Below, in pieces: positions 1 to 64,000 of a stretch of DNA of 64,000 nucleotides. The stretch spans positions 1 through 64,000 of IMG/VR virus record IMGVR_UViG_3300042402_006309, one strand, 5' to 3'. Origin of the DNA: a virus. The translations under genes were made by a program, and so were the position numbers. Numbering within the stretch: the first letter of the stretch is position 1; each line of letters opens with the position of its first letter. Below the pieces are notes generated by a model that worked only from the letters and a program-made list of their open reading frames with translations, was not told the DNA's origin and did no database searches.

Positions 1-3000
1 GTGGTGCCGTTGTCGGTTTCGCCCGGGTGGTTTTTCTCGACGAGGAGGCCGGTGGTAGCGGAGTATATCCACTCGGTCTTAGCGGAGCCATCGGGTGCTT
101 CGTCAGTGGTTAGGTCAAGGGCCGGTGCGGTTTGCCAAGTGTGGAGTTCTATGAGCCTGTTTTGTTCGTCGTAAACGTGGAAGACGGGATTGGTCTGGGT
201 GCCCCACTGGGCTCTGATTTGGCCGGTGGGCCAGTAGGAGGTGTAGGCGACGGAATTGTTGGGCAGGGTGGTGGCGATGGTGCGACCGAGGATGTCTTTT
301 GCCAGGTGGGTGACGCGGATGTTTGGAGTGGAGCCCTGGGTGGTGGTGAGGGGTTGGCCGGATTCGGTGAAGTTGGAGTAAGTGGTTGTGCCAGCGGTGC
401 CGGTGCGGGAATCGGTGACGGTTTTTAGACGCTGGTGGGCATCGTAGTCGTAATCGACATGGCTGATGACGTTGTGGGCGGTGGAGGAATCCTGGTTTTC
501 AACGCGGGTGGTGAGGCCGTGGGTGAGGGTTTCGACGGTCTTAGTGCCGTCCGGATGGATGGTGGTGCGGGTGGCGACGCCGGAGGAGTTCGGACGGGTG
601 GTGGTGGTGACGGTGCTTCCACTGGGGGTGACGATAGCGGATTTGAGGCCGTCGATGGAACGATAGGACTCGGAGACTATAATCGGATCGAAGTCCGTGG
701 AGGAAACAGTTTGGGTATGGTGCAGGGAAACGCCGAAATCTTCGTTGTGCGGGTTGATGCCTGAAACCACATCGTTCCCTACAGTGGTGACTTGGGTGGC
801 GGTGGCGTTTCCGGCGATAGGGATGCTGCGTGAGGTGGTGGTCCGCTCGCCTTCGCCATTGTAGCCGTAGGTGACTGTGACGCCGTCGCCATCCGTGACG
901 GACTGGAGTTTGCCGCGGGAACCAGCGCCTGCATCAGCGGGATAGTAGGCGTAGTTGGTGGTGCCGGTGGCAGGGGAGACGGTCTTTGTGGTCCGGCCGA
1001 GTGGATCGGTAAAGGTTTCGGTGGAGACCCCGGAGGAAGTGACCTTGGAGGTGAGGCCGCCGCTGCCTTCGCTAAAGGTGCCGTAGTCGTATTGGGCGTC
1101 CGGGACGGCGCTGCCGGAGACGGATTTGATCTGACCGTCGAGGTAATGGGCGGTGATGGTGGTGGAGGTGTCCGCGTGGGTGGTGGTGACAATGTCGCCG
1201 GTGGCGCTGTGAGCGGTGAATGTGGTGGTCGTCACGCGGTCGGCTTCGGGGTCGAATTCGAGCTCTTCGGCATTGGACTTCCTTGATGGCTCGACGGTAA
1301 TGGTGGTGAGTCCATCCAAGCTGCGGCTGGTGGAGCCGAGAAAGAGGGTGGCTGAGCCTGGGACGTTGCTGGTGCTGGTGCGGGTGGTGGTAAGTCCGTG
1401 ATTGGGCGTGAGCAGATTCACTTCATAATTGGTGGACGTGGTGATGACGGGGGAGTCTGCCGTGGCGCGGAAATCGGTTTGATAGACGCGCTTGAGGTAA
1501 TCCCTGGAGTATTTGATGATGGAACCGTCGCGGGCGCGGAATTCGTCCAGGCCGCAGCATGCGTATTTTGTCTCATCGTAATCAGCGGCAACGTCATTGT
1601 AGATGCGCTTAACGGGTCGGCCCAGCGGGTCGAATTCATCGGCGGTCCAGGATTCGATTGCTTCGATTTCATTCTGGGACTTGATGTGATAGGTGGCTTG
1701 GGCGGTGGGGAAATTTCCAATCCTATAAGTAGTGTCAATCTGAGTTCCTTTCGTGACACCACTGCGAGAGCCAGCACCACTGCGAGTGACAGTGGTGAGA
1801 TAGCCGCCAGCACTGGAATAGGAATAGGTGCTTGCGGTTCCGTCGCTCTTTTCTACCCATTTGATACGGCCTGTCGAGGGATTGGGTGCTGGATCTAATG
1901 GATCTAATGGATCTAAGCTCTCTGGATAGTAGGATGTTGTCGTCACTTGCCAAGAATCCGGATTGGTTGGATCACCCGTGCCAGTCCAGTTTTTTGTAAT
2001 AGTTAGGTTCTCTTCTTCTCCTGGAATGAGAGTGCTTTGCGAGATGGAGACAAGCTGGCCTGCGACAAATGATTCCACGGTGCTATCACTGGCTGTGACA
2101 GTGGTGACGGTCTTTTTTGCCTGTTCCCTTTCATCCAGCTTGAGATCCTTCCATCCCGAATATTCCGCGATAATGGAGACAGGATTTTCGAGTGAGACGT
2201 TGTATTCGTGGAAATTCCATGATCCGTCCGGATGATTCGTTGATTTAAGACGTCCGTGTTTTGCGGGATTTTCTGTATCCATGTAATACTCATACGTTGT
2301 TGTTTGCTCTGATTGACCGGAAATATCATAGGCATCGATTTTCTGAACGAGGCGCTTCATTCCCTGTTCACCACCGGTTTCGGAAGAGGTTGAGAAATCG
2401 TCGTAATTCTCCAATGATTTTGCCGTCAGGACGAGATCGCCTTGAGTGGATGCGGTTCTGACTTCACGAATAACGGTATAGTCCCATTGCTTCGCACCAG
2501 GAATCCTAATGTAAGTCAGTTTTTCCTCGGACAAAGGATTGCCGGTGGCTCCCTCGCCGGAATAAAGCCTGAAGAAATCTACCTGATTTCCATCGTTGTC
2601 GGTTTCCTCGCTTATCTTGCTGGTGATGATGCGTGTTCCAGAACCAGTTCTTTCTACCTGGATGTATAGCAATTTGTCTTCAGGGTTTCCTGTGGCTGGA
2701 TCTTTGAAAGTGACGTCCGTGAGTGGATATACTGATTGCGAGGTGAATCCCGCGGTAACATAGTAACCTCCGGATTTGGATAGCACAGAGGCATCGCGCT
2801 TCCAAACGCGGAGACGCCAGCCGGTCTCAGGCGGTGTAAGCTGCTCAATGAGGGTAAATGCGTCATCAGTGAGTATCTGGTGAATATATTCGGTACCGTT
2901 TGCTGCGGTCTTCCTCAGTGTCTCGTAAATAGCCTCAGACTGAAGAAACAAGCATGATGGATGAAGGGTGGCACTGGAGACTCTAGGTTGAGACAGTCTA

Positions 3001-3314
3001 AGAATGACTTGTTTCTGCTGCAATGGATCAGAAGAAAAATACCGGTCGTAGATCTGTTTGAAGGTAGGAAGGTTGCCACTGGATTCGAAGGCGGAATGTC
3101 CTAATTCGGAGAGTGAGGATGGTTTCGCATAGCGGGCTAGACCGACGCTGATATCCCACCTGATGCTTCCCCCGCTAGGCGCACCAGAGCCCCCAGTGCC
3201 ATTCTTTTCGCAATCGTTCGGTGTATCGGTGGGGGTGCCTCCGGGCGGATTGACGCCCCAGGCCGGGGTAGTGACAAGCAGGGCGGCGAGTAGGAAATAA
3301 CGGAGCGGAGACAT
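1..3314 (-). CDS. RHS/YD-repeat protein, C-terminus off the left edge
   Basis: From an ATG at 3314 one minus-strand frame stays open to the left edge, at least 1,104 codons. The N-terminus is a signal peptide (MSPLRYFLLAALLVTTPAWG). About 300 residues without obvious repeats follow, then a long run of YD/RHS-type repeats such as FDPLGRPVKR, YGYNGEGERTTT and DYDYDAHQRLKTV, with a KYACCG motif ahead of the main repeat block. RHS repeats build a hollow beta-cocoon that usually encloses a variable C-terminal toxin or adhesive domain; that end is outside the window. A 9-base unit repeated three times at 1893-1919 encodes Leu-Asp-Pro repeats. The gene starts 34 bases after the helical-repeat gene and is probably its operon partner. 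The repeat type is certain; the role is not. Confidence 0.9.
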   Translation of the reverse strand, partial: MSPLRYFLLAALLVTTPAWGVNPPGGTPTDTPNDCEKNGTGGSGAPSGGSIRWDISVGLARYAKPSSLSELGHSAFESSGNLPTFKQIYDRYFSSDPLQQKQVILRLSQPRVSSATLHPSCLFLQSEAIYETLRKTAANGTEYIHQILTDDAFTLIEQLTPPETGWRLRVWKRDASVLSKSGGYYVTAGFTSQSVYPLTDVTFKDPATGNPEDKLLYIQVERTGSGTRIITSKISEETDNDGNQVDFFRLYSGEGATGNPLSEEKLTYIRIPGAKQWDYTVIREVRTASTQGDLVLTAKSLENYDDFSTSSETGGEQGMKRLVQKIDAYDISGQSEQTTTYEYYMDTENPAKHGRLKSTNHPDGSWNFHEYNVSLENPVSIIAEYSGWKDLKLDEREQAKKTVTTVTASDSTVESFVAGQLVSISQSTLIPGEEENLTITKNWTGTGDPTNPDSWQVTTTSYYPESLDPLDPLDPAPNPSTGRIKWVEKSDGTASTYSYSSAGGYLTTVTRSGAGSRSGVTKGTQIDTTYRIGNFPTAQATYHIKSQNEIEAIESWTADEFDPLGRPVKRIYNDVAADYDETKYACCGLDEFRARDGSIIKYSRDYLKRVYQTDFRATADSPVITTSTNYEVNLLTPNHGLTTTRTSTSNVPGSATLFLGSTSRSLDGLTTITVEPSRKSNAEELEFDPEADRVTTTTFTAHSATGDIVTTTHADTSTTITAHYLDGQIKSVSGSAVPDAQYDYGTFSEGSGGLTSKVTSSGVSTETFTDPLGRTTKTVSPATGTTNYAYYPADAGAGSRGKLQSVTDGDGVTVTYGYNGEGERTTTSRSIPIAGNATATQVTTVGNDVVSGINPHNEDFGVSLHHTQTVSSTDFDPIIVSESYRSIDGLKSAIVTPSGSTVTTTTRPNSSGVATRTTIHPDGTKTVETLTHGLTTRVENQDSSTAHNVISHVDYDYDAHQRLKTVTDSRTGTAGTTTYSNFTESGQPLTTTQGSTPNIRVTHLAKDILGRTIATTLPNNSVAYTSYWPTGQIRAQWGTQTNPVFHVYDEQNRLIELHTWQTAPALDLTTDEAPDGSAKTEWIYSATTGLLVEKNHPGETDNGT

Positions 3315-3348
3315 GGCGATGACGGATGGGTTGGAGTTTTTTTGTGAG

Positions 3349-4341
3349 TTATTCGGAAGGGGCGGGGCTGTCGGCGCGTGCAATGCTGCTAGATAGGGAG
3401 CGGTGGGCGTCGCGGGCCGCATAGGAAAGCTCCGGGAAGGTCTCGATGATCCGTTGGAGCGCTTCGAGGTCGGCGGCTTCGCCGCACTGGCCGATGGCGG
3501 CGATAGCGGGCAGGCGCAGTGAGGACTGTCCGGTTTCCGAAAAGGCGATGCCGCGCAGAATCGGGCGGAACTCGTCTGGGGCGACCACTCCGGCGGCATG
3601 GACGGCGGAGACGCGCACTGGATTGGCCAGCTTGCTGCCGTCGCGCAGCGCCTCGGCCAGCCATGGTTTGAGCGTGGATATGGCGGAGGAGCAATCTACG
3701 CCACCCGGACCGCGGGCGAGCGAGGTGAGCATCATGAGGGTGGTGCCGGGGATGGTGCTCTGGGAATGGGCAGGATCCATGGCGGCGGCGGCGAGGCGGT
3801 CTAGCACGAGAGCGGCGGTTTCCGGTGAAGGCTTGGCGGCGGAGGCTGGCGCGGCTTGTGAGGAGCGCGGATTGAGCCAGGATGCCAGATGTTGGACGGC
3901 ATAGTCGCGTAGCACGGGCGGCTGGCGGGTGTCATCGAGGATGTCGAGCAGGCGTGTGGAGAAGCGCTGCTGATCGGGATCGCGCAGCCGGAGCTGCTCC
4001 ATGAGATCGTTGGCAATCACATACCAATGTTCGGACAGTTCGCCGGCGGCCGGGCCGCGTGCGAGCATTTGATACATGTCGCGGATCTCGCTCTCGTCGC
4101 ACTCGGAGCGGAGGGAAGAGCGCAGGAAGTCAATGCGTGCCTGCCACGGTTTTCCCGGGTCAAGGACGGCTTCGAGGCGGGAGGGTGCGGGGCTTTCCTG
4201 ATTGCTAACGGACTTGGATTTCGCAGGCGTGGCGGGAAGTTCCTGCGCCGGCCCGGGACGGCTGGTTTTCCATGCGAAGAAGCCGGCCGCGCCGAGCAGG
4301 ACGGCGGCGGATACAGTCAGGGCGTGACGTTTGGCGGGCAT
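3349..4341 (-). CDS. Membrane-anchored helical-repeat (HEAT-like) protein
   Basis: A 330-residue protein with one N-terminal hydrophobic segment (residues about 9-24) and then a Pro/Ser-rich linker, so probably anchored in or exported across the inner membrane. The remainder is alpha-helical; residues about 235-315 read like HEAT repeats (for example VRVSAVHAAGVVAPDEF, LRLPAIAAIGQCGEAADLEAL, then LEALQRIIETFPELSYAA). HEAT repeats are binding scaffolds and no catalytic motif is visible. It lies between the PA14/TSP3 gene (66 bases upstream) and the RHS gene (34 bases downstream), all in one direction, which suggests a role connected with the RHS protein, such as secretion or assembly. That role is inferred from position only. 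Confidence 0.75.
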   Translation of the reverse strand: MPAKRHALTVSAAVLLGAAGFFAWKTSRPGPAQELPATPAKSKSVSNQESPAPSRLEAVLDPGKPWQARIDFLRSSLRSECDESEIRDMYQMLARGPAAGELSEHWYVIANDLMEQLRLRDPDQQRFSTRLLDILDDTRQPPVLRDYAVQHLASWLNPRSSQAAPASAAKPSPETAALVLDRLAAAAMDPAHSQSTIPGTTLMMLTSLARGPGGVDCSSAISTLKPWLAEALRDGSKLANPVRVSAVHAAGVVAPDEFRPILRGIAFSETGQSSLRLPAIAAIGQCGEAADLEALQRIIETFPELSYAARDAHRSLSSSIARADSPAPSE

Positions 4342-4407
4342 GGATTGGCGGGCATGGATTGGCGGACGGTGCGGTAACCGGCGGTGGATTCCGGATTGCG
4401 GGATGGC

Positions 4408-7386
4408 TCAGCGGGTTCCGAGGTATTCCCCGTTGCGGTCGAAGACGGAAAGGGCGTGGCAATAGCCGCCGGCAACGCCGATGGGGAAGAGGAACTGGAG
4501 GTTGACGCAGCCGTTGGTCAGATCGGCTGGCTGGATGACGCGCAGGTAGCTGCCGTCGGGGAACATGACGCCACCCCGGTAGATGTTGGCTTCAATGCGC
4601 GCTCCTTCCGGCAGGTTGGTGACGGTCAGCGGACTGTTATAGATCTTGTAGCCGATGATGCCGCTCAACCCTGGGGAGGTCATGTCGTTCTGGACGGCGT
4701 CTGATAGCCCGATGACGTTTACCCGTAGCATGGCGAGGATCGGGCCGCCTGTTCCAAGGCGGGCGGCGACGCCGAAGTGACGCGGGGCGAAGGTGTTCAT
4801 CGTGAGGCTTGCGGTAGTGGATGTAGGCCGCCCCACGGCCAGGAGGCAGATATCCGCAGGGGCTTCGAATGCAATTTCAGAATCGGCCGCGCAGGTGATG
4901 GTGCGGGACATCGCGTCAAGGACGTCGATTTCTCCGCTTGGGAATGCGGGCGCGCCACAAACGATGACGGTGAGCGTGCCGCTCGTGCTGTTGGCAAGGG
5001 TGCCGGTGAAGGTGAAGGTGCCCGGCGAGGAAAACGCCACGACGACGGACTGGAGGCCTGTCAGGTTCCATGAGCCGCCTGCGGTAGAGGCGAGCGTGGC
5101 GGTCATGGAAGGATCTCCGTTCCATGCGCCGACGCGCAGCGAGTCGCCCTGGCGGATGACAAGCGTTTCGGCGTCGAGGGTGTTGGTGGCCTGCCATGTG
5201 AACGAGCCGGTCATGCCATAGCCGGACTCAAACTGGATCGAGTGGGCTTGCGGGCCGTCCTGGGCGGCAAGCGTGACGTTCGCGAACCAATGTCCGTCGC
5301 CCAGCCCCTCGCTGGCGGCCACGCCGTTGACCGTGACCGACTCCTCGTCACGGGCGTAGCCTTCAAGGAATGCGGGCGAGGTGCGGCTGTTTTCGGCGTG
5401 GTCCACGACGCGGTTGTCGCGTGCCAGCAGCGCGGTGGCATTGGCGGGAGCGAGGATTTTCAGCGAGACCAGACGCACCGTGCGGCGGGCGAACATGTTG
5501 TCCACCAGAATCGAAATCTGGTGGTTTCCCGCGTCAAGAAACGGTGTGAGTGTCTGGAGGATGGCGAACTTGCCGGAGCCGAAGTGCAGTGAGCGCCGGG
5601 ATACGATTTTGCCATCCACCTTGATCAGCATCGATACGGTCTCGTTGTTGTAGGTGGAACCCATCAACTCGGCGCTCAGGCGCAACAACCAGTTGCCGGC
5701 GGTAGGCACGCTGAAGTTCCAAGTCACCTCGCCCCGGAAACTGTTCGGGAGAAGGCCGCCGGAGGTGCTGATCCAATTGGTGGAGGAGCTGACGAAGGAG
5801 CCGAGGTTGATCTCGCCGAGCAGGGTGTCGTTGATGGAATCGGCGACCAGGGCGTTGGAGCCAAGAGCGTTGACCTCGTCATTGTCGCTTTCGCCGTCGC
5901 CATCGGTGTCGGTATTGGCCGGATTGGTGTTGAGGACATATTCTTCGCGGTTGGTCAGGCCGTCTCCATCGAAGTCGCCGAACTCACCCTCGCGGGCAAT
6001 ATCGAAGCCACCGGCATCCGTCGCGCTGAGTCCGTATTGGATTTCCCATGCATCGGGCAGGTCGTCGTCGAGGTCGTCCGGAGTCGGGACGTAGGAACTC
6101 AGACAGGCGGACGGAATGGGCTGGCGCGTGCCTCCGCGCTTGGCCCAGGCGATACTGACGTGACTGTAGCCGGAGTGGCCGAATTGATAGTCGGATTCCA
6201 TGAAATAGGGATTTCCCGCTTCGAGATAGACCTCCCGGCTCATCTGGAAGGCATAACTGTCCCACAGGGCCGGGGAATCCATCGGCATCCCGTGGCCGGA
6301 ACCGAGATCCCCAGACAGGCCGCAGAGATATTCTTTGTGATATTTGTTTCCCGCCACGGTGGACAGCCACAGCTCGGCGGCCTCGCCGGAACTGATCCAG
6401 AACCGATACCAGCCGCTTTCCTGCGGGGTGACGAATCCGCGGATGCGTCCCGCAATGAAGCGTGTAAGCCCGCCGCTCAGTGATCCAGCCTGCACGGTGT
6501 TTTCCTGCGGAGGCTGGAAATAACGGACATCCTTGCGAGTCCTGAGCAGCGTGTAATGCGGCATGTCCGTCCAAGTGGAGCGCAACAGTCCCGGAGATGT
6601 CTGGTTCCAGGGCGGCAGCATGTCGAAAGTGACCAAGCTCAGCGCAACCGGCCCCACGCCCGGCGCGTTCTGCCAGAGCGCGATGTTGAACGTGTCCCCG
6701 GGGTTTCCGGTAAGATCGAAGAAAACCATGTCCGGCACGCCGTCTCGTGTCAGCGGAGCCGAGAAGACAGTGCCTGTGTCGTTGTGATAGACCGTGATAT
6801 AATTAGGCGCGTAGGTGCCGGAAGCCACCGAATCCACCGCCAGACCGATGCGGAAACCGGCGCTCGCGCCCAGGCTGAATTGAAACACATTGCCCCAGTT
6901 GCCGCTCCCGCCCGGAGAGGTGCCGGGATAGGGGGTGGCGATGGAGAGCGCGCCCTGCTGGCGCAGGTTCACCCCGTCCGCCGCACGATAGATCGAATAG
7001 CTGGGAAAGTTCACATAAGTGCCGGCCCATCCGCGCGGATTTTCCGCCAGGAACGACGGCTTCACGTGCGCGGTGGTCTCCTGCCCGGCTGGCGGCGGCA
7101 TGCTGGCCAGGGTGATTCCAAGGTCATTGGCATCCGGAGCACCCTCGTAAAGAACCGCTCCCGTGTTGGGGACGAGTTGATAGTATCCCGCGGTGCCGTA
7201 TTTCTCCGTCACGCCGATGTCAAAGTTCTTGGCGACCCAGCCATTCGTCCAGTTTTCAACCGCGTAACCGGTGCCGGGGCCGCCAACCTCGGTGCCGACA
7301 TAGGTGATGCTCGCGGCCTGAGAGCCAGCGCATAGGGCCATGACGGCGACACTGCCAAGCAATGCGGAAATGAGATCAGGCTTCAT
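4408..7386 (-). CDS. Secreted PA14 and thrombospondin-type-3 repeat protein
   Basis: I place the start at the ATG at 7386, giving 992 residues that begin with a clear signal peptide (MKPDLISALLGSVAVMALCAGSQA); an in-frame ATG 13 codons upstream only adds a charged stretch. Around residues 300-430 is a PA14-like domain (GRIRGFVTPQESGWYRFWIS, SSGEAAELWLS), a beta-barrel usually linked to carbohydrate binding. Residues about 445-510 carry acidic TSP3 calcium-binding repeats (DLDDDLPDAWEIQYGL, DFDGDGLTNREEY, TDTDGDGESDNDEV). The C-terminal half is beta-rich and Thr/Ser-rich without an enzyme motif. It is the first gene of a likely operon with the helical-repeat protein and the RHS protein. The architecture is common in Verrucomicrobiota and Planctomycetota; the ligand is unknown. 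Confidence 0.85.
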   Translation of the reverse strand: MKPDLISALLGSVAVMALCAGSQAASITYVGTEVGGPGTGYAVENWTNGWVAKNFDIGVTEKYGTAGYYQLVPNTGAVLYEGAPDANDLGITLASMPPPAGQETTAHVKPSFLAENPRGWAGTYVNFPSYSIYRAADGVNLRQQGALSIATPYPGTSPGGSGNWGNVFQFSLGASAGFRIGLAVDSVASGTYAPNYITVYHNDTGTVFSAPLTRDGVPDMVFFDLTGNPGDTFNIALWQNAPGVGPVALSLVTFDMLPPWNQTSPGLLRSTWTDMPHYTLLRTRKDVRYFQPPQENTVQAGSLSGGLTRFIAGRIRGFVTPQESGWYRFWISSGEAAELWLSTVAGNKYHKEYLCGLSGDLGSGHGMPMDSPALWDSYAFQMSREVYLEAGNPYFMESDYQFGHSGYSHVSIAWAKRGGTRQPIPSACLSSYVPTPDDLDDDLPDAWEIQYGLSATDAGGFDIAREGEFGDFDGDGLTNREEYVLNTNPANTDTDGDGESDNDEVNALGSNALVADSINDTLLGEINLGSFVSSSTNWISTSGGLLPNSFRGEVTWNFSVPTAGNWLLRLSAELMGSTYNNETVSMLIKVDGKIVSRRSLHFGSGKFAILQTLTPFLDAGNHQISILVDNMFARRTVRLVSLKILAPANATALLARDNRVVDHAENSRTSPAFLEGYARDEESVTVNGVAASEGLGDGHWFANVTLAAQDGPQAHSIQFESGYGMTGSFTWQATNTLDAETLVIRQGDSLRVGAWNGDPSMTATLASTAGGSWNLTGLQSVVVAFSSPGTFTFTGTLANSTSGTLTVIVCGAPAFPSGEIDVLDAMSRTITCAADSEIAFEAPADICLLAVGRPTSTTASLTMNTFAPRHFGVAARLGTGGPILAMLRVNVIGLSDAVQNDMTSPGLSGIIGYKIYNSPLTVTNLPEGARIEANIYRGGVMFPDGSYLRVIQPADLTNGCVNLQFLFPIGVAGGYCHALSVFDRNGEYLGTR

Positions 7387-8199
7387 GGGTTTTCGGGTTG
7401 TTCGTGTTTGGATGTGAATCATCAATCAGGGCCAAAAGAGAAACCGCGGGCGCGCTGGAATGACCCGCGAAAGGCAGGCGGCGGCCCGGCAAGTGCCGGC
7501 GATCCGGGCACGCATGGATATTCCATGGACCGGCGGTGCCGACGGATGTGACAACCCAAGCCTCGCGGCCGGAGTGTGGAGCGGCGACATGCCGCGCGCC
7601 TTCCCGGCGTCTCGGGGAATTATTGGGGAAATTGCGGCAGCCGCGCTCCGCAGCGGAAAATCTGCTGCTAGAAGCCCGAAGCCCGAACGGGTTTCTAACT
7701 TAGAAGCGGCACGCATTACTTCAAAAATCAAACGGACGTAAATCTAGCAAGAAAATTTCAAAAAATTTCGGTGTCGGCGCATTTATCCTGCTAGATAAGG
7801 ATTTCTCACTCATTCGCCCATGCGGTACGTTAGATTGGAGGCGGATAAGCAGGACATGTGAAATATACAAATCGCAAGTAATGCTAAACAAATCGTAAAA
7901 TATGCGCAGATTCGCCACATTGAACCGCTTGCCGAAGCCGTTGGAAGTCGAGCGACGACAACCCGCATTCCGCCCGCCAAGGGGACTCCATGAAAGCGCT
8001 CAAGGCCATTCCCGGTAGGAAGTCGGCCTGACTGGTCAGGTTTTCATCCATCCTTCACACCTCTGCCAAATCGGTGATTCGGGTCAAGATCCGATTGCTG
8101 CGCTGATGAATTTCCCTTAGCCTCTCGCATCGCAAGAATCGATCCGCATCCCTGACCGAGTGTCCGATCCCGACTCGCCATGATCACATATTCCGATTC
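7387..8199. other. Intergenic region between divergent genes
   Basis: No gene I can support lies here; short open frames on both strands have ordinary intergenic composition and no family match. The stretch 7730-7920 is distinctly AT-rich and probably holds the promoters for the leftward PA14/TSP3 operon and the rightward PEP-CTERM gene, but I cannot pick convincing -10/-35 boxes. At 8027-8040 a short inverted repeat (CCTGA-CTGG-TCAGG) is followed by TTTT; it could be a weak terminator on the plus strand, but no plus-strand gene ends just before it. Confidence 0.5.
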
Positions 8200-8913
8200 A
8201 TGAAACCCAGAGCGCTTACTTGCCGGTGCATTCATGCGATAGTTCTCGTAGCAATCGCTTTAATCACCCCCGCCGCCGGGGCGCTTTCCTTCACGCTCAC
8301 CTCGTCGCAAGTGGTTCACGAGTTCACTCCCAGCTGGTCCTTTACCATTCCAGGCGATCCGCCAAGACAGTTTACTGTCGCTCCTCAGGCAACGGATACT
8401 GTCACGTTCGATGCCACCGGCATATCACTCAGTGCGGACGGCACCACCTCTTTCGAAATCATTCTCACCGCGCCCGCCGGATTACTCTTCACAATCAATC
8501 CCGGGTTAAACCAATGGCAATTTGGATTTAGCCTCACATTCTCCGATGAAGGCCTCGATGCCATCTACGCTAACCTCACGGTGATGCTCCTCGATGTTTC
8601 ATCCGGCACCGCGCCGGAACTCGGCATCAGCGCTCCGGGTGGCAGGGGAAGCGGAACCACCCTCATGGGGCGCTCATTCGATGGCCCGTTCGACGTCTTC
8701 GCCTTTAGTGGTCTCCGCATCGCCGGCGACATCACACCGATCTCCGCCGCCCCTATCACGCTGGAATCCGCTTCCTTTAGTTTCTATACCCGTGACCTCT
8801 CCGCCGATGTGGACCCCGGCGATGCACTCCGCATCGTCCCGATTCCCGAACCTGCCTTTGGACTCTATTGCCTCCCCGTCATCGGACTGCTCTTCAAAAG
8901 ACGAAAGACCTGA
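8200..8913 (+). CDS. PEP-CTERM-like sorted exported protein
   Basis: A 237-residue protein with an N-terminal signal peptide (hydrophobic core about residues 11-27, cleavage near PAAGA) and a C-terminal tail PIPEPAFGLYCLPVIGLLFKRRKT-like in layout: a PEP motif, a hydrophobic helix and a basic terminus. This matches the PEP-CTERM signal recognised by exosortase in exopolysaccharide-producing bacteria, including Verrucomicrobiota. The middle is beta-rich and Thr/Ser-rich, consistent with a surface or matrix protein. It is monocistronic on the plus strand, opposite to its neighbours. No exosortase gene is in the window. Function beyond surface sorting is unknown. Confidence 0.8.
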   Translation: MKPRALTCRCIHAIVLVAIALITPAAGALSFTLTSSQVVHEFTPSWSFTIPGDPPRQFTVAPQATDTVTFDATGISLSADGTTSFEIILTAPAGLLFTINPGLNQWQFGFSLTFSDEGLDAIYANLTVMLLDVSSGTAPELGISAPGGRGSGTTLMGRSFDGPFDVFAFSGLRIAGDITPISAAPITLESASFSFYTRDLSADVDPGDALRIVPIPEPAFGLYCLPVIGLLFKRRKT

Positions 8914-9109
8914 GCACGCTTTCTTTAGCGAGCCGTGTCCCCGACAGAATCCCGATCTTTAAGCAATTTTACAATTCTTGGAACGTAAGCAATGTATTAG
9001 TCCTTAGCCAAGTCTTCACTGAGCATGTTGCCGTCGTCAGAGTGTTTTATATTCAGGTCCGCATGCTTTGATCTAAAATAGGTTGGCACATACGGTTCAC
9101 CGCACCTCA

Positions 9110-9484
9110 TTAAAATTCGGCGAGGATTTCTTGAATCTCACGGCCCGTTTTTGCAGTTCTGGACAAATACATCTCAGAAAAACTCTTCGCCAAATCTCGA
9201 TTGGGCATGACGACATCATAGAAATGCGCAAGATCTTCAATTACCTCCAAATCTTCGCAATTTATTTCATGTGCTTGAAGCAGATGCTTCTCAGCTTCTT
9301 CAAGCCCTCCTTCCCTATCAATTTCACTTAGCTGAATAAGACGCGCCTTCATTAGCAACAGATATGGGGAAATTTGGTTTCTTTTTGAAAGATCGTCCAA
9401 TAATTCGAGAGCATCGTCGTATCGACGCTCTCGCATTAATATCTTAATTTCAGAAAGCAACTGAATATCTTTTGATGTGCTCAT
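9110..9484 (-). CDS. Small TPR-like protein, candidate RHS immunity partner
   Basis: A cytoplasmic 124-residue protein made of helix pairs resembling tetratricopeptide repeats (RRYDDALELLDDLSKRN, LEEAEKHLLQAHEINCEDLE). I choose the ATG at 9484, four bases after the RHS stop codon, because a GGAGGA Shine-Dalgarno-like sequence lies 11 bases upstream inside the last RHS codons; an in-frame ATG at 9502 would instead overlap the RHS gene. The gene is richer in A and T than its surroundings, as is the C-terminal tip of the RHS protein. A small gene directly following an RHS tip is the standard place for an immunity gene, but no known immunity family is recognisable. Confidence 0.75.
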   Translation of the reverse strand: MSTSKDIQLLSEIKILMRERRYDDALELLDDLSKRNQISPYLLLMKARLIQLSEIDREGGLEEAEKHLLQAHEINCEDLEVIEDLAHFYDVVMPNRDLAKSFSEMYLSRTAKTGREIQEILAEF

Positions 9485-9488
9485 TGAG

Positions 9489-12400
9489 TTATTTTCCTCC
9501 ACATTTACCCATTAATCGCTCTTCTTCCTTGATCAACTTTAGCATCTGCTGCGCCGCTCGTCTTGCCGCCTTGTCTCCGTACTTAGCTAATCTAATTACT
9601 TCAGCGTAAGTTTTTTCGGCAAGCTCGCTTCTATATGATTTCGACCGCTTGAGCGTAGCGCGAACTAGATTTCCAACAGGTGTTTTTAATCGGCTGATGG
9701 CCGTCCTACATGCTGCTGCCTGAGCTCCTTCAGTTCCTGCCATGATGGACTCCAAAGCAGCAATGTCACCTTGAGCTATCGCAGAAGTAATGCCTGTCGT
9801 AACTGAATCCACTTCAAGTCCAAATGGGTCAGTGAACTGGGCTGGGTTTCCTCTAACATACCTATAAAGATTGATATCCGCATCTTCCCCGATGGGGTCA
9901 ATGCTAAGCCATCTGCCGAATTCTGGATCGTAAACCCTGAAGAAAGTCATCACCATTTCTGTCTGGCCTGCAACGGGACTGGGTAGCGTGTGGTGACCGG
10001 TATAGCCGATGTCGCATCCTCCGGTGTATGTGGTGGCTTGGTATTGGGTGCTGCGTTTGCCGTATGGATCGAAGTCGTATCTTGCGAGCAGATTCCCATC
10101 GGAGTTGACGACTTCACGGACGCTTCCGAGATGGTCGCGGCAGTAGTGAAGGTTGTCCCAAGTGGTGCCATTGTGGCGTTGCTCACCTTGATCGAAGTAA
10201 CGGCGGTCGATGTTGCTGGCGGCGGTGCCGCCGGTGTAGCGGTTCACTAGCTCGATGCCGTCGAGGAGGAAATAATGATAGGCGGTGACACTGCCGCTGG
10301 TTTTCTCGATCTGCTCACTGCGCTGGCCTAGGGCGTTATATCTGAATTCCGTAGTTTTTCCTGTGGTCCAAGTGATTTTTGTCAAACGCGATTGGCTGTC
10401 CCACTCGTAGGAGCGGATGCCATCACTGAGCAGGTTGCCGTCGTCATCGTGAGAGAAACTGCGCGACGCGGCGGAGGCGACATCTATCGCGAAAACGTAA
10501 TCGGAACGGTTGTAATTGCCATCCAGAGCTGTGACGCTGATGGAGTTGTTTCCTACTTGGAGTGGCAGTTCGGTCTCGAAGCGATTGTCCTGGATCATGC
10601 GGGCGGGTTTGTCGCCCTGGCCGACGATACCGACAGAGGCTTTCCCGGGTTCATCGAGCGTGCCGCGGATGGTAGTGGGACCGCCGCCGCCGAAGCTGTT
10701 GATTTGGTTGAGAGAGTTGTGACCGCGGTTGGTGATGGCGGCCAGGTTGGCGGGACCGGTGCTAGTTTGGACTGAGGCGATGTTCCCGGCTGGGTCGTAG
10801 GAGTAGTCCCAAGCGCCTTGAATTACCCCGGCGAGGGTCTTCTCGGCGACAGAGGCGAGTTGTGAGGCGAAGTCATGGCGGGTGCTCCATTCGAATGAAC
10901 GGGTAACACCAGAGGGGTTGGCGAGGATGGCTTCGCGTTTCCATGAGTCGATCCTGCCCAGGCTGTCATAACCGTAGGTATGCTTGGCGATGATATTGCC
11001 TCCAGGGAGTTTCGACGTGATGGTTTCCAGTGCCTGTCGCTGGTCGTCATCGTACCAGGTAAGCAGAGTGTCAAAGCCGGAATAGGGCGTGCCGTTGGCA
11101 AGTCCATTCGTGTGGATGATGGAGTCGGGTTTGGAAGACTCGCCGGTGTAGTTGTGGGTGAAAAGGCCGAGCGTGTTGGTGACGCTGGCTATCCTACCCA
11201 GCGAGTCAGTTACAGTTTCAGTAACGACGCTTCCGGGGGTGGTGCGAGTCACCTTGCGGAGAGCGTCGTTGTAAACCCATGAAATCGTGTCGTCGGTCCA
11301 AGGACCGTCGATTTCCTTAATTCTGCCCAACAGGTCGTGCTCGAAGTCATGTGCCTGCATGGATTGATCCGCAGGCGTGTGTTCGATCCGCTCAATGCGG
11401 TCCCAGTTGTCGTAGATGTAATCGGTAGTGAAATCCGGAGCGTCAATGTAGTCGATTCGAGAGTGGGCATCGTAGTAAAACCAAGTGGTCTGCTGCCTTC
11501 GGTTCACGATGCGTTCCATCTGTTCGGCGTTCTGCCAGTAGATGTTTTCCTCAGACAAATTAGGGAAAATCTTTTTGGAGATGCGTCCGAAGTCATCATA
11601 TTCCCACGTCGTTTCATTTTTGTTGGCATCTGTGAGAGTTTGCAGGCGTGATGCCCCGTCATAGCCGAATCGGGTCACGCGTCCCGCCGTGTCGGTGACA
11701 CGGGTTGGCAGCCCACGTCCGTCATGCGCGAACACGGTTCTTTCGAGCATCCTGTCCCCGCCGCCGGTGATTTTGCCAGAACGGATTTCCCCGATGTGGC
11801 AGCATTCCCAAATTCTCTCAATGAATGAATCGTCGGGATGCTCCTCACGGGTCAGGCGGTTGAGATCGTCGTAATCAAGAGTCACGAAATACCCGGCGGC
11901 ATCCAGAGTGGAGCGGAGCCGCCCCTCCAAATCGTAGGCGGTTGTGAATACCGTCTGGTTGTTGATTTTGATGCCGGCTGGCCTCCAGTTGGAGTCGTAA
12001 TCGTAGGTGATGACATCGGATGAAGAACCGATCGTGATCGTGTTCGGCATTCCGTTGGTGTGCCAAGTGTAGGTCAGTGTGCGGCCGAGCGCGTCGGTGA
12101 CGACGTGGGGATCGCGGTTTGCATAGTAGGTAATGTCCAGCAAGGTTTTTTCAACGCCTCCTTGATCTCGTTTGATCGTGCGGAGATCCTTGCCGTTGGC
12201 TGCGTAAGTGAAACGGATTTCGTAATCGGTATCAGGGTCGCCGTAAGATTTAGGAAGCCGAACCCATTCCAGTCGTCCTGCACCCGCGCCTGATGAGTAA
12301 TATCCGCGCCAAGTAGTTTCACCAGTGGCGTCGGTGAACTCGGTGTCTTGTCGGCTGATGGAATCGTGGGAGTATGCTTGATAAACTCCGATGTTTTCCT

Positions 12401-14741
12401 GAGGAGACACCATTCGTGCCCGATTCACCTTGCCCCGGCCTTCTACTAGCCCCTGGCCATATTCCGTGTAGGGACCACTCCAGCCTTTGCTTTCATTCGA
12501 GTCCGCGACCGCCTTGGCCAGTTGTTCCGCATCTCTGTGCCATGTTTCGGTCGAAGCCCCGTCAAAGTGGTATTCCTGCGCGTAATCCTCCGGGTCGGTG
12601 ATGGTGATGCGGTAATTTCGGCCCATCGGCCCTCCAGATGGTGGATAAACCGTCAGCCACACGCTCTGATCGCCATCAGCGGGTTCGGTGTAAATGGTTG
12701 TCCAGCCCTTGGGTGTCTGGATGCCTGAAATGAACAATTCTTCGGAAATTGGCAATGTCTTGCTTGGCGGATAGCCTCCCAAAAGATCGTTCACATCCTC
12801 CGCGTTCTTGATTGTGTAGGTATAGCCATACTGAAGACCACCCATATCGATCTGACTATCCAAACGGTTTTCGGCGTCGTATCCAAAGTGGCAGGACCTG
12901 CCGAACGGGTCCTCGATCCTTGTTACACGGCTGACCGGCAGATTCGGATCGTAAACGAAAGCCCACTTGGGATCGGTGGGAGGGTTGGCTTGAGGGTCGG
13001 CGGGAAGCGCGGAGTGGCGCAGGGCGAGGATCGCGCCTTGCGCATTGTGTTCGATGGTCAGGCTGTTGCCATGGCGGTCGGTGATTGAGAGCAAGAGGGG
13101 CACATCCGAGTTGCCCTGCATTGCGGCCGGGATGCCGTAGAGGTAAACCGTGCCGTCGGGTTGGATCAGTTCGAAGTCGTTGGTATCTGTCTGGACCAAA
13201 TCTCGATCATCACCCGCGGGACGTTCATAGCTCAAGGGAAACGAACCGCTGCCGGGGTGGGTGAAACTTAGGAAACGACCGTCTCCATCTCTCACAGTGG
13301 CTGATTGCCCCGGATCGATCAGCAAATAGGAGGCATAAGTGAAGGCCCACTTGGGGCCGAATGGCTCCATGTTGTTGAGAGAATCGAGGCTGTTGAACAG
13401 CAGCGAGATTTCCACTTCCGGCCCGTATGGGGGATTCCACCACATCGGCGTGTCCTGCACGCGGAAGTTCATGTTGACCGTGTTGATGCTCCATCCAGGC
13501 ATTCCGCAGTTCTTCTCCGCACACGGGTCGTCCCCAAGTTCGGAGGGATAGCGCGGAAAACCACAGCATCCGCCGACGATGGAATCGGTGTCCGCCGCCC
13601 GCGAGATCACCGCGATTTCGGGCACCTGGTCGAAAACCACCGCGAATCCGGACCACTGGTATTCGAAGGCCGCACGGGGTATCTCATGGGTGCGGTTTAC
13701 GCGGGTGTCGTGCAAGGTAACTGATTCAGCCGTGACATTCTCGACCGTCACGAAATGTCGGTCGCTGTAGTGGGCGATGAATGGCGTGGGAAGCTGTTCG
13801 AGCGCGGTCGATGCGTAAACCGCTTCCGGGTCGAGTCCCTGCATGAGCGCCGTGTTCATCAGTTCACGGGCTGTGAAGCCGTGCGGGCCAGCCGCGGTCA
13901 TGTGACGCAGGTCAGAAGCGGCGGCCGGATCGTCACGCAGCTCACAAACTCGCGCCAGTGCCCGCTGCCCGCAGTCGCGCAGGGCGGTTTCGTGTTTGCC
14001 CAGCAAGCTGATTTCCCGAATCCAGTAGGACGCGTAGGTTTTGTGATCCGGATCGGGGTCAGAGCGATACATCTCCGCGAAGCCCTTCCTTGATTCTTCC
14101 AGATTTCCCTGGTCGAGGTGCAGGATGGAACGGCGGAGCTTGGCCTTCTGGTGCATCCGGTGGTCGGATGGAACGGTTTTCAGTATGTCTTCAAAATGCT
14201 CCGCAGCCTCAAGATAGCGTCCTTTGTATTGGCAGTAGCAGCCCAGATGAAGCTGCGACTCGGCGGCCCATGGGCTGTTAGGGGAGTTCTTAATGTGCTG
14301 TTCGAAGAGGGTGAAAGCATCTTCGTAGCGGTGTTCGTTCCATGCCTGAATGGCGGTGCCGAAGGTTAGATTGTCGCGTTCCTGCCATACTTTTTGTGCG
14401 GGATTGGTGATTTGCGCCGGATTGGCCGTTCGAGTCGGGGTCAGTGGTTGGCCAAGATTGCCCGCTGCGATGAGTTCCGCTTCGCCGGGCGGGCGGCTCA
14501 GGTCCAGATGGGTCAGAACGGTATAGTCACATGCCCGGGCCGCGGCAGAGGTCTTGATTTCCTCGGGTGTCAGCGCTCTGCCGGCGATTCCCTTTCGTGG
14601 CCGCATCCCACCCGTGATTTGCGATTCTGGAGAAGTGGACTGCGGAGAATGGCGCTGGCTGGTGGCCTGCCAAACGATTGTGCCCAGCAAGGCAGCTCCT
14701 GCGGAAACGCACCAGATGGTTTTTCGAGATTGAGCAGTCAT
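9489..14741 (-). CDS. RHS-repeat protein with N-terminal TPR and C39-like peptidase domains
   Basis: A 1,750-residue protein. Residues 8-27 form one membrane-spanning or signal segment. Residues about 120-250 are TPR-like (AFTLFEQHIKNSPNSPWAAE, EAAEHFEDILKTVPSD). Residues about 250-370 resemble peptidase C39: Cys257 in RDCGQRAL, His329 in DRHFVTV, Asp345 in TLHD, with the 16-residue His-Asp spacing usual for that family. A Cys-rich linker (GGCCGFPRYP) leads into many RHS repeats from about residue 420 to 1,560. The RHS core ends with FGRWLSIDPIGEDADINLY and DPFGL, after which about 105 residues form a variable tip rich in Lys and Ala with no family I know. The gene follows the TSP3 gene and precedes the small TPR gene. 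Start ATG at 14741 is the only sensible one. Confidence 0.9.
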   Translation of the reverse strand: MTAQSRKTIWCVSAGAALLGTIVWQATSQRHSPQSTSPESQITGGMRPRKGIAGRALTPEEIKTSAAARACDYTVLTHLDLSRPPGEAELIAAGNLGQPLTPTRTANPAQITNPAQKVWQERDNLTFGTAIQAWNEHRYEDAFTLFEQHIKNSPNSPWAAESQLHLGCYCQYKGRYLEAAEHFEDILKTVPSDHRMHQKAKLRRSILHLDQGNLEESRKGFAEMYRSDPDPDHKTYASYWIREISLLGKHETALRDCGQRALARVCELRDDPAAASDLRHMTAAGPHGFTARELMNTALMQGLDPEAVYASTALEQLPTPFIAHYSDRHFVTVENVTAESVTLHDTRVNRTHEIPRAAFEYQWSGFAVVFDQVPEIAVISRAADTDSIVGGCCGFPRYPSELGDDPCAEKNCGMPGWSINTVNMNFRVQDTPMWWNPPYGPEVEISLLFNSLDSLNNMEPFGPKWAFTYASYLLIDPGQSATVRDGDGRFLSFTHPGSGSFPLSYERPAGDDRDLVQTDTNDFELIQPDGTVYLYGIPAAMQGNSDVPLLLSITDRHGNSLTIEHNAQGAILALRHSALPADPQANPPTDPKWAFVYDPNLPVSRVTRIEDPFGRSCHFGYDAENRLDSQIDMGGLQYGYTYTIKNAEDVNDLLGGYPPSKTLPISEELFISGIQTPKGWTTIYTEPADGDQSVWLTVYPPSGGPMGRNYRITITDPEDYAQEYHFDGASTETWHRDAEQLAKAVADSNESKGWSGPYTEYGQGLVEGRGKVNRARMVSPQENIGVYQAYSHDSISRQDTEFTDATGETTWRGYYSSGAGAGRLEWVRLPKSYGDPDTDYEIRFTYAANGKDLRTIKRDQGGVEKTLLDITYYANRDPHVVTDALGRTLTYTWHTNGMPNTITIGSSSDVITYDYDSNWRPAGIKINNQTVFTTAYDLEGRLRSTLDAAGYFVTLDYDDLNRLTREEHPDDSFIERIWECCHIGEIRSGKITGGGDRMLERTVFAHDGRGLPTRVTDTAGRVTRFGYDGASRLQTLTDANKNETTWEYDDFGRISKKIFPNLSEENIYWQNAEQMERIVNRRQQTTWFYYDAHSRIDYIDAPDFTTDYIYDNWDRIERIEHTPADQSMQAHDFEHDLLGRIKEIDGPWTDDTISWVYNDALRKVTRTTPGSVVTETVTDSLGRIASVTNTLGLFTHNYTGESSKPDSIIHTNGLANGTPYSGFDTLLTWYDDDQRQALETITSKLPGGNIIAKHTYGYDSLGRIDSWKREAILANPSGVTRSFEWSTRHDFASQLASVAEKTLAGVIQGAWDYSYDPAGNIASVQTSTGPANLAAITNRGHNSLNQINSFGGGGPTTIRGTLDEPGKASVGIVGQGDKPARMIQDNRFETELPLQVGNNSISVTALDGNYNRSDYVFAIDVASAASRSFSHDDDGNLLSDGIRSYEWDSQSRLTKITWTTGKTTEFRYNALGQRSEQIEKTSGSVTAYHYFLLDGIELVNRYTGGTAASNIDRRYFDQGEQRHNGTTWDNLHYCRDHLGSVREVVNSDGNLLARYDFDPYGKRSTQYQATTYTGGCDIGYTGHHTLPSPVAGQTEMVMTFFRVYDPEFGRWLSIDPIGEDADINLYRYVRGNPAQFTDPFGLEVDSVTTGITSAIAQGDIAALESIMAGTEGAQAAACRTAISRLKTPVGNLVRATLKRSKSYRSELAEKTYAEVIRLAKYGDKAARRAAQQMLKLIKEEERLMGKCGGK

Positions 14742-14770
14742 GGGATGGGGGAATTGGAAATTACGCGGAA

Positions 14771-15460
14771 TCAGGGACCTGAAACAAAGATGGCGTTCGT
14801 GGGAGCATCCAGAGTGACGAGCGGTCCGGTTTGATCCGACGGATCGGATGCCGGAAACGCATGACGTTCCGGATCTAGCGGATACGCGTCCGAGCCATCA
14901 CCCACCCCGTCCCCGTCACTGTCCCACAAGGTCGGGCTGGTCCCCATCCTCGCCTCGGCCACATCACTCAGTCCGTCTCCATCGGAGTCGCCCGAATGAA
15001 GAGGATCACCATCCAGATTAGAGAGCGGATCGCCGTCTACCCCGTCAATGACCCCATCGCCGTCGGTGTCCGCATTGAGTGGATCGGTCCACAAATTGAC
15101 CTCTGCAAGATTGCCGAGGCCATCGTTGTCGAAATCCGCAAGCTCCGGATCTGAGGTCGGGATGTCGGCGAATTTCAAACGCACGAAAAACGCCGGTGCA
15201 TCGGATTCGGCACCGTAGGTGTGGACGCCAAGCGGCGCGACTCCGTGAGCCATGACAGGCGCGATTGTCCAATCAACCAAATCCAGCGACCACTGGAAAA
15301 AATAGGTTCGTTCGGCGATTCCGATCCATTCCGCACTGTAACTGTTCGATGTTCCCAGCGAGAATTCCATTTGCGGCTGTGGCGGCATGCCTCCGATGGC
15401 CGTGCTAACAACCGCCAGAAGGAATGAACCGGTCCGCGTCAAGCGTGGCAAACGATTCAT
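14771..15460 (-). CDS. Secreted thrombospondin-type-3 repeat protein
   Basis: A 229-residue exported protein: signal peptide at the N-terminus (RLTRTGSFLLAVVSTAIGG), a beta-rich stretch to about residue 105, then acidic calcium-binding TSP3 repeats (ADFDNDGLGNLAEV, ADTDGDGVIDGVDGDP, GDSDGDGLSDVAEAR, WDSDGDGVGDGSDAYP). Such repeats stiffen on binding calcium and are common stalks in Verrucomicrobiota surface proteins. Its ATG overlaps the stop of the upstream gene by four bases and the RHS/C39 gene starts 29 bases after it, so the three are probably co-transcribed. It parallels the PA14/TSP3 gene that heads the other RHS operon. Confidence 0.8.
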   Translation of the reverse strand: MNRLPRLTRTGSFLLAVVSTAIGGMPPQPQMEFSLGTSNSYSAEWIGIAERTYFFQWSLDLVDWTIAPVMAHGVAPLGVHTYGAESDAPAFFVRLKFADIPTSDPELADFDNDGLGNLAEVNLWTDPLNADTDGDGVIDGVDGDPLSNLDGDPLHSGDSDGDGLSDVAEARMGTSPTLWDSDGDGVGDGSDAYPLDPERHAFPASDPSDQTGPLVTLDAPTNAIFVSGP

Positions 15461-16398
15461 GGCGTGCCTCCTTCCTGCGTCTCCTTCGCTGATGCCGCCT
15501 TCGCGACTGGACGATTCCGCTTCCAGAAGCGAACGGTCACATCATTCGGTTTCGGAGGATTGGCCAACAGGTATGCCTTGCGTTCCTCCCGGGCTTTTTC
15601 TCGGGCGTGGTAGGCTTCCTCCATTCGTGCTCCCTCCTTGCGATAAAGGTCATGGATTTGCTCCAAGGTGTCCATCGCCGGACTCTTCGCGTCGCCTTCG
15701 ACTACGATGAAAGAGGGGCCTCCATCGGCAAGGTCCGTCATTTCCGGGATTTCGGGGATTTCCGGCCCTTTGTATTCGATGCCCCGCGCTTCGGCTATTT
15801 CCTTCCAGCGGCGGGTGTCGATGCCGCCGATTCCCATCAGCAGTCCGAAGTCATAAAGCGTGCCGTCCTCAGCGTCCTTCACCCTGTAGGTCGAGAAACC
15901 GCTGAAATGGTTGAAATCCAGATTGCTCCAAGCTGTGACCGAATCGACGAGCCGGCCATTCGGATAGATGCGGAGAAACGTGCGGTTGTGGTCATAGACC
16001 GTCGCCGATAGGAACACCAATTCGGTGCCGCGATAGTTTTCCCTCAGTTCCGCCAGTCTGGCAATGACGGCGGGATCTTCGGGCGGCAGCGCGGGAAGTG
16101 GTGGAGGTGGATCTGGGAGATTCGGATCCTGAACGAGCTGCACGGTGACGTTGATCGTTCCGGTGATTGGAGGGAGGTCGTGCATTTCGGGTGCCTCCGT
16201 GACTTCCATCCGGGTGGTGCGAGAACTCAGGACCTTGAAGTCGATGGGTTCAGGCTTCGGAATCGGCGGGGACGGAGTTCCGTCGGTGATCGGGCCTGGA
16301 ATCTCGACGTCCCATTTGGTGGCGACTTCCTGGGCGTTCAGACAGGAAAACGAAACGCTGACGAGAAGGAGCGGGATGGCTCTTGATAATGTTTTCAT
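15457..16398 (-). CDS. Exported protein of unknown function, first gene of the RHS/C39 operon
   Basis: The start at 16398 gives 313 residues beginning with a clean signal peptide (MKTLSRAIPLLLVSVSFSCLNA); the longer frame upstream adds an implausible basic stretch. After the signal the protein is Pro-rich (residues about 30-45 and 95-110), then has a globular part with WSNLDFNHFSGFSTYRVKD and a charged helical C-terminus (YRKEGARMEEAYHAREKAREERK). A Cys near the cleavage site (SFSCLNA) is not a good lipobox. I do not recognise the family. It overlaps the TSP3 gene by four bases, so it probably heads the operon that delivers the RHS/C39 protein. Confidence 0.7.
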   Translation of the reverse strand: MKTLSRAIPLLLVSVSFSCLNAQEVATKWDVEIPGPITDGTPSPPIPKPEPIDFKVLSSRTTRMEVTEAPEMHDLPPITGTINVTVQLVQDPNLPDPPPPLPALPPEDPAVIARLAELRENYRGTELVFLSATVYDHNRTFLRIYPNGRLVDSVTAWSNLDFNHFSGFSTYRVKDAEDGTLYDFGLLMGIGGIDTRRWKEIAEARGIEYKGPEIPEIPEMTDLADGGPSFIVVEGDAKSPAMDTLEQIHDLYRKEGARMEEAYHAREKAREERKAYLLANPPKPNDVTVRFWKRNRPVAKAASAKETQEGGTP

Positions 16399-16771
16399 GG
16401 GAAGGCTTGCTGGTTTCCTTCCTGGTGGACGGGGAGTTAGAAGAGCCGCACTATGACGACTGCGATGGCCTTTGGCCCCATGCCCTAAGGCATGCGGCTT
16501 GGACATGCGCCACCGCCTTCCCGGCCATTTGGTTGGTTTGGCGGCATCGTCGCGGTCGATACTGGCCGCGTAGTGGCGTAACCCCTAAATTCCCATCCAT
16601 CGAAATGGATAAACATATCCCATGGCAAGAAACTCGGTACGACAAGCCAATAATGTGCGCAAATTTTGCACTCTATTGTGCATAAAATCTGATTCGGCCC
16701 GAATACCATAGCCGGCGTCAATCGACTGCCATGGCCGCGAATGTGGTATGCGCGGGTTAATGCAGGAAAAG
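16399..16771. other. Intergenic region between the RHS operon and the restriction operon
   Basis: No supportable gene. It must hold the promoter of the leftward RHS/C39 operon and the end of the leftward restriction operon. A short inverted repeat at 16692-16704 (ATTCGG/CCGAAT) followed on the minus strand by CAGATTTT could be a weak terminator for the restriction operon. A second hairpin, CATGCC-CTAA-GGCATG, lies at 16479-16494. This interval is the leftmost place where the phage/chromosome junction could lie, but I see no att-like duplication because the right junction is off the window. Confidence 0.4.
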
Positions 16772-17125
16772 TTATGTCTTACCCTTGCCAGATGTCTTGT
16801 TGTGTTTAGCTTTCGATGCCTTCTTCTGGACGGGACTGAATTCGCGACTAACGGCTTCCGCGATCCGGGCGTTGAATACTTGTGTGGGGATTTCACCTGC
16901 GTCGCGCATGGACGAGAGCATGTCGTAGTTCGCCTTCAGGGGATCTTTCGGGCACCGCAGGTGTTTGGGCCAGTCCGGCAGTTCATTCGCTAGAATCTCA
17001 CCGCATACGATCACACACTCGTCGCAGATGTAGGTTCCGGGGCCGGCGATGAGCTTGGCAACCTGGGTGGAGAGTTTGCCGCAGAACGAACAGCAACACG
17101 AGTTCTGTGATTTTGAGGGGTTCAT
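16772..17125 (-). CDS. Free-standing ClpX-type zinc-finger protein
   Basis: A 117-residue protein whose first 50 residues match the C4 zinc-binding domain of ClpX: CSFCGK, then [13 protein letters not shown] and VIVC, four cysteines in two CxxC pairs. In ClpX this domain dimerises and docks substrates and adaptors such as SspB; here there is no AAA+ part. The C-terminal half is basic ([16 protein letters not shown] at the end). The ATG overlaps the stop of the preceding gene by four bases, making it the last gene of the restriction operon. Possible roles, all inferred, are a DNA- or protein-binding accessory to the restriction system, or an adaptor feeding a target to host ClpXP. Confidence 0.8.
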
Positions 17126-18057
17126 CGGATTGATTTCCCTTGGGAGATTTCGTCTGCGTCCTCCATCAATGATGACAGGAATTTCACGATCTGATGGAGA
17201 CTGGTGCTCCGTGAATAAAGCTCAGCGCGCTGGAGTGCGGCAGCCAGTTCCTTGGGCGTTTCCCATAGATGGCGTGATCCATTGACGAACTCGACTCTCA
17301 TCTGACGGATTTCTTGCTCGCTGTGTCGGGTGGTTGGCGTCCACTCGAAGTGCGAGAGAAGATTTTCGATGTCCTCCTCCGAGCGAAAACAATCAATCGG
17401 CTTGCCAGGTTGTATCGCCTCGAAGCGATTGTAAAAATGGTCTTCGATGCGTTCCCGCCATCCGTGGCGACTCCACTTTCCATCATTCAAGTTTCCGCAT
17501 CGGGGGCGGAAATCCATGTGAGCGGCGGCGATATTTTGCCAGCCGGGATAAGCGTCGGCGAATGACCATGCAATATCGACTGTCAGTCGAGTGCCATAAC
17601 TGATGATGTCCGCCACGGTGTAGCCTTGCGATGCCAGTTCATCGGTGAGATTTACGACGCAATTCGGCTTGTAGATCCGTCCGGGTTCGCGATTGGTGGA
17701 AACCGGGATCAGCGAGCGGAACTCCCTCAAAAAATCCTCCAGCTTGATCGCCGGTTTAAGTGTGCGAAAAACTTCATTCAACAGAGGAGAAATGGCCACA
17801 AGCAGGCCAGTGTGTGCGTGCCTTTCGTGGACACCTCGAAATCTGAAATCGACCGGCCAGCCGTGATGTGGCTCGGCGAAATAGAAATCATCGAAGGACG
17901 CGTATTGGCCGTTCAAGTGGGAAACATCCCGGTAGATCGGGAGCATGTGATGCTCACCATCGACTACCAATTCCATGCTGTATCCAGTGTGCGCGAACCC
18001 ATCAACGGTGAGGTCTTGATGCTCGCTACGTGTCAGAAATGGACCAAATGCGATCAT
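17122..18057 (-). CDS. Protein of unknown function in the type III restriction operon
   Basis: A 311-residue protein read from the ATG at 18057, 22 bases after the Res stop; the much longer open frame upstream is the Res gene read out of phase. It is soluble, with no signal or membrane segment. Notable stretches are a His-rich part ([19 protein letters not shown], residues about 74-92), [20 protein letters not shown] in the middle and a helical C-terminus ([20 protein letters not shown]). No family is recognised and no nuclease signature is convincing. Its tight placement between Res and the ClpX-type zinc finger, overlapping the latter by four bases, indicates a shared function with the restriction genes. 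Confidence 0.75.
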
Positions 18058-18079
18058 GGCATGTTCTGTTGTGATAGGC

Positions 18080-20758
18080 TCATGCCTCAATCGCCTTCCG
18101 GATGGCATCACGGATTTTGGCCTTTTCACCCGGCCCCTTGACCATCTCGAAGAAGCACTGGCCGCCGCTGCGTTCTTCCCAGAGTTTGCCGAGGCGATCT
18201 TTCTCACCGGAGTCGTCATTTGTGGAGCGGTCTTGGCCCTTGTATTCGACGACGAGGATTTTGCCGTTCTTGAGCTTCGCGACGAAGTCCGGGTAAAACC
18301 GGTCGGTGCTGGTTTGGAGCCAGAACGAATGCACGGGCTGTTTGTCGAGATTGCGGACCCACCACTCGATTTCCGGTTGCTCATCGAGGTATTGGGCGCA
18401 AAGAAACTCTTCCGGGGTGTTTCCCTTCTCTGTCTCGATCTCCAGTTCGCCGACGTTCTCGTAATAGTGCTTGGTGAAATCCCCGCTGCGTTTGCAGATC
18501 CAGCGCGCCGGGTAGGCGTTCGGATCGTAAACGAAGTTGTAGCCGCCGCCGACGCGCACCTTGACGGTGTGGTGCTCGCCGAAGAGCGCCATCTGGTATT
18601 CCTTGCGCCTTGCCTCACGCCTGAGCTGGGCAAGGACGGTCTCAAGCGAACGGCGAAGGTCGAAACGCTCGCGGACCAGTCTTCCCAGCGGAACTTCTTG
18701 CTGCATCCGCTGGACCACGGCGTCGAACCATGCACGGGCGACGCCGGTATCGAGGTCGTTGTGAGGGATGTTGCGGTCGAGCCATGACACCAGCTTGACC
18801 TCGTTCCAGTTCTCGCGGACTTCGATCAAACGCATCCGGTCGGCGACTTCCGGGAGTTCGCGGGTGACGACGTTGCCGTCCACCACGTCGATGATGCCTG
18901 AGTTGCGAGACTTTTCGGCACGGGTGAGCGTCGGGATGTCCTCTTTCCTCGGTGGCAGCGGCGGCCGCCACTCGGTTTCCAGCCAGATTCCTTCGTCAGC
19001 GGGAAGGATCTCGCCGTCGAGTTCCAGCATCATCTGCGGGACGGCGAAATGTTCCTGCCGCTCTGCCGGGCTGGCCATGATGGTTTCCTGCATGCCGAGC
19101 TGAGCGATGGCGGCGCGGAGAATTTCCTTCGTTTCCGGTTCCTGCACGGCGTCCACCAGTGCTTTCATGGCCTTTTTGTCGGGTTTGCCGGTGAGGGTGA
19201 TCTCGCGCTTGGCGGGGTTATGTTTCGACACATGCTCGCGGGCGGCGGGTGGCAGGGAATCAACCGGGAAATCTTCCGGCAGGGTGACGGTGACGCTGCG
19301 TTTGCCGTCGGTATTGAAATCAAACGCCGATTGTTTTTTGCGCTGCACGAAGAATTCCCGCGCCTCCTTTTCCTCGTATCCGGACTTTTTGACGAGCTGG
19401 TCGCGCAACTGGTTCGCGGCCAGATAGAAATTCGGGCTGCGGACGAAGGCATAGGCGCGGTTGAGCGCGGGACGCTTCTTCTCCTTCGCGTTTGGCATGC
19501 GCAGGATGCGGCCTAACATCTGCTCGACCGCCGTGTTGCTGCTCAGGTTCGCCACGCTGCATAGCACATAGGCGAAGGGACAATCCCAGCCTTCCTTCAA
19601 GGCACTCTGCGTCACCACAAAACGAATCTGGCAATCCTCCGCGTTCAGGTTCACGTCCTTGAGTCCCTTCTCGTCGCCGGTGTGGACGGCGATTTGATTG
19701 GCCGGGATATGGTGTTCTTCGCGCAAGGCGGCTTCCAACACCTCGAATGTCAGGGCATCGGGGCGGTCCTTGTTGTGTGGCTCGGATTGGAAGAGCAGGA
19801 TCGGACGAATGTATTCGCCGGTCTCGGCACGTTCCAGAGCGGCTTCCGCTTCGAGGGCTTCGCGCTGGGCGATGGCGGCGGCCATGATCTCCTTAAAACC
19901 CGGCTCGGCGGTGAGTTCCACCGGCAGCTTGATCATCTTCTCCGCCTTCAACTCCATCGCGGAAACGCTGTGCAGCACGTTGCTCGGCGGGTATTCCTTG
20001 TGATCCGTGATGGGTGTCGCGGTCAGTTCGACGATGGCTCGTGGCTGGAATCGCTCCAAGGTCTGCAAGCTCAGGTTGCTGCGTGCGCCGTGCGCCTCGT
20101 CCACGATGACCAGCGGCCGGTGCATCCGCAGTACGTTCACGAGGCTGTGAGGGAAACCACCGGGAAATGAATTCTTCACCTCCAGTGGGATGTGATCGAA
20201 GTGGGACATCAGCCCGCCGCTGTTGTCATAGACGCGCCTGCCCTCGGTGGCTTCCACGCGATAAGCCTGGATGGTGGAAACGATGATCGTCGCCTTGCCC
20301 GCGATGATGTTCGGCTGGATGCCAAGCGCCTCGGGACCGTCGTAAATCTCCACGTCGCCAAGTTCATCGTCGAGCACGCGCCGCAGGTCGCTGGACAGGT
20401 TCTTCATCAGGTTGACCGTCTGCGATTTGATTGCCTCGCTCGGCACCAGCCAGAGAACCAATGGCTGTTCTTCGTCCAGAAGCTCGTCTTTGAAAACCCG
20501 TACGGCACGCGCTCCGATGACGGTTTTTCCGCCGCCGGTGGGCACGCGGAGACAGACGAATGGCATGTCCTCTGGCAGTTCCGTCTCATTGCCGAGCGCG
20601 CCGACCTTGTGATAGGGATGCGCCATGCCGTGGAGTTCGGAGGTCGCCTCGATGAAGGCGGTTTCCGGGTTGCCGCTGATCCGGCACTTGCGCCAATACT
20701 CCCGGAGCGATCCGAGGGTGGCGTTTTGATAGTCCTTGTGGCCGTAACGGTCGCTCAT
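18080..20758 (-). CDS. res: Type III restriction enzyme, Res (helicase-nuclease) subunit
   Basis: An 892-residue SF2 ATPase. Walker A is PTGGGKT (residues 73-79), Walker B the DEAH box in VIVDEAHGARS (about residue 223), and a late helicase motif reads MLGRILRMP. Near the C-terminus is a PD-(D/E)XK nuclease core, YPDFVAKL followed by ILVVEYKG, as in type III Res proteins. Type III enzymes cut when two unmodified head-to-head sites are present, using ATP for translocation or sliding. I start at 20758, where ATG overlaps the Mod stop (ATGA), typical of mod-res pairs; the longer frame to 20914 runs over the end of mod. Length is close to known Res proteins (about 900-1,000). Confidence 0.93.
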   Translation of the reverse strand: MSDRYGHKDYQNATLGSLREYWRKCRISGNPETAFIEATSELHGMAHPYHKVGALGNETELPEDMPFVCLRVPTGGGKTVIGARAVRVFKDELLDEEQPLVLWLVPSEAIKSQTVNLMKNLSSDLRRVLDDELGDVEIYDGPEALGIQPNIIAGKATIIVSTIQAYRVEATEGRRVYDNSGGLMSHFDHIPLEVKNSFPGGFPHSLVNVLRMHRPLVIVDEAHGARSNLSLQTLERFQPRAIVELTATPITDHKEYPPSNVLHSVSAMELKAEKMIKLPVELTAEPGFKEIMAAAIAQREALEAEAALERAETGEYIRPILLFQSEPHNKDRPDALTFEVLEAALREEHHIPANQIAVHTGDEKGLKDVNLNAEDCQIRFVVTQSALKEGWDCPFAYVLCSVANLSSNTAVEQMLGRILRMPNAKEKKRPALNRAYAFVRSPNFYLAANQLRDQLVKKSGYEEKEAREFFVQRKKQSAFDFNTDGKRSVTVTLPEDFPVDSLPPAAREHVSKHNPAKREITLTGKPDKKAMKALVDAVQEPETKEILRAAIAQLGMQETIMASPAERQEHFAVPQMMLELDGEILPADEGIWLETEWRPPLPPRKEDIPTLTRAEKSRNSGIIDVVDGNVVTRELPEVADRMRLIEVRENWNEVKLVSWLDRNIPHNDLDTGVARAWFDAVVQRMQQEVPLGRLVRERFDLRRSLETVLAQLRREARRKEYQMALFGEHHTVKVRVGGGYNFVYDPNAYPARWICKRSGDFTKHYYENVGELEIETEKGNTPEEFLCAQYLDEQPEIEWWVRNLDKQPVHSFWLQTSTDRFYPDFVAKLKNGKILVVEYKGQDRSTNDDSGEKDRLGKLWEERSGGQCFFEMVKGPGEKAKIRDAIRKAIEA

Positions 20759-22377
20759 GAGATGCGGAGGTTGTAGGGGATTTGCTTGAAGTCGATCCTG
20801 CCGCGCTTGAGCCGGGCCGGGGAAAGGCGTTGGGACGTGCCATAGACCACGGTCTGGGCGATGCCCTCGTGGCCGACGTTGATTTCCTCGATCACTTGCA
20901 ATGTCTCGCGGCAAAGAGCGTTGCCGCCGCCGATGCTGCGGTCGCTGAGGATGCCGTTGTAGAGCAGATAGATGGCCTTGCCACGGTGAATGCCAAGCAG
21001 CGGCGACTTTGCGGAAACGCGCTCCTTGGGCAGCGGTTCGCCGGTCTCGGTGAAATAGACATGCCGCGCCAGTTCGGCAAAGCGCACGGTGTTGCGGATC
21101 TGGCCGGTTTCGTCGAAAAGCGCATCGCCAAGCGTCACGTAGCGGAAGCCGCCGCCGAGTCCTTCGACCTGATCACCTTTGGCGTTGGTGTAGCCTTTGG
21201 CGACGCGGCGAACCCGTTCGCGGGTGATTTCCTTGGCGATTTCAGGCTGCATTTCCACCATAATGAACTGGCGCGGATCGTGTTGCGGTGAGGCAGCGTT
21301 GAGCTTTAGCACTGCGTGGCCAGTGGTGCCACTTCCCGCAAAACTATCAAGAATCAGATCACCGGGATTTGTTGAGATTTGGAGCATTCTTTCTATTAGA
21401 ATGCTAGGCTTTGGAGTGGCAAACGAGGCTGATTCAGAGAAGATGTCGCGCATCTCGTTTTTTGATGTTCTGTTGCTGCCGGCATCCTCCTTGTTCCAAA
21501 GTGTTCGCGGGACCAAATCGCTCACTTCGGTCAAATACCGCTTGATACTGGGTCGAGCTGAGCGGGTTGGTCCCCACCAGATCCGACCATCCTTATCAAG
21601 CTCTCTGAGCTTCTCCTCTGACACCCGCCAGAAACGGCCAGCTGGTGGCGAGAACTCTCTGCCTGTGGGACCAGTGATAGTATAGAGCCCTTTGGAGTAG
21701 GGCTTGTTGGCATAGGGATCGCCGGGAATCCACAGGCCCCGCTCGTCATTGTCTGGATTATTATAGATAGAGTTAGAGGCATCTGTTCGCGGCAGTTTAT
21801 TGGGTCGCCACGAAGGATGGCGTGAATAAACCAGAATATGGTCGTGATCTTCCGAGAACTGACGTGCTGAATTGCGAGGGGAATCGGCTTTCTCCCACAC
21901 GAGATTTGCGACGAAATTTTGTGAACCAAAGATTTCATCCATGAGAAGCCTAAGGTGTCCGATTTCATTATCATCAAGGCAGACGAATATCGTGCCGTCT
22001 TCCGTCAGGAAATCCCTGAGCAAGGCCAGCCTTGGATACATCATGCACAACCACCGATCATGCCGGTCGAGGGTTTCGCCTTCCTTGCCGACGGTTTCGC
22101 CGAGCCACTTGCGGATCGCGGGGCTGTTGACGTTGTCGTTATAGGCCCAGCCCTCGTTGCCGGTGTTGTAGGGAGGATCAATGCAGACGCATTTCACCCT
22201 GCCTCTATAATACGGAAGGAGCGCTTTGAGCCCGACGAGGTTGTCGCCTTCCACGATCAGATTGCCGCTTCCTGGATCACCGCAAGAGAGCTCTGGTACG
22301 TCCTTGAGCAGATGGAACGGAACCTCCAGGTGATGATTGATGACGGCGTCCTTGCCGATCCAGTTGAGTGTGGGCAT
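20755..22377 (-). CDS. mod: Type III DNA methyltransferase, Mod subunit
   Basis: A 540-residue adenine methyltransferase of the beta order: catalytic motif IV DPPYNTG at residues 67-73 precedes the SAM-binding motif I LDSFAGSGTTG at 343-353. The central part (residues about 150-320), containing the target recognition region, is the most AT-rich stretch of the gene (21.4-22.0 kb), a usual sign of exchanged specificity domains. With Res it forms the Mod2Res complexes that choose the recognition site and protect self DNA by methylating one strand. It lies 45 bases after an unknown gene and overlaps res by four bases. The site recognised cannot be read from the sequence. Confidence 0.93.
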   Translation of the reverse strand: MPTLNWIGKDAVINHHLEVPFHLLKDVPELSCGDPGSGNLIVEGDNLVGLKALLPYYRGRVKCVCIDPPYNTGNEGWAYNDNVNSPAIRKWLGETVGKEGETLDRHDRWLCMMYPRLALLRDFLTEDGTIFVCLDDNEIGHLRLLMDEIFGSQNFVANLVWEKADSPRNSARQFSEDHDHILVYSRHPSWRPNKLPRTDASNSIYNNPDNDERGLWIPGDPYANKPYSKGLYTITGPTGREFSPPAGRFWRVSEEKLRELDKDGRIWWGPTRSARPSIKRYLTEVSDLVPRTLWNKEDAGSNRTSKNEMRDIFSESASFATPKPSILIERMLQISTNPGDLILDSFAGSGTTGHAVLKLNAASPQHDPRQFIMVEMQPEIAKEITRERVRRVAKGYTNAKGDQVEGLGGGFRYVTLGDALFDETGQIRNTVRFAELARHVYFTETGEPLPKERVSAKSPLLGIHRGKAIYLLYNGILSDRSIGGGNALCRETLQVIEEINVGHEGIAQTVVYGTSQRLSPARLKRGRIDFKQIPYNLRIS

Positions 22378-22422
22378 GCGGGTTGATGTCTAATGGAAGA
22401 TGATGGTGAATGGAATGAAAAC

Positions 22423-23523
22423 CTATGCGCGGAAGTTGTGATAACCCTCCTCGTCCGCATCGAAGACGGAGCGCGGGGCGTCGAAGCGGATTTCCTCGTC
22501 TTTGTCGTCGGCTTCCCAAGCGGTGACTTGTTTTCGGGCGACGGAGCCATCGACGCGGAACTCGGCGGCCCAGCCATCGCTGCATTTTTTGAACGGCTTG
22601 TCGTTGTGGATGCCGATGAGATCGACCAGGAGCTTGCGGGCGACGGAGATTTGCTGCCTTTCGGCTTCATCGCGGCGGCGTTGGGTGATGCGCCCGCCAT
22701 TGGCCAGCATGCCGATGAGTGCCAGGGTCTTGTTGGTTTCTCCGCTGTGGATGGGTTTCATCCCGAGCTGAGCCCAGGATTGAAAGGCGTCCTCGCCCCG
22801 GATGCTGAAATTCAGACCATCGCGGCGCATGGTGATGAGGAGGTCTTTCCACTGCCAGTCCTTCTTCGGGGTGAAGAGCTGGTTGCGGGAAGGGCTGCGC
22901 TTGCCACGCGACGGCCGCTTGGAGGGTGCGATGGAGAGTTTTTCCAATCCTGCCGTGGTGGCGAGCACGCGGACGTGAACATCATGCTTGGCTGCCAGTT
23001 CCGCAACGTCCGAGGTGTAGCCGATGGACACCGGGATCAACACGATGGCACGGGGAATGCCGCAGATCCCCGCCTTCATGACCGACTGTCGCGAGCGGGA
23101 GTCGGGAATGAAGAGGTGAACCGGGCGCGGGTTTTCGCGTCCGCATGGGAGAGTGCCGATTTCGTGCAGGCAGGTATCGCTCCAGCGCGGTGCTTCGGCG
23201 GCATCGAATCCGAGTTTTTCCGAGAGCATCGCGGCGAGCGCCCGGAGGTCCGGCGCGAGACGGACACACGAGGCTCGTGGCACCCGCAGCGGGGGGCGGT
23301 GTGCGGGAATGGCCGTGCTGAAGGCGATGAAGTCTCCGGTCGGTGGTTTTTCGAGTTCAAGGATCTCGCTGGGGCAATCCGGATCCTCGATGGAGTCCAC
23401 GGTGCCACGAGGTTGGAGGAACTCGCTCCATGCTTCGAAATCGTCGCCCAATGCCGTCTGCCATGCGGCACGGGTGGCACCGATCTTGCCGAAGAGGTCA
23501 ATGGTTTGCCAAAGCTGGAGCAT
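22423..23523 (-). CDS. Unknown accessory protein of the restriction operon (A)
   Basis: I use the ATG at 23523 (MLQLWQTIDLFGKIG), giving 366 residues; the longer frame adds 21 poor residues. The first 230 residues look like a mixed alpha/beta domain (PVHLFIPDSRSRQSV, PRAIVLIPVSIGYTSDVA, HDVHVRVLATTAGLEKL); the C-terminal 120 carry WQWKDLLITMRRDGLNFSI and end acidic (EADDKDEEIRFDAPRSVFD). A basic linker (KRPSRGKRSPSR) joins them. I do not recognise a family or catalytic motif. It overlaps the end of the preceding gene by 26 bases and precedes mod by 45, so it is translated with the restriction genes. Confidence 0.75.
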   Translation of the reverse strand: MLQLWQTIDLFGKIGATRAAWQTALGDDFEAWSEFLQPRGTVDSIEDPDCPSEILELEKPPTGDFIAFSTAIPAHRPPLRVPRASCVRLAPDLRALAAMLSEKLGFDAAEAPRWSDTCLHEIGTLPCGRENPRPVHLFIPDSRSRQSVMKAGICGIPRAIVLIPVSIGYTSDVAELAAKHDVHVRVLATTAGLEKLSIAPSKRPSRGKRSPSRNQLFTPKKDWQWKDLLITMRRDGLNFSIRGEDAFQSWAQLGMKPIHSGETNKTLALIGMLANGGRITQRRRDEAERQQISVARKLLVDLIGIHNDKPFKKCSDGWAAEFRVDGSVARKQVTAWEADDKDEEIRFDAPRSVFDADEEGYHNFRA

Positions 23524-24649
23524 GGGAAAGGAGGTTGAACGGACAGTGGTCGAGCCATTGCCTGACGACCGGGTGATGGATGTCACCGCGGATCACGTCC
23601 TGATCCGGGCAGATGACGACGGATGGGGATTTGCGCTCACCTTCGACATCGAGAGTGAATCGGGCACGCACGAGATGAAATGGACGGAGGAAGTTCGATC
23701 CAAGTTCTTCAAGTTCGTCGAACACGTTGTCGCCATGAATGAAAAGCGAGCGATTGACACCGCGTCGCTTGATCTGCAACTCGCGCAATACCGGCGTGGC
23801 GGAGGCATCAAGTTCGGTGGGATTCAGGCAATCGCGCCCACGGCGGATGGGTTCGAGGGTGAAGCGTTTGGAGGGAACCAGAACTTTCTTGTCGCCGAAG
23901 AGATGCTGCGAAAACACGCTGCGATAAGTTTCCCTGGCTCCCTCGCTACGTCCGGAGAGCAAGACTTCGCCGGTGTGATAGACGAATGCAACGTCATGCT
24001 TGAGAAGTCGCAGGGCGCGGGTATCGCGCTTGTTTTCGTCGTCAAGAATCTCGAATCGCTTCACATGCTCGCCATGGCGGATGAGGAACGCGTGGCCGTC
24101 GTCGTCGTCAAAGGAAAGCACCTCGCAGGTGGGGCTGTCGAACAGGTCGGCGCAGGCAAATTCGAGGTCCTTTTCCATCGCCCGGCAGACGGCGCGGTCT
24201 GGAGTGACGGGCCTGTGCCCCTTGCCGGGACTGAAGCATTTCATGGTGCGACCGCGGTCGATGCTGAACTTGGTGTAGATGCGTTCGAGCGCGGTGCGGT
24301 CCATGAGCCAGACCTTGACGGCGATGTCTCCTGCGGAGTCGCCCTTTTCCTGCACCTTGCGCACTAATTCCCCGTCCACCATGCGGAGTTCGTCGAGGCC
24401 GGCGTTCGAACTGAGGGTGTCGAGCATGTCCACGGCATCAAGGAACGCTCCGGGGCAGGTGCTTGGCGGCGATACGATGAGTGCGGACAGTTGCTCAAGC
24501 TGGGCGTCGTTCAGTGATGCTCCACTGAAGTCCATGCCGCGACTCCGGAAAAAATCGTCGAAGCATCGCAAGAGCTTGAGCAGCGTCTCGGGCTTGATTT
24601 TGCGGAGGAATTCGGGGTTTCCGAAGCGTTTGATTTTCGGTTTGGCCAT
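23498..24649 (-). CDS. Unknown accessory protein of the restriction operon (B)
   Basis: A 383-residue soluble protein starting MAKPKIKRFGNPEFLRKIKP. The first third is helical (LLKLLRCFDDFFRSRGMDF, LNDAQLEQLSALIV); residues about 165-215 are acidic and contain TCEVLSFDDDDGHAFLIRHG; a later part resembles a ligand- or nucleic-acid-binding beta domain (RSLFIHGDNVFDELEELG, RSVFSQHLFGDKKVLVP). No known family or active site is evident. It starts 27 bases after the ImmA-type peptidase gene and overlaps the next gene. Its repeated co-location with the second unknown protein could be tested in other genomes; here I can only say the pair sits between a regulator pair and mod-res. Confidence 0.75.
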   Translation of the reverse strand: MAKPKIKRFGNPEFLRKIKPETLLKLLRCFDDFFRSRGMDFSGASLNDAQLEQLSALIVSPPSTCPGAFLDAVDMLDTLSSNAGLDELRMVDGELVRKVQEKGDSAGDIAVKVWLMDRTALERIYTKFSIDRGRTMKCFSPGKGHRPVTPDRAVCRAMEKDLEFACADLFDSPTCEVLSFDDDDGHAFLIRHGEHVKRFEILDDENKRDTRALRLLKHDVAFVYHTGEVLLSGRSEGARETYRSVFSQHLFGDKKVLVPSKRFTLEPIRRGRDCLNPTELDASATPVLRELQIKRRGVNRSLFIHGDNVFDELEELGSNFLRPFHLVRARFTLDVEGERKSPSVVICPDQDVIRGDIHHPVVRQWLDHCPFNLLSHAPALANH

Positions 24650-24676
24650 GGCTGGTTGTGGGGCGGTTGGGATTGG

Positions 24677-25390
24677 TTAGAAAAGGGACGGCTGGCGGGA
24701 TTGTTCGAACCACCACTTGCCAAGGCGGATCGAAACCATACGGCGGCTGACCTTGAACAGGGCGGCCAGTTCACGCTCGGCGGCAGTCACGCGTGCCTCG
24801 AAGGTGCCGGAACCTGATAGAACACGCGGAAGATGGGCGCGGGCGGCTTCGATCACGAGTTGCTTGGGCAGCAGAATGGCGGCCATCGCGAGATTCGCCT
24901 GATATTCCCACCACTCGAATTTCGGCACCTGGGCCATACCTGCCTCGGCGCGGCACATGAATCCTTCACCGCTGACGCTATCGAAAATGCCGCCGCCATC
25001 GTCCAACAGCCGCAAGGTGGCGTCGCGTTCGAGTTTCTCGATGAAAAGCTGGCTGTGAAAGATCCCGTGTCCCACTTCGTGGGCCAGCGTCGAGCGAACA
25101 CGGAGGCGGCTCACCGGATCATCCAGTTCGGCGAGTTCGCGGTTGATGGTGATGCGGCAAAGCCCGCGCAGGGTGAATTTTGCGCATCCCATGATCTGAT
25201 CCGGCAGGGTTTCATATTCCTCCTCGAAGCCAAACAGCAGGTAGATGAGGCGCTCGATGCGGATCGGGCCGGGTGTTTCGGGCAGCAAATCCACCGAGGC
25301 AAGAGCCTCGCGGCACATGCGCTCGATGTCGTTTTCTGGGATGTAGAGTCGCCGACAAAAAGGGCCGGCTGCTTGGCTTCCGGCACTCAT
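24677..25390 (-). CDS. ImmA/IrrE-family metallopeptidase
   Basis: A 237-residue protein with the zinc-binding HExxH motif in LAHEVGHGIFHSQ (about residues 102-114) and later residues fitting the family (WWEYQANLAMAAILLPKQLV, the downstream Glu-containing helix). The C-terminal part has a helix-turn-helix look (RELAALFKVSRRMVSIRL). ImmA/IrrE peptidases cleave or inactivate a partner XRE repressor, as in the ICEBs1 ImmR/ImmA switch. The ATG overlaps the stop of the XRE repressor gene (ATGA), the classic arrangement. It probably controls release of the phage from lysogeny, or induction of the restriction operon it is part of. Confidence 0.9.
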   Translation of the reverse strand: MSAGSQAAGPFCRRLYIPENDIERMCREALASVDLLPETPGPIRIERLIYLLFGFEEEYETLPDQIMGCAKFTLRGLCRITINRELAELDDPVSRLRVRSTLAHEVGHGIFHSQLFIEKLERDATLRLLDDGGGIFDSVSGEGFMCRAEAGMAQVPKFEWWEYQANLAMAAILLPKQLVIEAARAHLPRVLSGSGTFEARVTAAERELAALFKVSRRMVSIRLGKWWFEQSRQPSLF

Positions 25391-25743
25391 GGTTTTTTCG
25401 GCAACCGCTCCGAGATGTCCATGATCTCGGAAGGGGGTATGTTATTCTCTCGCACCGCATCGACGAATTTGCGGAAGGCGAGGCTGTATTGGGTGTCCTG
25501 TTCGATGAGTTCCTCCATCTGCCTCGACGGCGGACGGGTGGAGTATTGCAGCAGGTGGTCGAGCTCGGTATCGAGCGCGGCGGCCATTTTCTCAAGCAGA
25601 GCCTCGGACGGACGCCGATTTCCCTGCTCGATGTCGCGGACGTGTGGAGCGGACGCGCCGACCAAGTCCCCCATCTCTCGAAAGGAAAGTCCTTTGGCGA
25701 GGCGGAGTTCCTCAAGTCGCTGACCTAGTGTCATCTCAGGCAT
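25387..25743 (-). CDS. XRE-family transcriptional repressor
   Basis: A 118-residue protein beginning MPEMTLGQRLEELRLAKGL; residues 6-60 form an XRE helix-turn-helix (LSFREMGDLVGASAPHVRDIEQGNRRPSEALLEKMAAAL by segments). The C-terminal part is helical and could be the ImmA target. An in-frame ATG at 25794 would add 17 residues of unlikely sequence. The gene diverges from the replication genes that begin at 26020, and palindromic TGTGTGAG sites lie between them, so it is probably the phage CI/ImmR-like repressor and also the first gene of the type III restriction operon. Confidence 0.88.
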   Translation of the reverse strand: MPEMTLGQRLEELRLAKGLSFREMGDLVGASAPHVRDIEQGNRRPSEALLEKMAAALDTELDHLLQYSTRPPSRQMEELIEQDTQYSLAFRKFVDAVRENNIPPSEIMDISERLPKKP

Positions 25744-25832
25744 GTAAGCAGCGTTGCTTCGATGCCTCGCCGCGTCAATTCTGTTTTTTCGCATGCTGCG
25801 ATTTTCGGGTGTGTGAGGACACTGGCGGAGGA

Positions 25833-25852
25833 TGTGTGAGGACTCTCACACA
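25833..25852. promoter_or_regulatory. Operator palindrome O1
   Basis: Perfect inverted repeat with 8-base arms, TGTGTGAG and CTCACACA, separated by GACT. It is the site nearest the repressor gene, with a lone half-site TGTGTGAG 16 bases before it. Confidence 0.65.
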
Positions 25853-25956
25853 TGGAAATGCCGGAATTTAGAGGCTGGCGGAATCGTTCTTTTCATCTGA
25901 TGGTCAATGGATTGTGAGGAAAGAGAATGATCTGGGGGAGGGTGAGACGGGTGCGT

Positions 25957-25974
25957 GTGTGAGGACTCACACAA
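25957..25974. promoter_or_regulatory. Operator palindrome O2
   Basis: Same 8-base arms as O1 but a 2-base centre (GA). It lies 46 bases before the start codon of the first replication gene, where bound repressor would block rightward transcription. Confidence 0.65.
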
Positions 25975-25995
25975 GGGCGAAGCGACGGCGGCCAT

Positions 25996-26001
25996 TTGAC
26001 A
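25996..26001 (+). promoter_or_regulatory. TTGACA motif upstream of the Sak4-like gene
   Basis: TTGACACC begins 24 bases before the ATG at 26020. One of ten such motifs found 19-24 bases before phage start codons. Confidence 0.45.
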
Positions 26002-26019
26002 CCCCGCCGCATTCGCCAA

Positions 26020-27048
26020 ATGCAAACTACAACCAAATCCACCACTCCCCTGGCCATCCGCCGGGGCCGCATCCCGCGACCGCAGAAGGTCGTCATCTAC
26101 GGACCCGAAGGCGTCGGCAAATCGACGCTCGCCGGTCAAACCCCCGATCCCGTCTTCATCGACACCGAAGGCGGCACGCACCACCTCGATGTCGCCCGTT
26201 TCGACGTGGCGGCTACCTGGGAGGAAATCACCGCCGCCATCGCCCAGCTCGCCAAAGCGGATCACCCATTCAAGACGCTGGTGGTCGATACCGCCGACTG
26301 GTTAGAGAAGCGGCTGGCCGAACATCTGTGCCGCAAAGCCAACAAGGATTCCATCGAGGATTTTGGTTATGGCAAGGGCTGGGTCCAACTCGCCGAGGAA
26401 TTCGCCCGGTTTCTCGGCACACTTGACACGATTCTGGCGCGGGGGATGCACGTCGTGTTTCTGGCTCACTCGATGGTCCGCAAATTCGAGGCTCCCGATC
26501 AGGCGGGCAGTTATGACCGATATGAGTTGAAATTGAGCAAACAGGTCGCTCCCCTGCTCAAGGAATGGGCCGATCTGGTTCTGTTCGGCAACTTCGTCAC
26601 CAAGGTCGCCGAGAAGGACAACGGCAAGATGCGCGGCGTCGGCGGCAAGGAGCGCGTTCTGTTCTCCACCCACGCGGCGGCCTACGACGCGAAGAACCGC
26701 CACGGTCTGCCGGACAAACTTCCGTTCACCATCGAGGCCCTGGCCCCGGTGTTCGGTGCGGCGGCGGCAGTGTCGGGGGGCGCTGTCGCCGCAAAGCCGA
26801 AAGACGAAACTCCGGTTCCGACGCTCACTGACCGGATCTTCGCCGCATTCCAGCATAAAGCGGACATGGCGAACGTGGTCGATTTCCTCGTCGCCCGCGG
26901 CCAACTCCACTTCACCGAGGAAGGACCGCTCGAATCCATCGATAATCTGGATCCGGACTACGCGGCGCGGATGCTTGGCGAGCCGGACCGCTTCGTCGCC
27001 ACCGTCAACGAGTGGGCGGCAGCCAATCAGAAGGAGGGCACGCCATGA
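26020..27048 (+). CDS. Sak4-like RecA-fold ATPase (phage recombination)
   Basis: 342 residues from the ATG at 26020. Walker A GPEGVGKST (about residues 27-35), a FIDTEGGTHHLD segment and Walker B TLVVDTADW (about 86-94) place it with the phage AAA_24/Sak4 group of RecA-like single-strand annealing ATPases. It heads the rightward operon and overlaps the next gene by four bases. The following nuclease and SSB-like genes make a typical phage recombination module, where Sak4 loads on DNA with its SSB. A C-terminal extension (after residue about 250) contains a helical domain of unknown role. Confidence 0.82.
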   Translation: MQTTTKSTTPLAIRRGRIPRPQKVVIYGPEGVGKSTLAGQTPDPVFIDTEGGTHHLDVARFDVAATWEEITAAIAQLAKADHPFKTLVVDTADWLEKRLAEHLCRKANKDSIEDFGYGKGWVQLAEEFARFLGTLDTILARGMHVVFLAHSMVRKFEAPDQAGSYDRYELKLSKQVAPLLKEWADLVLFGNFVTKVAEKDNGKMRGVGGKERVLFSTHAAAYDAKNRHGLPDKLPFTIEALAPVFGAAAAVSGGAVAAKPKDETPVPTLTDRIFAAFQHKADMANVVDFLVARGQLHFTEEGPLESIDNLDPDYAARMLGEPDRFVATVNEWAAANQKEGTP

Positions 27049-28049
27049 GTGCCCTGCGTCCATCCAACCTGCCGAAGCTGGCAGTGTGTCCATGCTACGA
27101 GAGCAATCCCGTAGCCGGTCCCGCCGCCGAGCGAGGCACCTTGTTAGACACGGCATTCCGCGCCGAACTGCTAGGACTCGAAGAACGGTTCATCATCGCC
27201 AACAAGCTGACGGCCGACGAGATCGCCGCCGTTTCTTGGTCGGTCTCGATGGTGCGGGCGATGTCGGGCCGCGAGCGGGTGCTTGCCCGAGAGGACGATT
27301 GCAGGGTGAAGGTGCTCAACCTCACCGGCACCGCCGACGCCATTGTGCCCACGCGCCTGATGCACTTCGATCTGAAGACCGGGGCGCGGCGTAACTACAT
27401 GGAGCAGATGGCAGCCTATGCGCTTGGGTTGATGGGCGCGCACTTCTCCGGCGAGTGGTCGGCGCATCTCTTGTTCTGCGACCAGCGCGAGATCGTGACG
27501 CACAAGTTCACCTACGAGGAGGCGCACGACATCGTCGATCAGGTCGTCAAAGCGTTCTACGACCCGGAAAAGAAACCGGCACCCTGCGAATACTGCGGTT
27601 GGTGCGCCAAGGCGGATACCTGTCCGGCACGGCTGGCGATGGTCGGCGAGACCCTGACCGTCACGGACCCCGGCTTCAATTTCGATGCCGTGCTCGCCGA
27701 CCCGGAAAAACTCGGGTGGTTTCTATCAGCCTGCGCGGTGGTCGAGGACTTCCGCGAGCGGGCGAAGAAGATCGCCACCGAGCGGCTCAAGACCGGCGGC
27801 GAGGTCCCCGGCTGGAAGCTCGTCACCCGCAAGGGCAGCGAATTTGTCGATTGCGAAACCGTCGGCCACCACATCCAGCGGATGGGCTTCGGCCCGGTGC
27901 TCGCGGCCTACGGGAATCTATCAGCCACGAAATTCCGTGACCTGTGGAGCCAGCGGATGGCCAGCGAAAAACCATTCCCGGAGGAGTCGGTGAAGCACGC
28001 CGCGCCCTCCACCTATCTCAAACAAACCAAAACCACCAATCAGAACTAA
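27045..28049 (+). CDS. DUF2800-like PD-(D/E)XK nuclease with Cys cluster
   Basis: 334 residues. The active-site region reads LMHFDLKTGAR, the D-(D/E)XK end of a RecB/Cas4-like nuclease, and CEYCGWCAKADTC further on is a cysteine cluster as in Cas4/AddB-type iron-sulfur nucleases. This matches phage DUF2800 proteins, which sit next to a recombination ATPase and an SSB-like protein. Likely an exonuclease preparing single-stranded ends for the Sak4-like ATPase. The start overlaps the previous stop (ATGA), and an AAGGAGGG Shine-Dalgarno-like run precedes it. Confidence 0.8.
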   Translation: MSALRPSNLPKLAVCPCYESNPVAGPAAERGTLLDTAFRAELLGLEERFIIANKLTADEIAAVSWSVSMVRAMSGRERVLAREDDCRVKVLNLTGTADAIVPTRLMHFDLKTGARRNYMEQMAAYALGLMGAHFSGEWSAHLLFCDQREIVTHKFTYEEAHDIVDQVVKAFYDPEKKPAPCEYCGWCAKADTCPARLAMVGETLTVTDPGFNFDAVLADPEKLGWFLSACAVVEDFRERAKKIATERLKTGGEVPGWKLVTRKGSEFVDCETVGHHIQRMGFGPVLAAYGNLSATKFRDLWSQRMASEKPFPEESVKHAAPSTYLKQTKTTNQN

Positions 28050-28053
28050 GACC

Positions 28054-28467
28054 ATGCCCTCATACACAGCATCCATCCCCAGCGAACGCCCCGATCATGT
28101 CGAACCGGGCGATCATGAAGTCGAAGTCGTCGATGCGATTGAGACGATCAGCAAGGGCGGCCACGAGATGATCGAGCTGAAGCTCAAGACATCCGCTGGC
28201 AGCTACCTCTACGACTTCCTCGTCTTCATCCCGACCGCGTTCTGGAAGATCGACGCATTCCGCGCCGCCACCGGCGAAGTCGTGGAACCCGACCAGGACG
28301 TCGAAATCACCGCCGATCACGTCATCGGCCGCACCGGCACCGCCCGCCTCACCGTCGAGGAATACAACGGCAAGAAGCGCAACAAGGTGGCCGCCTGGAT
28401 CATCGGCGACGCGAAGCCCGTCACTCAACCCCAACCCTCACGCCGTAATGCCAACGAACCATTCTGA
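28054..28467 (+). CDS. DUF669-like, putative single-strand DNA binding protein
   Basis: A 137-residue beta-rich protein (EPGDHEVEVVDAIETISKGG, YDFLVFIPTAFWKIDAFRAATG, TARLTVEEYNGKKRNKVAAW) with a layout like phage DUF669 proteins, small OB-like partners of recombination or replication proteins. It follows the nuclease by four bases and overlaps the helicase gene by 20. The family call is by overall pattern and position, not by a diagnostic motif. Confidence 0.55.
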   Translation: MPSYTASIPSERPDHVEPGDHEVEVVDAIETISKGGHEMIELKLKTSAGSYLYDFLVFIPTAFWKIDAFRAATGEVVEPDQDVEITADHVIGRTGTARLTVEEYNGKKRNKVAAWIIGDAKPVTQPQPSRRNANEPF

Positions 28468-29974
28468 AAAGATGGGCCTTCGCGCCTATCAAATGAAGGC
28501 CCGGCAGGACATCCACAAGGGCTTCGAGGATTTCGACCGTCAACTCGGCGTGCTGCCGACCGGTGCTGGGAAAACTATTTTGTTCAGCCGTCTGGCGCAG
28601 GATTACCAACCCCAGCGCACGTTGATCCTCGCCCACCGCGAGGAACTCATCACCCAGGCGGTGGACAAGCTCCGCGCATCCACCGGCATCGAGGCCCAGG
28701 TGGAGATGGGCGAAGAACGGGCGTCACTCGACGCGCCGGTCGTGGTGGCATCCGTGCAGACGCTCATGCGTGAAAAACGCCGTGAGCGGTGGCCGCGGGA
28801 TCACTTCGGACTGGTCGTCGTTGATGAAAGCCATCACATACTAGCCGACAGCTATCTCAATACTGTCCGACATTTCGACGATCACGCGAAGGTGTTGGGC
28901 GTCACCGCGACGCCTGACCGTGGCGACAAGAAGAACCTCGGAAAATACTTCGAGAACATCGCCTGCGAGGTGTCCTTGCTGGATCTGGTCAACCAGGGAT
29001 GGCTCTCGCCGATCAAGGTGAAGACTGTTCCGTTAGGGATGGACCTTCGCGGCGTGCGGACGAGCCACGGTGATTTCAGCGCCGACGATCTCGGGCATGC
29101 GCTCGAACCGTATCTCGAACAGATCGCCGATGTGATGGTGCAGCATCGTGACCGCAAGACGCTCGTGTTCCTGCCCTTGATCGCGGTCTCGAAACGCTTT
29201 GCCGAAATCTGTCGCGACCGAGGGTTGCTCGCCGAGCATGTCGATGGTCAAACGACCGAGCGGCAGGCGACGCTGGCGCGGTTCAAGCGAGACGAGACAC
29301 GCATCCTCACCAATGCGATGCTGCTCACCGAAGGATACGATGAACCGTCGATTGATTGCGTTGTCTGTTTGCGGCCCACCAAGGTGCGTGCGCTCTACTC
29401 GCAGATCATCGGTCGCGGCACGCGGATCTGGCCCGGCAAAGATCACCTGCTCGTGCTCGATTTCCTGTGGCAGGCGGGAGAGCACAGCCTGATGCGGCCG
29501 GCGAACCTGATCGCCGAAGACGAAGCGGACGCGAAGGCACTCACTGAAAAACTCGGTGCCGAGGGCGACCTCGAAGAGGCACGCGAGGAAGTGAATGCTG
29601 ATCGCACCCGCTCGCTCACCGAACGGCTTCGCGCCAACCGGACGCGTCGCGGGGGCGTGCTCGATCCACTTGAGCTTGCCGTCTCCCTTAACGAGGCGGC
29701 CTTGGCCGACTATGTCCCCACCATGCGATGGCAGGCGGACGCGCCCACGGCCAAGCAGCTCGATGTGCTGGAAAAGTTCGGCCTGGATACCATGAACATC
29801 CTGACCAAGGGGCACGCGTCGCTGATCCTCGACCGCCTCATCACCCGTCGCAAGCTCGGTCTGGCGACGCCGAAACAAGTCCGCGTGATGCGCCGCTACG
29901 GCCACCAACGCCCGGAAATCGCCACCTTTGAGGAAGCCAAGGCATTCCTCGACACCCAATTCGCACATCGCTGA
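28448..29974 (+). CDS. SF2 DEAD/DEAH-type helicase
   Basis: 508 residues with helicase motifs in order: PTGAGKT (37-43), LILAHREEL (Ia), VVVDESHH (about 124-130), VTATPDRGD (III), and QIIGRGTRIWPGK (VI). This is the RadD/SSL2-like group of ATP-driven helicases common in phage replication blocks. The C-terminal 150 residues are a helical extension (VRVMRRYGHQRPEIATFEEA). It probably supports phage replication or recombination. The start overlaps the SSB-like gene; a second ATG eight codons in (MGLRAYQ) is equally possible. Confidence 0.9.
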   Translation: MPTNHSEKMGLRAYQMKARQDIHKGFEDFDRQLGVLPTGAGKTILFSRLAQDYQPQRTLILAHREELITQAVDKLRASTGIEAQVEMGEERASLDAPVVVASVQTLMREKRRERWPRDHFGLVVVDESHHILADSYLNTVRHFDDHAKVLGVTATPDRGDKKNLGKYFENIACEVSLLDLVNQGWLSPIKVKTVPLGMDLRGVRTSHGDFSADDLGHALEPYLEQIADVMVQHRDRKTLVFLPLIAVSKRFAEICRDRGLLAEHVDGQTTERQATLARFKRDETRILTNAMLLTEGYDEPSIDCVVCLRPTKVRALYSQIIGRGTRIWPGKDHLLVLDFLWQAGEHSLMRPANLIAEDEADAKALTEKLGAEGDLEEAREEVNADRTRSLTERLRANRTRRGGVLDPLELAVSLNEAALADYVPTMRWQADAPTAKQLDVLEKFGLDTMNILTKGHASLILDRLITRRKLGLATPKQVRVMRRYGHQRPEIATFEEAKAFLDTQFAHR

Positions 29975-29980
29975 TCCCCC

Positions 29981-32005
29981 ATGGCAAAATACCGATCACC
30001 AGGGCTCACCATGGCCTTGCCACGCCGCACGCTGGAATATCTCCAGCGCGGTGCGAGCGAGGGCATGCGCAATGCCGAACTCTTTGATGCGACCTGCCAG
30101 TTCCGCGACGCCGGCCACCCGTTAGAGGAAACGGAAGGTCAACTCCTCGCCCGTGCGCTGGCCGACGGGCTCACCGAAGCCGAAGCGCGGACCACCATCC
30201 GCTCGGTCTATGCAAGGACCTCCAGGGAACCGCTCGGGGCGTCCGGGCCATTGCCTGCCGCGTCATCACCTGCGCCACGACGTGCCACGCCATCACCGGT
30301 CCGGCACGAGCGGTCAACGATGGCGCTGCCAGTCACCATCGACGACGGCTTTGTTAGGCTCATTGACGCGTGTTTCCAGCCGGATGAATTCGTGGCCATC
30401 GCCCCGGCGACGGAAACCGACGAGGGCGAAATCGTCCCGCGCCGTGGTGTCACACTCACCGCGAGCGAGTGGAAATCCAAGGTGGCAGCCAAGGGCGGAA
30501 TCGACCGAGCCTTCGGCACCAAGCTTGGGTTGTTCCTGCGCATCAATCCGATGACCAAGGGCGGGGCGAAGAACGAAGATGTCACCGCGTTCCGCCATGT
30601 GCTGGTCGAGTTCGACCGCGACGAGGCCGGCAAGGCGATTCCGAAGGAGGAGCAGTATCACGCGGTCGTCGCCAGCGGCATGCCGGTCGCGGCGTTGATC
30701 GACTCTGGTAATAAGAGCCTGCACGCATGGATCCGGGTCGATGCGCCGGACGAGAAGGAATACAAACGCCGCGTCGAAATCATCTGGGAATGGTTTTCTG
30801 GGATCAACCTGGACAAGCAGAACCGGAATCCGTCGCGTCTTTCCCGTTGTCCCGACGGCTGGCGCACGGTCGATGGTGATGTTCGTCGGCAGGCCTTGCT
30901 CGCTCTGGAATTTGGCGCGGAGTCGTGGACGGCATGGGAGGCGGCGCACTCGAATTCCGACCTGCCGCCGATCCTACCCGGCCATGCCTTCATGGGGCAG
31001 CCGGAACCGGAACCGCCGCAGCTCGTCGATGGCATACTTCACCAGGGGGCGAAGATGGTGCTGGGTGGCCCGTCGAAGGCACGCAAGAGCTGGTCTTTGA
31101 TCGACCTGATGCTCTCGGTATCCACCGGCTCGCCGTGGTGGGGATTCCCGACGCGTCCCGGCCGTGCCCTGTATCTCAACTTCGAGCTGCCACCCTTCGC
31201 GCTCCAATACCGGATCACCCGAATCGCGGCGGCGAAGGACATTTCCGACTTCACCGGCTTCGACATCTGGAACCTGCGCGGCCACGCCACCGACTTCTCC
31301 GCGCTCATTCCGAAGATTCTCGGCCGCATCCGTGACACCGGGTATTCGCTCATCCTGATCGACCCGATCTACAAGGGCCTCGGCTCACGGAACGAAAACG
31401 ATGCCGGCGACATCGCCAGCCTCTTGAACGAGGTCGAGCAACTGGCAGCGAAGTCCGGAGCGGCTGCTGTCTTCGGCGCGCACTTCTCCAAGGGCAACCA
31501 GGCGGGCAAGGAGTCCATCGACCGGATCGGCGGCTCGGGTGTGTTCGCCCGCGATCCCGACGTGATCCTGACGATGACGCCTCACCAGGAAGACGACGCA
31601 CACGTCATCGACCTCACGCTGCGTGCCCTGCCGCCCGTGAAGCCGTTCGTTGTTCGCTGGTGCGAGTCGATCTTCATCACCGACCGGAACGCCGACCCTG
31701 CCGCGCTCAAGGCTCCCCAGGGTAATCCCAAGAGCGAGAAGGCGAAGGCGACCTACAAGATGGGCAGCATGGCAGACCGCTTTGGCAAGGCGGTCGAAAA
31801 CATGCCGCCAATGGCCAATGGACGTGTCCCGCAGGAATCCGCCGTGCTCGCCTACATCTCCGACCGGATCGCCGAGATTGATGGCGACTGCACGCTCAAG
31901 GAAGCCCAGCGCGTCTTCTACTGCCTCGCCAACATGAAGAAGGGTTCACCGCTCATCTTCGACAAAGCAACTCGCCTGTGGAGGGGGTGTAATCATGCAA
32001 TTTGA
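29981..32005 (+). CDS. Phage primase-helicase (prim-pol-like plus RepA/AAA_25 ATPase)
   Basis: 674 residues in three parts. Residues 1-80 are a small helical domain. Residues about 110-310 resemble an archaeo-eukaryotic-type primase: VLVEFDRDE, SGNKSLHAWIRV and NPSRLSRCPDG fit the three catalytic motifs. Residues about 345-560 are a RecA-fold ATPase of the AAA_25/RepA group, with Walker A GGPSKARKSW and Walker B LILIDPIYKG and a GAHFSKG motif. The combination is typical of phage and plasmid replicative primase-helicases. Iterons and palindromes begin at the very end of the gene, suggesting an adjacent origin. Confidence 0.82.
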   Translation: MAKYRSPGLTMALPRRTLEYLQRGASEGMRNAELFDATCQFRDAGHPLEETEGQLLARALADGLTEAEARTTIRSVYARTSREPLGASGPLPAASSPAPRRATPSPVRHERSTMALPVTIDDGFVRLIDACFQPDEFVAIAPATETDEGEIVPRRGVTLTASEWKSKVAAKGGIDRAFGTKLGLFLRINPMTKGGAKNEDVTAFRHVLVEFDRDEAGKAIPKEEQYHAVVASGMPVAALIDSGNKSLHAWIRVDAPDEKEYKRRVEIIWEWFSGINLDKQNRNPSRLSRCPDGWRTVDGDVRRQALLALEFGAESWTAWEAAHSNSDLPPILPGHAFMGQPEPEPPQLVDGILHQGAKMVLGGPSKARKSWSLIDLMLSVSTGSPWWGFPTRPGRALYLNFELPPFALQYRITRIAAAKDISDFTGFDIWNLRGHATDFSALIPKILGRIRDTGYSLILIDPIYKGLGSRNENDAGDIASLLNEVEQLAAKSGAAAVFGAHFSKGNQAGKESIDRIGGSGVFARDPDVILTMTPHQEDDAHVIDLTLRALPPVKPFVVRWCESIFITDRNADPAALKAPQGNPKSEKAKATYKMGSMADRFGKAVENMPPMANGRVPQESAVLAYISDRIAEIDGDCTLKEAQRVFYCLANMKKGSPLIFDKATRLWRGCNHAI

Positions 32006-32065
32006 ACCCGTCATCCAAGCAGGGTTTGAACCTCGGGTGCAAATCGGTTTGAACCCATTTGAACC
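32001..32065 (+). repeat. Four TTTGAACC iterons
   Basis: Exact TTTGAACC occurs at 32001, 32025, 32048 and 32058, directly after the primase-helicase. Spacing of 24 and 23 bases puts the first three on roughly the same helical face. Two further copies, in opposite orientations, lie at 33889-33896 (GGTTCAAA) and 33911-33918. An 81-codon open frame (31995-32240) runs through them, but its Phe-Glu-Pro repeats are simply the iterons read as protein. Confidence 0.65.
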
Positions 32066-32095
32066 TGTCATTTCTAACAGTCCGCTGCGGTGGAT

Positions 32096-32140
32096 AGTAA
32101 GGCACCTTACTGTCGATCTGACAGTTATACGTAGTATAAC
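32096..32140. other. Palindrome cluster, candidate replication origin core
   Basis: Three inverted repeats touch each other: AGTAAGG-CA-CCTTACT at 32096-32111, CTGTC-GATCT-GACAG at 32110-32124, and GTTATAC-GTA-GTATAAC at 32124-32140. With the four iterons just upstream and the primase-helicase gene before them, this looks like a phage or phage-plasmid origin, or alternatively a clustered operator. Confidence 0.55.
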
Positions 32141-32236
32141 AGCGCGAACTGGTGAACCAGGATTCGCGCACGCTGTTACGCTTGGGAGAGCGACAGCGAA
32201 AATCAGGGTGCCGTTGTCGCCGAAAGGAGGTGTGCA

Positions 32237-32521
32237 ATGAACCTCCGAAGGAAAGCCCGGAAGAAGATTCAAAAGCCAAGGGTTTCAAAATACACCCACC
32301 TTTGGCCCGAGCTGGAGTTCATGCCCTGCCTCGACCATTGGCCGAATCGTCCCGATCTCTATCGCCCGGAAAACAGCGAAGTCCTTCGATACCTGGTCGA
32401 GAGCTTCGGCACGACCATCGAAGACGCCGACCGGATCTTCCACTCAGCCGCATCCAAGGGCGTGATCAAGTTCAACCCGGTCACCAACCTCTGGCACGGC
32501 AGGAAAGGAGGTCAGCAATGA
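32237..32521 (+). CDS. Small basic phage protein of unknown function
   Basis: 94 residues, basic at the N-terminus (MNLRRKARKKIQKPRVSKY) and with a helical middle that could bind DNA (LRYLVESFGTTIEDADRIFH). An unusually strong Shine-Dalgarno, AAAGGAGGTG, lies six bases before the ATG. It lies directly downstream of the candidate origin and overlaps the next gene by four bases. No family recognised. Confidence 0.7.
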   Translation: MNLRRKARKKIQKPRVSKYTHLWPELEFMPCLDHWPNRPDLYRPENSEVLRYLVESFGTTIEDADRIFHSAASKGVIKFNPVTNLWHGRKGGQQ

Positions 32522-33069
32522 ACTCCGACGACTATGCCCAAAAACAGGCGAAGCGGGATGCTGAATACGAACGCGACTACCGGAAATGGGTCAGCACCAT
32601 GTCACCGACAGAACGGCGCAATCTCCAGAAACTCGGCCTCGATAGCCCATGCCTGCAACGCCATGGCAACGGCGCTCCAGGTCATGACATGGCCGACACT
32701 CCTGCCGCGAGCTACACGCCCGACATCGCCGCACTTGTCGATGGTGAACCGGACGAACCCGCAAAGGACGCCGGCATGGCGAGCGCGACCCGCATTCTTC
32801 GCTATCTGGTGGCTGACGTTCTGTCCGAAGGCAACGCACGTCTCACCATGGAGTGCTTGTCGGTGGCCCTCGGACTCAGTGCCTACGACGGCGAGAGCAT
32901 GACCGAGATCGCAAAACGATACGGCGTCACCCGGGCAGCCGTCAGCAAGCGCTGCGTTGACATTACCCAAAGGCTGAACCTCCTGCCATCCCGAGCTATG
33001 CGCACCGAGCTGGCCCGCCAAATCTACCGAACCTCACAACTCAAACGATACCAATCCGAAAAACAATGA
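32518..33069 (+). CDS. Helix-turn-helix phage regulator
   Basis: 183 residues from the ATG at 32518, which overlaps the previous stop and has AAAGGAGGT just upstream; the longer open frame to 32152 is the previous gene read out of phase. Residues about 100-165 contain a sigma-factor-like helix-turn-helix: MTEIAKRYGVTRAAVSKRCVD. The middle is acidic (EPDEPAKDAG). It probably regulates early or late phage genes; it overlaps the LmbU-like gene by four bases. Confidence 0.75.
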   Translation: MNSDDYAQKQAKRDAEYERDYRKWVSTMSPTERRNLQKLGLDSPCLQRHGNGAPGHDMADTPAASYTPDIAALVDGEPDEPAKDAGMASATRILRYLVADVLSEGNARLTMECLSVALGLSAYDGESMTEIAKRYGVTRAAVSKRCVDITQRLNLLPSRAMRTELARQIYRTSQLKRYQSEKQ

Positions 33070-33680
33070 CAACACTCGCAACACTCCAAGCCCACAACCC
33101 GAAATTCACTATCACTCCTCTCGGCATTCAGTTCGACGATGAAATCAGCTATGAGGAGTGGAGCCAAATGGGCGCTGAACTAGGCAGAGCCGGGATGTCT
33201 ATCGGCTTTGTCATTGGTGACTGGATCAACTATGGTGAATCTCGCTGGCGGGAGAAATACGACGACGCACTCAAGATCACGAGGCTGTCCAGGCAGACAT
33301 TGAAAAATTATGCCTACATCTCACGAAAGGTCGAATCGTCCCGACGTCGGGACGATTTGGATTTCTCCATCTACGAGACAGTAGCAAAACTCAAGAATCC
33401 AGATGAGCAAGCATTCTGGCTTCAGGTAGCCGCCCAACATGACTTAACTGTTCGGCGTCTCAGGAAATCAATCAACTTCGGCCGCCTCGCAACAGAGGAA
33501 GAGACTCAGGGCGATCCGTTGGACAAGGGACGCATCACCTACCTGGCTCTGCTGAATCGTATCCGCCGTTGGTGGGCACGCGAAACCGAGAAGGCACCAG
33601 TCGATGAATGGGACGAAGAACGCAGGCAGGCGCTCAAGGAAGACTTCAAGCTGATCCTCGACATCTACCAGGCCCTCTAA
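33066..33680 (+). CDS. LmbU-like DNA-binding regulator
   Basis: 204 residues. The segment GFVIGDWINYGESRW, then LSRQTLKNYAYISRKVESSRRRD and a later WLQVAAQHDLTVRRLR, follows the layout of the LmbU family (IGDWL..GE, TLRN..., SRR..LSF...), transcription regulators first known from lincomycin clusters and also found in phages and plasmids. The C-terminus is helical and charged. It ends five bases before the tRNA-like element and may control the following noncoding segment. Family assigned by motif pattern. Confidence 0.6.
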   Translation: MTTLATLQAHNPKFTITPLGIQFDDEISYEEWSQMGAELGRAGMSIGFVIGDWINYGESRWREKYDDALKITRLSRQTLKNYAYISRKVESSRRRDDLDFSIYETVAKLKNPDEQAFWLQVAAQHDLTVRRLRKSINFGRLATEEETQGDPLDKGRITYLALLNRIRRWWARETEKAPVDEWDEERRQALKEDFKLILDIYQAL

Positions 33681-33685
33681 CCAAC

Positions 33686-33758
33686 CGCAGGGAGGGACGG
33701 TCCCAGGCGAGTCTCATACCCTCGCCCTCCGCGGGTTCAACTCCCGCCCCTGCAACCA
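33686..33758 (+). tRNA. tRNA-like element with encoded CCA (atypical, CAU in loop)
   Basis: The 3' half is canonical: T-stem GCGGG/CCCGC closing the loop TTCAACT (33731-33747), then acceptor strand CCCTGC pairing with GCAGGG at 33687-33692, and a terminal ACCA. A D-like hairpin GGGA-CGG-TCCC (33694-33704) and an anticodon-like arm GGCGAG/CTCGCC (33706-33726) complete a cloverleaf. Oddities: the first acceptor pair is C-A, the D loop is only three bases, and the anticodon loop is nine bases (TCTCATACC) instead of seven, with CAU in it. It may be a decayed phage tRNA-Met or tRNA-Ile, or a tRNA mimic with another function. Confidence 0.6.
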
Positions 33759-33769
33759 CTCACCCGATC

Positions 33770-33973
33770 ATGACCACCCCGATCCAACGAATCTCGCGAC
33801 TCCTCGATGAAGGGGCGCGATTCATGGTCGAATTGCCCGGCAGCGTCTCCATCGACCTCACACCGGACGTAATCGCCGCGATGGCAGAGGTTCAAACTCA
33901 CCGTGACGGATTTGAACCGAAGGAATCTATTGAAAGCCGACGCCCGCCGCCCGGATGTCCCGACCTTCGTTGA
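33770..33973 (+). CDS. Small protein of unknown function
   Basis: 67 residues (MTTPIQRISRLLDEGARF start) beginning 12 bases after the tRNA-like element. No motif recognised. Two inverted copies of the iteron sequence TTTGAACC lie inside it, at 33889 and 33911, so part of the stretch may serve as a DNA site rather than, or besides, coding. Confidence 0.45.
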   Translation: MTTPIQRISRLLDEGARFMVELPGSVSIDLTPDVIAAMAEVQTHRDGFEPKESIESRRPPPGCPDLR

Positions 33974-34175
33974 ATTTACGTGCAAAATCATTTTTTCACT
34001 TCCCACATAACGGAGGGTCGGACGGTGTCGCCGGGCACGCGGAAAACCCTGTAAATTCAATGGTTTCCGCCGATTTCAGCTTCGGGTGAAACGTCCGAAA
34101 ATGTGGGAAGTAGGGGGGTCTGCTTCCCACTTGCTTCCCACCTGCTTCCCATCGCCGCAGACTGGCAACTTCCCA
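33970..34175 (+). ncRNA. Highly structured noncoding segment, candidate regulatory RNA
   Basis: No gene is supported here, but the sequence is full of long complementary arms. TTGAATTTAC (33970-33979) pairs with GTAAATTCAA (34051-34060). GCGGAAA (34039-34045) pairs with TTTCCGC (34063-34069). ATGTGGGAAGT (34101-34111) can pair with ACTTCCCACAT (33998-34008) or, as GTGGGAAG, with CTTCCCAC at 34123-34130, so the two structures exclude each other. CTTCCCA is repeated at 33999, 34123, 34134, 34145 and 34169. The element lies just ahead of the endonuclease gene and may switch its expression. Confidence 0.5.
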
Positions 34176-34183
34176 TCGGCGGG

Positions 34184-34189
34184 TTGACT
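34184..34189 (+). promoter_or_regulatory. TTGACA-like motif (TTGACT) upstream of the small endonuclease
   Basis: GGTTGACTT lies with its TTGACT 22 bases before the ATG at 34206; a one-base variant of the shared phage motif. Confidence 0.35.
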
Positions 34190-34205
34190 TGGCGGGCCGG
34201 ATCAA

Positions 34206-34568
34206 ATGGCAGGCTCCAAGCTCGAATCTCGGTTTCTCTTCCTCTGGCGCGTGGCGCAAGGCCCGTCCCTAGAGCGGGAAGTCCGGTTCAACCCCACCCG
34301 CAAATGGCGGGCTGATTTCGGACACCTGGAAAGCCGGACGCTGATCGAGATCGAAGGCGGAATCTTCATCCCCGGCGGCGGCCGTCACAGCCGCGGGGCG
34401 GGTTACGCCAAGGACGCCGAGAAGTATCTCGAAGCGGTGCTGGCTGGCTGGACGGTTATCCGGCTGACCGAGAAGCAGCTCGACCTCGACTTCATCGAGC
34501 GGATCGTCGCCTGGATCAATACTCCTCAGGCAGTAAAATGCACGTCGATTGGCGTCCTGCCTCCGTGA
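34206..34568 (+). CDS. Small Vsr/DUF559-like endonuclease
   Basis: 120 residues. The pattern RKWRADFGHLESRTLIEIEGG, then HSRGAGYAKDAEKYLEAVLAGWTVIRL resembles small PD-(D/E)XK nucleases related to Vsr and DUF559: an Asp (WRADF), a Glu-x-Glu (IEIEGG) and a conserved His/Arg followed by GW.V.R. Such proteins occur in phages as resolvases or nicking/VRR-type nucleases. It is preceded by the structured noncoding segment, and its end overlaps the convergent minus-strand gene by 53 bases. Confidence 0.7.
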   Translation: MAGSKLESRFLFLWRVAQGPSLEREVRFNPTRKWRADFGHLESRTLIEIEGGIFIPGGGRHSRGAGYAKDAEKYLEAVLAGWTVIRLTEKQLDLDFIERIVAWINTPQAVKCTSIGVLPP

Positions 34569-34794
34569 TGATGTAGATGCGCCGGCCGCCGCCGAGCTTG
34601 TAGTGGCTCAGGATGCGGTCGCCGTGGATCAGGGCGTCCTCGTTCGCCTGCTTGTCCTCGTCGCACAGGTCACCCCAATCGCCGCAGTGGTGGCGGTGCA
34701 TGTAGGATGCCAGGTCGATGCCGAGTGCCAGGGCTCCGGGCGTTGCCACGGTTCTTCCCAGCGGGAAGCGTGGTTCCATGATTCGGTATGCCAT
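34516..34794 (-). CDS. Plasmid/phage-associated protein of unknown function
   Basis: 92 residues from the ATG at 34794 (MAYRIMEPRFPLGRTVATPG). The pattern HHCGDWGDLCDEDKQANEDAL and RIYIITEAGRQSTCILLPEEY is one I recognise as a widespread family in plasmids and phages, often annotated only as plasmid-related protein; no enzymatic role is established. It begins five bases after the previous minus-strand gene stops and is the last of a three-gene minus-strand cassette with the amidoligase. Confidence 0.7.
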   Translation of the reverse strand: MAYRIMEPRFPLGRTVATPGALALGIDLASYMHRHHCGDWGDLCDEDKQANEDALIHGDRILSHYKLGGGRRIYIITEAGRQSTCILLPEEY

Positions 34795-34799
34795 GGCTT

Positions 34800-35078
34800 T
34801 CAGTCGTTGGTGGTTCCCCATTCCGGATGGCGCTTGCCGGTGGCGATCAGTCCGGAGGCAAGCATGTCATCGACCAGCGCCTTGGGCGGCCACTGGCGGT
34901 GCGGTTTTCCGGTCTGCATCTTGGACGCGCGGGCGGTGGCGCGGCAGTAGGATGGCAGGTCGGCTTCCGGGTTGAAGCTATCGGCCCGGAGTTGGGTCAT
35001 CAGGTCGGTGGCATCGGTGGCGGAGAACGTCGCGCCGTCGATGGTGTGGTATTCGGTGTTCATGGTGGTCATTGTCAT
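34800..35078 (-). CDS. Small protein of unknown function
   Basis: 92 residues, beginning MTMTTMNTEYHTIDG; the middle is helical (ATDLMTQLRADSFNP) and the C-terminus has ALVDDMLASGLIATGKRHPEW. Its start follows the amidoligase stop by about nine bases and it belongs to the same cassette. No family recognised. The true start may be the sixth codon (MNTEYH). Confidence 0.6.
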   Translation of the reverse strand: MTMTTMNTEYHTIDGATFSATDATDLMTQLRADSFNPEADLPSYCRATARASKMQTGKPHRQWPPKALVDDMLASGLIATGKRHPEWGTTND

Positions 35079-35087
35079 TGGTGGAAA

Positions 35088-35894
35088 TCATGCGGCCAGT
35101 TTTTTGGCGCGCTCGGTGTAGAATTTGGTGAGGCCGCGGGCGTCGATGGCTTGGAAGAACCACTTCATGCGGGGCATCCCGACTCCGTTGTCCTCCGGGC
35201 GGTTGCGGACGGCGGCGGCGGATTCGGCGGCATCGAACATGCGGGCCATCAATCGCACCCAGTTGGTGATCTTGGCGGGATCGGTGGTGCCCGAGTGGTG
35301 GCGGACTTCGAGTGTCTGGTGGCGGAAGTAGGAATGGATGTTCAGCTTCCGATAGCGGCAGGGGTAGAGCTGCTTCATCTGTTCCATGCTGCGGCAGGCG
35401 TCGATCTTGCGGAACATCTGTGAGCATTGGCCCCGGTGATTGCCGGCGTCGGTGATGCTGTGGTCGAGGTTCGTGCGGCAGTAGGTGTTGGCATTGCCCC
35501 GGCGGGATGCGGGCTGGAACGTATCCAGAACATCCTCGAATTTCAGCCACATCTTGAAGAGGTTCTTCACCGCCTTGAGTGACATCGTGCGGGCGTCGAA
35601 ATGGACGTGAAGTCCGCAGCGCTTGTCCACCTGGGCTCCGGCGGCTTCGAGTGCGGCGGCGGCGATCCTGACTTCCTCGATGCCGGCCTCACCTTCGAGA
35701 ACCGGTGAAACGAGTTCCAAACCGCAGGAGCCGTCGGTGACGATTTTCCAGTGAGGCGTCGTGTCGTGGGTGTAGTAGGAGGATTCGACCCGGATGCCTG
35801 CGGCTCTCAGGCTGGCGACGGCTTGTTGGGTGGAAATGGTGGCGAGGAATTCAATCTCGACTCCGAAGCGGCGGGACATCGTTGGCGTTGTCAT
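35088..35894 (-). CDS. Putative amidoligase
   Basis: 268 residues from the ATG at 35894 (MTTPTMSRRFGVEIEF). FGVEIEF, GLELVSPVLEGEAG, CGLHVHFDARTM and LEVRHHSGTTDPAKI match the amidoligase family (glutamate-cysteine-ligase fold, carboxylate-amine ligases), in which the conserved Glu, Asn/His and Arg bind ATP and metal. In phages and plasmids these enzymes are thought to form peptide or amide tags on proteins or cell-wall components; the substrate is unknown. It reads opposite to the surrounding early genes and starts a three-gene cassette, a typical cargo arrangement. An in-frame upstream ATG at 35996 seems unlikely. Confidence 0.82.
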   Translation of the reverse strand: MTTPTMSRRFGVEIEFLATISTQQAVASLRAAGIRVESSYYTHDTTPHWKIVTDGSCGLELVSPVLEGEAGIEEVRIAAAALEAAGAQVDKRCGLHVHFDARTMSLKAVKNLFKMWLKFEDVLDTFQPASRRGNANTYCRTNLDHSITDAGNHRGQCSQMFRKIDACRSMEQMKQLYPCRYRKLNIHSYFRHQTLEVRHHSGTTDPAKITNWVRLMARMFDAAESAAAVRNRPEDNGVGMPRMKWFFQAIDARGLTKFYTERAKKLAA

Positions 35895-35988
35895 GGGTAA
35901 TATCTGCCATGGTGCCACCTCACGTCCATGGCTAAGTGGAGTTAGAGGAAAAAAGACATAATCGGCACACGTCGTGGCACCCATGAAA

Positions 35989-36040
35989 CGTGCCAATCAT
36001 GACAGAATCATAACCCTCCGAATGATGCGTGATTGGCACG
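35989..36040. promoter_or_regulatory. Inverted repeat element, copy A
   Basis: Arms CGTGCCAATCA (35989-35999) and TGATTGGCACG (36030-36040) are perfect 11-base complements. The right arm also lies in a local palindrome, ATGCGTG-ATTGG-CACGCAT (36025-36043). A third half-site GCGCCAATTC follows at 36061. The same set recurs at 36966. Likely operators for a phage regulator. Confidence 0.55.
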
Positions 36041-36105
36041 CATCGTGACGCTCAGGAGGTGCGCCAATTCGATGTCTATCGAAGATGTAATAACTCCGAC
36101 TGAAA

Positions 36106-36153
36106 GACGAAAAAGACATGGACTCAAGTTGTCAGACTGGCAGATGAAGGATG
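36106..36153 (+). promoter_or_regulatory. Repeated 5' leader, copy 1
   Basis: GACGAAAAAGACATGGACTC continues through AAGTTGTCAGACTGGCAG and ATGAAGG to the start codon of the DNA ligase. Near-identical leaders precede the genes at 37132 and 38881. The AAGG close to the ATG is probably the ribosome binding site. Confidence 0.6.
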
Positions 36154-36930
36154 ATGAAAGCAAACACACCCGACCTAACTACGAAGCCACCGATGCTGGC
36201 GAAGAATTGGGACAAGACCATGCGGCCGGACGGCTGGTGGATGTCAGAGAAACTCGACGGAGTCCGCGCCATTTGGGACGGCGAACATTTCCGCTCTCGC
36301 GGCGGCAACATATTCCACGCCCCGGCATGGTTCAAAGCGGGGCTTCCCGCTCTGCCGCTGGACGGCGAGCTGTTCGTCGGGCGAGGGAAGTTCAACGACG
36401 CAGTGAGCATCGTTCGGTCCATGACCGCTGACTGGTCGCCGGTTAGATATTTGATCTTTGATGTCCAAGCCGACGGCCCGACCGAAGACCGGCAACGCAC
36501 GTTGCTCGCCCTGCAACTCCCCGGCCATGTCTCGATAGTCGAGCAGGTGCTCTGTCAGTCCGACAACGCACTGCTTGATTTCGAGCGCTCCATCCTCGAC
36601 GGCAGGGGCGAGGGCGTCATGCTCCGCGCCCCGCGTTCATCCTACGAATTCAAGCGGTCCGGCCACCTCCGTAAGCTCAAGAGGTTCATCGACGATGAGG
36701 CCACCGTGATCGGCCATCAGGACGGCGAAGGCAAACACGAAGGACGGCTCGGGGCGTTGGTCTGCCAACTCAGGGACGGCACCACGTTCCGCGCCGGGTC
36801 CGGGTTTACCGACTTCGAAAGGGAAACCCCGCCGCCTATCGGTGCCATCGTGACGGTCCGCTACTTCGAACTGACGCCCGACGGCGTCCCGCGATTCCCA
36901 ACATTCCTTGCCGTCCGCAACTACGAATAA
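36154..36930 (+). CDS. ATP-dependent DNA ligase (minimal phage type)
   Basis: 258 residues. The nucleotidyl-transfer lysine is in EKLDGVRAIW (KxDGxR motif I); other motifs are LDGELFVGRG (III), GEGVMLRAP (IV) and LRKLKRF (V), followed by an OB-fold domain (ATVIGHQDGEGKHEGRLGAL). This is the short form of Lig E/Chlorella virus ligases that seal nicks without extra domains. I prefer the second ATG (36154) because it aligns with the start used after the second copy of the shared leader; 36151 is also possible. It probably seals Okazaki fragments or recombination nicks for the phage. Confidence 0.9.
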   Translation: MKANTPDLTTKPPMLAKNWDKTMRPDGWWMSEKLDGVRAIWDGEHFRSRGGNIFHAPAWFKAGLPALPLDGELFVGRGKFNDAVSIVRSMTADWSPVRYLIFDVQADGPTEDRQRTLLALQLPGHVSIVEQVLCQSDNALLDFERSILDGRGEGVMLRAPRSSYEFKRSGHLRKLKRFIDDEATVIGHQDGEGKHEGRLGALVCQLRDGTTFRAGSGFTDFERETPPPIGAIVTVRYFELTPDGVPRFPTFLAVRNYE

Positions 36931-36965
36931 CCCAGCAACCGTCATACCACTGATATCCCATGAAG

Positions 36966-37017
36966 CGTGCCAATCATGACAGATTCGAAGCGTGTGAAAT
37001 GACGCGTGATTGGCACG
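36966..37017. promoter_or_regulatory. Inverted repeat element, copy B
   Basis: Same arms as copy A, CGTGCCAATCA (36966-36976) and TGATTGGCACG (37007-37017), with the same order of surrounding words (GACAGA after the left arm, CATCGTG after the right arm) and a third half-site ATGCCAATTC at 37038. Confidence 0.55.
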
Positions 37018-37082
37018 CATCGTGGCGCTCAGGCACCATGCCAATTCATTATCTAACTGGCATTCGGAACGGGACGAAAAAA

Positions 37083-37131
37083 GACGAAAAATGACATGGA
37101 CTCAAGTTGTCAGACTGGCAGATGAAGGACG
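37083..37131 (+). promoter_or_regulatory. Repeated 5' leader, copy 2
   Basis: GACGAAAAATGACATGGACTC, then the same AAGTTGTCAGACTGGCAG and GATGAAGG as copy 1, ending at the ATG at 37132. A partial duplication GACGAAAA precedes it at 37073. Confidence 0.6.
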
Positions 37132-37350
37132 ATGAAAGGGACTACCAACACCGCCAATGACACCCCATACGTCACCGGAATGTTGGTCCTGATCCGCCCC
37201 GAGTGGGATGGAGACGACACGCTCCATGAAGTCGCCGAATGGAACGGCGACCGCGGATTCATCCGGCCTGTCGAATGGCCGCACGGCGGGATTGTCCCGA
37301 CCGAACTCGTCACCGCTGAAATGATCCAACCCGCAACCATCAACCCCTGA
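37132..37350 (+). CDS. Small phage protein of unknown function
   Basis: 72 residues, predicted soluble; contains MLVLIRPEWDGDD and NGDRGFIRPVEWPHGG, a compact beta-like domain. It follows the second copy of the repeated leader and is the first of a run of small genes. No family recognised. Confidence 0.6.
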   Translation: MKGTTNTANDTPYVTGMLVLIRPEWDGDDTLHEVAEWNGDRGFIRPVEWPHGGIVPTELVTAEMIQPATINP

Positions 37351-37357
37351 AACCACC

Positions 37358-37525
37358 ATGTACACCGCCAGTGAAATAGACGCCATGACCATCGAGGAAA
37401 TCGAACAAGTCGCCGAACTGCTCACCGATGAAGCCCGTGAAGAATGGGCCGCTGCCGGATACTCCGGTGAGGCCTACCGCAAGCTCGGAATGAACGATGC
37501 CGAGAAAGCCGTCAATTCCCTCTAA
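37358..37525 (+). CDS. Small phage protein of unknown function
   Basis: 55 residues (MYTASEIDAMTIEEIEQVAE), all helical and acidic; start seven bases after the previous stop. Its regular helices and placement in a run of tandem genes make it likely real although short. No family recognised. Confidence 0.55.
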   Translation: MYTASEIDAMTIEEIEQVAELLTDEAREEWAAAGYSGEAYRKLGMNDAEKAVNSL

Positions 37526-37548
37526 ATTCAACCAATAGAACCAAAAGC

Positions 37549-37773
37549 ATGAACGCCACCATCGACTTCACCACCTGGACTGATGCCCAACTCAACTCGG
37601 CGCTGATGTTCGCAGACTCATCCCCCACCGGACTCGCGCTGGTGGCAGAGATCGACCGCCGCAAGGCCGAGGGCATCTGGCTCACCGACGGCAGCACCGA
37701 GCGGGTCGCGCAGAGCATCCGCGACAACACGCCCGCCAGCCGCCGCAAGTTCTCCCGCCGCGCCCGCCGCTAA
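37549..37773 (+). CDS. Small phage protein of unknown function
   Basis: 74 residues, ending in a strongly basic tail (ASRRKFSRRARR) that suggests nucleic-acid binding. The middle reads ALMFADSSPTGLALVAEIDRR. No family recognised. Confidence 0.55.
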   Translation: MNATIDFTTWTDAQLNSALMFADSSPTGLALVAEIDRRKAEGIWLTDGSTERVAQSIRDNTPASRRKFSRRARR

Positions 37774-37799
37774 CCACCAATCCGCAACCAAACACCACC

Positions 37800-38090
37800 A
37801 TGGACATCGAATACATCAAACAACACCGCCGACTGACCCTCGAATTCGGGCGCGGCGAAACCTACCGCTCTAACAAGCCGACGCTCTACGGTCACTCGAC
37901 CTATGGACGCAGCTCGGTTCTCGCCGGCCGTCCGCGCCGGGTCTTCCTCGAAAGCTGGGATGATCTGGACACCGCCCGCGCCGAACTCAAGGCAGCGAAG
38001 ATCCGCTACGCCGACCTCTGCGAGACGGGCGGCTCCACCCACATCCCGGTGGATGTCATCACCGCAGGCCTTCCCGACGAAGACATCTAA
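37800..38090 (+). CDS. Small phage protein of unknown function
   Basis: 96 residues, basic N-terminal part (YIKQHRRLTLEFGRGETYRS) and an acidic C-terminus. VFLESWDDLDTARAELKAAKI looks helical. Part of the run of small early genes, 26 bases after the previous one. No family recognised. Confidence 0.6.
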   Translation: MDIEYIKQHRRLTLEFGRGETYRSNKPTLYGHSTYGRSSVLAGRPRRVFLESWDDLDTARAELKAAKIRYADLCETGGSTHIPVDVITAGLPDEDI

Positions 38091-38110
38091 CACCCAACCC
38101 CTGAGATCCC

Positions 38111-38812
38111 ATGAAATCCGAATCCGACATCCTCGATAAAATCCGCAAACTCCTGCGACTGGCCGACCGCTCCCGTGGCTCCACGGAGAACGAAGCCAAA
38201 GTGGCTCTCGCCAAGGCGCAGGAATTGATGACCCGCCACAACATCGACTCGGCGCTGCTCCGCATGGAACGCGGTGAGTCGGGCGGCGCGTCGTTCACCG
38301 TCAACAAGGGCAAGGTCGATCTGCCCAAGACCCTCAACCCGGCAGACCTCATGATCCTCTCTATCCTGCAGGCGCACTTCAACGTGAAGACAATCCTGAT
38401 GCCCAATGGACGCGGGACACCGGTGGACATCATCGGTGCCGCCGCCGACATCGACTTCGCCATCTTCGCGTTCAACTACCTGCGGCAGACCTTCTTCCGC
38501 TGTTGGAATGAATTCAAGCGGACGCATGCCAATCCTGACAAGGCATCCTATTACCGGGGACTTCGCGACGGGCTCAATGCCGAACTCAAGGCGGCGAAAG
38601 AGCGCGCCGAGCAATCCTACGCCGCCGACCAGCGCCAGGCATACGGACTGGTCGTGGTGGATCAGGAGGCGGTCATCACCCGCTACGTCGAGCAGGAATA
38701 CGGCAAGCTCCGCACCCGGTCCCAACGCCGCCGCCACATCCATTCCGGCAGCTATGTCGCCGGTGAAACCAAAGGCCGCACCATCCAAATCAACCGCCCG
38801 CTTCCATCATGA
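38111..38812 (+). CDS. DUF2786 protein
   Basis: 233 residues. The N-terminal IRKLLRLADRSRGSTENEAKVALAKAQELMTRH pattern, in two parts, is the DUF2786 signature, followed by a C-terminal domain (about residues 75-180) with DIDFAIFAFNYLRQTFFRCW. These proteins are widespread in phages and plasmids with unproven function; an association with DNA metabolism is assumed from context. It ends within the start of the next leader and the last codons overlap the third repeated element. Confidence 0.8.
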   Translation: MKSESDILDKIRKLLRLADRSRGSTENEAKVALAKAQELMTRHNIDSALLRMERGESGGASFTVNKGKVDLPKTLNPADLMILSILQAHFNVKTILMPNGRGTPVDIIGAAADIDFAIFAFNYLRQTFFRCWNEFKRTHANPDKASYYRGLRDGLNAELKAAKERAEQSYAADQRQAYGLVVVDQEAVITRYVEQEYGKLRTRSQRRRHIHSGSYVAGETKGRTIQINRPLPS

Positions 38813-38829
38813 AAACCCGGCAACAGAAA

Positions 38830-38880
38830 GACGAAAAAAGACATGGACGTGCCCGATCAGACGGGCAGATGAGGGACGCT
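38830..38880 (+). promoter_or_regulatory. Repeated 5' leader, copy 3
   Basis: GACGAAAAAAGACATGGACG, then GCCCG-ATCAGA-CGGGC (a five-pair hairpin) and AGATGAGGG before the ATG at 38881. It shares the ends of the other two copies but its centre differs. Confidence 0.55.
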
Positions 38881-39111
38881 ATGACAACAGCATCTATTCC
38901 TAACAAGCATATCACAAAAGCGATGCAGCGAAGCATTCGCGGACTTGAGAAAAACGGCTTCACCGCCCGGCGCATCCTGCCGGTCGATCTGATGGCCGGC
39001 ATCCATGCCCGCGAGTTCCGCGCCGACTTCGCCAAGCAAACCCCCACCGGACTGCTGGTGTTCAGCGTCCGAATCGACACCGACGGCAACGTCATCAACC
39101 CCAAACCATAA
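38881..39111 (+). CDS. Small phage protein of unknown function
   Basis: 76 residues from the ATG at 38881, chosen because GAGGGA lies seven bases upstream in the repeated leader; an in-frame ATG at 38869 is less well placed. The body reads IRGLEKNGFTARRILPVDL and TPTGLLVFSVRIDTDGNV, suggesting a small alpha/beta protein. No family recognised. Confidence 0.6.
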   Translation: MTTASIPNKHITKAMQRSIRGLEKNGFTARRILPVDLMAGIHAREFRADFAKQTPTGLLVFSVRIDTDGNVINPKP

Positions 39112-39123
39112 CCAACTGAAACC

Positions 39124-39642
39124 ATGAACAAACTGTATTACATCGTCTGCGACGACAAAGAAACCAACGTATTCGAAGGCCGCTATCAGGGACGCACCCG
39201 AGGCGAAGCCTTGAAATTCCTCAAGCAATCCATCGGGCGCAAGACGCTCAACGGACTGGTCTTCACCATCACCGAAATCCCGGTGCCGCTGATTCGCGAG
39301 ATTGTTGCGGAAATCCTTGCCGGTGGCGACGGCAGCAATGCTACCTCCGCTCCGAACGTCGTGCCGATCACCCGGCCGGAACCGGAAGCCAGCCCGGGAC
39401 GCTACGATGCGTTCTCCGACGCCGCTGAGTCCGAACCAACGCCCGCAGAGGCCACGCCACCCAAGGCGAAGGCATCCAAGCCCGCCAAGAAGGTGGGCAA
39501 TCCCGGCCACGGCGACGAGCAATGGTCACAAGTCCGGGCCTACTGGCTCGAATGCCGCAGCGTGAAACAAACCGCTGAGCATTTCGGACTGTCCCCCAAC
39601 TCGATCAAGACCCGCAGTCGGAGGGAGGGCTGGGGTAAATGA
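39124..39642 (+). CDS. Phage protein with C-terminal helix-turn-helix
   Basis: 172 residues. The N-terminal 60 residues form a small alpha/beta domain (MNKLYYIVCDDKETNVFEG), then a Pro/Ala/Glu-rich linker, and at residues about 130-172 a helix-turn-helix: RAYWLECRSVKQTAEHFGLSPNSIKTRSRREGW. That C-terminal part resembles small-terminase or sigma-like DNA-binding regions. The stop overlaps the next start by four bases. Likely a DNA-binding regulator. Confidence 0.65.
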   Translation: MNKLYYIVCDDKETNVFEGRYQGRTRGEALKFLKQSIGRKTLNGLVFTITEIPVPLIREIVAEILAGGDGSNATSAPNVVPITRPEPEASPGRYDAFSDAAESEPTPAEATPPKAKASKPAKKVGNPGHGDEQWSQVRAYWLECRSVKQTAEHFGLSPNSIKTRSRREGWGK

Positions 39643-39974
39643 GCGCACCCCAATGGACACCGGCAATCGGTGACGGCGCGAGCGTCTGCCACTACTCCGA
39701 CCGGACCGCCTGCACGGTGATCCGCATCAGCCCCAGCGGCAAAACCATCTGGATGCAGGAGGACACCGCCGTTCTGGACGGATGGAAACCCGAGTTCGTC
39801 GCCGGAGGCTTTGGCGGGCATTGCACCAACAACGCCACACAGACCTATCAATACTCGCCCAATCCCGAAGGGGCGACACATCGCGCCAGCCGCCGCAAGG
39901 ACGGTTGGTTCCGCACCACCAACGGCGAGCCGGTCATTCCCGGCCGCCGCCACTTCCACGACTACAACTTCTGA
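39639..39974 (+). CDS. Phage protein of unknown function
   Basis: 111 residues, beginning MSAPQWTPAIGDGASVCHYSD, with two internal Cys and a Tyr/Gly-rich end (PGRRHFHDYNF). The pattern DRTACTVIRISPSGKTIWMQEDTA recalls a small family of uncharacterised phage proteins. It overlaps the genes on both sides by one to four bases. Function unknown. Confidence 0.6.
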   Translation: MSAPQWTPAIGDGASVCHYSDRTACTVIRISPSGKTIWMQEDTAVLDGWKPEFVAGGFGGHCTNNATQTYQYSPNPEGATHRASRRKDGWFRTTNGEPVIPGRRHFHDYNF

Positions 39975-40213
39975 TGAAGGTCGCAGTCGAAAAATACCGC
40001 AAACCCGATGGCTACGCCACGCGCTACTGGTCGGTGATCGTCGATGGCGAACTGCTCGCCGTCACGGTTTACCGCAAGGGCGCGGAGGCCGTCGCCAGGG
40101 CCATCAACAATTCCAACCGAGATCCCTATGTCACACTCCTTGAAGATTCTGCCCAGCCCGTCACCACGCCCTGCAAGCCCACCGCTGGCATGGCGACCTA
40201 CCGGACCCGATGA
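39974..40213 (+). CDS. Small phage protein of unknown function
   Basis: 79 residues, a compact beta-alpha protein (YATRYWSVIVDGELLAVTVYRKGAEAVARAI). Its start codon shares a base with the previous stop and its end overlaps the AAA ATPase gene by 86 bases, which is long for real neighbours, so the start of one of the two may be misplaced. No family recognised. Confidence 0.5.
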   Translation: MKVAVEKYRKPDGYATRYWSVIVDGELLAVTVYRKGAEAVARAINNSNRDPYVTLLEDSAQPVTTPCKPTAGMATYRTR

Positions 40214-40796
40214 CCTCTGCGGCCCCGCCGCCACCGTCGCCCATCGACTCGTCGCCAAGGCACACAAGCTCCACGATGATCCCACCGTGCCTGTGAAGAT
40301 TCTGCTCTACGGGCCGCCCGGTGTCGGCAAGACCAGCATCGCCGACATGGTGGCCGACACATTGTCCGGCACCCGCTTCGCCGTCGAGGAATTCAACGGC
40401 AAGCTCGTCACCGTCGAAATCGTGAAACAGTGGATGGCCACGCTGGGTGTCTGTTCGCTGTTCGGTGTCTATTCGGTGAAGATCATCAACGAGATGGACC
40501 GCTGCACGCGGGATGCACAGGACTTGCTCCTGAGCTATCTCGACCGACTTCCACCAGGCCGCGCCGTGATCGGCACCAGCAACCTGCAACTCGACCTGCT
40601 CACCGAGCGATTCCAGACGCGCTTCCAGTCGATCAAGCTCGCGGCACCGTCCACCGAGGAAATCGCCACGATGCTCCGCCGCCACTGGCCGGTCGATGAA
40701 GCGACGTCATTGCGGATTGCGGTGGGCAGCGGTGGATGCGTGCGAGCCGCGCTTGCCGATCTGGAATCCTGGCTGGATGCCGAGGGGCTGTCATAA
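40128..40796 (+). CDS. Clamp-loader-like AAA+ ATPase
   Basis: 222 residues. Walker A GPPGVGKTS (about residues 62-70), Walker B-like IINEMD (about 120), a sensor-1 region RAVIGTSNLQLDLLTERFQTR, and a C-terminal helical part with AVGSGGCVRAALADLESW. This is the RuvB/DnaX-like AAA_5 type often found in phage replication blocks. ATG at 40128 fits the domain start; a start further downstream is possible. It could load a clamp or helicase, or remodel a DNA-protein complex. Confidence 0.75.
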   Translation: MSHSLKILPSPSPRPASPPLAWRPTGPDDLCGPAATVAHRLVAKAHKLHDDPTVPVKILLYGPPGVGKTSIADMVADTLSGTRFAVEEFNGKLVTVEIVKQWMATLGVCSLFGVYSVKIINEMDRCTRDAQDLLLSYLDRLPPGRAVIGTSNLQLDLLTERFQTRFQSIKLAAPSTEEIATMLRRHWPVDEATSLRIAVGSGGCVRAALADLESWLDAEGLS

Positions 40797-41092
40797 ATCA
40801 GTTCTCCTTGAAAAAACGCCCAATAAATCGCCGGACCAGGGGGAGTCCGCCCCTGCGGCGCTAACGCCTAACTAATGGGCGGCTCCCCAGTCAGACAAGC
40901 TGTATTGATCCCATACCATGAAATCTGCGCAATTCAATCCCATTTCCCAGATTTTGATCGGGATTGGGGGCGTGGTGTCCAATTTTGCAATGCGAATATT
41001 CATCTTCGGATGGTGCCCGCCGGATGCGTGGAAGGAGATCCTCCCGCTCTTGGCTCAGGCGATCCATGCCGTTGACACCATCCAAAGCGACG
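40797..41092. other. Intergenic region before the ParB genes
   Basis: Contains a GC-rich stretch with a short AGGGG/CCCCT inverted repeat near 40838-40855, not followed by a T run, so not a convincing terminator. A 61-residue open frame (40918-41103) crosses it and overlaps the next gene. Apart from the TTGACACC motif at 41072 I see nothing else. Confidence 0.4.
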
Positions 41093-41103
41093 ATGACGGA
41101 TGA
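40918..41103 (+). CDS. Possible small protein, uncertain
   Basis: 61 residues, MKSAQFNPISQILIGIGG at the start, then a hydrophobic middle (VVSNFAMRIFIFGWCPP) and LLPLLAQAIHAVDT-like helix near the end. It could be a small membrane protein, or a chance frame: its stop overlaps the ParB-domain start by 11 bases and the TTGACACC motif lies inside it in frame. Confidence 0.35.
   Translation: MKSAQFNPISQILIGIGGVVSNFAMRIFIFGWCPPDAWKEILPLLAQAIHAVDTIQSDDDG
41072..41077 (+). promoter_or_regulatory. TTGACA motif upstream of the first ParB-domain gene
   Basis: CGTTGACACC with TTGACA starting 21 bases before the ATG at 41093. Confidence 0.45.
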
Positions 41104-41749
41104 TTCCCCAAAAGCCCGGACGCTCGCCAATGGCATCGAAGTCTGGTGCAGTTTTGATAAGCTCGTGCCGGTGGGCGAACTGAAGCCCAACCCGCGCAAC
41201 CCGAACACGCACCCGCAGCGGCAGATCGAACTGCTCGCCAAAAACATCCGCTACTTCGGATGGAGGCAAACAATTACCGTCTCCAATCTCACAGGCCTGA
41301 TCGTTTCGGGCCACGGCCGGCTGATGGCCGCCAGGCACCTCGGCGTGGAAGTCGTGCCTGTGGACTATCAGGACTTCGCCAGCGAGAACGATGAACTTGC
41401 CGTGCTGGTCGCCGACAACCGCTTGGCCGAACTTTCCACGGTCGATCTCAACGAACTCGAAAAAATCGCCAGCGAGTGGAAGGCCATCGACTTCGATACG
41501 ATCCTCGCGGGATTCGAGCCCGCCGACATCGAGGGGCTGCTCAATCCGGGTGGCAATGACGATGACGAGGATGATGATGACCGCCACGACAAGGAACTCG
41601 ACAAGAGCGACGTCACCGTCGCGGTCGGACTCTACCGGTTCCGCATCACTCAGGAAGACTTCATCGCGTGGTGCGACCGCGTGAAACAGGACGCCGGTTT
41701 CGACAAGGAAAGCGTGCTCAACGAAATCCGCAGCCGCCTCGGACTATGA
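41093..41749 (+). CDS. ParB/Srx-domain nuclease-like protein
   Basis: 218 residues. Residues about 20-115 form a ParB-like N-terminal domain: NPRNPNTHPQRQIELLAKNI, then IVSGHGRLMAARHLG. The rest has an acidic region (NDDDEDDDDRHDKELD) and a helical C-terminus. ParB domains bind DNA with CTP or serve as nucleases in phage proteins; here it may be part of a DNA-modification block because the following gene is a ParB-methyltransferase. The stop overlaps the next start (ATGA). Confidence 0.8.
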   Translation: MTDDSPKARTLANGIEVWCSFDKLVPVGELKPNPRNPNTHPQRQIELLAKNIRYFGWRQTITVSNLTGLIVSGHGRLMAARHLGVEVVPVDYQDFASENDELAVLVADNRLAELSTVDLNELEKIASEWKAIDFDTILAGFEPADIEGLLNPGGNDDDEDDDDRHDKELDKSDVTVAVGLYRFRITQEDFIAWCDRVKQDAGFDKESVLNEIRSRLGL

Positions 41750-43260
41750 ACATCACACTTGAATCCATCGACTCCGTTAAACCATCGACTTACAACCCAC
41801 GGTCGGCGGTGCCCGAGCGTCTCGACCTGATCGAGCTATCACTTCGCAAGCTCGGTTTCATCGCCCCGATCTTCGCCGACTCGGACGGCGAGATTCTTTC
41901 CGGCCACCAGCGCCACCTCGTCGCATCGCGCATGGGTGCCACACACGTCCCGGTATCCCGGACCAAGGCGCTCGACCTCGACCAGCGAAAGGCGCTCAAC
42001 ATCGTATTCAACCGGGCGACCAATGATTTCGATTTCAACAGCACACCCGGACGGGTCACCAGCGAACTGCAATCGTTGGACATCCAAGCGCTCGCCGCAC
42101 GCATCCCCGACAAGCAGGTCGGCGGCGACGGTTTCTTGCGCTGCCTCAAGCCCGCAGAAGTCGCGGTGAAGGATCTCTGCAAGGTGAACTCGGGCCGCTG
42201 GATCCAGTATGCCCGCAACCTCGCCCGCACGTTGCATCGCCACGGCATCCTCATGCCCATCGTTTGCCGCGAGGATCTGACGGTCATCAACGGCATCGGT
42301 CGTTTGGAAATGCTCGCAGAGAAAGGCGTGGTATTCGCGCCAGTCGTGTTCGTCACCGAAGAGGAGGCGGAATTCGCCCGGGCCATGATGAATTTGCTCT
42401 CGATGGATTTCGACATCCACACGCGCTATGCCGACATGCTCCGCTTCAATTCGTTCCGTCGCGCACGCCGCGTGAGGCGCGAACTTGGCAACGGATTCGT
42501 CTTCGCCACGCACGGCGCGAAGCCATGCAAGGACTTCGACATCGGCAAGGCGGCGGACCGTGCCCGCTGGACCAAGGAGCATGGCTCGACGATTCTCGAC
42601 TTCGGTGCCGGCCACCTGACGGAAACCTTCCTCCTGCGCCAGGCCGGCATCGACTGCACGCCGTTCGAACCCTACCGGCTCGGACCAGGGGGCATCAACA
42701 AGGCGGAGAGTGTGGAACTGGCACGCACATTCCTCGCAGAAGTGGCGGCGGGCAAGGAATGGACCAGCATCTTCATTGCAAGCGTGCTGAATTCCGTGCC
42801 GTTTCGCGAAGATCGCGAGCACATCGCCTGCCTGTGTGCGGCCCTGTGCAAGCCGTTCACCAAAGTCTATGCCTGCGCATCCTCGGCGGGCGAGTCCGGT
42901 TGGCGACAGGTCAATGGCAAGGCGTTCATGAACGAGTCCAACGCTGGCAACATCGCGTTCCGCCTCGACTATGAACCTGGCATCCGCATCGGCGATTTTC
43001 AGGACAAGCCCAAGGTCCAGAAGTATCACACCGTTTCGGAGTTCCGCGACCTCTTCGGCCCGTTCTTCCGCTCTGTGAAGGTCGATGACTTTTCCAACAA
43101 CATCAACGCGGCCTGCGCGGCGGCACGTCCCGTCGATCCGGCCCGCCTCCGTGCGGCCATCGAGTTTGAATTCGACCTGCCCTATCCGGACGGCACCCGC
43201 ATGGAACTCGCGCAATGCGCCATGGACTCTTTCTCCCAACGTCTTCAGATTACCCTATGA
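41746..43260 (+). CDS. ParB-domain plus SAM-dependent methyltransferase fusion
   Basis: 504 residues. The N-terminal 130 contain a ParB core (PSTYNPRSAVPERLDLIELSL, ILSGHQRHLVASRMGA). A second ParB-like segment, HGILMPIVCREDLTVINGIGRLEML, follows around residue 165-195. The C-terminal half carries a Rossmann methyltransferase motif I, ILDFGAGHLTETFLL, and later PFEPYRLGPGG, but no DPPY-type DNA amino-methyltransferase motif is visible. Such fusions occur in phages, where they may modify DNA or act as accessory regulators. Substrate unknown. Confidence 0.8.
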   Translation: MNITLESIDSVKPSTYNPRSAVPERLDLIELSLRKLGFIAPIFADSDGEILSGHQRHLVASRMGATHVPVSRTKALDLDQRKALNIVFNRATNDFDFNSTPGRVTSELQSLDIQALAARIPDKQVGGDGFLRCLKPAEVAVKDLCKVNSGRWIQYARNLARTLHRHGILMPIVCREDLTVINGIGRLEMLAEKGVVFAPVVFVTEEEAEFARAMMNLLSMDFDIHTRYADMLRFNSFRRARRVRRELGNGFVFATHGAKPCKDFDIGKAADRARWTKEHGSTILDFGAGHLTETFLLRQAGIDCTPFEPYRLGPGGINKAESVELARTFLAEVAAGKEWTSIFIASVLNSVPFREDREHIACLCAALCKPFTKVYACASSAGESGWRQVNGKAFMNESNAGNIAFRLDYEPGIRIGDFQDKPKVQKYHTVSEFRDLFGPFFRSVKVDDFSNNINAACAAARPVDPARLRAAIEFEFDLPYPDGTRMELAQCAMDSFSQRLQITL

Positions 43261-43709
43261 TCATCCTGCTAGACCTCAACTACACGCTGGTGGCCAACAA
43301 TCCGGCGCGCGGCACCACGCCAGAGCGCATGGAAAAGCGACTGGCCAACGAGCAATACCGGCAATGGCTGGTGGAACTCGTGCGGCCCCACACTGTCGTG
43401 CTCATCACCGCCCGCCCGGAAACCTGGACGATCAGGACGCTCGAACGCATCGAGGAGCAGACCGGATGGCGGCCGCATGATGCGTGCTTCGCGCCCAAGG
43501 GCTGGTGGAATCCACCGGCGATCAAGGAGCACTTGCTCAAAAAGGATGTGTTCCCGATCCACGGCGAGCACGCACGCTACCTCGCGATTGAGAGCAATCC
43601 GCGGACTCGTGAGATGTATGCGAGGTTCTCCATCCCGTGCTTCTGGGTGACAGCGGAGGGCACCTGCCTGACCGAGGGAACGCGGATCGTGAAACGACTG
43701 CCACGTTGA
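43257..43709 (+). CDS. HAD-superfamily-like phage hydrolase
   Basis: 150 residues. The N-terminus MIILLDLNYTLV corresponds to HAD motif I, but the usual second Asp (DxD) is Asn here (DLNYT); VLITARPETW is the region of motif II. Related phage proteins act as nucleotide or polynucleotide phosphatases. The Asn could reduce or alter catalysis. The start overlaps the preceding methyltransferase by four bases. Confidence 0.65.
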   Translation: MIILLDLNYTLVANNPARGTTPERMEKRLANEQYRQWLVELVRPHTVVLITARPETWTIRTLERIEEQTGWRPHDACFAPKGWWNPPAIKEHLLKKDVFPIHGEHARYLAIESNPRTREMYARFSIPCFWVTAEGTCLTEGTRIVKRLPR

Positions 43710-43715
43710 TTCACG

Positions 43716-43913
43716 TCATTCAATGGCACCACGTTCGACGAGGCTTTTCTTCCAGTCGCCCTCAAAGCCAAACGTCGGAGCCTTCACGGGCTCGGACAAC
43801 CAGAAGTCAGTGAAGGCCGCAACGTTCGGAGCGCAAAACCAATGTGCTTCGCCGTTTTTGTCCATCGCCCACCAACGGGCATTCTTCGGAGCCGCGGACC
43901 AGTCGATTTTCAT
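43716..43913 (-). CDS. Small phage protein, opposite strand
   Basis: 65 residues on the minus strand between rightward genes. MKIDWSAAPKNARWWAMDKNGEAHWF is a pattern I know from small phage proteins of the KIDWS..AP..A.. type with aromatic residues. The plus-strand frame through the same bases is less plausible. Isolated reverse orientation suggests a separately expressed accessory gene. Confidence 0.6.
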   Translation of the reverse strand: MKIDWSAAPKNARWWAMDKNGEAHWFCAPNVAAFTDFWLSEPVKAPTFGFEGDWKKSLVERGAIE

Positions 43914-43964
43914 TTGACCAAACTATCATTCCGTATCCGGCGAGCAAGGAAATCCGCCGTGGCG

Positions 43965-43970
43965 TTGACA
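43965..43970 (+). promoter_or_regulatory. TTGACA motif upstream of the CmoA-like gene
   Basis: CGTTGACATC, TTGACA starting 20 bases before the ATG at 43985. Confidence 0.45.
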
Positions 43971-43984
43971 TCCACCACGCGGGC

Positions 43985-44707
43985 ATGAGTGAAGCCCAAC
44001 GTGACGAGGTGATTCCACGCGGTGCCTGGCAGTTCGATCAGGAAGTGACCGCCGTGTTCGATGATATGCTCCAGCGGAGCATCCCTCAATACAACGCGAT
44101 GCGCATGGTGACTTTTGAGGTTGGCCGGCGCTTCGTGCAACCCGGCACCGCAATCATCGACATGGGCTGCTCCCGCGGCCAGGCGCTGCTGCCATTCGTT
44201 TCCAACTTCGGCGCGGACAATGATTACATCGGCCTTGAAATCAGCGAGCCGATGATTGTGGCGGCGCGTCAGAACTTCAACTACCACCCGCACGGCAATC
44301 GCGTCACCGTCCAGTCTGCCGACCTTCGCCACGAGTTCCCTGGTGTGACAGCGAGCCTCGTGCTCTCGGTGTTGACGTTGCAATTCACGCCCATCGAATA
44401 CCGCCAGCAGATCATTCGGCGAGTGTTCGAGTCTCTGGCTCCGGGCGGTGCCTTCATCCTCGTTGAAAAGGTTCTCGGCGCGACGTCCAAGCTCGATGAG
44501 GCGTTCGTGAACCTGTTCCTCAACATCAAGCGCGAGAACGGATATTCGGAGAGCCAGATCGACCGCAAGCGGATGTCGCTCGAAGGCGTGCTGGTGCCCG
44601 TCACCGCCCGCTGGAACGAGGAGCTACTCTATCAGGAAGGGTTCACGTCGGTCGATTGCTTCTGGCGGCATCTGAACTTCGCCGGGTGGGTGGCGGTCAA
44701 ACCATGA
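43985..44707 (+). CDS. CmoA-like SAM-dependent methyltransferase
   Basis: 240 residues, close in layout to CmoA, the carboxy-SAM synthase for the tRNA wobble base cmo5U34: VFDDMLQRSIPQYN near the start, FVQPGTAIIDMGCSRG (SAM-binding motif I), then LTLQFTPIEYRQQIIRRVFE, PGGAFILVEKV and NIKRENGYSESQIDRKRMSL. Whether it keeps the prephenate-binding Arg of true CmoA I cannot confirm. Phages carry CmoA-like genes occasionally; with a tRNA-like element nearby this hints at tRNA or RNA modification. Its stop overlaps the small-terminase start by four bases. Confidence 0.75.
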   Translation: MSEAQRDEVIPRGAWQFDQEVTAVFDDMLQRSIPQYNAMRMVTFEVGRRFVQPGTAIIDMGCSRGQALLPFVSNFGADNDYIGLEISEPMIVAARQNFNYHPHGNRVTVQSADLRHEFPGVTASLVLSVLTLQFTPIEYRQQIIRRVFESLAPGGAFILVEKVLGATSKLDEAFVNLFLNIKRENGYSESQIDRKRMSLEGVLVPVTARWNEELLYQEGFTSVDCFWRHLNFAGWVAVKP

Positions 44708-45324
44708 GCAATCCACGATCTCACGACGAAGCGCGGCCAACACTCGCCCCGGATGTGGCTGAGAAGATCCTCGACGCCGACTTTCAGAACGTGATTCGCA
44801 AAGTCGCGGCGGGCAAGCCGCTCACGGTTGCCGAGCGCACCCGCATCGAATCACGGGCGGCAGGCAGTAATGAGACGCTCGCCTATGCCAATACTCTCGT
44901 GGAACTGGCCGCCGCGCTTGGGGTTTCCCGACGCACGCTTACGACCTGGCAGAAGATCGAGGGCGCGCCCAAGGCATTATCCAACGGCATGTGGCCGGTG
45001 GCCGACTGGCGCGAATTCGTCCGGCTCCGCGGCTTGAATGCTGGTCGCGTCCCGGTCGGCAATGAAGAAGCGCTCAAGGCCCGCAAGCTTCTGGCGGAAG
45101 TGGAGGAACGCGAACTGCGCATCGCGGTCAAAAAGGGCGAATACGTCCCGCTCACCAAAGTCCGCGAAGAATGGATCGGCCTGGTCGCCCAGGCGACATC
45201 CATCTTGCGGGCCAAATTCGAATCGGAGCTTCCGCCCGTGCTTTCCGGTCTCGACGCCACCGGCATCCAGCGGGAATGCCGACGCGCCATCGACGAAGTC
45301 CTGCGCTGCCTTCACGAATCATGA
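44704..45324 (+). CDS. Terminase small subunit
   Basis: 206 residues from the ATG overlapping the CmoA-like stop. Residues about 60-90 form a Nu1/phage-type helix-turn-helix (LAAALGVSRRTLTTWQKIEGAPKAL), followed by a helical charged region (EEALKARKLLAEVEERELRIAVKKG), as in small terminases of the Nu1 type. It would recognise the phage pac/cos site and recruit the large subunit, whose gene it overlaps by four bases. The assignment follows from pattern and position. Confidence 0.8.
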   Translation: MSNPRSHDEARPTLAPDVAEKILDADFQNVIRKVAAGKPLTVAERTRIESRAAGSNETLAYANTLVELAAALGVSRRTLTTWQKIEGAPKALSNGMWPVADWREFVRLRGLNAGRVPVGNEEALKARKLLAEVEERELRIAVKKGEYVPLTKVREEWIGLVAQATSILRAKFESELPPVLSGLDATGIQRECRRAIDEVLRCLHES

Positions 45325-47141
45325 GTGTCCTCAAGGAAATCTGGCGTGAGGCATGGCAACCTCCTGACCGCCGCCCCGCCTGGCAATGGTGTGAGGATCA
45401 CATCGAGGGCATCCCGTATTCACCCAACCCGGGACGCTTCCGCTCGGAAAACTCGCCGTGGATTCGTGAGGTCATGGAATCTCTGGTCGATCCACGCATC
45501 CGGCTGGTTTCGATCATTGCATCCGTCCAGTCATCGAAGACCACCGCCCCAGAACTCACGCTTTGTTACATCATTTCCAACCTGCCGGGGCCCGCCCTCT
45601 GGCTCGATCAGACTGATGAGGATGCCCGCGATTATTCGGAATCGCGCCTGCAGAAGCTCTTCGACCAATGCCAGCCAGTCGCTCGGTTGATGCCGACCGG
45701 CGTTCACCGCCACAAGCGCAAGAACAACGCGATCCAGTTCAACAACGGCATGACGCTCTGGATTCTCGGAGCGCACAACAAGACCAACCTCCAGCGTCGT
45801 TCGATCCGCTGGTTGATCGGCGATGAAACCTGGCGCTGGCCGCAGGGACACATGGCGGAGGCCGAGGCCCGCGTCACCGCATTCGGTTGGCTCGGCAAGT
45901 GCATCTTCATGAGCCAGGGCGGCGAGGAAGACGACGACACCCATCGCAAGTTCGAGATGACCGACCAGCGCGAGTGGACATTCGCATGCCCTGAGTGCGG
46001 CCACCGCCAGCCGTTCAAGTGGGAGTGCGTTGAGTGGAGCAAGTCGGCTCGCGACGAAACCGGCGAGTGGGATTTCGACGAGGTCCGGCGCACCGCTGCG
46101 ATGCGCTGCGAATCGTGCAACCACTACTTCAACGATGGCGAACGGACGCGGCGCGAACTCAACGCCACCGGTGCCTTCGTCGCCAAGAATCCGAAAGCCT
46201 CGAAAGAAAACGTCGGCTTCCACTGGAACGCCCTGTGCGCGATGAGCTGGGGGCAGTTGGCTGAACTCTATCTGCGAGCGAAGGCTGCGGCGCGGAAAGG
46301 CGACGTGTCACTACTCCAACAGTTCTATCAGAAACGGCTCGGTCTGCCGTGGCGCGAGTATGTCGAAGATTACAAACTCGAAATCGTCAAATCCGGCTAC
46401 AAGCGCGGCGAGACATGGGAAGAGGAGGGCGCGATTGATCCGAAGACGGGCAAAATCCTCGCCGCCCCGCTGCCCGAGCGCACCAGCCTGATTCCTCTGC
46501 GCTTCATCACGGTGGACTGCCAGATGGATCACCTGTTCGCCGTGGTCCGCTCGTGGTCGGCGGAGGGATCGAGCCGACTGATGTGGAACGAACGCATTCT
46601 TTCATTCACCGACATCGACGTGTTGCAGGAACGCTTCGAGGTTCACCCGAGCCTCGTGTTTCTCGACGCCGGCTATGCGACCTACGACGTCTATCGCGAG
46701 TGCTCCAAGCGAGGATGGGTGGCGCTCATCGGCGACCGCCGCCCGGTCTATGCGCACAAGGGGCGCGATGGCAAAACCGTCCAGCGGTTCTATTCGCCCC
46801 GGCGCAAGGTGGTGCTGTCGCATCGCCAACATTGCCACGTCCATTACTGGAGCAACCTCAACATCAAGGACACGCTGGCCCGCCTGCGTCGCAATCAGGA
46901 TCCAGCCCAGGGGCCGACATGGGAAGTGCCGGACGACATCGACGATGACTATCTCGCCCAGATGGAAAGCGAGCAGCGCATCAAGGAAAAGGGCCAGTGG
47001 ATGTGGAAGCAGATCGGATCACGTAGCAACCACTTCTTCGACTGCGAGGCGGAACAGGCCGCCGCCGCGACCATGCTCAAGATCGTAGGACGGGAGTCTA
47101 TTGCAGCCGCGCTCGTTGACAGCGCGGACGGGGAGCAATGA
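45321..47141 (+). CDS. Terminase large subunit, GpA type
   Basis: 606 residues starting at the ATG overlapping the small subunit. The ATPase part has a variant Walker A (SVQSSKTT, residues 68-75), ALWLDQTDEDARDYSES and WLIGDETWRW, typical of lambda GpA terminases. A zinc-like motif CPECGHRQPF and CESCNHYF lie in the middle. The nuclease part (residues about 425-560) has FITVDCQMDHLFAVV, VFLDAGYATYDVY and RRKVVLSHRQHCH. It packages DNA into the prohead. Length is typical for GpA (about 640). It overlaps the next gene by four bases. Confidence 0.92.
   Translation: MSVLKEIWREAWQPPDRRPAWQWCEDHIEGIPYSPNPGRFRSENSPWIREVMESLVDPRIRLVSIIASVQSSKTTAPELTLCYIISNLPGPALWLDQTDEDARDYSESRLQKLFDQCQPVARLMPTGVHRHKRKNNAIQFNNGMTLWILGAHNKTNLQRRSIRWLIGDETWRWPQGHMAEAEARVTAFGWLGKCIFMSQGGEEDDDTHRKFEMTDQREWTFACPECGHRQPFKWECVEWSKSARDETGEWDFDEVRRTAAMRCESCNHYFNDGERTRRELNATGAFVAKNPKASKENVGFHWNALCAMSWGQLAELYLRAKAAARKGDVSLLQQFYQKRLGLPWREYVEDYKLEIVKSGYKRGETWEEEGAIDPKTGKILAAPLPERTSLIPLRFITVDCQMDHLFAVVRSWSAEGSSRLMWNERILSFTDIDVLQERFEVHPSLVFLDAGYATYDVYRECSKRGWVALIGDRRPVYAHKGRDGKTVQRFYSPRRKVVLSHRQHCHVHYWSNLNIKDTLARLRRNQDPAQGPTWEVPDDIDDDYLAQMESEQRIKEKGQWMWKQIGSRSNHFFDCEAEQAAAATMLKIVGRESIAAALVDSADGEQ
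47116..47121 (+). promoter_or_regulatory. TTGACA motif inside terminase, upstream of the membrane gene
   Basis: CGTTGACAGC, TTGACA starting 22 bases before the ATG at 47138; here it encodes Val-Asp-Ser of the terminase. Confidence 0.35.
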
Positions 47142-47515
47142 AAACCATCACTATCCTCCGCTTCCTCACCTTCCTCGGTTCCGGACTCACCACGATTGCC
47201 GCGCTTGATCTCACTGGCATTGCCAACCTGCTGGACCCGGGCAGGGCGCAATACCTGCTCATCGCCGGACCCGCCGCACTCGCGGTGAAAGAGCTGGTCG
47301 TCGTGCTTGGCGATCTCTTCGACGACGGCAAGCCCAACAAATCGTTCAAGATCGGGTTGTTCTGCTTCGCCATGGCATTGCTGACATTGCCGCTTCTCTC
47401 GTCCTGCACCGCACTGCCCGGAGTCACCGGTGAATTCATCAGCAAGGACGGGCGCATCCGGGTTCATCCGGACGGTCGTGTCGAGATTGTGGTTGAACCC
47501 CGCACCTCCAAGTAA
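47138..47515 (+). CDS. Membrane protein, possible holin or spanin-type lysis protein
   Basis: 125 residues. Hydrophobic segments lie at about residues 6-25, 42-60 and 72-90; the last ends in LLTLPLLSSCTA, which resembles a lipobox. It lies directly before the endolysin gene and overlaps the terminase by four bases. Position and membrane topology point to lysis, such as a holin with an o-spanin-like lipoprotein end, but the family is not recognised. Confidence 0.5.
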   Translation: MKTITILRFLTFLGSGLTTIAALDLTGIANLLDPGRAQYLLIAGPAALAVKELVVVLGDLFDDGKPNKSFKIGLFCFAMALLTLPLLSSCTALPGVTGEFISKDGRIRVHPDGRVEIVVEPRTSK

Positions 47516-47518
47516 GCC

Positions 47519-47959
47519 ATGCCTGCCGAAACATTCAGTGAGTGGTTCACAGCCCAGGGGTTCCGCCACTTCGGCGCGGGCGAGTTCGAATACTACTTTG
47601 CTCGCGAGCGCAATGGCGTGAAGAACAACCCGCCGCCGAAGCGGTTGTGGAAGAACATCGTGCCCGCGCTCCGCATTGTGGACGAGCTTCGTGCCTCTTT
47701 CGGTAAGCCATGCCGCATCCTGAGTTCCTACCGTGCCCCGGCATACAACAAGGCAGTCGGCGGCGCTCCGCTCAGCCAGCATCTTGAGTTCACCGCACTG
47801 GACATCACCATCGACGGCATCAGCTCGCAGCGAGTCTATGACCGGCTCATCGAATGGCGCAAGGCGGGCAAATTCACCGGAGGTCTCGGCCTCTATCCAT
47901 CGTCCGGTTTCGTCCACATCGACACGCGGGGACGCAACGCCACCTGGAAAGGAAAGTGA
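47519..47959 (+). CDS. Endolysin, peptidase M15 type
   Basis: 146 residues, no signal peptide. The zinc-binding site fits the M15 D-Ala-D-Ala carboxypeptidase family: His88 and Asp95 in LSQHLEFTALDI, His133 in SSGFVHIDTRG, with RILSSYRAPAYNKAVGG ahead of them. Such enzymes cut the peptide stems of peptidoglycan and serve phages as endolysins. It starts four bases after the membrane protein, forming a lysis pair. Confidence 0.88.
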   Translation: MPAETFSEWFTAQGFRHFGAGEFEYYFARERNGVKNNPPPKRLWKNIVPALRIVDELRASFGKPCRILSSYRAPAYNKAVGGAPLSQHLEFTALDITIDGISSQRVYDRLIEWRKAGKFTGGLGLYPSSGFVHIDTRGRNATWKGK

Positions 47960-47982
47960 GCCGGTGATGCCCAGAACGGATC

Positions 47983-48096
47983 ATGGCGTTCAAGGCCCTA
48001 CGCACAGATGGGATACACATATTCCCCCAGCCGTGGGAGCAACTCACGGGGATAGATAACTCGTTTGCATCATTTTTCAAGCCGTCTTTCCGTTGA
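47983..48096 (+). CDS. Very small open frame, possibly a gene
   Basis: 37 residues (MAFKALRTDGIHIFPQPWEQ, ending GIDNSFASFFKPSFR) in the gap between endolysin and the next structural gene. Composition is protein-like and its TGA stop lies within the TTGACACC motif, as also happens at the ends of the portal gene and the gene at 52949. It could be real or part of a control region. Confidence 0.35.
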   Translation: MAFKALRTDGIHIFPQPWEQLTGIDNSFASFFKPSFR

Positions 48097-48098
48097 CA
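48093..48098 (+). promoter_or_regulatory. TTGACA motif upstream of the head-completion gene
   Basis: CGTTGACACC, TTGACA starting 19 bases before the ATG at 48112. Confidence 0.45.
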
Positions 48099-48111
48099 CC
48101 CATTGCCGTTC

Positions 48112-48372
48112 ATGGCGCGCGGACTCTTCATCACCGGATTCACGATTTCCGAAGTGCTCGCCATCCAGCAGCGGGCGAAGCAATTCCTGATCGAAGGGAA
48201 AACCCTCATGACCTGGAACGAGGCGGGAAGCTCCGCCACCAAGCAGTTCACGATGCCCGTCGATGAGGTGCTTGAGGAATGCGGCCACGCGCTCCGCGTG
48301 CTCGATCCTGTCACCTACGGCAAACCCCGTATCGCCGCTGCTTCCTTCATCTCCGGCTATCTCCCAAAATGA
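48112..48372 (+). CDS. gpW-like head-tail joining protein, tentative
   Basis: 86 residues in the position of lambda gpW, between the terminase/lysis genes and the portal gene. Residues about 10-25 form a helix (TISEVLAIQQRAKQFLIEG) and the end is VTYGKPRIAAASFISGYLPK. It is a small alpha/beta protein compatible with gpW but without a diagnostic motif. The start follows the TTGACA motif; the stop overlaps the portal start by four bases. Confidence 0.5.
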   Translation: MARGLFITGFTISEVLAIQQRAKQFLIEGKTLMTWNEAGSSATKQFTMPVDEVLEECGHALRVLDPVTYGKPRIAAASFISGYLPK

Positions 48373-49808
48373 ACCGCCTCAAGCACATTGCGCACCTGCT
48401 CTTGCCACCGATTTTCGTGCCGAAGGCATGGGGCTCACCATACGAATCGGTAAACTGGTCTCCTCGTCGCGGGAGTGTGCCGGGCGCGTCACCAACCGAC
48501 GCCCGCAACGAACTTACGCCGGGTGTCCGCACCGAGTTGGTTCGCAAATCGCGATACATGCACAAGAACAGCGGGTTCGTCCGCGAGCTTGTCGCCAACA
48601 TGGCGATCTACTCGACTGGTGACGGCATCCGCGTCCAGGCGCAATCGCCCGATCCTCAGTGGAACCGGACAGCGGAAGCCTATTTCGCGATGTGGTCGCC
48701 CCGTTGTGAGGTGACGCGGCGGTTTTCGTTCGAGGAATGCCAGGCGCTCGTTTGTCGCGGCATGGACATCGACGGCGAGTATTTCATCCACAAGACCCGC
48801 GACACCCAAGGCGAACCACGAATCCAGTTGATCGAATCCCACCGCGTAGGCGACCAGTTCGGTTCACAAGAAACCATCGACGGAGTCGGCCTCGATGCGT
48901 GGGGCGCACCGGTTTTTTACCGGACGTTGGAAGACAACAGCAAACACCGGGATCTCCCCGCCCCGTCGGTTCTCCATATCCACGAACCCGAGTGGGCCGG
49001 TGGTGTCCGGTCTCACCCGACAATCCAGCATTCGATCAATCATGTGCTCGATGAAATGGAATTGCTCGCTCTGGAAAAGCACGCGGTCAAAGACAATGCG
49101 GACGTGGCTCGCATCCTCAAGACGGCTCGCGGGGAAATCGACGACAACGGTGACTTCGTGGTCGGTGGCGCGGCGACTGGCAGTGAGTCCAGCGACCCGG
49201 TTTCGCTGCAACGCATCGTCGGCGGCAAACTGGTGGCTCTCAGACCCGACGAGTCTCTCGACAGCTTTCAATCGAATCGACCATCACCCACGTTCACCGG
49301 TTTTCTGGAACACCTGCGGCGTGATTCCGCGCTCGGGATGATTCCCTTCGAGTTCGCGGCTGATTCCAGCAAGATCGGCGGAGCGGGTGTTAGATTGATC
49401 GTAGCTAAAGCGGATCGTCGCTTCTCATTCCGCCAGATGATTCTCGAAAGCCGACTCATCAAACCGGTCTGGGCCTATGTGATCGGCGATGCCATTGCCC
49501 GCGGCTTTCTGCCACCGGTCGATGGCTGGTGGAAGATCTGCACGGTCCCGCCGAAACGCGTCACGGTCGATGCGGGTCGCGAAGCCCAACAAAATCGTGC
49601 CGACGTGGAAATGGGACTGAAAACCCTATCCGATCACTTCAACGAACAAGGGGCCGACTTCGGCGAGGAAATCGAACGCCGCGCCAGCGATGCCAAACTC
49701 ATCCTGGATACAGCGGCGAAATACGGCGTGCCGGTGGACATGCTCTGGAAACCTAATGGCATGCCCGTCACTCTGCCGGAGCCGGAAGAGCCCCCGCCTG
49801 GCCGTTGA
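48369..49808 (+). CDS. Portal protein, lambda family
   Basis: 479 residues from the ATG overlapping the previous stop. The pattern RKSRYMHKNSGFVRELVANMAIYSTGDGI near the start, then VCRGMDIDGEYFIHKTRD and PSVLHIHEPEWAGGVRSHP and SRLIKPVWAYVIGDAI further on match lambda portal proteins (Pfam Phage_portal_2). It forms the dodecameric portal ring through which DNA enters. The Pro/Glu-rich C-terminus (LPEPEEPPPG) and the TGA lie in the TTGACACC motif that precedes the protease gene. Confidence 0.88.
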   Translation: MNRLKHIAHLLLPPIFVPKAWGSPYESVNWSPRRGSVPGASPTDARNELTPGVRTELVRKSRYMHKNSGFVRELVANMAIYSTGDGIRVQAQSPDPQWNRTAEAYFAMWSPRCEVTRRFSFEECQALVCRGMDIDGEYFIHKTRDTQGEPRIQLIESHRVGDQFGSQETIDGVGLDAWGAPVFYRTLEDNSKHRDLPAPSVLHIHEPEWAGGVRSHPTIQHSINHVLDEMELLALEKHAVKDNADVARILKTARGEIDDNGDFVVGGAATGSESSDPVSLQRIVGGKLVALRPDESLDSFQSNRPSPTFTGFLEHLRRDSALGMIPFEFAADSSKIGGAGVRLIVAKADRRFSFRQMILESRLIKPVWAYVIGDAIARGFLPPVDGWWKICTVPPKRVTVDAGREAQQNRADVEMGLKTLSDHFNEQGADFGEEIERRASDAKLILDTAAKYGVPVDMLWKPNGMPVTLPEPEEPPPGR

Positions 49809-49810
49809 CA
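49805..49810 (+). promoter_or_regulatory. TTGACA motif upstream of the protease gene
   Basis: CGTTGACACC, TTGACA starting 19 bases before the GTG at 49824; it overlaps the portal stop codon. Confidence 0.45.
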
Positions 49811-49823
49811 CCGGATTCCGGGC

Positions 49824-51137
49824 GTGAACCCGGTAATCCAACATCGCGAGTGGTTGATCCATCCTGACGCCCTGCAATCCATGGCCGCATCCCTGCGGGG
49901 GCTGGCGGATCGCGGCGGAATGCTTCCCAAACAGGCAGCCGAAAGCCCGCTGCTTTCCATTGATGATGGCATCGGCGTGGTTGCCATCGAAGGGCCGATC
50001 CTTCGCAAGCCCGACCTCTTCGCCCGGATCTTCTTCGGTGCCACCAGCTCCGAAGACATCGGCGAGGCTTTGCGCGAAGCGGGCGAGCGCGACGACATCA
50101 AGGCGGTGTTCCTCAACATCGACTCACCTGGCGGCACCGTGGCCGGCACTCCGGAACTCGCGGCGGCGGTGAAGGCTTTGAATGGAAGCAAGCCCGTCTA
50201 TGCGTTCTCTTCCGGCCTGATGTGTTCGGCGGCCTATTGGATCGCCAGCCAGGCACGCGCCATTTACGCCACACCATCAGCCCAAGTCGGATCCATCGGC
50301 GTGGTGCAGGCGGTCATCGACAACACCGTTGCGCTCGACAAGGCGGGCCTCAAAGTGGAGGTGTTCTCCGTCGGCAAATACAAAGCGATGGGTGCGCCTG
50401 GCACTCCGCTAACAGACGACCAGCGCGAGTTGATTCAATCGAACCTCGCCGAGATCGCGGCCGAGTTTCATGACGCGGTTCTTTCTCGTGGCCGTGCGAT
50501 CCCTGCCGAGGCCATGGAAGGCCAGACCTTCAGCGGGAAGCAGGCCCAACGCCACAACCTTGCGGGCATGGTTCCGGACCGTGCCGACGCAATGCGCCGC
50601 CTGCGCGTCTATCACGCCGCTTCGGTTGACACGGCATCACGGTCGATGAAAAGCATCGAAGACGAACTCGCCGAAGCCCGCACACAGGTCACCAACCTGC
50701 AGCGGGACCACCTAGCCCAAACCGATCTACTCAACGAAGCCTCGACCAGTGTCGATTCGCTTCGTGGCGAAGTCGAACTGCTTTCCGCTGAAATCGACAC
50801 GCTCAAAGCGGAGCGCGATGACGCGAAGAGCCAAGCCTCCAATCTCATCACCGAGCGGGATGCAGCAAAGGTGCAGGTCACCTCGATGCAATCCCGCATC
50901 ACCGAGCTTGAGGCATCGCAGTCCGACTTCGATCGCAAGTTGCAACTCGATGTTGCCCGCGTCGTCGCATCAACCGGCACTACGATGCCCGCTCAAGTGA
51001 CGCCTGCCGGAGATGCCTCCCAGGCTGCGGATCTCCACGCGCGTTTTGCAGCCATCACCGATCCGGCTGAACAAACCGTCTTCTGGCGCAAGCTCACTCC
51101 CGAACAACAAGCCCTCATCCTCAAACACCAAGCCTGA
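49824..51137 (+). CDS. Prohead protease (peptidase S49) fused to a scaffold-like coiled coil
   Basis: 437 residues with a GTG start supported by position after the shared motif. Residues about 40-270 are an S49 (SppA/gpC-type) peptidase: FLNIDSPGGTVAG, catalytic Ser about 135 in SGLMCSAAYWIAS, and Lys187 in GKYKAMGAP. Residues about 280-390 are a coiled coil (SIEDELAEARTQVTNLQRDH, VEDSLRGEVELLSAEIDTLK-like heptads), as in lambda gpC/Nu3, where the protease and scaffold share a reading frame. The last 45 residues read like a capsid-binding tail. It matures the prohead. Confidence 0.85.
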   Translation: MNPVIQHREWLIHPDALQSMAASLRGLADRGGMLPKQAAESPLLSIDDGIGVVAIEGPILRKPDLFARIFFGATSSEDIGEALREAGERDDIKAVFLNIDSPGGTVAGTPELAAAVKALNGSKPVYAFSSGLMCSAAYWIASQARAIYATPSAQVGSIGVVQAVIDNTVALDKAGLKVEVFSVGKYKAMGAPGTPLTDDQRELIQSNLAEIAAEFHDAVLSRGRAIPAEAMEGQTFSGKQAQRHNLAGMVPDRADAMRRLRVYHAASVDTASRSMKSIEDELAEARTQVTNLQRDHLAQTDLLNEASTSVDSLRGEVELLSAEIDTLKAERDDAKSQASNLITERDAAKVQVTSMQSRITELEASQSDFDRKLQLDVARVVASTGTTMPAQVTPAGDASQAADLHARFAAITDPAEQTVFWRKLTPEQQALILKHQA

Positions 51138-51146
51138 TAACACGCC

Positions 51147-52043
51147 ATGTCCAACACACTCACCAACGTCAAAGACATCAAGGTCGCCCAACGGGCGCTC
51201 ATGCCCTTCATGTCGAACCTTCTGCCGGTCACGGCGTTTTCCACCGACTTCAGTCCGATGCCGGCCGAAAAACTCGATACCGTTCGCGTTCCGCTCGTCG
51301 GCGCGCCCAGCGTGTCGAGCGACTTCGCAGGCGACTACTCGGCCAATGCCGATTCCACGGTCACCGTGGTTCCGGTCACGCTCAACCGCCACAAATACAA
51401 GACCGTCCACGTAACCGCAAAGGAATCCGCCGAGACCGCGCTCAGTGTGCTCGAAACCCTGGTGGAAGCCGCCGCCCAGCAACTCGCCCAGGACGTGCTG
51501 GTGGACATCTTCAGTTGCATCACGCTCGCCAACTTCGGTGGTCCCAGCATCGCCGCGCTCGCTGCTACCGCCTTCGACTACAAGAAGGTACTCGAAATCC
51601 GCCAGAAGTGCGGCGAGGCCAAGATGCCGCCTAACCCGCGCTCGCTGGTGCTCGATGCCGGCTACTACACCAACATGCTCGCAGACGACATCGTGGCCAA
51701 GAGTTTCAACCTGAACCTCAACGCCCCGGCTGTCACCGAAGGCATGGTCAAGCGGCTTGCCGGTTTCAACCTCCACGAGACGTCCCTCATCCCATCGGAT
51801 CACGCGGAAAAACTCGTTGGTTTCGCCGCCCACTCCAGCGCCGTCGCGGTGGCCATGCGCTACCTTCAACCGGTGGCTGACTACCAGCAAGCCGGTGCCG
51901 TAACCGATCCCACCACGGGCATGACCTTCGGCTACCTGCGCTTCACCGACACCCGCGCCAACAAGATCTTCGTCACCCTCGAATGTCTTTACGGCTTCGC
52001 CCCGGCGAAAACCGACGCCCTCAAGCGCATCGTCAAACCATAA
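51147..52043 (+). CDS. Major capsid protein
   Basis: 298 residues following the protease/scaffold gene, the normal place for the coat protein. VKDIKVAQRALMPFMSNLLP at the start and PSVSSDFAGDYSANADSTVT further on, then repetitive beta-rich sequence (TVVPVTLNRHKYKTVHVTAKESAE, RSLVLDAGYYTNMLADDIVA), are compatible with an HK97-fold coat protein of the P22/Sf6-like size class. No known family motif is diagnostic. A strong terminator follows it, giving the coat gene its own transcript end. Confidence 0.75.
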   Translation: MSNTLTNVKDIKVAQRALMPFMSNLLPVTAFSTDFSPMPAEKLDTVRVPLVGAPSVSSDFAGDYSANADSTVTVVPVTLNRHKYKTVHVTAKESAETALSVLETLVEAAAQQLAQDVLVDIFSCITLANFGGPSIAALAATAFDYKKVLEIRQKCGEAKMPPNPRSLVLDAGYYTNMLADDIVAKSFNLNLNAPAVTEGMVKRLAGFNLHETSLIPSDHAEKLVGFAAHSSAVAVAMRYLQPVADYQQAGAVTDPTTGMTFGYLRFTDTRANKIFVTLECLYGFAPAKTDALKRIVKP

Positions 52044-52071
52044 GCTTCTTTGGAGTTCGATTGGCATCCAT

Positions 52072-52109
52072 CACCCTCTCTCGGGAAACCGGGAGGGGGT
52101 GTTTTGTTT
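52072..52109 (+). terminator. Strong rho-independent terminator after the coat gene
   Basis: A 13-pair stem, CACCCTCTCTCGG (52072-52084) with CCGGGAGGGGGTG (52089-52101), closes a GAAA tetraloop and is followed by TTTTGTTT. Two pairs are G-T wobble. It lies 29 bases after the capsid gene stop and would limit expression of the next gene. Confidence 0.85.
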
Positions 52110-52192
52110 GGAGTAGCGAGAAAAGGTGCTTCAGCCTTGCCCAGAGCATTCTGAGTTTGCTAGAGCTAATTCAACCTTTCTTCAGGAAAACT

Positions 52193-52588
52193 ATGGCTGC
52201 CCGTTATGAATTCACCTGTGATCGTTGCGGCTTCAGCGTTGAAGCATGGGACGATGGAAATCCTTACATTGAATATCCTAAAGGAAAACGACATCATTTT
52301 TACCACCCAGGGGAAGACGAGCAGATCAAAGAGATCACACGAACCATTGTCGGGCACGAACCAACAAGACAGGAATGCGACAATATTCTGAAGAAGTATG
52401 GAGGTAACGAATCTGATTTTATTTGCCGATCATGCTTGAAGATTGATCAGTATGACGAAAGCAAAGACCCTCTCGTATGCAAACATTGTGGCGGAGAGTC
52501 TATTGAAAGGACTTTTGATCTCGCCGGAAAGAAGTGCCTCAAATGTGACGGCATATTTTCCGAAGGTGAGTTCACCGCAATCTCTTAA
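52193..52588 (+). CDS. Zinc-ribbon protein, cargo gene in the capsid operon
   Basis: 131 residues from the ATG at 52193; the longer frame upstream runs through the terminator. Paired CxxC motifs occur at both ends: CDRCGF near the N-terminus and CRSCL, CKHCGG and CLKCDG in the C-terminal half, so two or more zinc ribbons. The middle contains HHFYHPGEDEQIKEITR. The gene is much more AT-rich than its neighbours and is bracketed by the terminator and the next transcription start motif, the signature of a phage moron gene acquired late. Confidence 0.75.
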   Translation: MAARYEFTCDRCGFSVEAWDDGNPYIEYPKGKRHHFYHPGEDEQIKEITRTIVGHEPTRQECDNILKKYGGNESDFICRSCLKIDQYDESKDPLVCKHCGGESIERTFDLAGKKCLKCDGIFSEGEFTAIS

Positions 52589-52609
52589 CATTTCAGAGGT
52601 TCCAGCCGA

Positions 52610-52615
52610 TTGACA
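52610..52615 (+). promoter_or_regulatory. TTGACA motif upstream of the head-tail gene
   Basis: GATTGACACG, TTGACA starting 19 bases before the GTG at 52629. Confidence 0.45.
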
Positions 52616-52628
52616 CGCCGCTCGGTGC

Positions 52629-52937
52629 GTGAACGCGATCCAAGCAGCTGCAGCAGAGGCATTCGTTGAAATCCTGCGTGACGCGGGCGTGCCGGTGACC
52701 ATCGGTGACAGGGAGTATCAGGCGATGGTCTCGCCAAGTGGTCTTGCCGTCGATCTTGAGGAAGGCGGCTTCACCCAGGACGGCGCACTCACGGTGAGGT
52801 TGCTCGTGGCCCATCTGCCAACTCTACCGCCTGCCCACAACGAAACGATCCTCATCGGCGGCGAGCGCCACAAGATCGAGGAAATCATCCGCAAACCCGG
52901 CGCAGGCATCATCGAATACCGGGTGGCCCGCCGCTGA
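52629..52937 (+). CDS. Head-tail joining protein, gpFII-like, tentative
   Basis: 102 residues with a GTG start 19 bases after the TTGACA motif. VTIGDREYQAMVSPSGLAVDLEEGG and LTVRLLVAHLPTLPPAHN, then GGERHKIEEIIRKPGAG suggest a small beta-rich connector like lambda gpFII or phage stopper proteins. Its position after the coat gene supports that. No diagnostic motif. Confidence 0.55.
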   Translation: MNAIQAAAAEAFVEILRDAGVPVTIGDREYQAMVSPSGLAVDLEEGGFTQDGALTVRLLVAHLPTLPPAHNETILIGGERHKIEEIIRKPGAGIIEYRVARR

Positions 52938-52948
52938 AAATAACCGCC

Positions 52949-53338
52949 ATGAACCAAGCCATCGAAGATTATCTAGCAGCCCTGATTGGAACTGCGGACA
53001 TCCAACCGCCCCCCGAGATTTTCACCGGCACCTCCGCTGCGATCCGCCCGCCCGAATCCCATGCCGTGCTCGTCACTGCCGACGAGATTGAGAACGTGGT
53101 CGGTCCGCTGCACCGCGCCAAAATCAAGATCATGGTTTCTTCTCCCACCGATGACCGCGCCGCCCATTCCGCCATCGCCCAGGCGATCCGTCCCTTGCTC
53201 ACGGGCAGCCTTCCCGCAGCCACCGGGTTCCATGCGGCGGGATTCAAAGCGGGTGCCTTCACCACCGGAGTCTCGGACGACAACCGCTGGGTCACTTCGC
53301 TGGACGGCATCCTCGGTATCGAATGGACCGGCGGTTGA
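52949..53338 (+). CDS. Tail-terminator-like protein, tentative
   Basis: 129 residues. DYLAALIGTADIQPPPEIFT and HRAKIKIMVSSPTDDRAAHS, with IAQAIRPLLTG, resemble the size and fold pattern of gpU/tail-terminator proteins. It sits between the joining protein and the tail-tube genes as in lambda. Its TGA stop is part of the TTGACACC motif preceding the next gene. Confidence 0.5.
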   Translation: MNQAIEDYLAALIGTADIQPPPEIFTGTSAAIRPPESHAVLVTADEIENVVGPLHRAKIKIMVSSPTDDRAAHSAIAQAIRPLLTGSLPAATGFHAAGFKAGAFTTGVSDDNRWVTSLDGILGIEWTGG

Positions 53339-53340
53339 CA
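53335..53340 (+). promoter_or_regulatory. TTGACA motif upstream of the first tail-tube gene
   Basis: GGTTGACACC, TTGACA starting 22 bases before the ATG at 53357, overlapping the previous stop codon. Confidence 0.45.
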
Positions 53341-53356
53341 CCGGACACCGGGCGTC

Positions 53357-53671
53357 ATGCCTGCCACGTTCGGAGTCCAGAACACCTTCGGTTTGTCGCC
53401 CGCCAGCGGCCACGCGCACGAGTCATCCGATGACGCGTCCATCGAAGTGGCCACGCTGCGTGACGAGAACGGCGTCACCGTGGTCGCCAAGCCGAAGAAG
53501 ATGGTGACACGCAACATTTCGCTATCCGGCAAGGGGCTGCCGAACTTCGCCGACGTGGCGGCCGGTGCCATCACCGCAGGGACCGCGTTTGTCACCTCGG
53601 TCAAGCAGTCCGAGAGCAATGACGACTTCCCAGGATTCGAGATCCAGGCGGTCGCCTATCAGGACAACTAA
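53357..53671 (+). CDS. Tail-tube-like protein, paralog 1
   Basis: 104 residues ending FVTSVKQSESNDDFPGFEIQAVAYQDN-like: the segment TSVKQSESNDDFPGFEIQ recurs almost unchanged in the next gene (TSVKNSESNEDFNSFEV). The N-terminus TFGVQNTFGLSPASGHAHE is beta-like. Two successive copies point to a duplicated tail-tube or collar subunit. No named family recognised. Confidence 0.6.
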   Translation: MPATFGVQNTFGLSPASGHAHESSDDASIEVATLRDENGVTVVAKPKKMVTRNISLSGKGLPNFADVAAGAITAGTAFVTSVKQSESNDDFPGFEIQAVAYQDN

Positions 53672-53685
53672 GCCTCACCCAAACC

Positions 53686-54024
53686 ATGCCCGCTGCATTC
53701 AACGAAATCGGAATCGGCTCCATCACCGCCTCGCTGGTCGAGTCGCTCGATGTGGAGAAGAAGATCGATCACAAGGTCATCAAGACTTCCGTGGGCGGCT
53801 TCGCGCAGGGCCACCGCCACGACCCGATGTTCGAGTTCAGCGTCAAAGGTCGCGGCAGCGCGAGTGCCACATTGCTTGGAGGCAGCGGCTCCACCTACGC
53901 GCCCAGCCAGATCAGCGGCGGCGTGACCATTCTCACCAGCGTCAAGAACTCCGAGAGCAACGAGGACTTCAATTCGTTCGAGGTCGCCGGGGTCAACTAT
54001 CCGGGCGCGGGAGCACAGGTCTAA
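53686..54024 (+). CDS. Tail-tube-like protein, paralog 2
   Basis: 112 residues, similar to the previous gene in its C-terminal half: FEFSVKGRGSASATLLGG aligns with ISLSGKGLPNFADVAAG, and both end with the TSVK..SESN.DF..FE segment. Beta-rich, as tube proteins are. The first 60 residues (GIGSITASLVESLDVEKKID) differ. Probably arose by duplication; both may be needed in the tail. Confidence 0.6.
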   Translation: MPAAFNEIGIGSITASLVESLDVEKKIDHKVIKTSVGGFAQGHRHDPMFEFSVKGRGSASATLLGGSGSTYAPSQISGGVTILTSVKNSESNEDFNSFEVAGVNYPGAGAQV

Positions 54025-54035
54025 CAATCACCCAC

Positions 54036-54503
54036 ATGAAACAAGGAGATACCATCACCGTCGTCAGGGATCAGGACATCAAACCGTCCGAGAGCCGCAA
54101 CACCCGCCTGATTGCCGCCGCCATTGCCAGCGGGGCCGTCTTCGCCTCCGAGAGCGCGTTTCTGGACGCAGTCGAGGAAACTGCCAACGGTCCGCGCCGC
54201 ACCGTCACCTGGTTGATGGACGGTGCGCGCAAGATCGAGTTCGAGCCGCTTGCCGAAGCCGAGCAAATCGACATGGCCGAGTTCCGCCGCCGCTTCGAGT
54301 CGCTGGCATGGTGCGAGGGCAACCCGAACCATCCCATCGCCTACATGCGGGCCATGACCGAGCACTACAACCGTCTGCTCGACAAGATCAAGACGATGCG
54401 CCCGATGCTGCTCATTCGCAAAGGCAAGCGCTTCGCCATCGTCCCGAGCGGATCGGACGCCGCCAGCACGGCACAGCGTGAACACATCCTCGCCGAGTTC
54501 TAA
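54036..54503 (+). CDS. Tail protein of unknown function
   Basis: 155 residues. An N-terminal beta segment (GDTITVVRDQDIKPSES) and a helical middle (FLDAVEETANGPRRTVTWLMDGA) and MAEFRRRFESLAWCEGNPNH. It stands before the FnIII and G/GT genes, in the region where lambda has gpV and gpG, so a role in the tail tube or chaperoning is likely. No family recognised. Confidence 0.55.
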   Translation: MKQGDTITVVRDQDIKPSESRNTRLIAAAIASGAVFASESAFLDAVEETANGPRRTVTWLMDGARKIEFEPLAEAEQIDMAEFRRRFESLAWCEGNPNHPIAYMRAMTEHYNRLLDKIKTMRPMLLIRKGKRFAIVPSGSDAASTAQREHILAEF

Positions 54504-54507
54504 CACC

Positions 54508-54873
54508 ATGAAGGCGCTGTCCATACTGCTTGCCATCACCACGGCGTCTATCCTCGGCGCGTCCGCCGGTCAGGTGAAACTGGCATGGAATCCGAGTAAA
54601 GGTGCCCAGCCGATCACCTACCGGATCTGGCGCGGCATCGAGCAAATCGCCGAGGTGAGCGAAACCACCGCCACGGTCACGCTTCCTGACACGCCGGTCA
54701 CCCTGACCGTATCCGCCCACAACGAGTTCGGCAACTCACCGCACTCCGCGCCACTCCACCTTGTTGCGCTGAGGGTCCAGGAAAGCACCAACCTGCGTGC
54801 GTGGTGGTATGTGAAAACGATCTATCAGGAAAAGGAAACCGCCGCCTTTTACCGATTGGAAATCATCCCATGA
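54508..54873 (+). CDS. Exported fibronectin-type-III-like protein in the tail operon
   Basis: 121 residues. Residues 1-20 are a typical signal peptide (MKALSILLAITTASILGASA), followed by one FnIII-like domain (WNPSKGAQPITYRIWRG, VTLTVSAHNEFGNSPHSAPL). FnIII domains also occur in phage tail and decoration proteins, but a signal peptide is unusual there, since virion proteins stay in the cytoplasm. It may be exported to the host surface during lysogeny or lytic growth. Overlaps the next start by four bases. Confidence 0.75.
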   Translation: MKALSILLAITTASILGASAGQVKLAWNPSKGAQPITYRIWRGIEQIAEVSETTATVTLPDTPVTLTVSAHNEFGNSPHSAPLHLVALRVQESTNLRAWWYVKTIYQEKETAAFYRLEIIP

Positions 54874-55283
54874 ACGACCGAGAACAATTACTTTCCGCCG
54901 CGATGGTGGAGCCGAGTGAAGTGGAGATCCTTGGCCTCAGACTGCGTCCGTTCACGTATGGCACGATGCTGCTCGCCCACATGCTCGACCTGCCGCTGGT
55001 GCGTGGCGCGGAAGTGGAGGATTTTTCCGAAGCCGACATCCACCGCCAGATTTCCACGTTCGCATGGATGCAATCGGTAGCGCCCGGCGAAGTGACCAAA
55101 GCCATCCGTGACAAGACGGTGGAGACGCAGGCATTGGAATTCGCCATGTTGCAAATGACCCCATCGCGCATTGAGGGCATCATGGATCATCTGGCAATGG
55201 TCGCCGCCATGGTCCAGGCCGCCACGGTGCGGGCCGAAAGCCGCCACAAGGGAAGTGAGGAAGACGCGCCGGGAAAGTCCTGA
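54870..55283 (+). CDS. Tail assembly chaperone G, zero-frame product
   Basis: 137 residues. Mainly helical and acidic with LGLRLRPFTYGTMLLAHMLD in the first half, typical of gpG-type tail assembly chaperones that keep the tape measure soluble. The frame ends TGA at 55281-55283, preceded by the slippery heptamer at 55271. Ribosomes that slip back one base make the longer GT product. It sits between the tail-tube genes and the tape measure as lambda G does. Confidence 0.8.
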   Translation: MNDREQLLSAAMVEPSEVEILGLRLRPFTYGTMLLAHMLDLPLVRGAEVEDFSEADIHRQISTFAWMQSVAPGEVTKAIRDKTVETQALEFAMLQMTPSRIEGIMDHLAMVAAMVQAATVRAESRHKGSEEDAPGKS

Positions 55284-55525
55284 GCCCGCACTGGCTGGCG
55301 AGTGTCACCTACACGCTGGCCAGGGACACGGGTTGGAGCGAGGAATTCATCCTGTGGCAAATGCCGCTGGCCCGCGCCATGCAATACTATCACTGTGCGT
55401 TGCAGGCGGCCGGGTTGTGGACGCTCGAACCACCGGACCCGCAGACCGCACATGAGCTGGTATCAGCAGACCTGCTAGCCCACATCGACGCACTGGTTGA
55501 CGAGGAGGGCGTGGATGATGAATGA
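54870..55525 (+). CDS. Tail assembly chaperone GT, made by -1 frameshift
   Basis: The G frame joined to the -1 frame gives residues through PGK followed by VLSPHWLASVTYTLARDTGW and ending VDEEGVDDE at 55525. The T part (55277-55523) is an 82-residue, protein-like frame without its own start. In lambda, GT:G at about 1:30 is needed for tail assembly; the slippery site GGGAAAG here is the same as lambda's. Its end overlaps the next gene. Confidence 0.8.
55271..55277 (+). promoter_or_regulatory. Programmed -1 ribosomal frameshift site GGGAAAG
   Basis: In the G frame the heptamer is read as G GGA AAG, a canonical X XXY YYZ slippery site, identical to that of phage lambda G/T. Slippage by -1 lets translation bypass the TGA at 55281 and continue to 55525. 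Confidence 0.82.
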
Positions 55526-56189
55526 TTCGATGGAGCTGAGGCTGGATACAGGAGAATTCCGCGACGCCATGGTGAGGCTGCGGCAGTTCTCCAAGCGCGA
55601 GGGCAAGGTGTTCGTTGAAGAACAGGTTCGGGGATTCATCCGCAACCTGCTGGATGTCACCCCGCCGAACCGTGGATCACGTCGCGGTGTGGCGGCGAAG
55701 AAGGCGGGTGAAGCGGCGATTGCCTCCGACATCCGCGCGGTTTTCCGCGGGGTTACCAACGAAAACAGGGTCGAGGTGAAAAGCATTTCCGAAATGGAAC
55801 AGGTGCTCAAATCGAGGCGCAAAAATGGCTCCATGCGGGTGACGTCCGGCACGGGCAGGATACGCGCTCAGAGCGCCATGATTCGCGAATTGATCAAGAT
55901 GCGCAAAGGCCGGGTCGGCAAACTCGCGTCGGCATGGGTGAGCGCCGCCCGCGGGCTCGGTAAGATCCGTGTTCCTGCGTGGATTGCCCGACACAGTGAA
56001 CCCGGCCATACCCGCTTTGCTTACTCTGAGGACAGGGTTAGCGCAGCCGTTGTCAATGCCGTCGAGTGGGCATCCAACGTGGACGGAATCACCCGCCGCG
56101 TGCGCGCCGCGCTGCAAATGCAGACGAGGGCGATGGAACGCCGGCTCGAATTCTTCATCAATCAAGCCGGGAAGCGCAGTCGATTCTAA
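55515..56189 (+). CDS. Tail protein of unknown function (gp10/minor tail-like)
   Basis: 224 residues, overlapping the T frame end. Basic and helical (FSKREGKVFVEEQVRGFIRNL, SRRGVAAKKAGEAAIASDIR), with LEFFINQAGKRSRF at the end. Similar basic proteins often precede tape measures in phages. The start at 55515 is one of three close ATGs. No family named with confidence. Confidence 0.6.
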   Translation: MMNDSMELRLDTGEFRDAMVRLRQFSKREGKVFVEEQVRGFIRNLLDVTPPNRGSRRGVAAKKAGEAAIASDIRAVFRGVTNENRVEVKSISEMEQVLKSRRKNGSMRVTSGTGRIRAQSAMIRELIKMRKGRVGKLASAWVSAARGLGKIRVPAWIARHSEPGHTRFAYSEDRVSAAVVNAVEWASNVDGITRRVRAALQMQTRAMERRLEFFINQAGKRSRF

Positions 56190-56203
56190 ACGCACAACAC
56201 TCC

Positions 56204-57676
56204 ATGGCCAAACTCACTGCATTCCTCACGCTCAACGCTCAGGCGTTCAATCAGGCGCTCAAGAGTTCGCAATCCTCGGTCAAGGGGATGGAGGGACAAT
56301 TGCGGGCGAGCTCCGGCAAGATGTCGTCGGCATTCAGCACCATCAGCCGCGCCGCCAAGGTGGGATTTGCGACGGTGGCCGCCAATGCCACGGCAGCTTT
56401 TGCAGCAGTCGCCGCTTCGATGAAATCCGCACTCGATGAAGGCGGGCGCATTTCGGATGTGATGGCGCAAACCGGCGCGAGTGGTCGCAACCTCGTCGTT
56501 CTGGAGCAGGCATTCAAAAACGCCGGATTGGAAAGCGGGAAAGTGGCCACTTCGCTGGGCAAGATGCAGAAAACCATCGTGCAGGCGTCGGAAGGCGGGG
56601 CCGCAGCAGCAGCGACGTTTGGCAAGCTCGGGCTGGCGGCATCAGACCTTGTGGGGCTCGACGCCGTGGAATCTTTCCGCCGCATTTCAGAGGCGATTGC
56701 CGCGCTTCCCAGCCCAACCCAGAGAGCGGCCGCGGCCATGGAGGTTTTCGGTCGCAGCGGGGCAAGCCTAATGGCGGTGATTGATGACCCGAGCGCGTGG
56801 AACAGCGCGGCCGACCTTGCGGGGAGCTATGGCGACATCATCGGTGAGAACGCAGTGCGATTTGATGCTGTGAGTGACGCGATGGGCAATATGGGAATCA
56901 TCATGAAAACCATCGGCGCTGTGGCAGCCGAGGCGATGCTGCCGCGCTTGGAAAAGATGATGGATCTGCTGCCCGAACTGGCACGGGGCCTCAGCCTGAT
57001 TGACTGGAGCAATCCGTTCAACACCGACGTGGACCCGGAAGCCGCCCGCCGCCAAGCGGAGCAATGGGCGAAGGATGATCCCAACGCCGGCCGCAGCCGC
57101 ACGGAAGACGAAGCCGCCGCGCTTGCCCGCAAGAACGAAGCGTTCTGGGCAGGCAAGGAGGCGGAGAAGCAGGAAGCCATTGCCGCCGCAGAAGAAAAGG
57201 CACGCATCGAGGCGGAAAAGAAAGCCGAAGCTGATCGCAAGAAGGCCGAGGAAACCGCCAAGACCCGCGCTGCCGCACTGGACTCCTACAAGCTCGAAGC
57301 GGCGATCATCCAGGCGCGCATCGAGGGCAATGATGAAATGCTCACCAAACTCGAACGTGAAAAACGCATCCGCGAGGAAATGGCAGGGCTCGTGCAGGCG
57401 GGGTTCACCGACGAGGAAGCACGCAAAGGGGCCACGCTCATGGTGGACAAGCAGGCTCAGGCGGATGCCACTGAAAAAGCGCGGCGCGGCAGTGTGAGTT
57501 CAAACGCCAACCAGCTCGGTGGCTTCGCCCAATCCATGAACCTGCTCTTCGGCCGCAGCGCGAACGCCGGGTTGCTGGAAGAAAACAAACGCCAGACGGA
57601 ATGGCTGCGCAAAATCCACGACAACACCAATCCCGACAAACGTCCCAAAACCAACCCTGACGTCGTCTTCGCATGA
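56204..57676 (+). CDS. Tail tape-measure protein
   Basis: 490 residues. Starts MAKLTAFLTLNAQAFNQALKS, with a tape-measure-like N-terminal region (TLNAQAFNQALKSSQSSVKG), Ala-rich helices (AAAAATFGKLGLAASDLVGL) and a long charged coiled coil (EEKARIEAEKKAEADRKKAEE) in the last third. Length sets tail length; by the usual ~1.5 Angstrom per residue this would be a short tail of roughly 70 nm. Located after G/GT as expected. Overlaps the next gene by four bases. Confidence 0.82.
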   Translation: MAKLTAFLTLNAQAFNQALKSSQSSVKGMEGQLRASSGKMSSAFSTISRAAKVGFATVAANATAAFAAVAASMKSALDEGGRISDVMAQTGASGRNLVVLEQAFKNAGLESGKVATSLGKMQKTIVQASEGGAAAAATFGKLGLAASDLVGLDAVESFRRISEAIAALPSPTQRAAAAMEVFGRSGASLMAVIDDPSAWNSAADLAGSYGDIIGENAVRFDAVSDAMGNMGIIMKTIGAVAAEAMLPRLEKMMDLLPELARGLSLIDWSNPFNTDVDPEAARRQAEQWAKDDPNAGRSRTEDEAAALARKNEAFWAGKEAEKQEAIAAAEEKARIEAEKKAEADRKKAEETAKTRAAALDSYKLEAAIIQARIEGNDEMLTKLEREKRIREEMAGLVQAGFTDEEARKGATLMVDKQAQADATEKARRGSVSSNANQLGGFAQSMNLLFGRSANAGLLEENKRQTEWLRKIHDNTNPDKRPKTNPDVVFA

Positions 57677-58410
57677 GCACCACCAATGACATCATCCTCG
57701 AAGGAGCCAGCGGCGGGCGCGATGACAACCGCGTCTGTTCGTTCACCGTGCCGTATCTGGCAAAGAACATCGGCGAACTGCTCACTGTCGGCAGGGGAGC
57801 ATATCATGGACTCATGGAAACCGGCCGCGCGTGGCAGGCGATTGATGACGGCAGCGGTGGCTACATCGTCACCGTCCAATACAAGGGCTACACCGACGAC
57901 GAGGAACCCGATCCCGAGGAAACCGAACAATGGAGCCTCGACTTCGATTTCGCGGAAGAGCCCATCGAGTCGCATCCCAAGATCGCCGACATAAAGGCAA
58001 AGTATGGGGCCTATTACGAGGAGTCGGGCGGGCCGTTGCGGTTTTCCGAGACAATGCCAAAAGGTGCCAAATCATCGTCGGGCCTCGGCGGCAAGGGCAA
58101 GCTCAAGGCGGGCGACCGCAACCCGATGCACGGTGTTTCGACTTATGCCGTGATGACCGCCCGTGTCACCCGCGTCTGGTCGTCGCGCAACATCCCGGCC
58201 AACGCGGTCAACGACATCGGCCGGGTGTATGAAAACATCCCCGACGCACCCAACGGCATCAACAAGATCGACTTCGGCGACCGCAACTGGATGGCGATGC
58301 CGCCCAAGATCGCCCAGAACGGCGACGTGTGGCGCATTCAGAACGAATGGATGCTCTCGGCCGTCGGTGGCTGGGTCGAGGAAGTCTATGAAAAGGCCTC
58401 AAAACAATGA
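57673..58410 (+). CDS. Distal tail protein of unknown function
   Basis: 245 residues with ATGA overlap after the tape measure. DNRVCSFTVPYLAKNIGELL, then RAWQAIDDGSGGYIVTVQYKG and IDFGDRNWMAMPPKIAQNGD; beta-rich and acidic in the middle (EEPDPEETEQW). In lambda this place is taken by minor tail protein M, but no similarity is evident. It overlaps the next gene by four bases. Confidence 0.6.
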   Translation: MSTTNDIILEGASGGRDDNRVCSFTVPYLAKNIGELLTVGRGAYHGLMETGRAWQAIDDGSGGYIVTVQYKGYTDDEEPDPEETEQWSLDFDFAEEPIESHPKIADIKAKYGAYYEESGGPLRFSETMPKGAKSSSGLGGKGKLKAGDRNPMHGVSTYAVMTARVTRVWSSRNIPANAVNDIGRVYENIPDAPNGINKIDFGDRNWMAMPPKIAQNGDVWRIQNEWMLSAVGGWVEEVYEKASKQ

Positions 58411-59087
58411 CCGCGCGCGAACTCAAGGTGAGGAAGGGGGAAAAGGTGCGCGACGCATGGGAACGTCTCGTGCGCTGGGTCGAGTCGCTCAAGATCGTGC
58501 CCGACAAGGACATCGACGTGCGCGTCACACCCCACGGCACGATAGTTCGTGTGCGCCACGACCGGCTTTACCGGCATCCGTTCCGCGTGATGGTCGGCGG
58601 GCAGGAGGCCGTCATCACCGCAGGCACCGTGAATGGCATCGTGCCGGTGGTGAGTGAAAGCGGATCCAAGCGGCGCATCGACAACCGCGACAAGGACGGG
58701 GCACGCGAAACCGAAAAGGAAGCGCCACGGCTCAAGCTCGACCTCGGCAAGGCATCCAAAGACGGGCGGATCTTCATTTCGCTGCGGGTAAAGCCGTCCG
58801 TTTCCGCCGGCATCGCGGGCGTGATCACCAACAAGGCTGGCGAGGACACCAGCGAAGACATCGGGATCGTGCAAACCGACAGCGCCAAAGGACCGCTCGA
58901 CGGACACGGTTACTATCCACTGGCAATGCTCCATCTAACTAAAGACCGCAGCGGCGTGGAGCAGGTGTTCCAGATCGTCCATCACAACATCCGCTATGCA
59001 TTCCAAGAACGGAATCCAAGCGAGGGCGAGTTGAAGGAAAATCCTGAACTCAAGTCCGTCGGTCGCCACTTGTTTTTTCCGACATGA
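58407..59087 (+). CDS. Distal tail protein of unknown function
   Basis: 226 residues. ARELKVRKGEKVRDAWERL is a helical start; TAGTVNGIVPVVSESGSKRRI and KDGRIFISLRVKPSVSAGIAG are beta. GHGYYPLAMLHLTKDRSG near the end. Overlaps neighbours by four bases on both sides. Likely part of the tail tip, but the family is unknown. Confidence 0.6.
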   Translation: MTARELKVRKGEKVRDAWERLVRWVESLKIVPDKDIDVRVTPHGTIVRVRHDRLYRHPFRVMVGGQEAVITAGTVNGIVPVVSESGSKRRIDNRDKDGARETEKEAPRLKLDLGKASKDGRIFISLRVKPSVSAGIAGVITNKAGEDTSEDIGIVQTDSAKGPLDGHGYYPLAMLHLTKDRSGVEQVFQIVHHNIRYAFQERNPSEGELKENPELKSVGRHLFFPT

Positions 59088-60157
59088 AACCCGTCACGAA
59101 AACCAAACTGCCGGTGCTGCGCCATCAGACGTGGAACGCAATGATTGATGAAATCACGCGGAGGCTGCCGATCAAGTTTGTGCGCATGGGCCAGAAGTGG
59201 GCGCATCCGTGGAGCATTGTTCCCTCATGGGACATGGAGCGGGAAGCATGGCTGCTGCGGATCAAACCCGGCTTCATCAACGGGCTGGATGCAGAGATCG
59301 ACCTGCCCGCTGAGATCGCGCCGACAAGATCGTTAGATCGAATCAAGGACACCAGCGGCAAAAAACCCGAAGGAAAGGAAAGCGTGACAGCACGTCTCAC
59401 TGAATTCCCCGACATCCCGGTGGGCAACAACACGCGCCTCATCGGCAAAGGAGCAAATGCCGAATCGTTTTCCGTGACGCCCGACGGCATGCCCGTGTTT
59501 CAGTTCGAGGCCGTGCCGGAAATGTTCCTCACCATGGGCGTGAAGCCGGAATCCGCCAACTTCATCGGCAACCTCAACACGGGCATCCAGATCGTCGAAA
59601 CGCCCGACGATGATCCAGGCGAGGCATCCATCCTGCGGGCGTGCGACGTGGCGCTCTATCTCGACCGTCCCTCAGCCAAGCTCGACCTCATGCGCGGCGT
59701 GGGGGCACTCGATTCGTTCAACGCGGTGATGACCATCATCTACAACCGCAGCACTCCCGCCCGCGAACACCCGTGGCTCGACATCACGCCGAAATACCGC
59801 CCGCGGGTGGACATCGACCTTGGCGACTTCCTCCAGGAATCCACCGATCCCGAGTTCGACACGCTCAAGATCGGCACCGTCTATTTCCTCTCGCCGCCGG
59901 GTGCCTCGCCAGACGATCCCATGGACGAGACATGGAACGCGTTTCCGAAGCACGATCAGTTCTGGAACCTGGTCCATGCGCCGCAGCGCATCCATGATCC
60001 GACACCCATCGAACCGATCCGACTGCAAACGGGATTGGCGGGAGGTCTGGCAGACATGATCTTTGCGGACCTGCTCGCCATGAACAACGACGCGTTTCTT
60101 TCCGCCGCGCAAATCCTTCGCAATCGCAACCTCGCAGGAAGATTTTGGAGCTTATGA
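59084..60157 (+). CDS. Distal tail protein of unknown function
   Basis: 357 residues, beta-rich: WSIVPSWDMEREAWLLRIKPG, VGNNTRLIGKGANAESFS, LGDFLQESTDPEFDTLKIGTVY. It resembles hub or baseplate-like proteins in size and composition. Ends at the next start (ATGA). No family recognised. Confidence 0.6.
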   Translation: MKPVTKTKLPVLRHQTWNAMIDEITRRLPIKFVRMGQKWAHPWSIVPSWDMEREAWLLRIKPGFINGLDAEIDLPAEIAPTRSLDRIKDTSGKKPEGKESVTARLTEFPDIPVGNNTRLIGKGANAESFSVTPDGMPVFQFEAVPEMFLTMGVKPESANFIGNLNTGIQIVETPDDDPGEASILRACDVALYLDRPSAKLDLMRGVGALDSFNAVMTIIYNRSTPAREHPWLDITPKYRPRVDIDLGDFLQESTDPEFDTLKIGTVYFLSPPGASPDDPMDETWNAFPKHDQFWNLVHAPQRIHDPTPIEPIRLQTGLAGGLADMIFADLLAMNNDAFLSAAQILRNRNLAGRFWSL

Positions 60158-60321
60158 GTGAATCCACCGACAGCAAAGACGGCTACGGCCTCGACAAACA
60201 GGCGCGTCTGAATGCCAAGCGTCTCGGCAAGGACGAGGAGGAAGCATCGCAGGCGGCCCCGCTCGATCCGCCGTTCCCTTATCTAATGGTGGCATTCGAC
60301 GCGGAGTTTTTCGGGCTGTGA
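60154..60321 (+). CDS. Small protein between tail-tip genes
   Basis: 55 residues, charged (SKDGYGLDKQARLNAKRLGKD, EEEASQAAPLDPP) with a hydrophobic end (FPYLMVAFDAEFFGL). Starts within the previous gene's stop (ATGA) and stops just before the TTGACG motif of the next gene. Function unknown. Confidence 0.55.
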   Translation: MSESTDSKDGYGLDKQARLNAKRLGKDEEEASQAAPLDPPFPYLMVAFDAEFFGL

Positions 60322-60322
60322 G

Positions 60323-60328
60323 TTGACG
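60323..60328 (+). promoter_or_regulatory. TTGACA-like motif (TTGACG) upstream of the fibre gene
   Basis: AGTTGACGCG, TTGACG starting 22 bases before the ATG at 60345. Confidence 0.4.
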
Positions 60329-60344
60329 CGGGACTCAGGGCGAA

Positions 60345-63047
60345 ATGCAAGCCCTGGTCTTTGCCGACATCACCAACCGCAGATTGAGTTCCACCATCGG
60401 CGGCAGCGCCTTGAATCTGCCCGCGCTTGTCCAGGGGGATTCGGTGCGACTCGGCCTGCGGTTGACTGAAACCATCGAAGGCGCAACCAGCGAAGTGCGC
60501 CGTGAGGTCGTTTATGCGCGGGCCTCGCTTGGATTTGTGGATGCACGGCCGACCGGTGGCTTCTTCGTCCTGCGCCTCGGCAATGGTCCCTACGTCGAGA
60601 ACGTGAACCAAACGCCGCCGATTTCCCATGATGCGAGCGCCGACACACTGAAATCCGCTCTGCTGGCCCTCAGTCTCGATCAACTTGCCGTGGCCAAGCA
60701 GGACGGTTCGTGGCTCATCAGCCGCAATGGCGAACAACTCTCACTCGGCGGCGCACCATTCCCGGGCCTCGCCTCCGAACTCAAGCCGCTGTCCTTTGTG
60801 CGCGTCCGCGAGCAGACGATCAACGGTTCCCGCCGATACGAGGTTCGGCTGATTCAGGCCCCTCTGGCATCGACCGCCTCGTTTGATTTGCTGGTGCCGC
60901 CTGCGCCATTGGTCACGCGTGTCCAGGAAGGCGGAAGTTCGGCCACCACCGTCTGGCCCGAAATCCAGTCCCTGCGCATCCAGCCGACGTTTGGTGGCAC
61001 CTATCAGATCCGGCGGGGCTACAAAAAGACCGGCGAGCTCTCGGTGGAGGATGGACCCGAGGAAATCCAGACCGCATTACAGGCGCTTGCCGACGAGGAT
61101 GGATCGTTCACGGTCACCAATCCCATCACCAACACCGCGCATATCACCTTTGGCGGTTCGATGGCCGGCATCCCCCAAGACCTATTGGAAATCGCCGTGT
61201 TCGCCGCACCCGAAGGCGACCCGACGATCACGCTCAACCTCAACACCGCCGAACTGGCCGCCGCGCTTCGTGCCTCGGATGACATCCGCCCGACGCTTGA
61301 AATCGAACTGACCGTCCGCGACGAAAACGACCCGGCCAAGCTGCATGTGCTCACGCCATTCCGCTCGCCAATCACAGTGGTCCGCGAGTTGAACTGGGAG
61401 GGACTCGAAACCGCAGCTAACATCGACTGGCTGCGCCCGCCCTACGGCAGAAGTTATGTCCCGTTCACTCCCGACCAGATCATCACCGGCTCGCAGCATC
61501 ATGTCAGCGTGATCGGCGACGGCGGCAATCAGGAGTTCACGATTTCACACAACCTCGGCACCCGCGACCTGCATGTCACGCTGCGCAACAACGGCGGCGA
61601 CCTGGCCATCATTCAACCAGAGTCCGTCACGCTCGACAGCGATGATGACCTCACCATCACGCTTGCCGATGTGGCCGACCTCAACGGCATCGTGGTCACG
61701 ATTTCCACCGCAGGCCCGGTGAGCGCGTTCCAAGAGCACGGACACACCATCGCTCAGATTGAGGGCTTGCAAACCGTGCTCGATGACCTCGGCGGACGTG
61801 TGGAAGGCCTCGAAGCCTTCATCCCTTCCTCGTCGTTCTCGGTGAGCAGCACCCAACAAACGATCATCGCCGCGTGGGAACTGCCTGAGATTTTTGAGGT
61901 GTTTCCAACACGCGCCAAGATCGAGGCCAAGGACGTTCCTTCGATCAAGCCCGCCGACCTGCCGCGTGAGGGTGGATTGCTGCCTGCCGTCTATACCGGC
62001 GACCTGATCCGCGACTATGTGGTGACGACCAACGAATTGTGGACCGGAACAAATCCTGAAGACTTCGGCCCGCTCAGGTATTGGAGTGACATTGACGGTT
62101 GGCATGTCTGGCACGGAGAACTCAACGGCTACGACGAAGTGACTGGCGACCTCATCTATGGCACCGTGCTGAGGAAAAGCCCGAACGCGAATGACAGCAG
62201 ATGGGTGCTCATCGTTCAGAGCGAGGGCGGTCCTTCCGTGCTCTACTTGGGGCCTTGGCAGGAACCGCTGCCGGATTCGCCGCCGATCACCGGATGGCCG
62301 CCATCGATGGCCTTGGCATACACGCCGCTGGCCTTTCCGGATTACAATGGCGAGCTGCCATCTTTATCGCAAGCCGGTGCCATCTACGGTCATTACAACA
62401 CCGCCGTCGATCTGATCCTGCCAGGATACCTCGGCCGCAGGTCCACCAAGCTCAAGGCACCCGCCACCTACACATACGACGGGCGCGGGTTCTATCAGGT
62501 GGGGCAGATGAACGAGAACGAGCTGGTGTTCTATCCGAAGGATTTCGAGCGCGAGCTGTTCCGCATCCACGTCAACGGCAAGCAGCTTCGACTCGGCAAG
62601 TCGCTGCGACTCGACTTTTCGTTTGTCGCGGCCGTCTTCAAATCCAACACGTCCGTCCAGTGGGGCGTGGTCATCGACATCGGCCTGCCATCGGCGAATC
62701 CCGCGAGTCCAAGCAACATCTATGATGTCACGTTCCTGCCGCCATCGCTCGATCACGCGTTCATGCTCACTGCGGTCCCGTCATCACATAACTTCGGCCT
62801 GCGTGTGACGAGGAAGCTGGTCGATGCCGTGGAAACCTTCGCGGTGGACCGTGTCATCTATGGGGCACTCGAAGCCAGTGGCTCGGCACTCAACAGCGCG
62901 AACTTCATCGTGCGTGGCCGACTGGTCCGCTTCGACACCGACAATCACCAGACTGATCCACGCGGCCTCGTCGCGTTTCACGGACTTAAAGCCACCCTCG
63001 TTGAAGGCGGTGACGAATCGGAATTCGGCAAAGCAACCATCCAATAA
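60345..63047 (+). CDS. Large tail-fibre or receptor-binding protein
   Basis: 900 residues of mainly beta structure. Two related repeats appear early: LGNGPYVENVNQTPPISHDA and TADTLKSALLALS-like helix, mirrored by EDGPEEIQTALQALADEDGS. A short coiled coil (HGHTIAQIEGLQTVLDDLGG) lies near residue 470. The C-terminal third (residues about 640-900) has a lectin-like beta domain with SQAGAIYGHYNTAVDLILPG and DRVIYGALEASGSALNS. The size, repeats and place after the tail-tip genes point to a fibre binding the host surface. No enzyme motif seen. Confidence 0.75.
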   Translation: MQALVFADITNRRLSSTIGGSALNLPALVQGDSVRLGLRLTETIEGATSEVRREVVYARASLGFVDARPTGGFFVLRLGNGPYVENVNQTPPISHDASADTLKSALLALSLDQLAVAKQDGSWLISRNGEQLSLGGAPFPGLASELKPLSFVRVREQTINGSRRYEVRLIQAPLASTASFDLLVPPAPLVTRVQEGGSSATTVWPEIQSLRIQPTFGGTYQIRRGYKKTGELSVEDGPEEIQTALQALADEDGSFTVTNPITNTAHITFGGSMAGIPQDLLEIAVFAAPEGDPTITLNLNTAELAAALRASDDIRPTLEIELTVRDENDPAKLHVLTPFRSPITVVRELNWEGLETAANIDWLRPPYGRSYVPFTPDQIITGSQHHVSVIGDGGNQEFTISHNLGTRDLHVTLRNNGGDLAIIQPESVTLDSDDDLTITLADVADLNGIVVTISTAGPVSAFQEHGHTIAQIEGLQTVLDDLGGRVEGLEAFIPSSSFSVSSTQQTIIAAWELPEIFEVFPTRAKIEAKDVPSIKPADLPREGGLLPAVYTGDLIRDYVVTTNELWTGTNPEDFGPLRYWSDIDGWHVWHGELNGYDEVTGDLIYGTVLRKSPNANDSRWVLIVQSEGGPSVLYLGPWQEPLPDSPPITGWPPSMALAYTPLAFPDYNGELPSLSQAGAIYGHYNTAVDLILPGYLGRRSTKLKAPATYTYDGRGFYQVGQMNENELVFYPKDFERELFRIHVNGKQLRLGKSLRLDFSFVAAVFKSNTSVQWGVVIDIGLPSANPASPSNIYDVTFLPPSLDHAFMLTAVPSSHNFGLRVTRKLVDAVETFAVDRVIYGALEASGSALNSANFIVRGRLVRFDTDNHQTDPRGLVAFHGLKATLVEGGDESEFGKATIQ

Positions 63048-63049
63048 CC

Positions 63050-63796
63050 ATGGCCATCCCTGTCATCAGCAACACGACCTCGATCCTCGGCTATCGCCGC
63101 AAACAGCCCTTCGCCTACCAGCCGTATGCGAGCGATGCGCCGACATCGTGGACCGCCACCGGACTGCCGCAGGGCGTCACCATCAATGCCGCCAGCGGCT
63201 TGATTTCCGGCGCTGCGGATGTAGCGGGCGTTTATGTGGTGAGCCTCAAGGCGACCAACGGGACGGGCAGCTCCGCCGCGCACCTGATTGCGATGGGCAT
63301 CGAGGACGCGGCAATGAACGACAGTATCGGCGTGGAGTTGAACGTGGATGCGCGCAGCGGCTATGTCGCGGCTTCAGGTCAATCGCAGACCGATCCCGAC
63401 CAGGCGATCCTCTTCGCCAAACGCGGCGATGTGGTCTTTCTCGACGTGGGCTTTTGGAAGGACGGCGTGTTGCAGGATTTGCCAATCGCCGATTTGAAAT
63501 TCCAGATGCGCGAGTTCGACGGCGAAACCGTGCTGGTGAGTTCAAGCGGCACCATCGAGGATCTCGGCGGCCCGGCTGATCCCCGCTACCGCATCGCGGT
63601 GAATTTCACTTCGGACGAACTCGCCGCCGCGCTTGGTGGATACGAGGGCGACTACCGCACCGGCTTTCTCGCCATTGCCGAAGTGCAATGGACGATCATG
63701 CACGCGTCGCCTGCCTATCCCGAAGCGGAACTGGCAACCCGCTCATCGCAAACCTTCCGCGTGTTCGTGCAGCGCGACCTCATCCCCAACACCTGA
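63050..63796 (+). CDS. Tail-associated protein with Ig-like N-terminal domain
   Basis: 248 residues. Residues about 10-85 follow the He_PIG/Ig-like pattern: PTSWTATGLPQGVTINAASGLISGAADVAGVY. The rest is beta-rich with DARSGYVAASGQSQTDPDQA and ends MHASPAYPEAELATRSSQTF. He_PIG domains are common in surface and phage-tail adhesins. It may be an accessory fibre or chaperone for the 900-residue protein. It starts two bases after that gene. Confidence 0.7.
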   Translation: MAIPVISNTTSILGYRRKQPFAYQPYASDAPTSWTATGLPQGVTINAASGLISGAADVAGVYVVSLKATNGTGSSAAHLIAMGIEDAAMNDSIGVELNVDARSGYVAASGQSQTDPDQAILFAKRGDVVFLDVGFWKDGVLQDLPIADLKFQMREFDGETVLVSSSGTIEDLGGPADPRYRIAVNFTSDELAAALGGYEGDYRTGFLAIAEVQWTIMHASPAYPEAELATRSSQTFRVFVQRDLIPNT

Positions 63797-63804
63797 TCTG
63801 ACTC

Positions 63805-64000
63805 ATGGAAGGCATCGGAATGATCTGGCCACTGGCCGCCGCATACGCCCGCAAAGGATGGGCGGTGCGCCGCGCCGGATGGGAAAATCCCTACATTGCG
63901 ACGGGAGCGGCTCTGGCATCCAACTCGCTGCGCTGGATTGTCTGGCAGAACGCACTCTTTCACACGATCTATCAGGAACGCGGTGACGATTACATCGGCA
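63805..64000 (+). CDS. Partial protein resembling DUF2829/Tad2, cut by the right edge
   Basis: 65 codons visible. MIWPLAAAYARKGWAVRRAGWENP matches the start of DUF2829 domains (helix, then G..V.R.GW), the family that includes Tad2, which sequesters the signalling molecule of Thoeris antiphage defence. The remainder (SLRWIVWQNALFHTIYQERGDDYIG) is compatible but the diagnostic end, usually a DW pair, lies beyond the window. Tail-end cargo genes are common places for anti-defence proteins. The call is tentative. Confidence 0.4.
   Translation, partial: MEGIGMIWPLAAAYARKGWAVRRAGWENPYIATGAALASNSLRWIVWQNALFHTIYQERGDDYIG

Follow-up and report, generated by a model that had tools for sequence, protein, structure and literature searches.

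What does the reading frame that continues past the stop codon of gene G encode, and how is it reached? We addressed this question in the window, by which we mean the whole 64,000-nucleotide stretch analysed (positions 1-64000 of a virus record with a length of 65,886 bases). A sequence-only reading of this DNA had proposed a programmed frameshift of the lambda G/GT type. We find this to be the best reading of the locus, given an in-phase slip site, selection on both frames and maintenance of the arrangement in relatives. G and T are very probably a tail assembly chaperone pair produced by a lambda-type −1 programmed frameshift, where the slippage, its rate and the chaperone role are what we infer from the sequence.

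A −1 frame lacking its own start overlaps the end of G

The features of the locus are as follows.

54870-55283, + strand: gene G, zero-frame putative tail assembly chaperone, 137 aa (ORF; homologues in 30 aligned loci)
55271-55277, + strand: slippery heptamer G_GGA_AAG, in phase with G
55277-55525, + strand: T domain in the −1 frame, 82 codons plus TGA
55281-55283, + strand: zero-frame stop TGA of G
55291-55323, + strand: possible stimulatory hairpin, 13 bases 3' of the heptamer (from folding energy)
55515-56189, + strand: ORF between T and the tape measure gene, overlapping the T end, no PHROG match
56195-57676, + strand: tape measure protein of 493 aa (matches phrog_8462, tail length tape measure, with E 9.2e-17)

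The zero-frame codons at the slip site are CCG GGA AAG TCC TGA, and the TGA of G starts ten bases after the first base of GGGAAAG. The sequence, phase and stop are therefore all as the sequence-only reading had described them, namely lambda's heptamer ten bases before the zero-frame stop. Read from 55277, the −1 frame gives VLSPHWLAS...VDDE and stops at 55523-55525; joined to G residues 1-136, T would make a GT fusion of 218 aa. The first ATG, GTG or TTG codon of the −1 frame is the ATG at 55361, which is T codon 29. T is conserved in relatives from its first residues, and P4, A15, T18, W20 and E22 all precede any start codon in the window.

An alternative is that T is a separate gene, reached by reinitiation or from an internal start, and that the heptamer is incidental. 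Because G ends within T, a terminating ribosome could restart there, and the T of some relatives has early GTG codons. We nevertheless consider this very improbable, because the window offers no start before codon 29 while T is conserved from residue 4, because no start position is common to all relatives, and because the in-phase heptamer of every intact relative would be left unexplained.

Selection acts on both frames and probably on the slip site

Pooled over the near clade, dN/dS is 0.15 for the T frame and 1.8 and 2.1 for the two remaining frames over these bases; it is 0.11 for G. Both the G and the T frames are under purifying selection. The earlier description of the −1 frame as an 82-codon coding stretch without a start thus holds, since no start precedes 55361 and the frame evolves as a coding one. 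The T frame thereby combines the lack of a usable start of its own with coding selection, as the architecture of a frameshifted T predicts. A disrupted T frame in related phages had been named, together with a missing GT product, as what would speak against the frameshift; we looked for such disruption and found both frames constrained.

The −1 frame is open only from 55259 to 55525, which limits the overlap of G and T to eight codons. As a bare string, GGGAAAG is not enriched in the window (7 seen, 9 expected). The in-phase pattern X_XXY_YYZ (Y = A or T) occurs at none of the 4347 codon positions of ten other structural genes of the window, and a chance origin of the in-phase heptamer in the eight-codon overlap is therefore unlikely. 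Under the codon usage of this phage, Pro-Gly-Lys is encoded as CCG GGA AAG ~4% of the time. When 22 conserved degenerate residues of G were compared in 20 near-clade sequences, only five had an invariant codon, and four of these five are the consecutive CCG GGA AAG TCC over the slip site. The TCC is also coding in T but CCG GGA AAG is not, so that the freezing of these codons points to the slip site itself. The codon invariance is a strong indication of slip-site constraint, to be read as coming from related sequences and not as an independent count. G_GGA_AAG is among the most shift-prone heptamers (PMC5009743).

Relatives keep a slippery site and vary its sequence

A search with the GT protein returned one close viral contig (L003), and a search for G in genome contigs gave no match. 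We used the major head protein as an anchor for relatives, which yielded 80 viral loci and 26 loci in bacterial MAGs. In a survey with a T profile, all 48 T-bearing sequences, a number that includes the window, one contig counted as both L003 and L041, and some other near-copies, carry GGGAAAG or AAAAAAG directly before T and in phase with G. In the near clade the heptamer is GGGAAAG and the stop falls at +10; in the distant clade it is AAAAAAG, followed by a TAG at +34. The distant-clade member L075 departs from this in having GGGAAAG and a stop at +37, and the T tree places it inside the AAAAAAG clade, in a topology whose deep forks are weakly supported.

The run of six or seven A in the distant-clade heptamer raises the alternative that the frame change comes from transcriptional slippage on the A run and not from slippage of the ribosome. 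In the window and its clade the G's enclose just three A, and a run of this length is too short for polymerase slippage. The conserved feature is moreover the in-phase X_XXY_YYZ pattern. We give transcriptional slippage even less credence than a separately started T.

The whole records behind loci seemingly without T were then searched for further T. This search gave nine more sequences with GGGAAAG or AAAAAAG, one with AAAAAAA and a truncated G, and one diverged relative with CCCAAAC and the stop at +10. Three T-like matches in a 12.6-Mb MAG have no heptamer, and their G is truncated or broken; three further T-like matches are fragments of T. Where the heptamer is missing, G or T is truncated, and the loss of the heptamer is confined to broken copies within one bacterial MAG. 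Most records that gave no T match are short fragments, in which the absence of T says little.

These data also bear on the idea that the frame break is a sequencing error or marks a decayed gene. Indels do occur in metagenomic contigs (L083 has the heptamer and an indel within T), and broken copies are present in one MAG. The same break is found in dozens of contigs, however, with both frames under purifying selection, and this recurrence refutes the idea, which we regard as having practically no chance of being correct.

Two further elements of the G/GT architecture, an in-phase heptamer near the 3' end of G and the retention of the arrangement in relatives, are thus present. It is slipperiness that the relatives conserve and not the string GGGAAAG. 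The sequence-only reading had argued for functional constraint from conservation of the very same heptamer as in lambda. The part of this argument that stands is the in-phase slippery site, which is kept; the exact string varies, and with no homology of G or T to those of lambda, common descent with the heptamer of lambda does not follow.

Some copies of T depart from the single arrangement. At L056:9757-10303, and also in L062, a tandem second copy of the G end and T follows the first T. The T sequence of this second copy is kept, with a short ATG-started stretch that overlaps the first T stop and with no slippery heptamer. The 12.6-Mb Verrucomicrobia MAG contains nine T-like places (L112, L118, L120, L122 and L124-L128), in several of which a similar stretch, FHLRSTILDLRSSLLIF, stands in place of the first half of G. 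It looks as if a G fragment with T had spread in this genome, or as if many decayed prophages had one common insertion.

A probable frameshift in Akkermansia phage Moulinsart

Moulinsart is a prophage induced from Akkermansia muciniphila (PMC10197239). Its record (ON453896, L129) contains a T-like −1 frame that is very divergent and matches the T of a relative by tblastn with E 0.04. A gene of 152 aa ends in TCA AAA AAC TAG, which places an in-phase AAAAAAC directly before the stop, and the −1 frame goes on as T-like sequence (GWAGLIMIMARATGWTEYYIKHMPL...). Moulinsart and the window thus have in common an in-phase heptamer and a T-like −1 frame, with AAAAAAC in Moulinsart and GGGAAAG in the window. 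The Moulinsart record annotates two separate hypothetical proteins and no frameshift. A frameshift at AAAAAAC would join these two annotated genes (locus 3040-3740), and we regard it as a probable unannotated −1 frameshift.

RNA structure around the heptamer

By local folding energy, the 60-base stretch 3' of the heptamer ranks in the 1st percentile within the window and in the 3rd in L003. The pairing of the hairpin at 55291-55323 is not conserved in relatives beyond the window and L003, and a search for conserved 3' RNA structure found one covarying pair, with a covariation term of −0.1. Across relatives, the tendency to fold 3' of the heptamer is weak (median 18th percentile over 60 bases). 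No stimulatory structure common to the relatives emerged; the strong folding in the window and L003 may help the slip locally. A Shine-Dalgarno-like GAGG ten bases 5' of the heptamer is present in the window and some relatives and absent in most.

Comparison with lambda and known chaperones

The window and lambda are alike in that G_GGA_AAG stands in the same phase near the end of G (137 codons in the window, 140 in lambda), is followed by a −1 T frame and lies 5' of the tape measure gene. They differ in the distance from the heptamer start to the stop (10 bases in the window, 22 in lambda) and in the length of T (82 residues in the window, ~144 in lambda). While lambda T directly abuts the tape measure gene, the window has one extra ORF between the two (55515-56189), and the tape measure gene begins 670 bases 3' of T. 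Relatives show a comparable gap between T and their tape measure match.

The proteins themselves match no Pfam or PHROG family. We searched Pfam, PHROGs and PDB sequences with G and T, both singly and in aligned form, and obtained nothing useful; profile comparison with lambda G and T (hhalign) gave a probability of 0.1% for both. We thus detected no relationship to the lambda proteins or to any chaperone family of Pfam or PHROGs. The predicted fold of G (model pLDDT 80) had no PDB match, and its fold search returned only uncharacterised phage proteins at E 0.04-0.08. The T model is weak; its second match is a 'tape measure chaperone' of Burkholderia phage Mica, with a probability of 0.99 but E 0.5 over 39 columns. 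The fold searches with both models gave nothing significant.

Frameshifts of the G/GT type in tail chaperone genes are also described in other tailed phages and in haloarchaeal viruses, according to Xu, Hendrix and Duda (2004) as cited in PMC5009743, and the frameshift is common to the class despite low sequence similarity (PMC5009743). Because the class is defined in this way, we file the window pair under the architectural G/GT class and not under the protein families of lambda. It differs from other G/GT phages in coming from uncultured Verrucomicrobiota phages and in having protein families absent from Pfam and PHROGs. Since the relatives use three other heptamers and G and T have no detectable homology to those of lambda, the identity of the heptamer with that of lambda appears best explained as convergence on a highly shift-prone sequence.

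Proposed mechanism and significance

In the mechanism we propose, most ribosomes would stop at the TGA at 55281-55283 and yield G (137 aa). In a minority, the tRNAs paired with GGA in the P site and with AAG in the A site would slip one base back onto GGG AAA, and these ribosomes would read on to 55525 and yield GT (218 aa). In lambda, many copies of G bind the tape measure protein, the partner of the T part is the tail tube protein, and a G:GT ratio of about 30 to 1 matters for assembly (PMC5009743). By analogy with lambda, the role of G would be to coat the tape measure protein, and that of the T part of GT to recruit tail tube subunits.

The frameshift trick itself is known; our analysis adds to the sequence-only reading the turnover of heptamers, the selection measured for G and T, the protein families that no library recognises and the probable unannotated frameshift of Moulinsart. 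The G/GT frameshift is thereby documented, at the level of sequence, for phages of a little-studied host phylum, with proteins that lie outside the family libraries. Annotation pipelines can miss GT, both in the window and in the isolated phage Moulinsart. The relatives with differing heptamers form a natural series for asking whether the G:GT ratio is kept. A bolder and rather doubtful reading is that these genes form a Verrucomicrobiota-specific tail chaperone family which has no sequence relationship to those known and which keeps the frameshift while switching between four heptamers (GGGAAAG, AAAAAAG, CCCAAAC and AAAAAAC), with the heptamer perhaps tuned to tail length or host tRNA pools.

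Host group

The earlier assignment of the window to a Verrucomicrobiota phage agrees with the head protein relatives: the titles of all 26 MAG loci name Akkermansiaceae, Akkermansia or other Verrucomicrobiota. Among named phages, the head protein matched only Verrucomicrobia phage P8625 (26% identity), which gave no T match. Searches of named phages with GT (tblastn) and with the region (blastn) gave no match. Verrucomicrobiota are also the hosts of the named phages that matched best. A Verrucomicrobiota host is thus supported for the window phage as a host group, which is not proof for this record.

Neighbouring genes

The genes around the slip site include a terminase large subunit, a lambda-type portal protein, an S49 protease and a major head protein. 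No gene of the window 5' of G was identified by family match as a tail tube gene. Directly 5' of G, at 54508-54873, lies a gene whose small product begins like a signal peptide and has a stretch resembling a major tail protein domain (phrog_7440, E 2e-5). Judging by gene spacing, L003 carries this gene as the window does, and many near-clade relatives are without it. The adjacent small ORFs at 53357-53671 and 53686-54024 have a common C-terminal motif, TSVKxSESNxDF..FE, which occurs twice in relatives too; they gave no family match and may encode paralogous tail tube-like proteins. Just 5' of the terminase genes is a gene for a class I methyltransferase (43844-44707; Methyltransf_25, E 3e-12).
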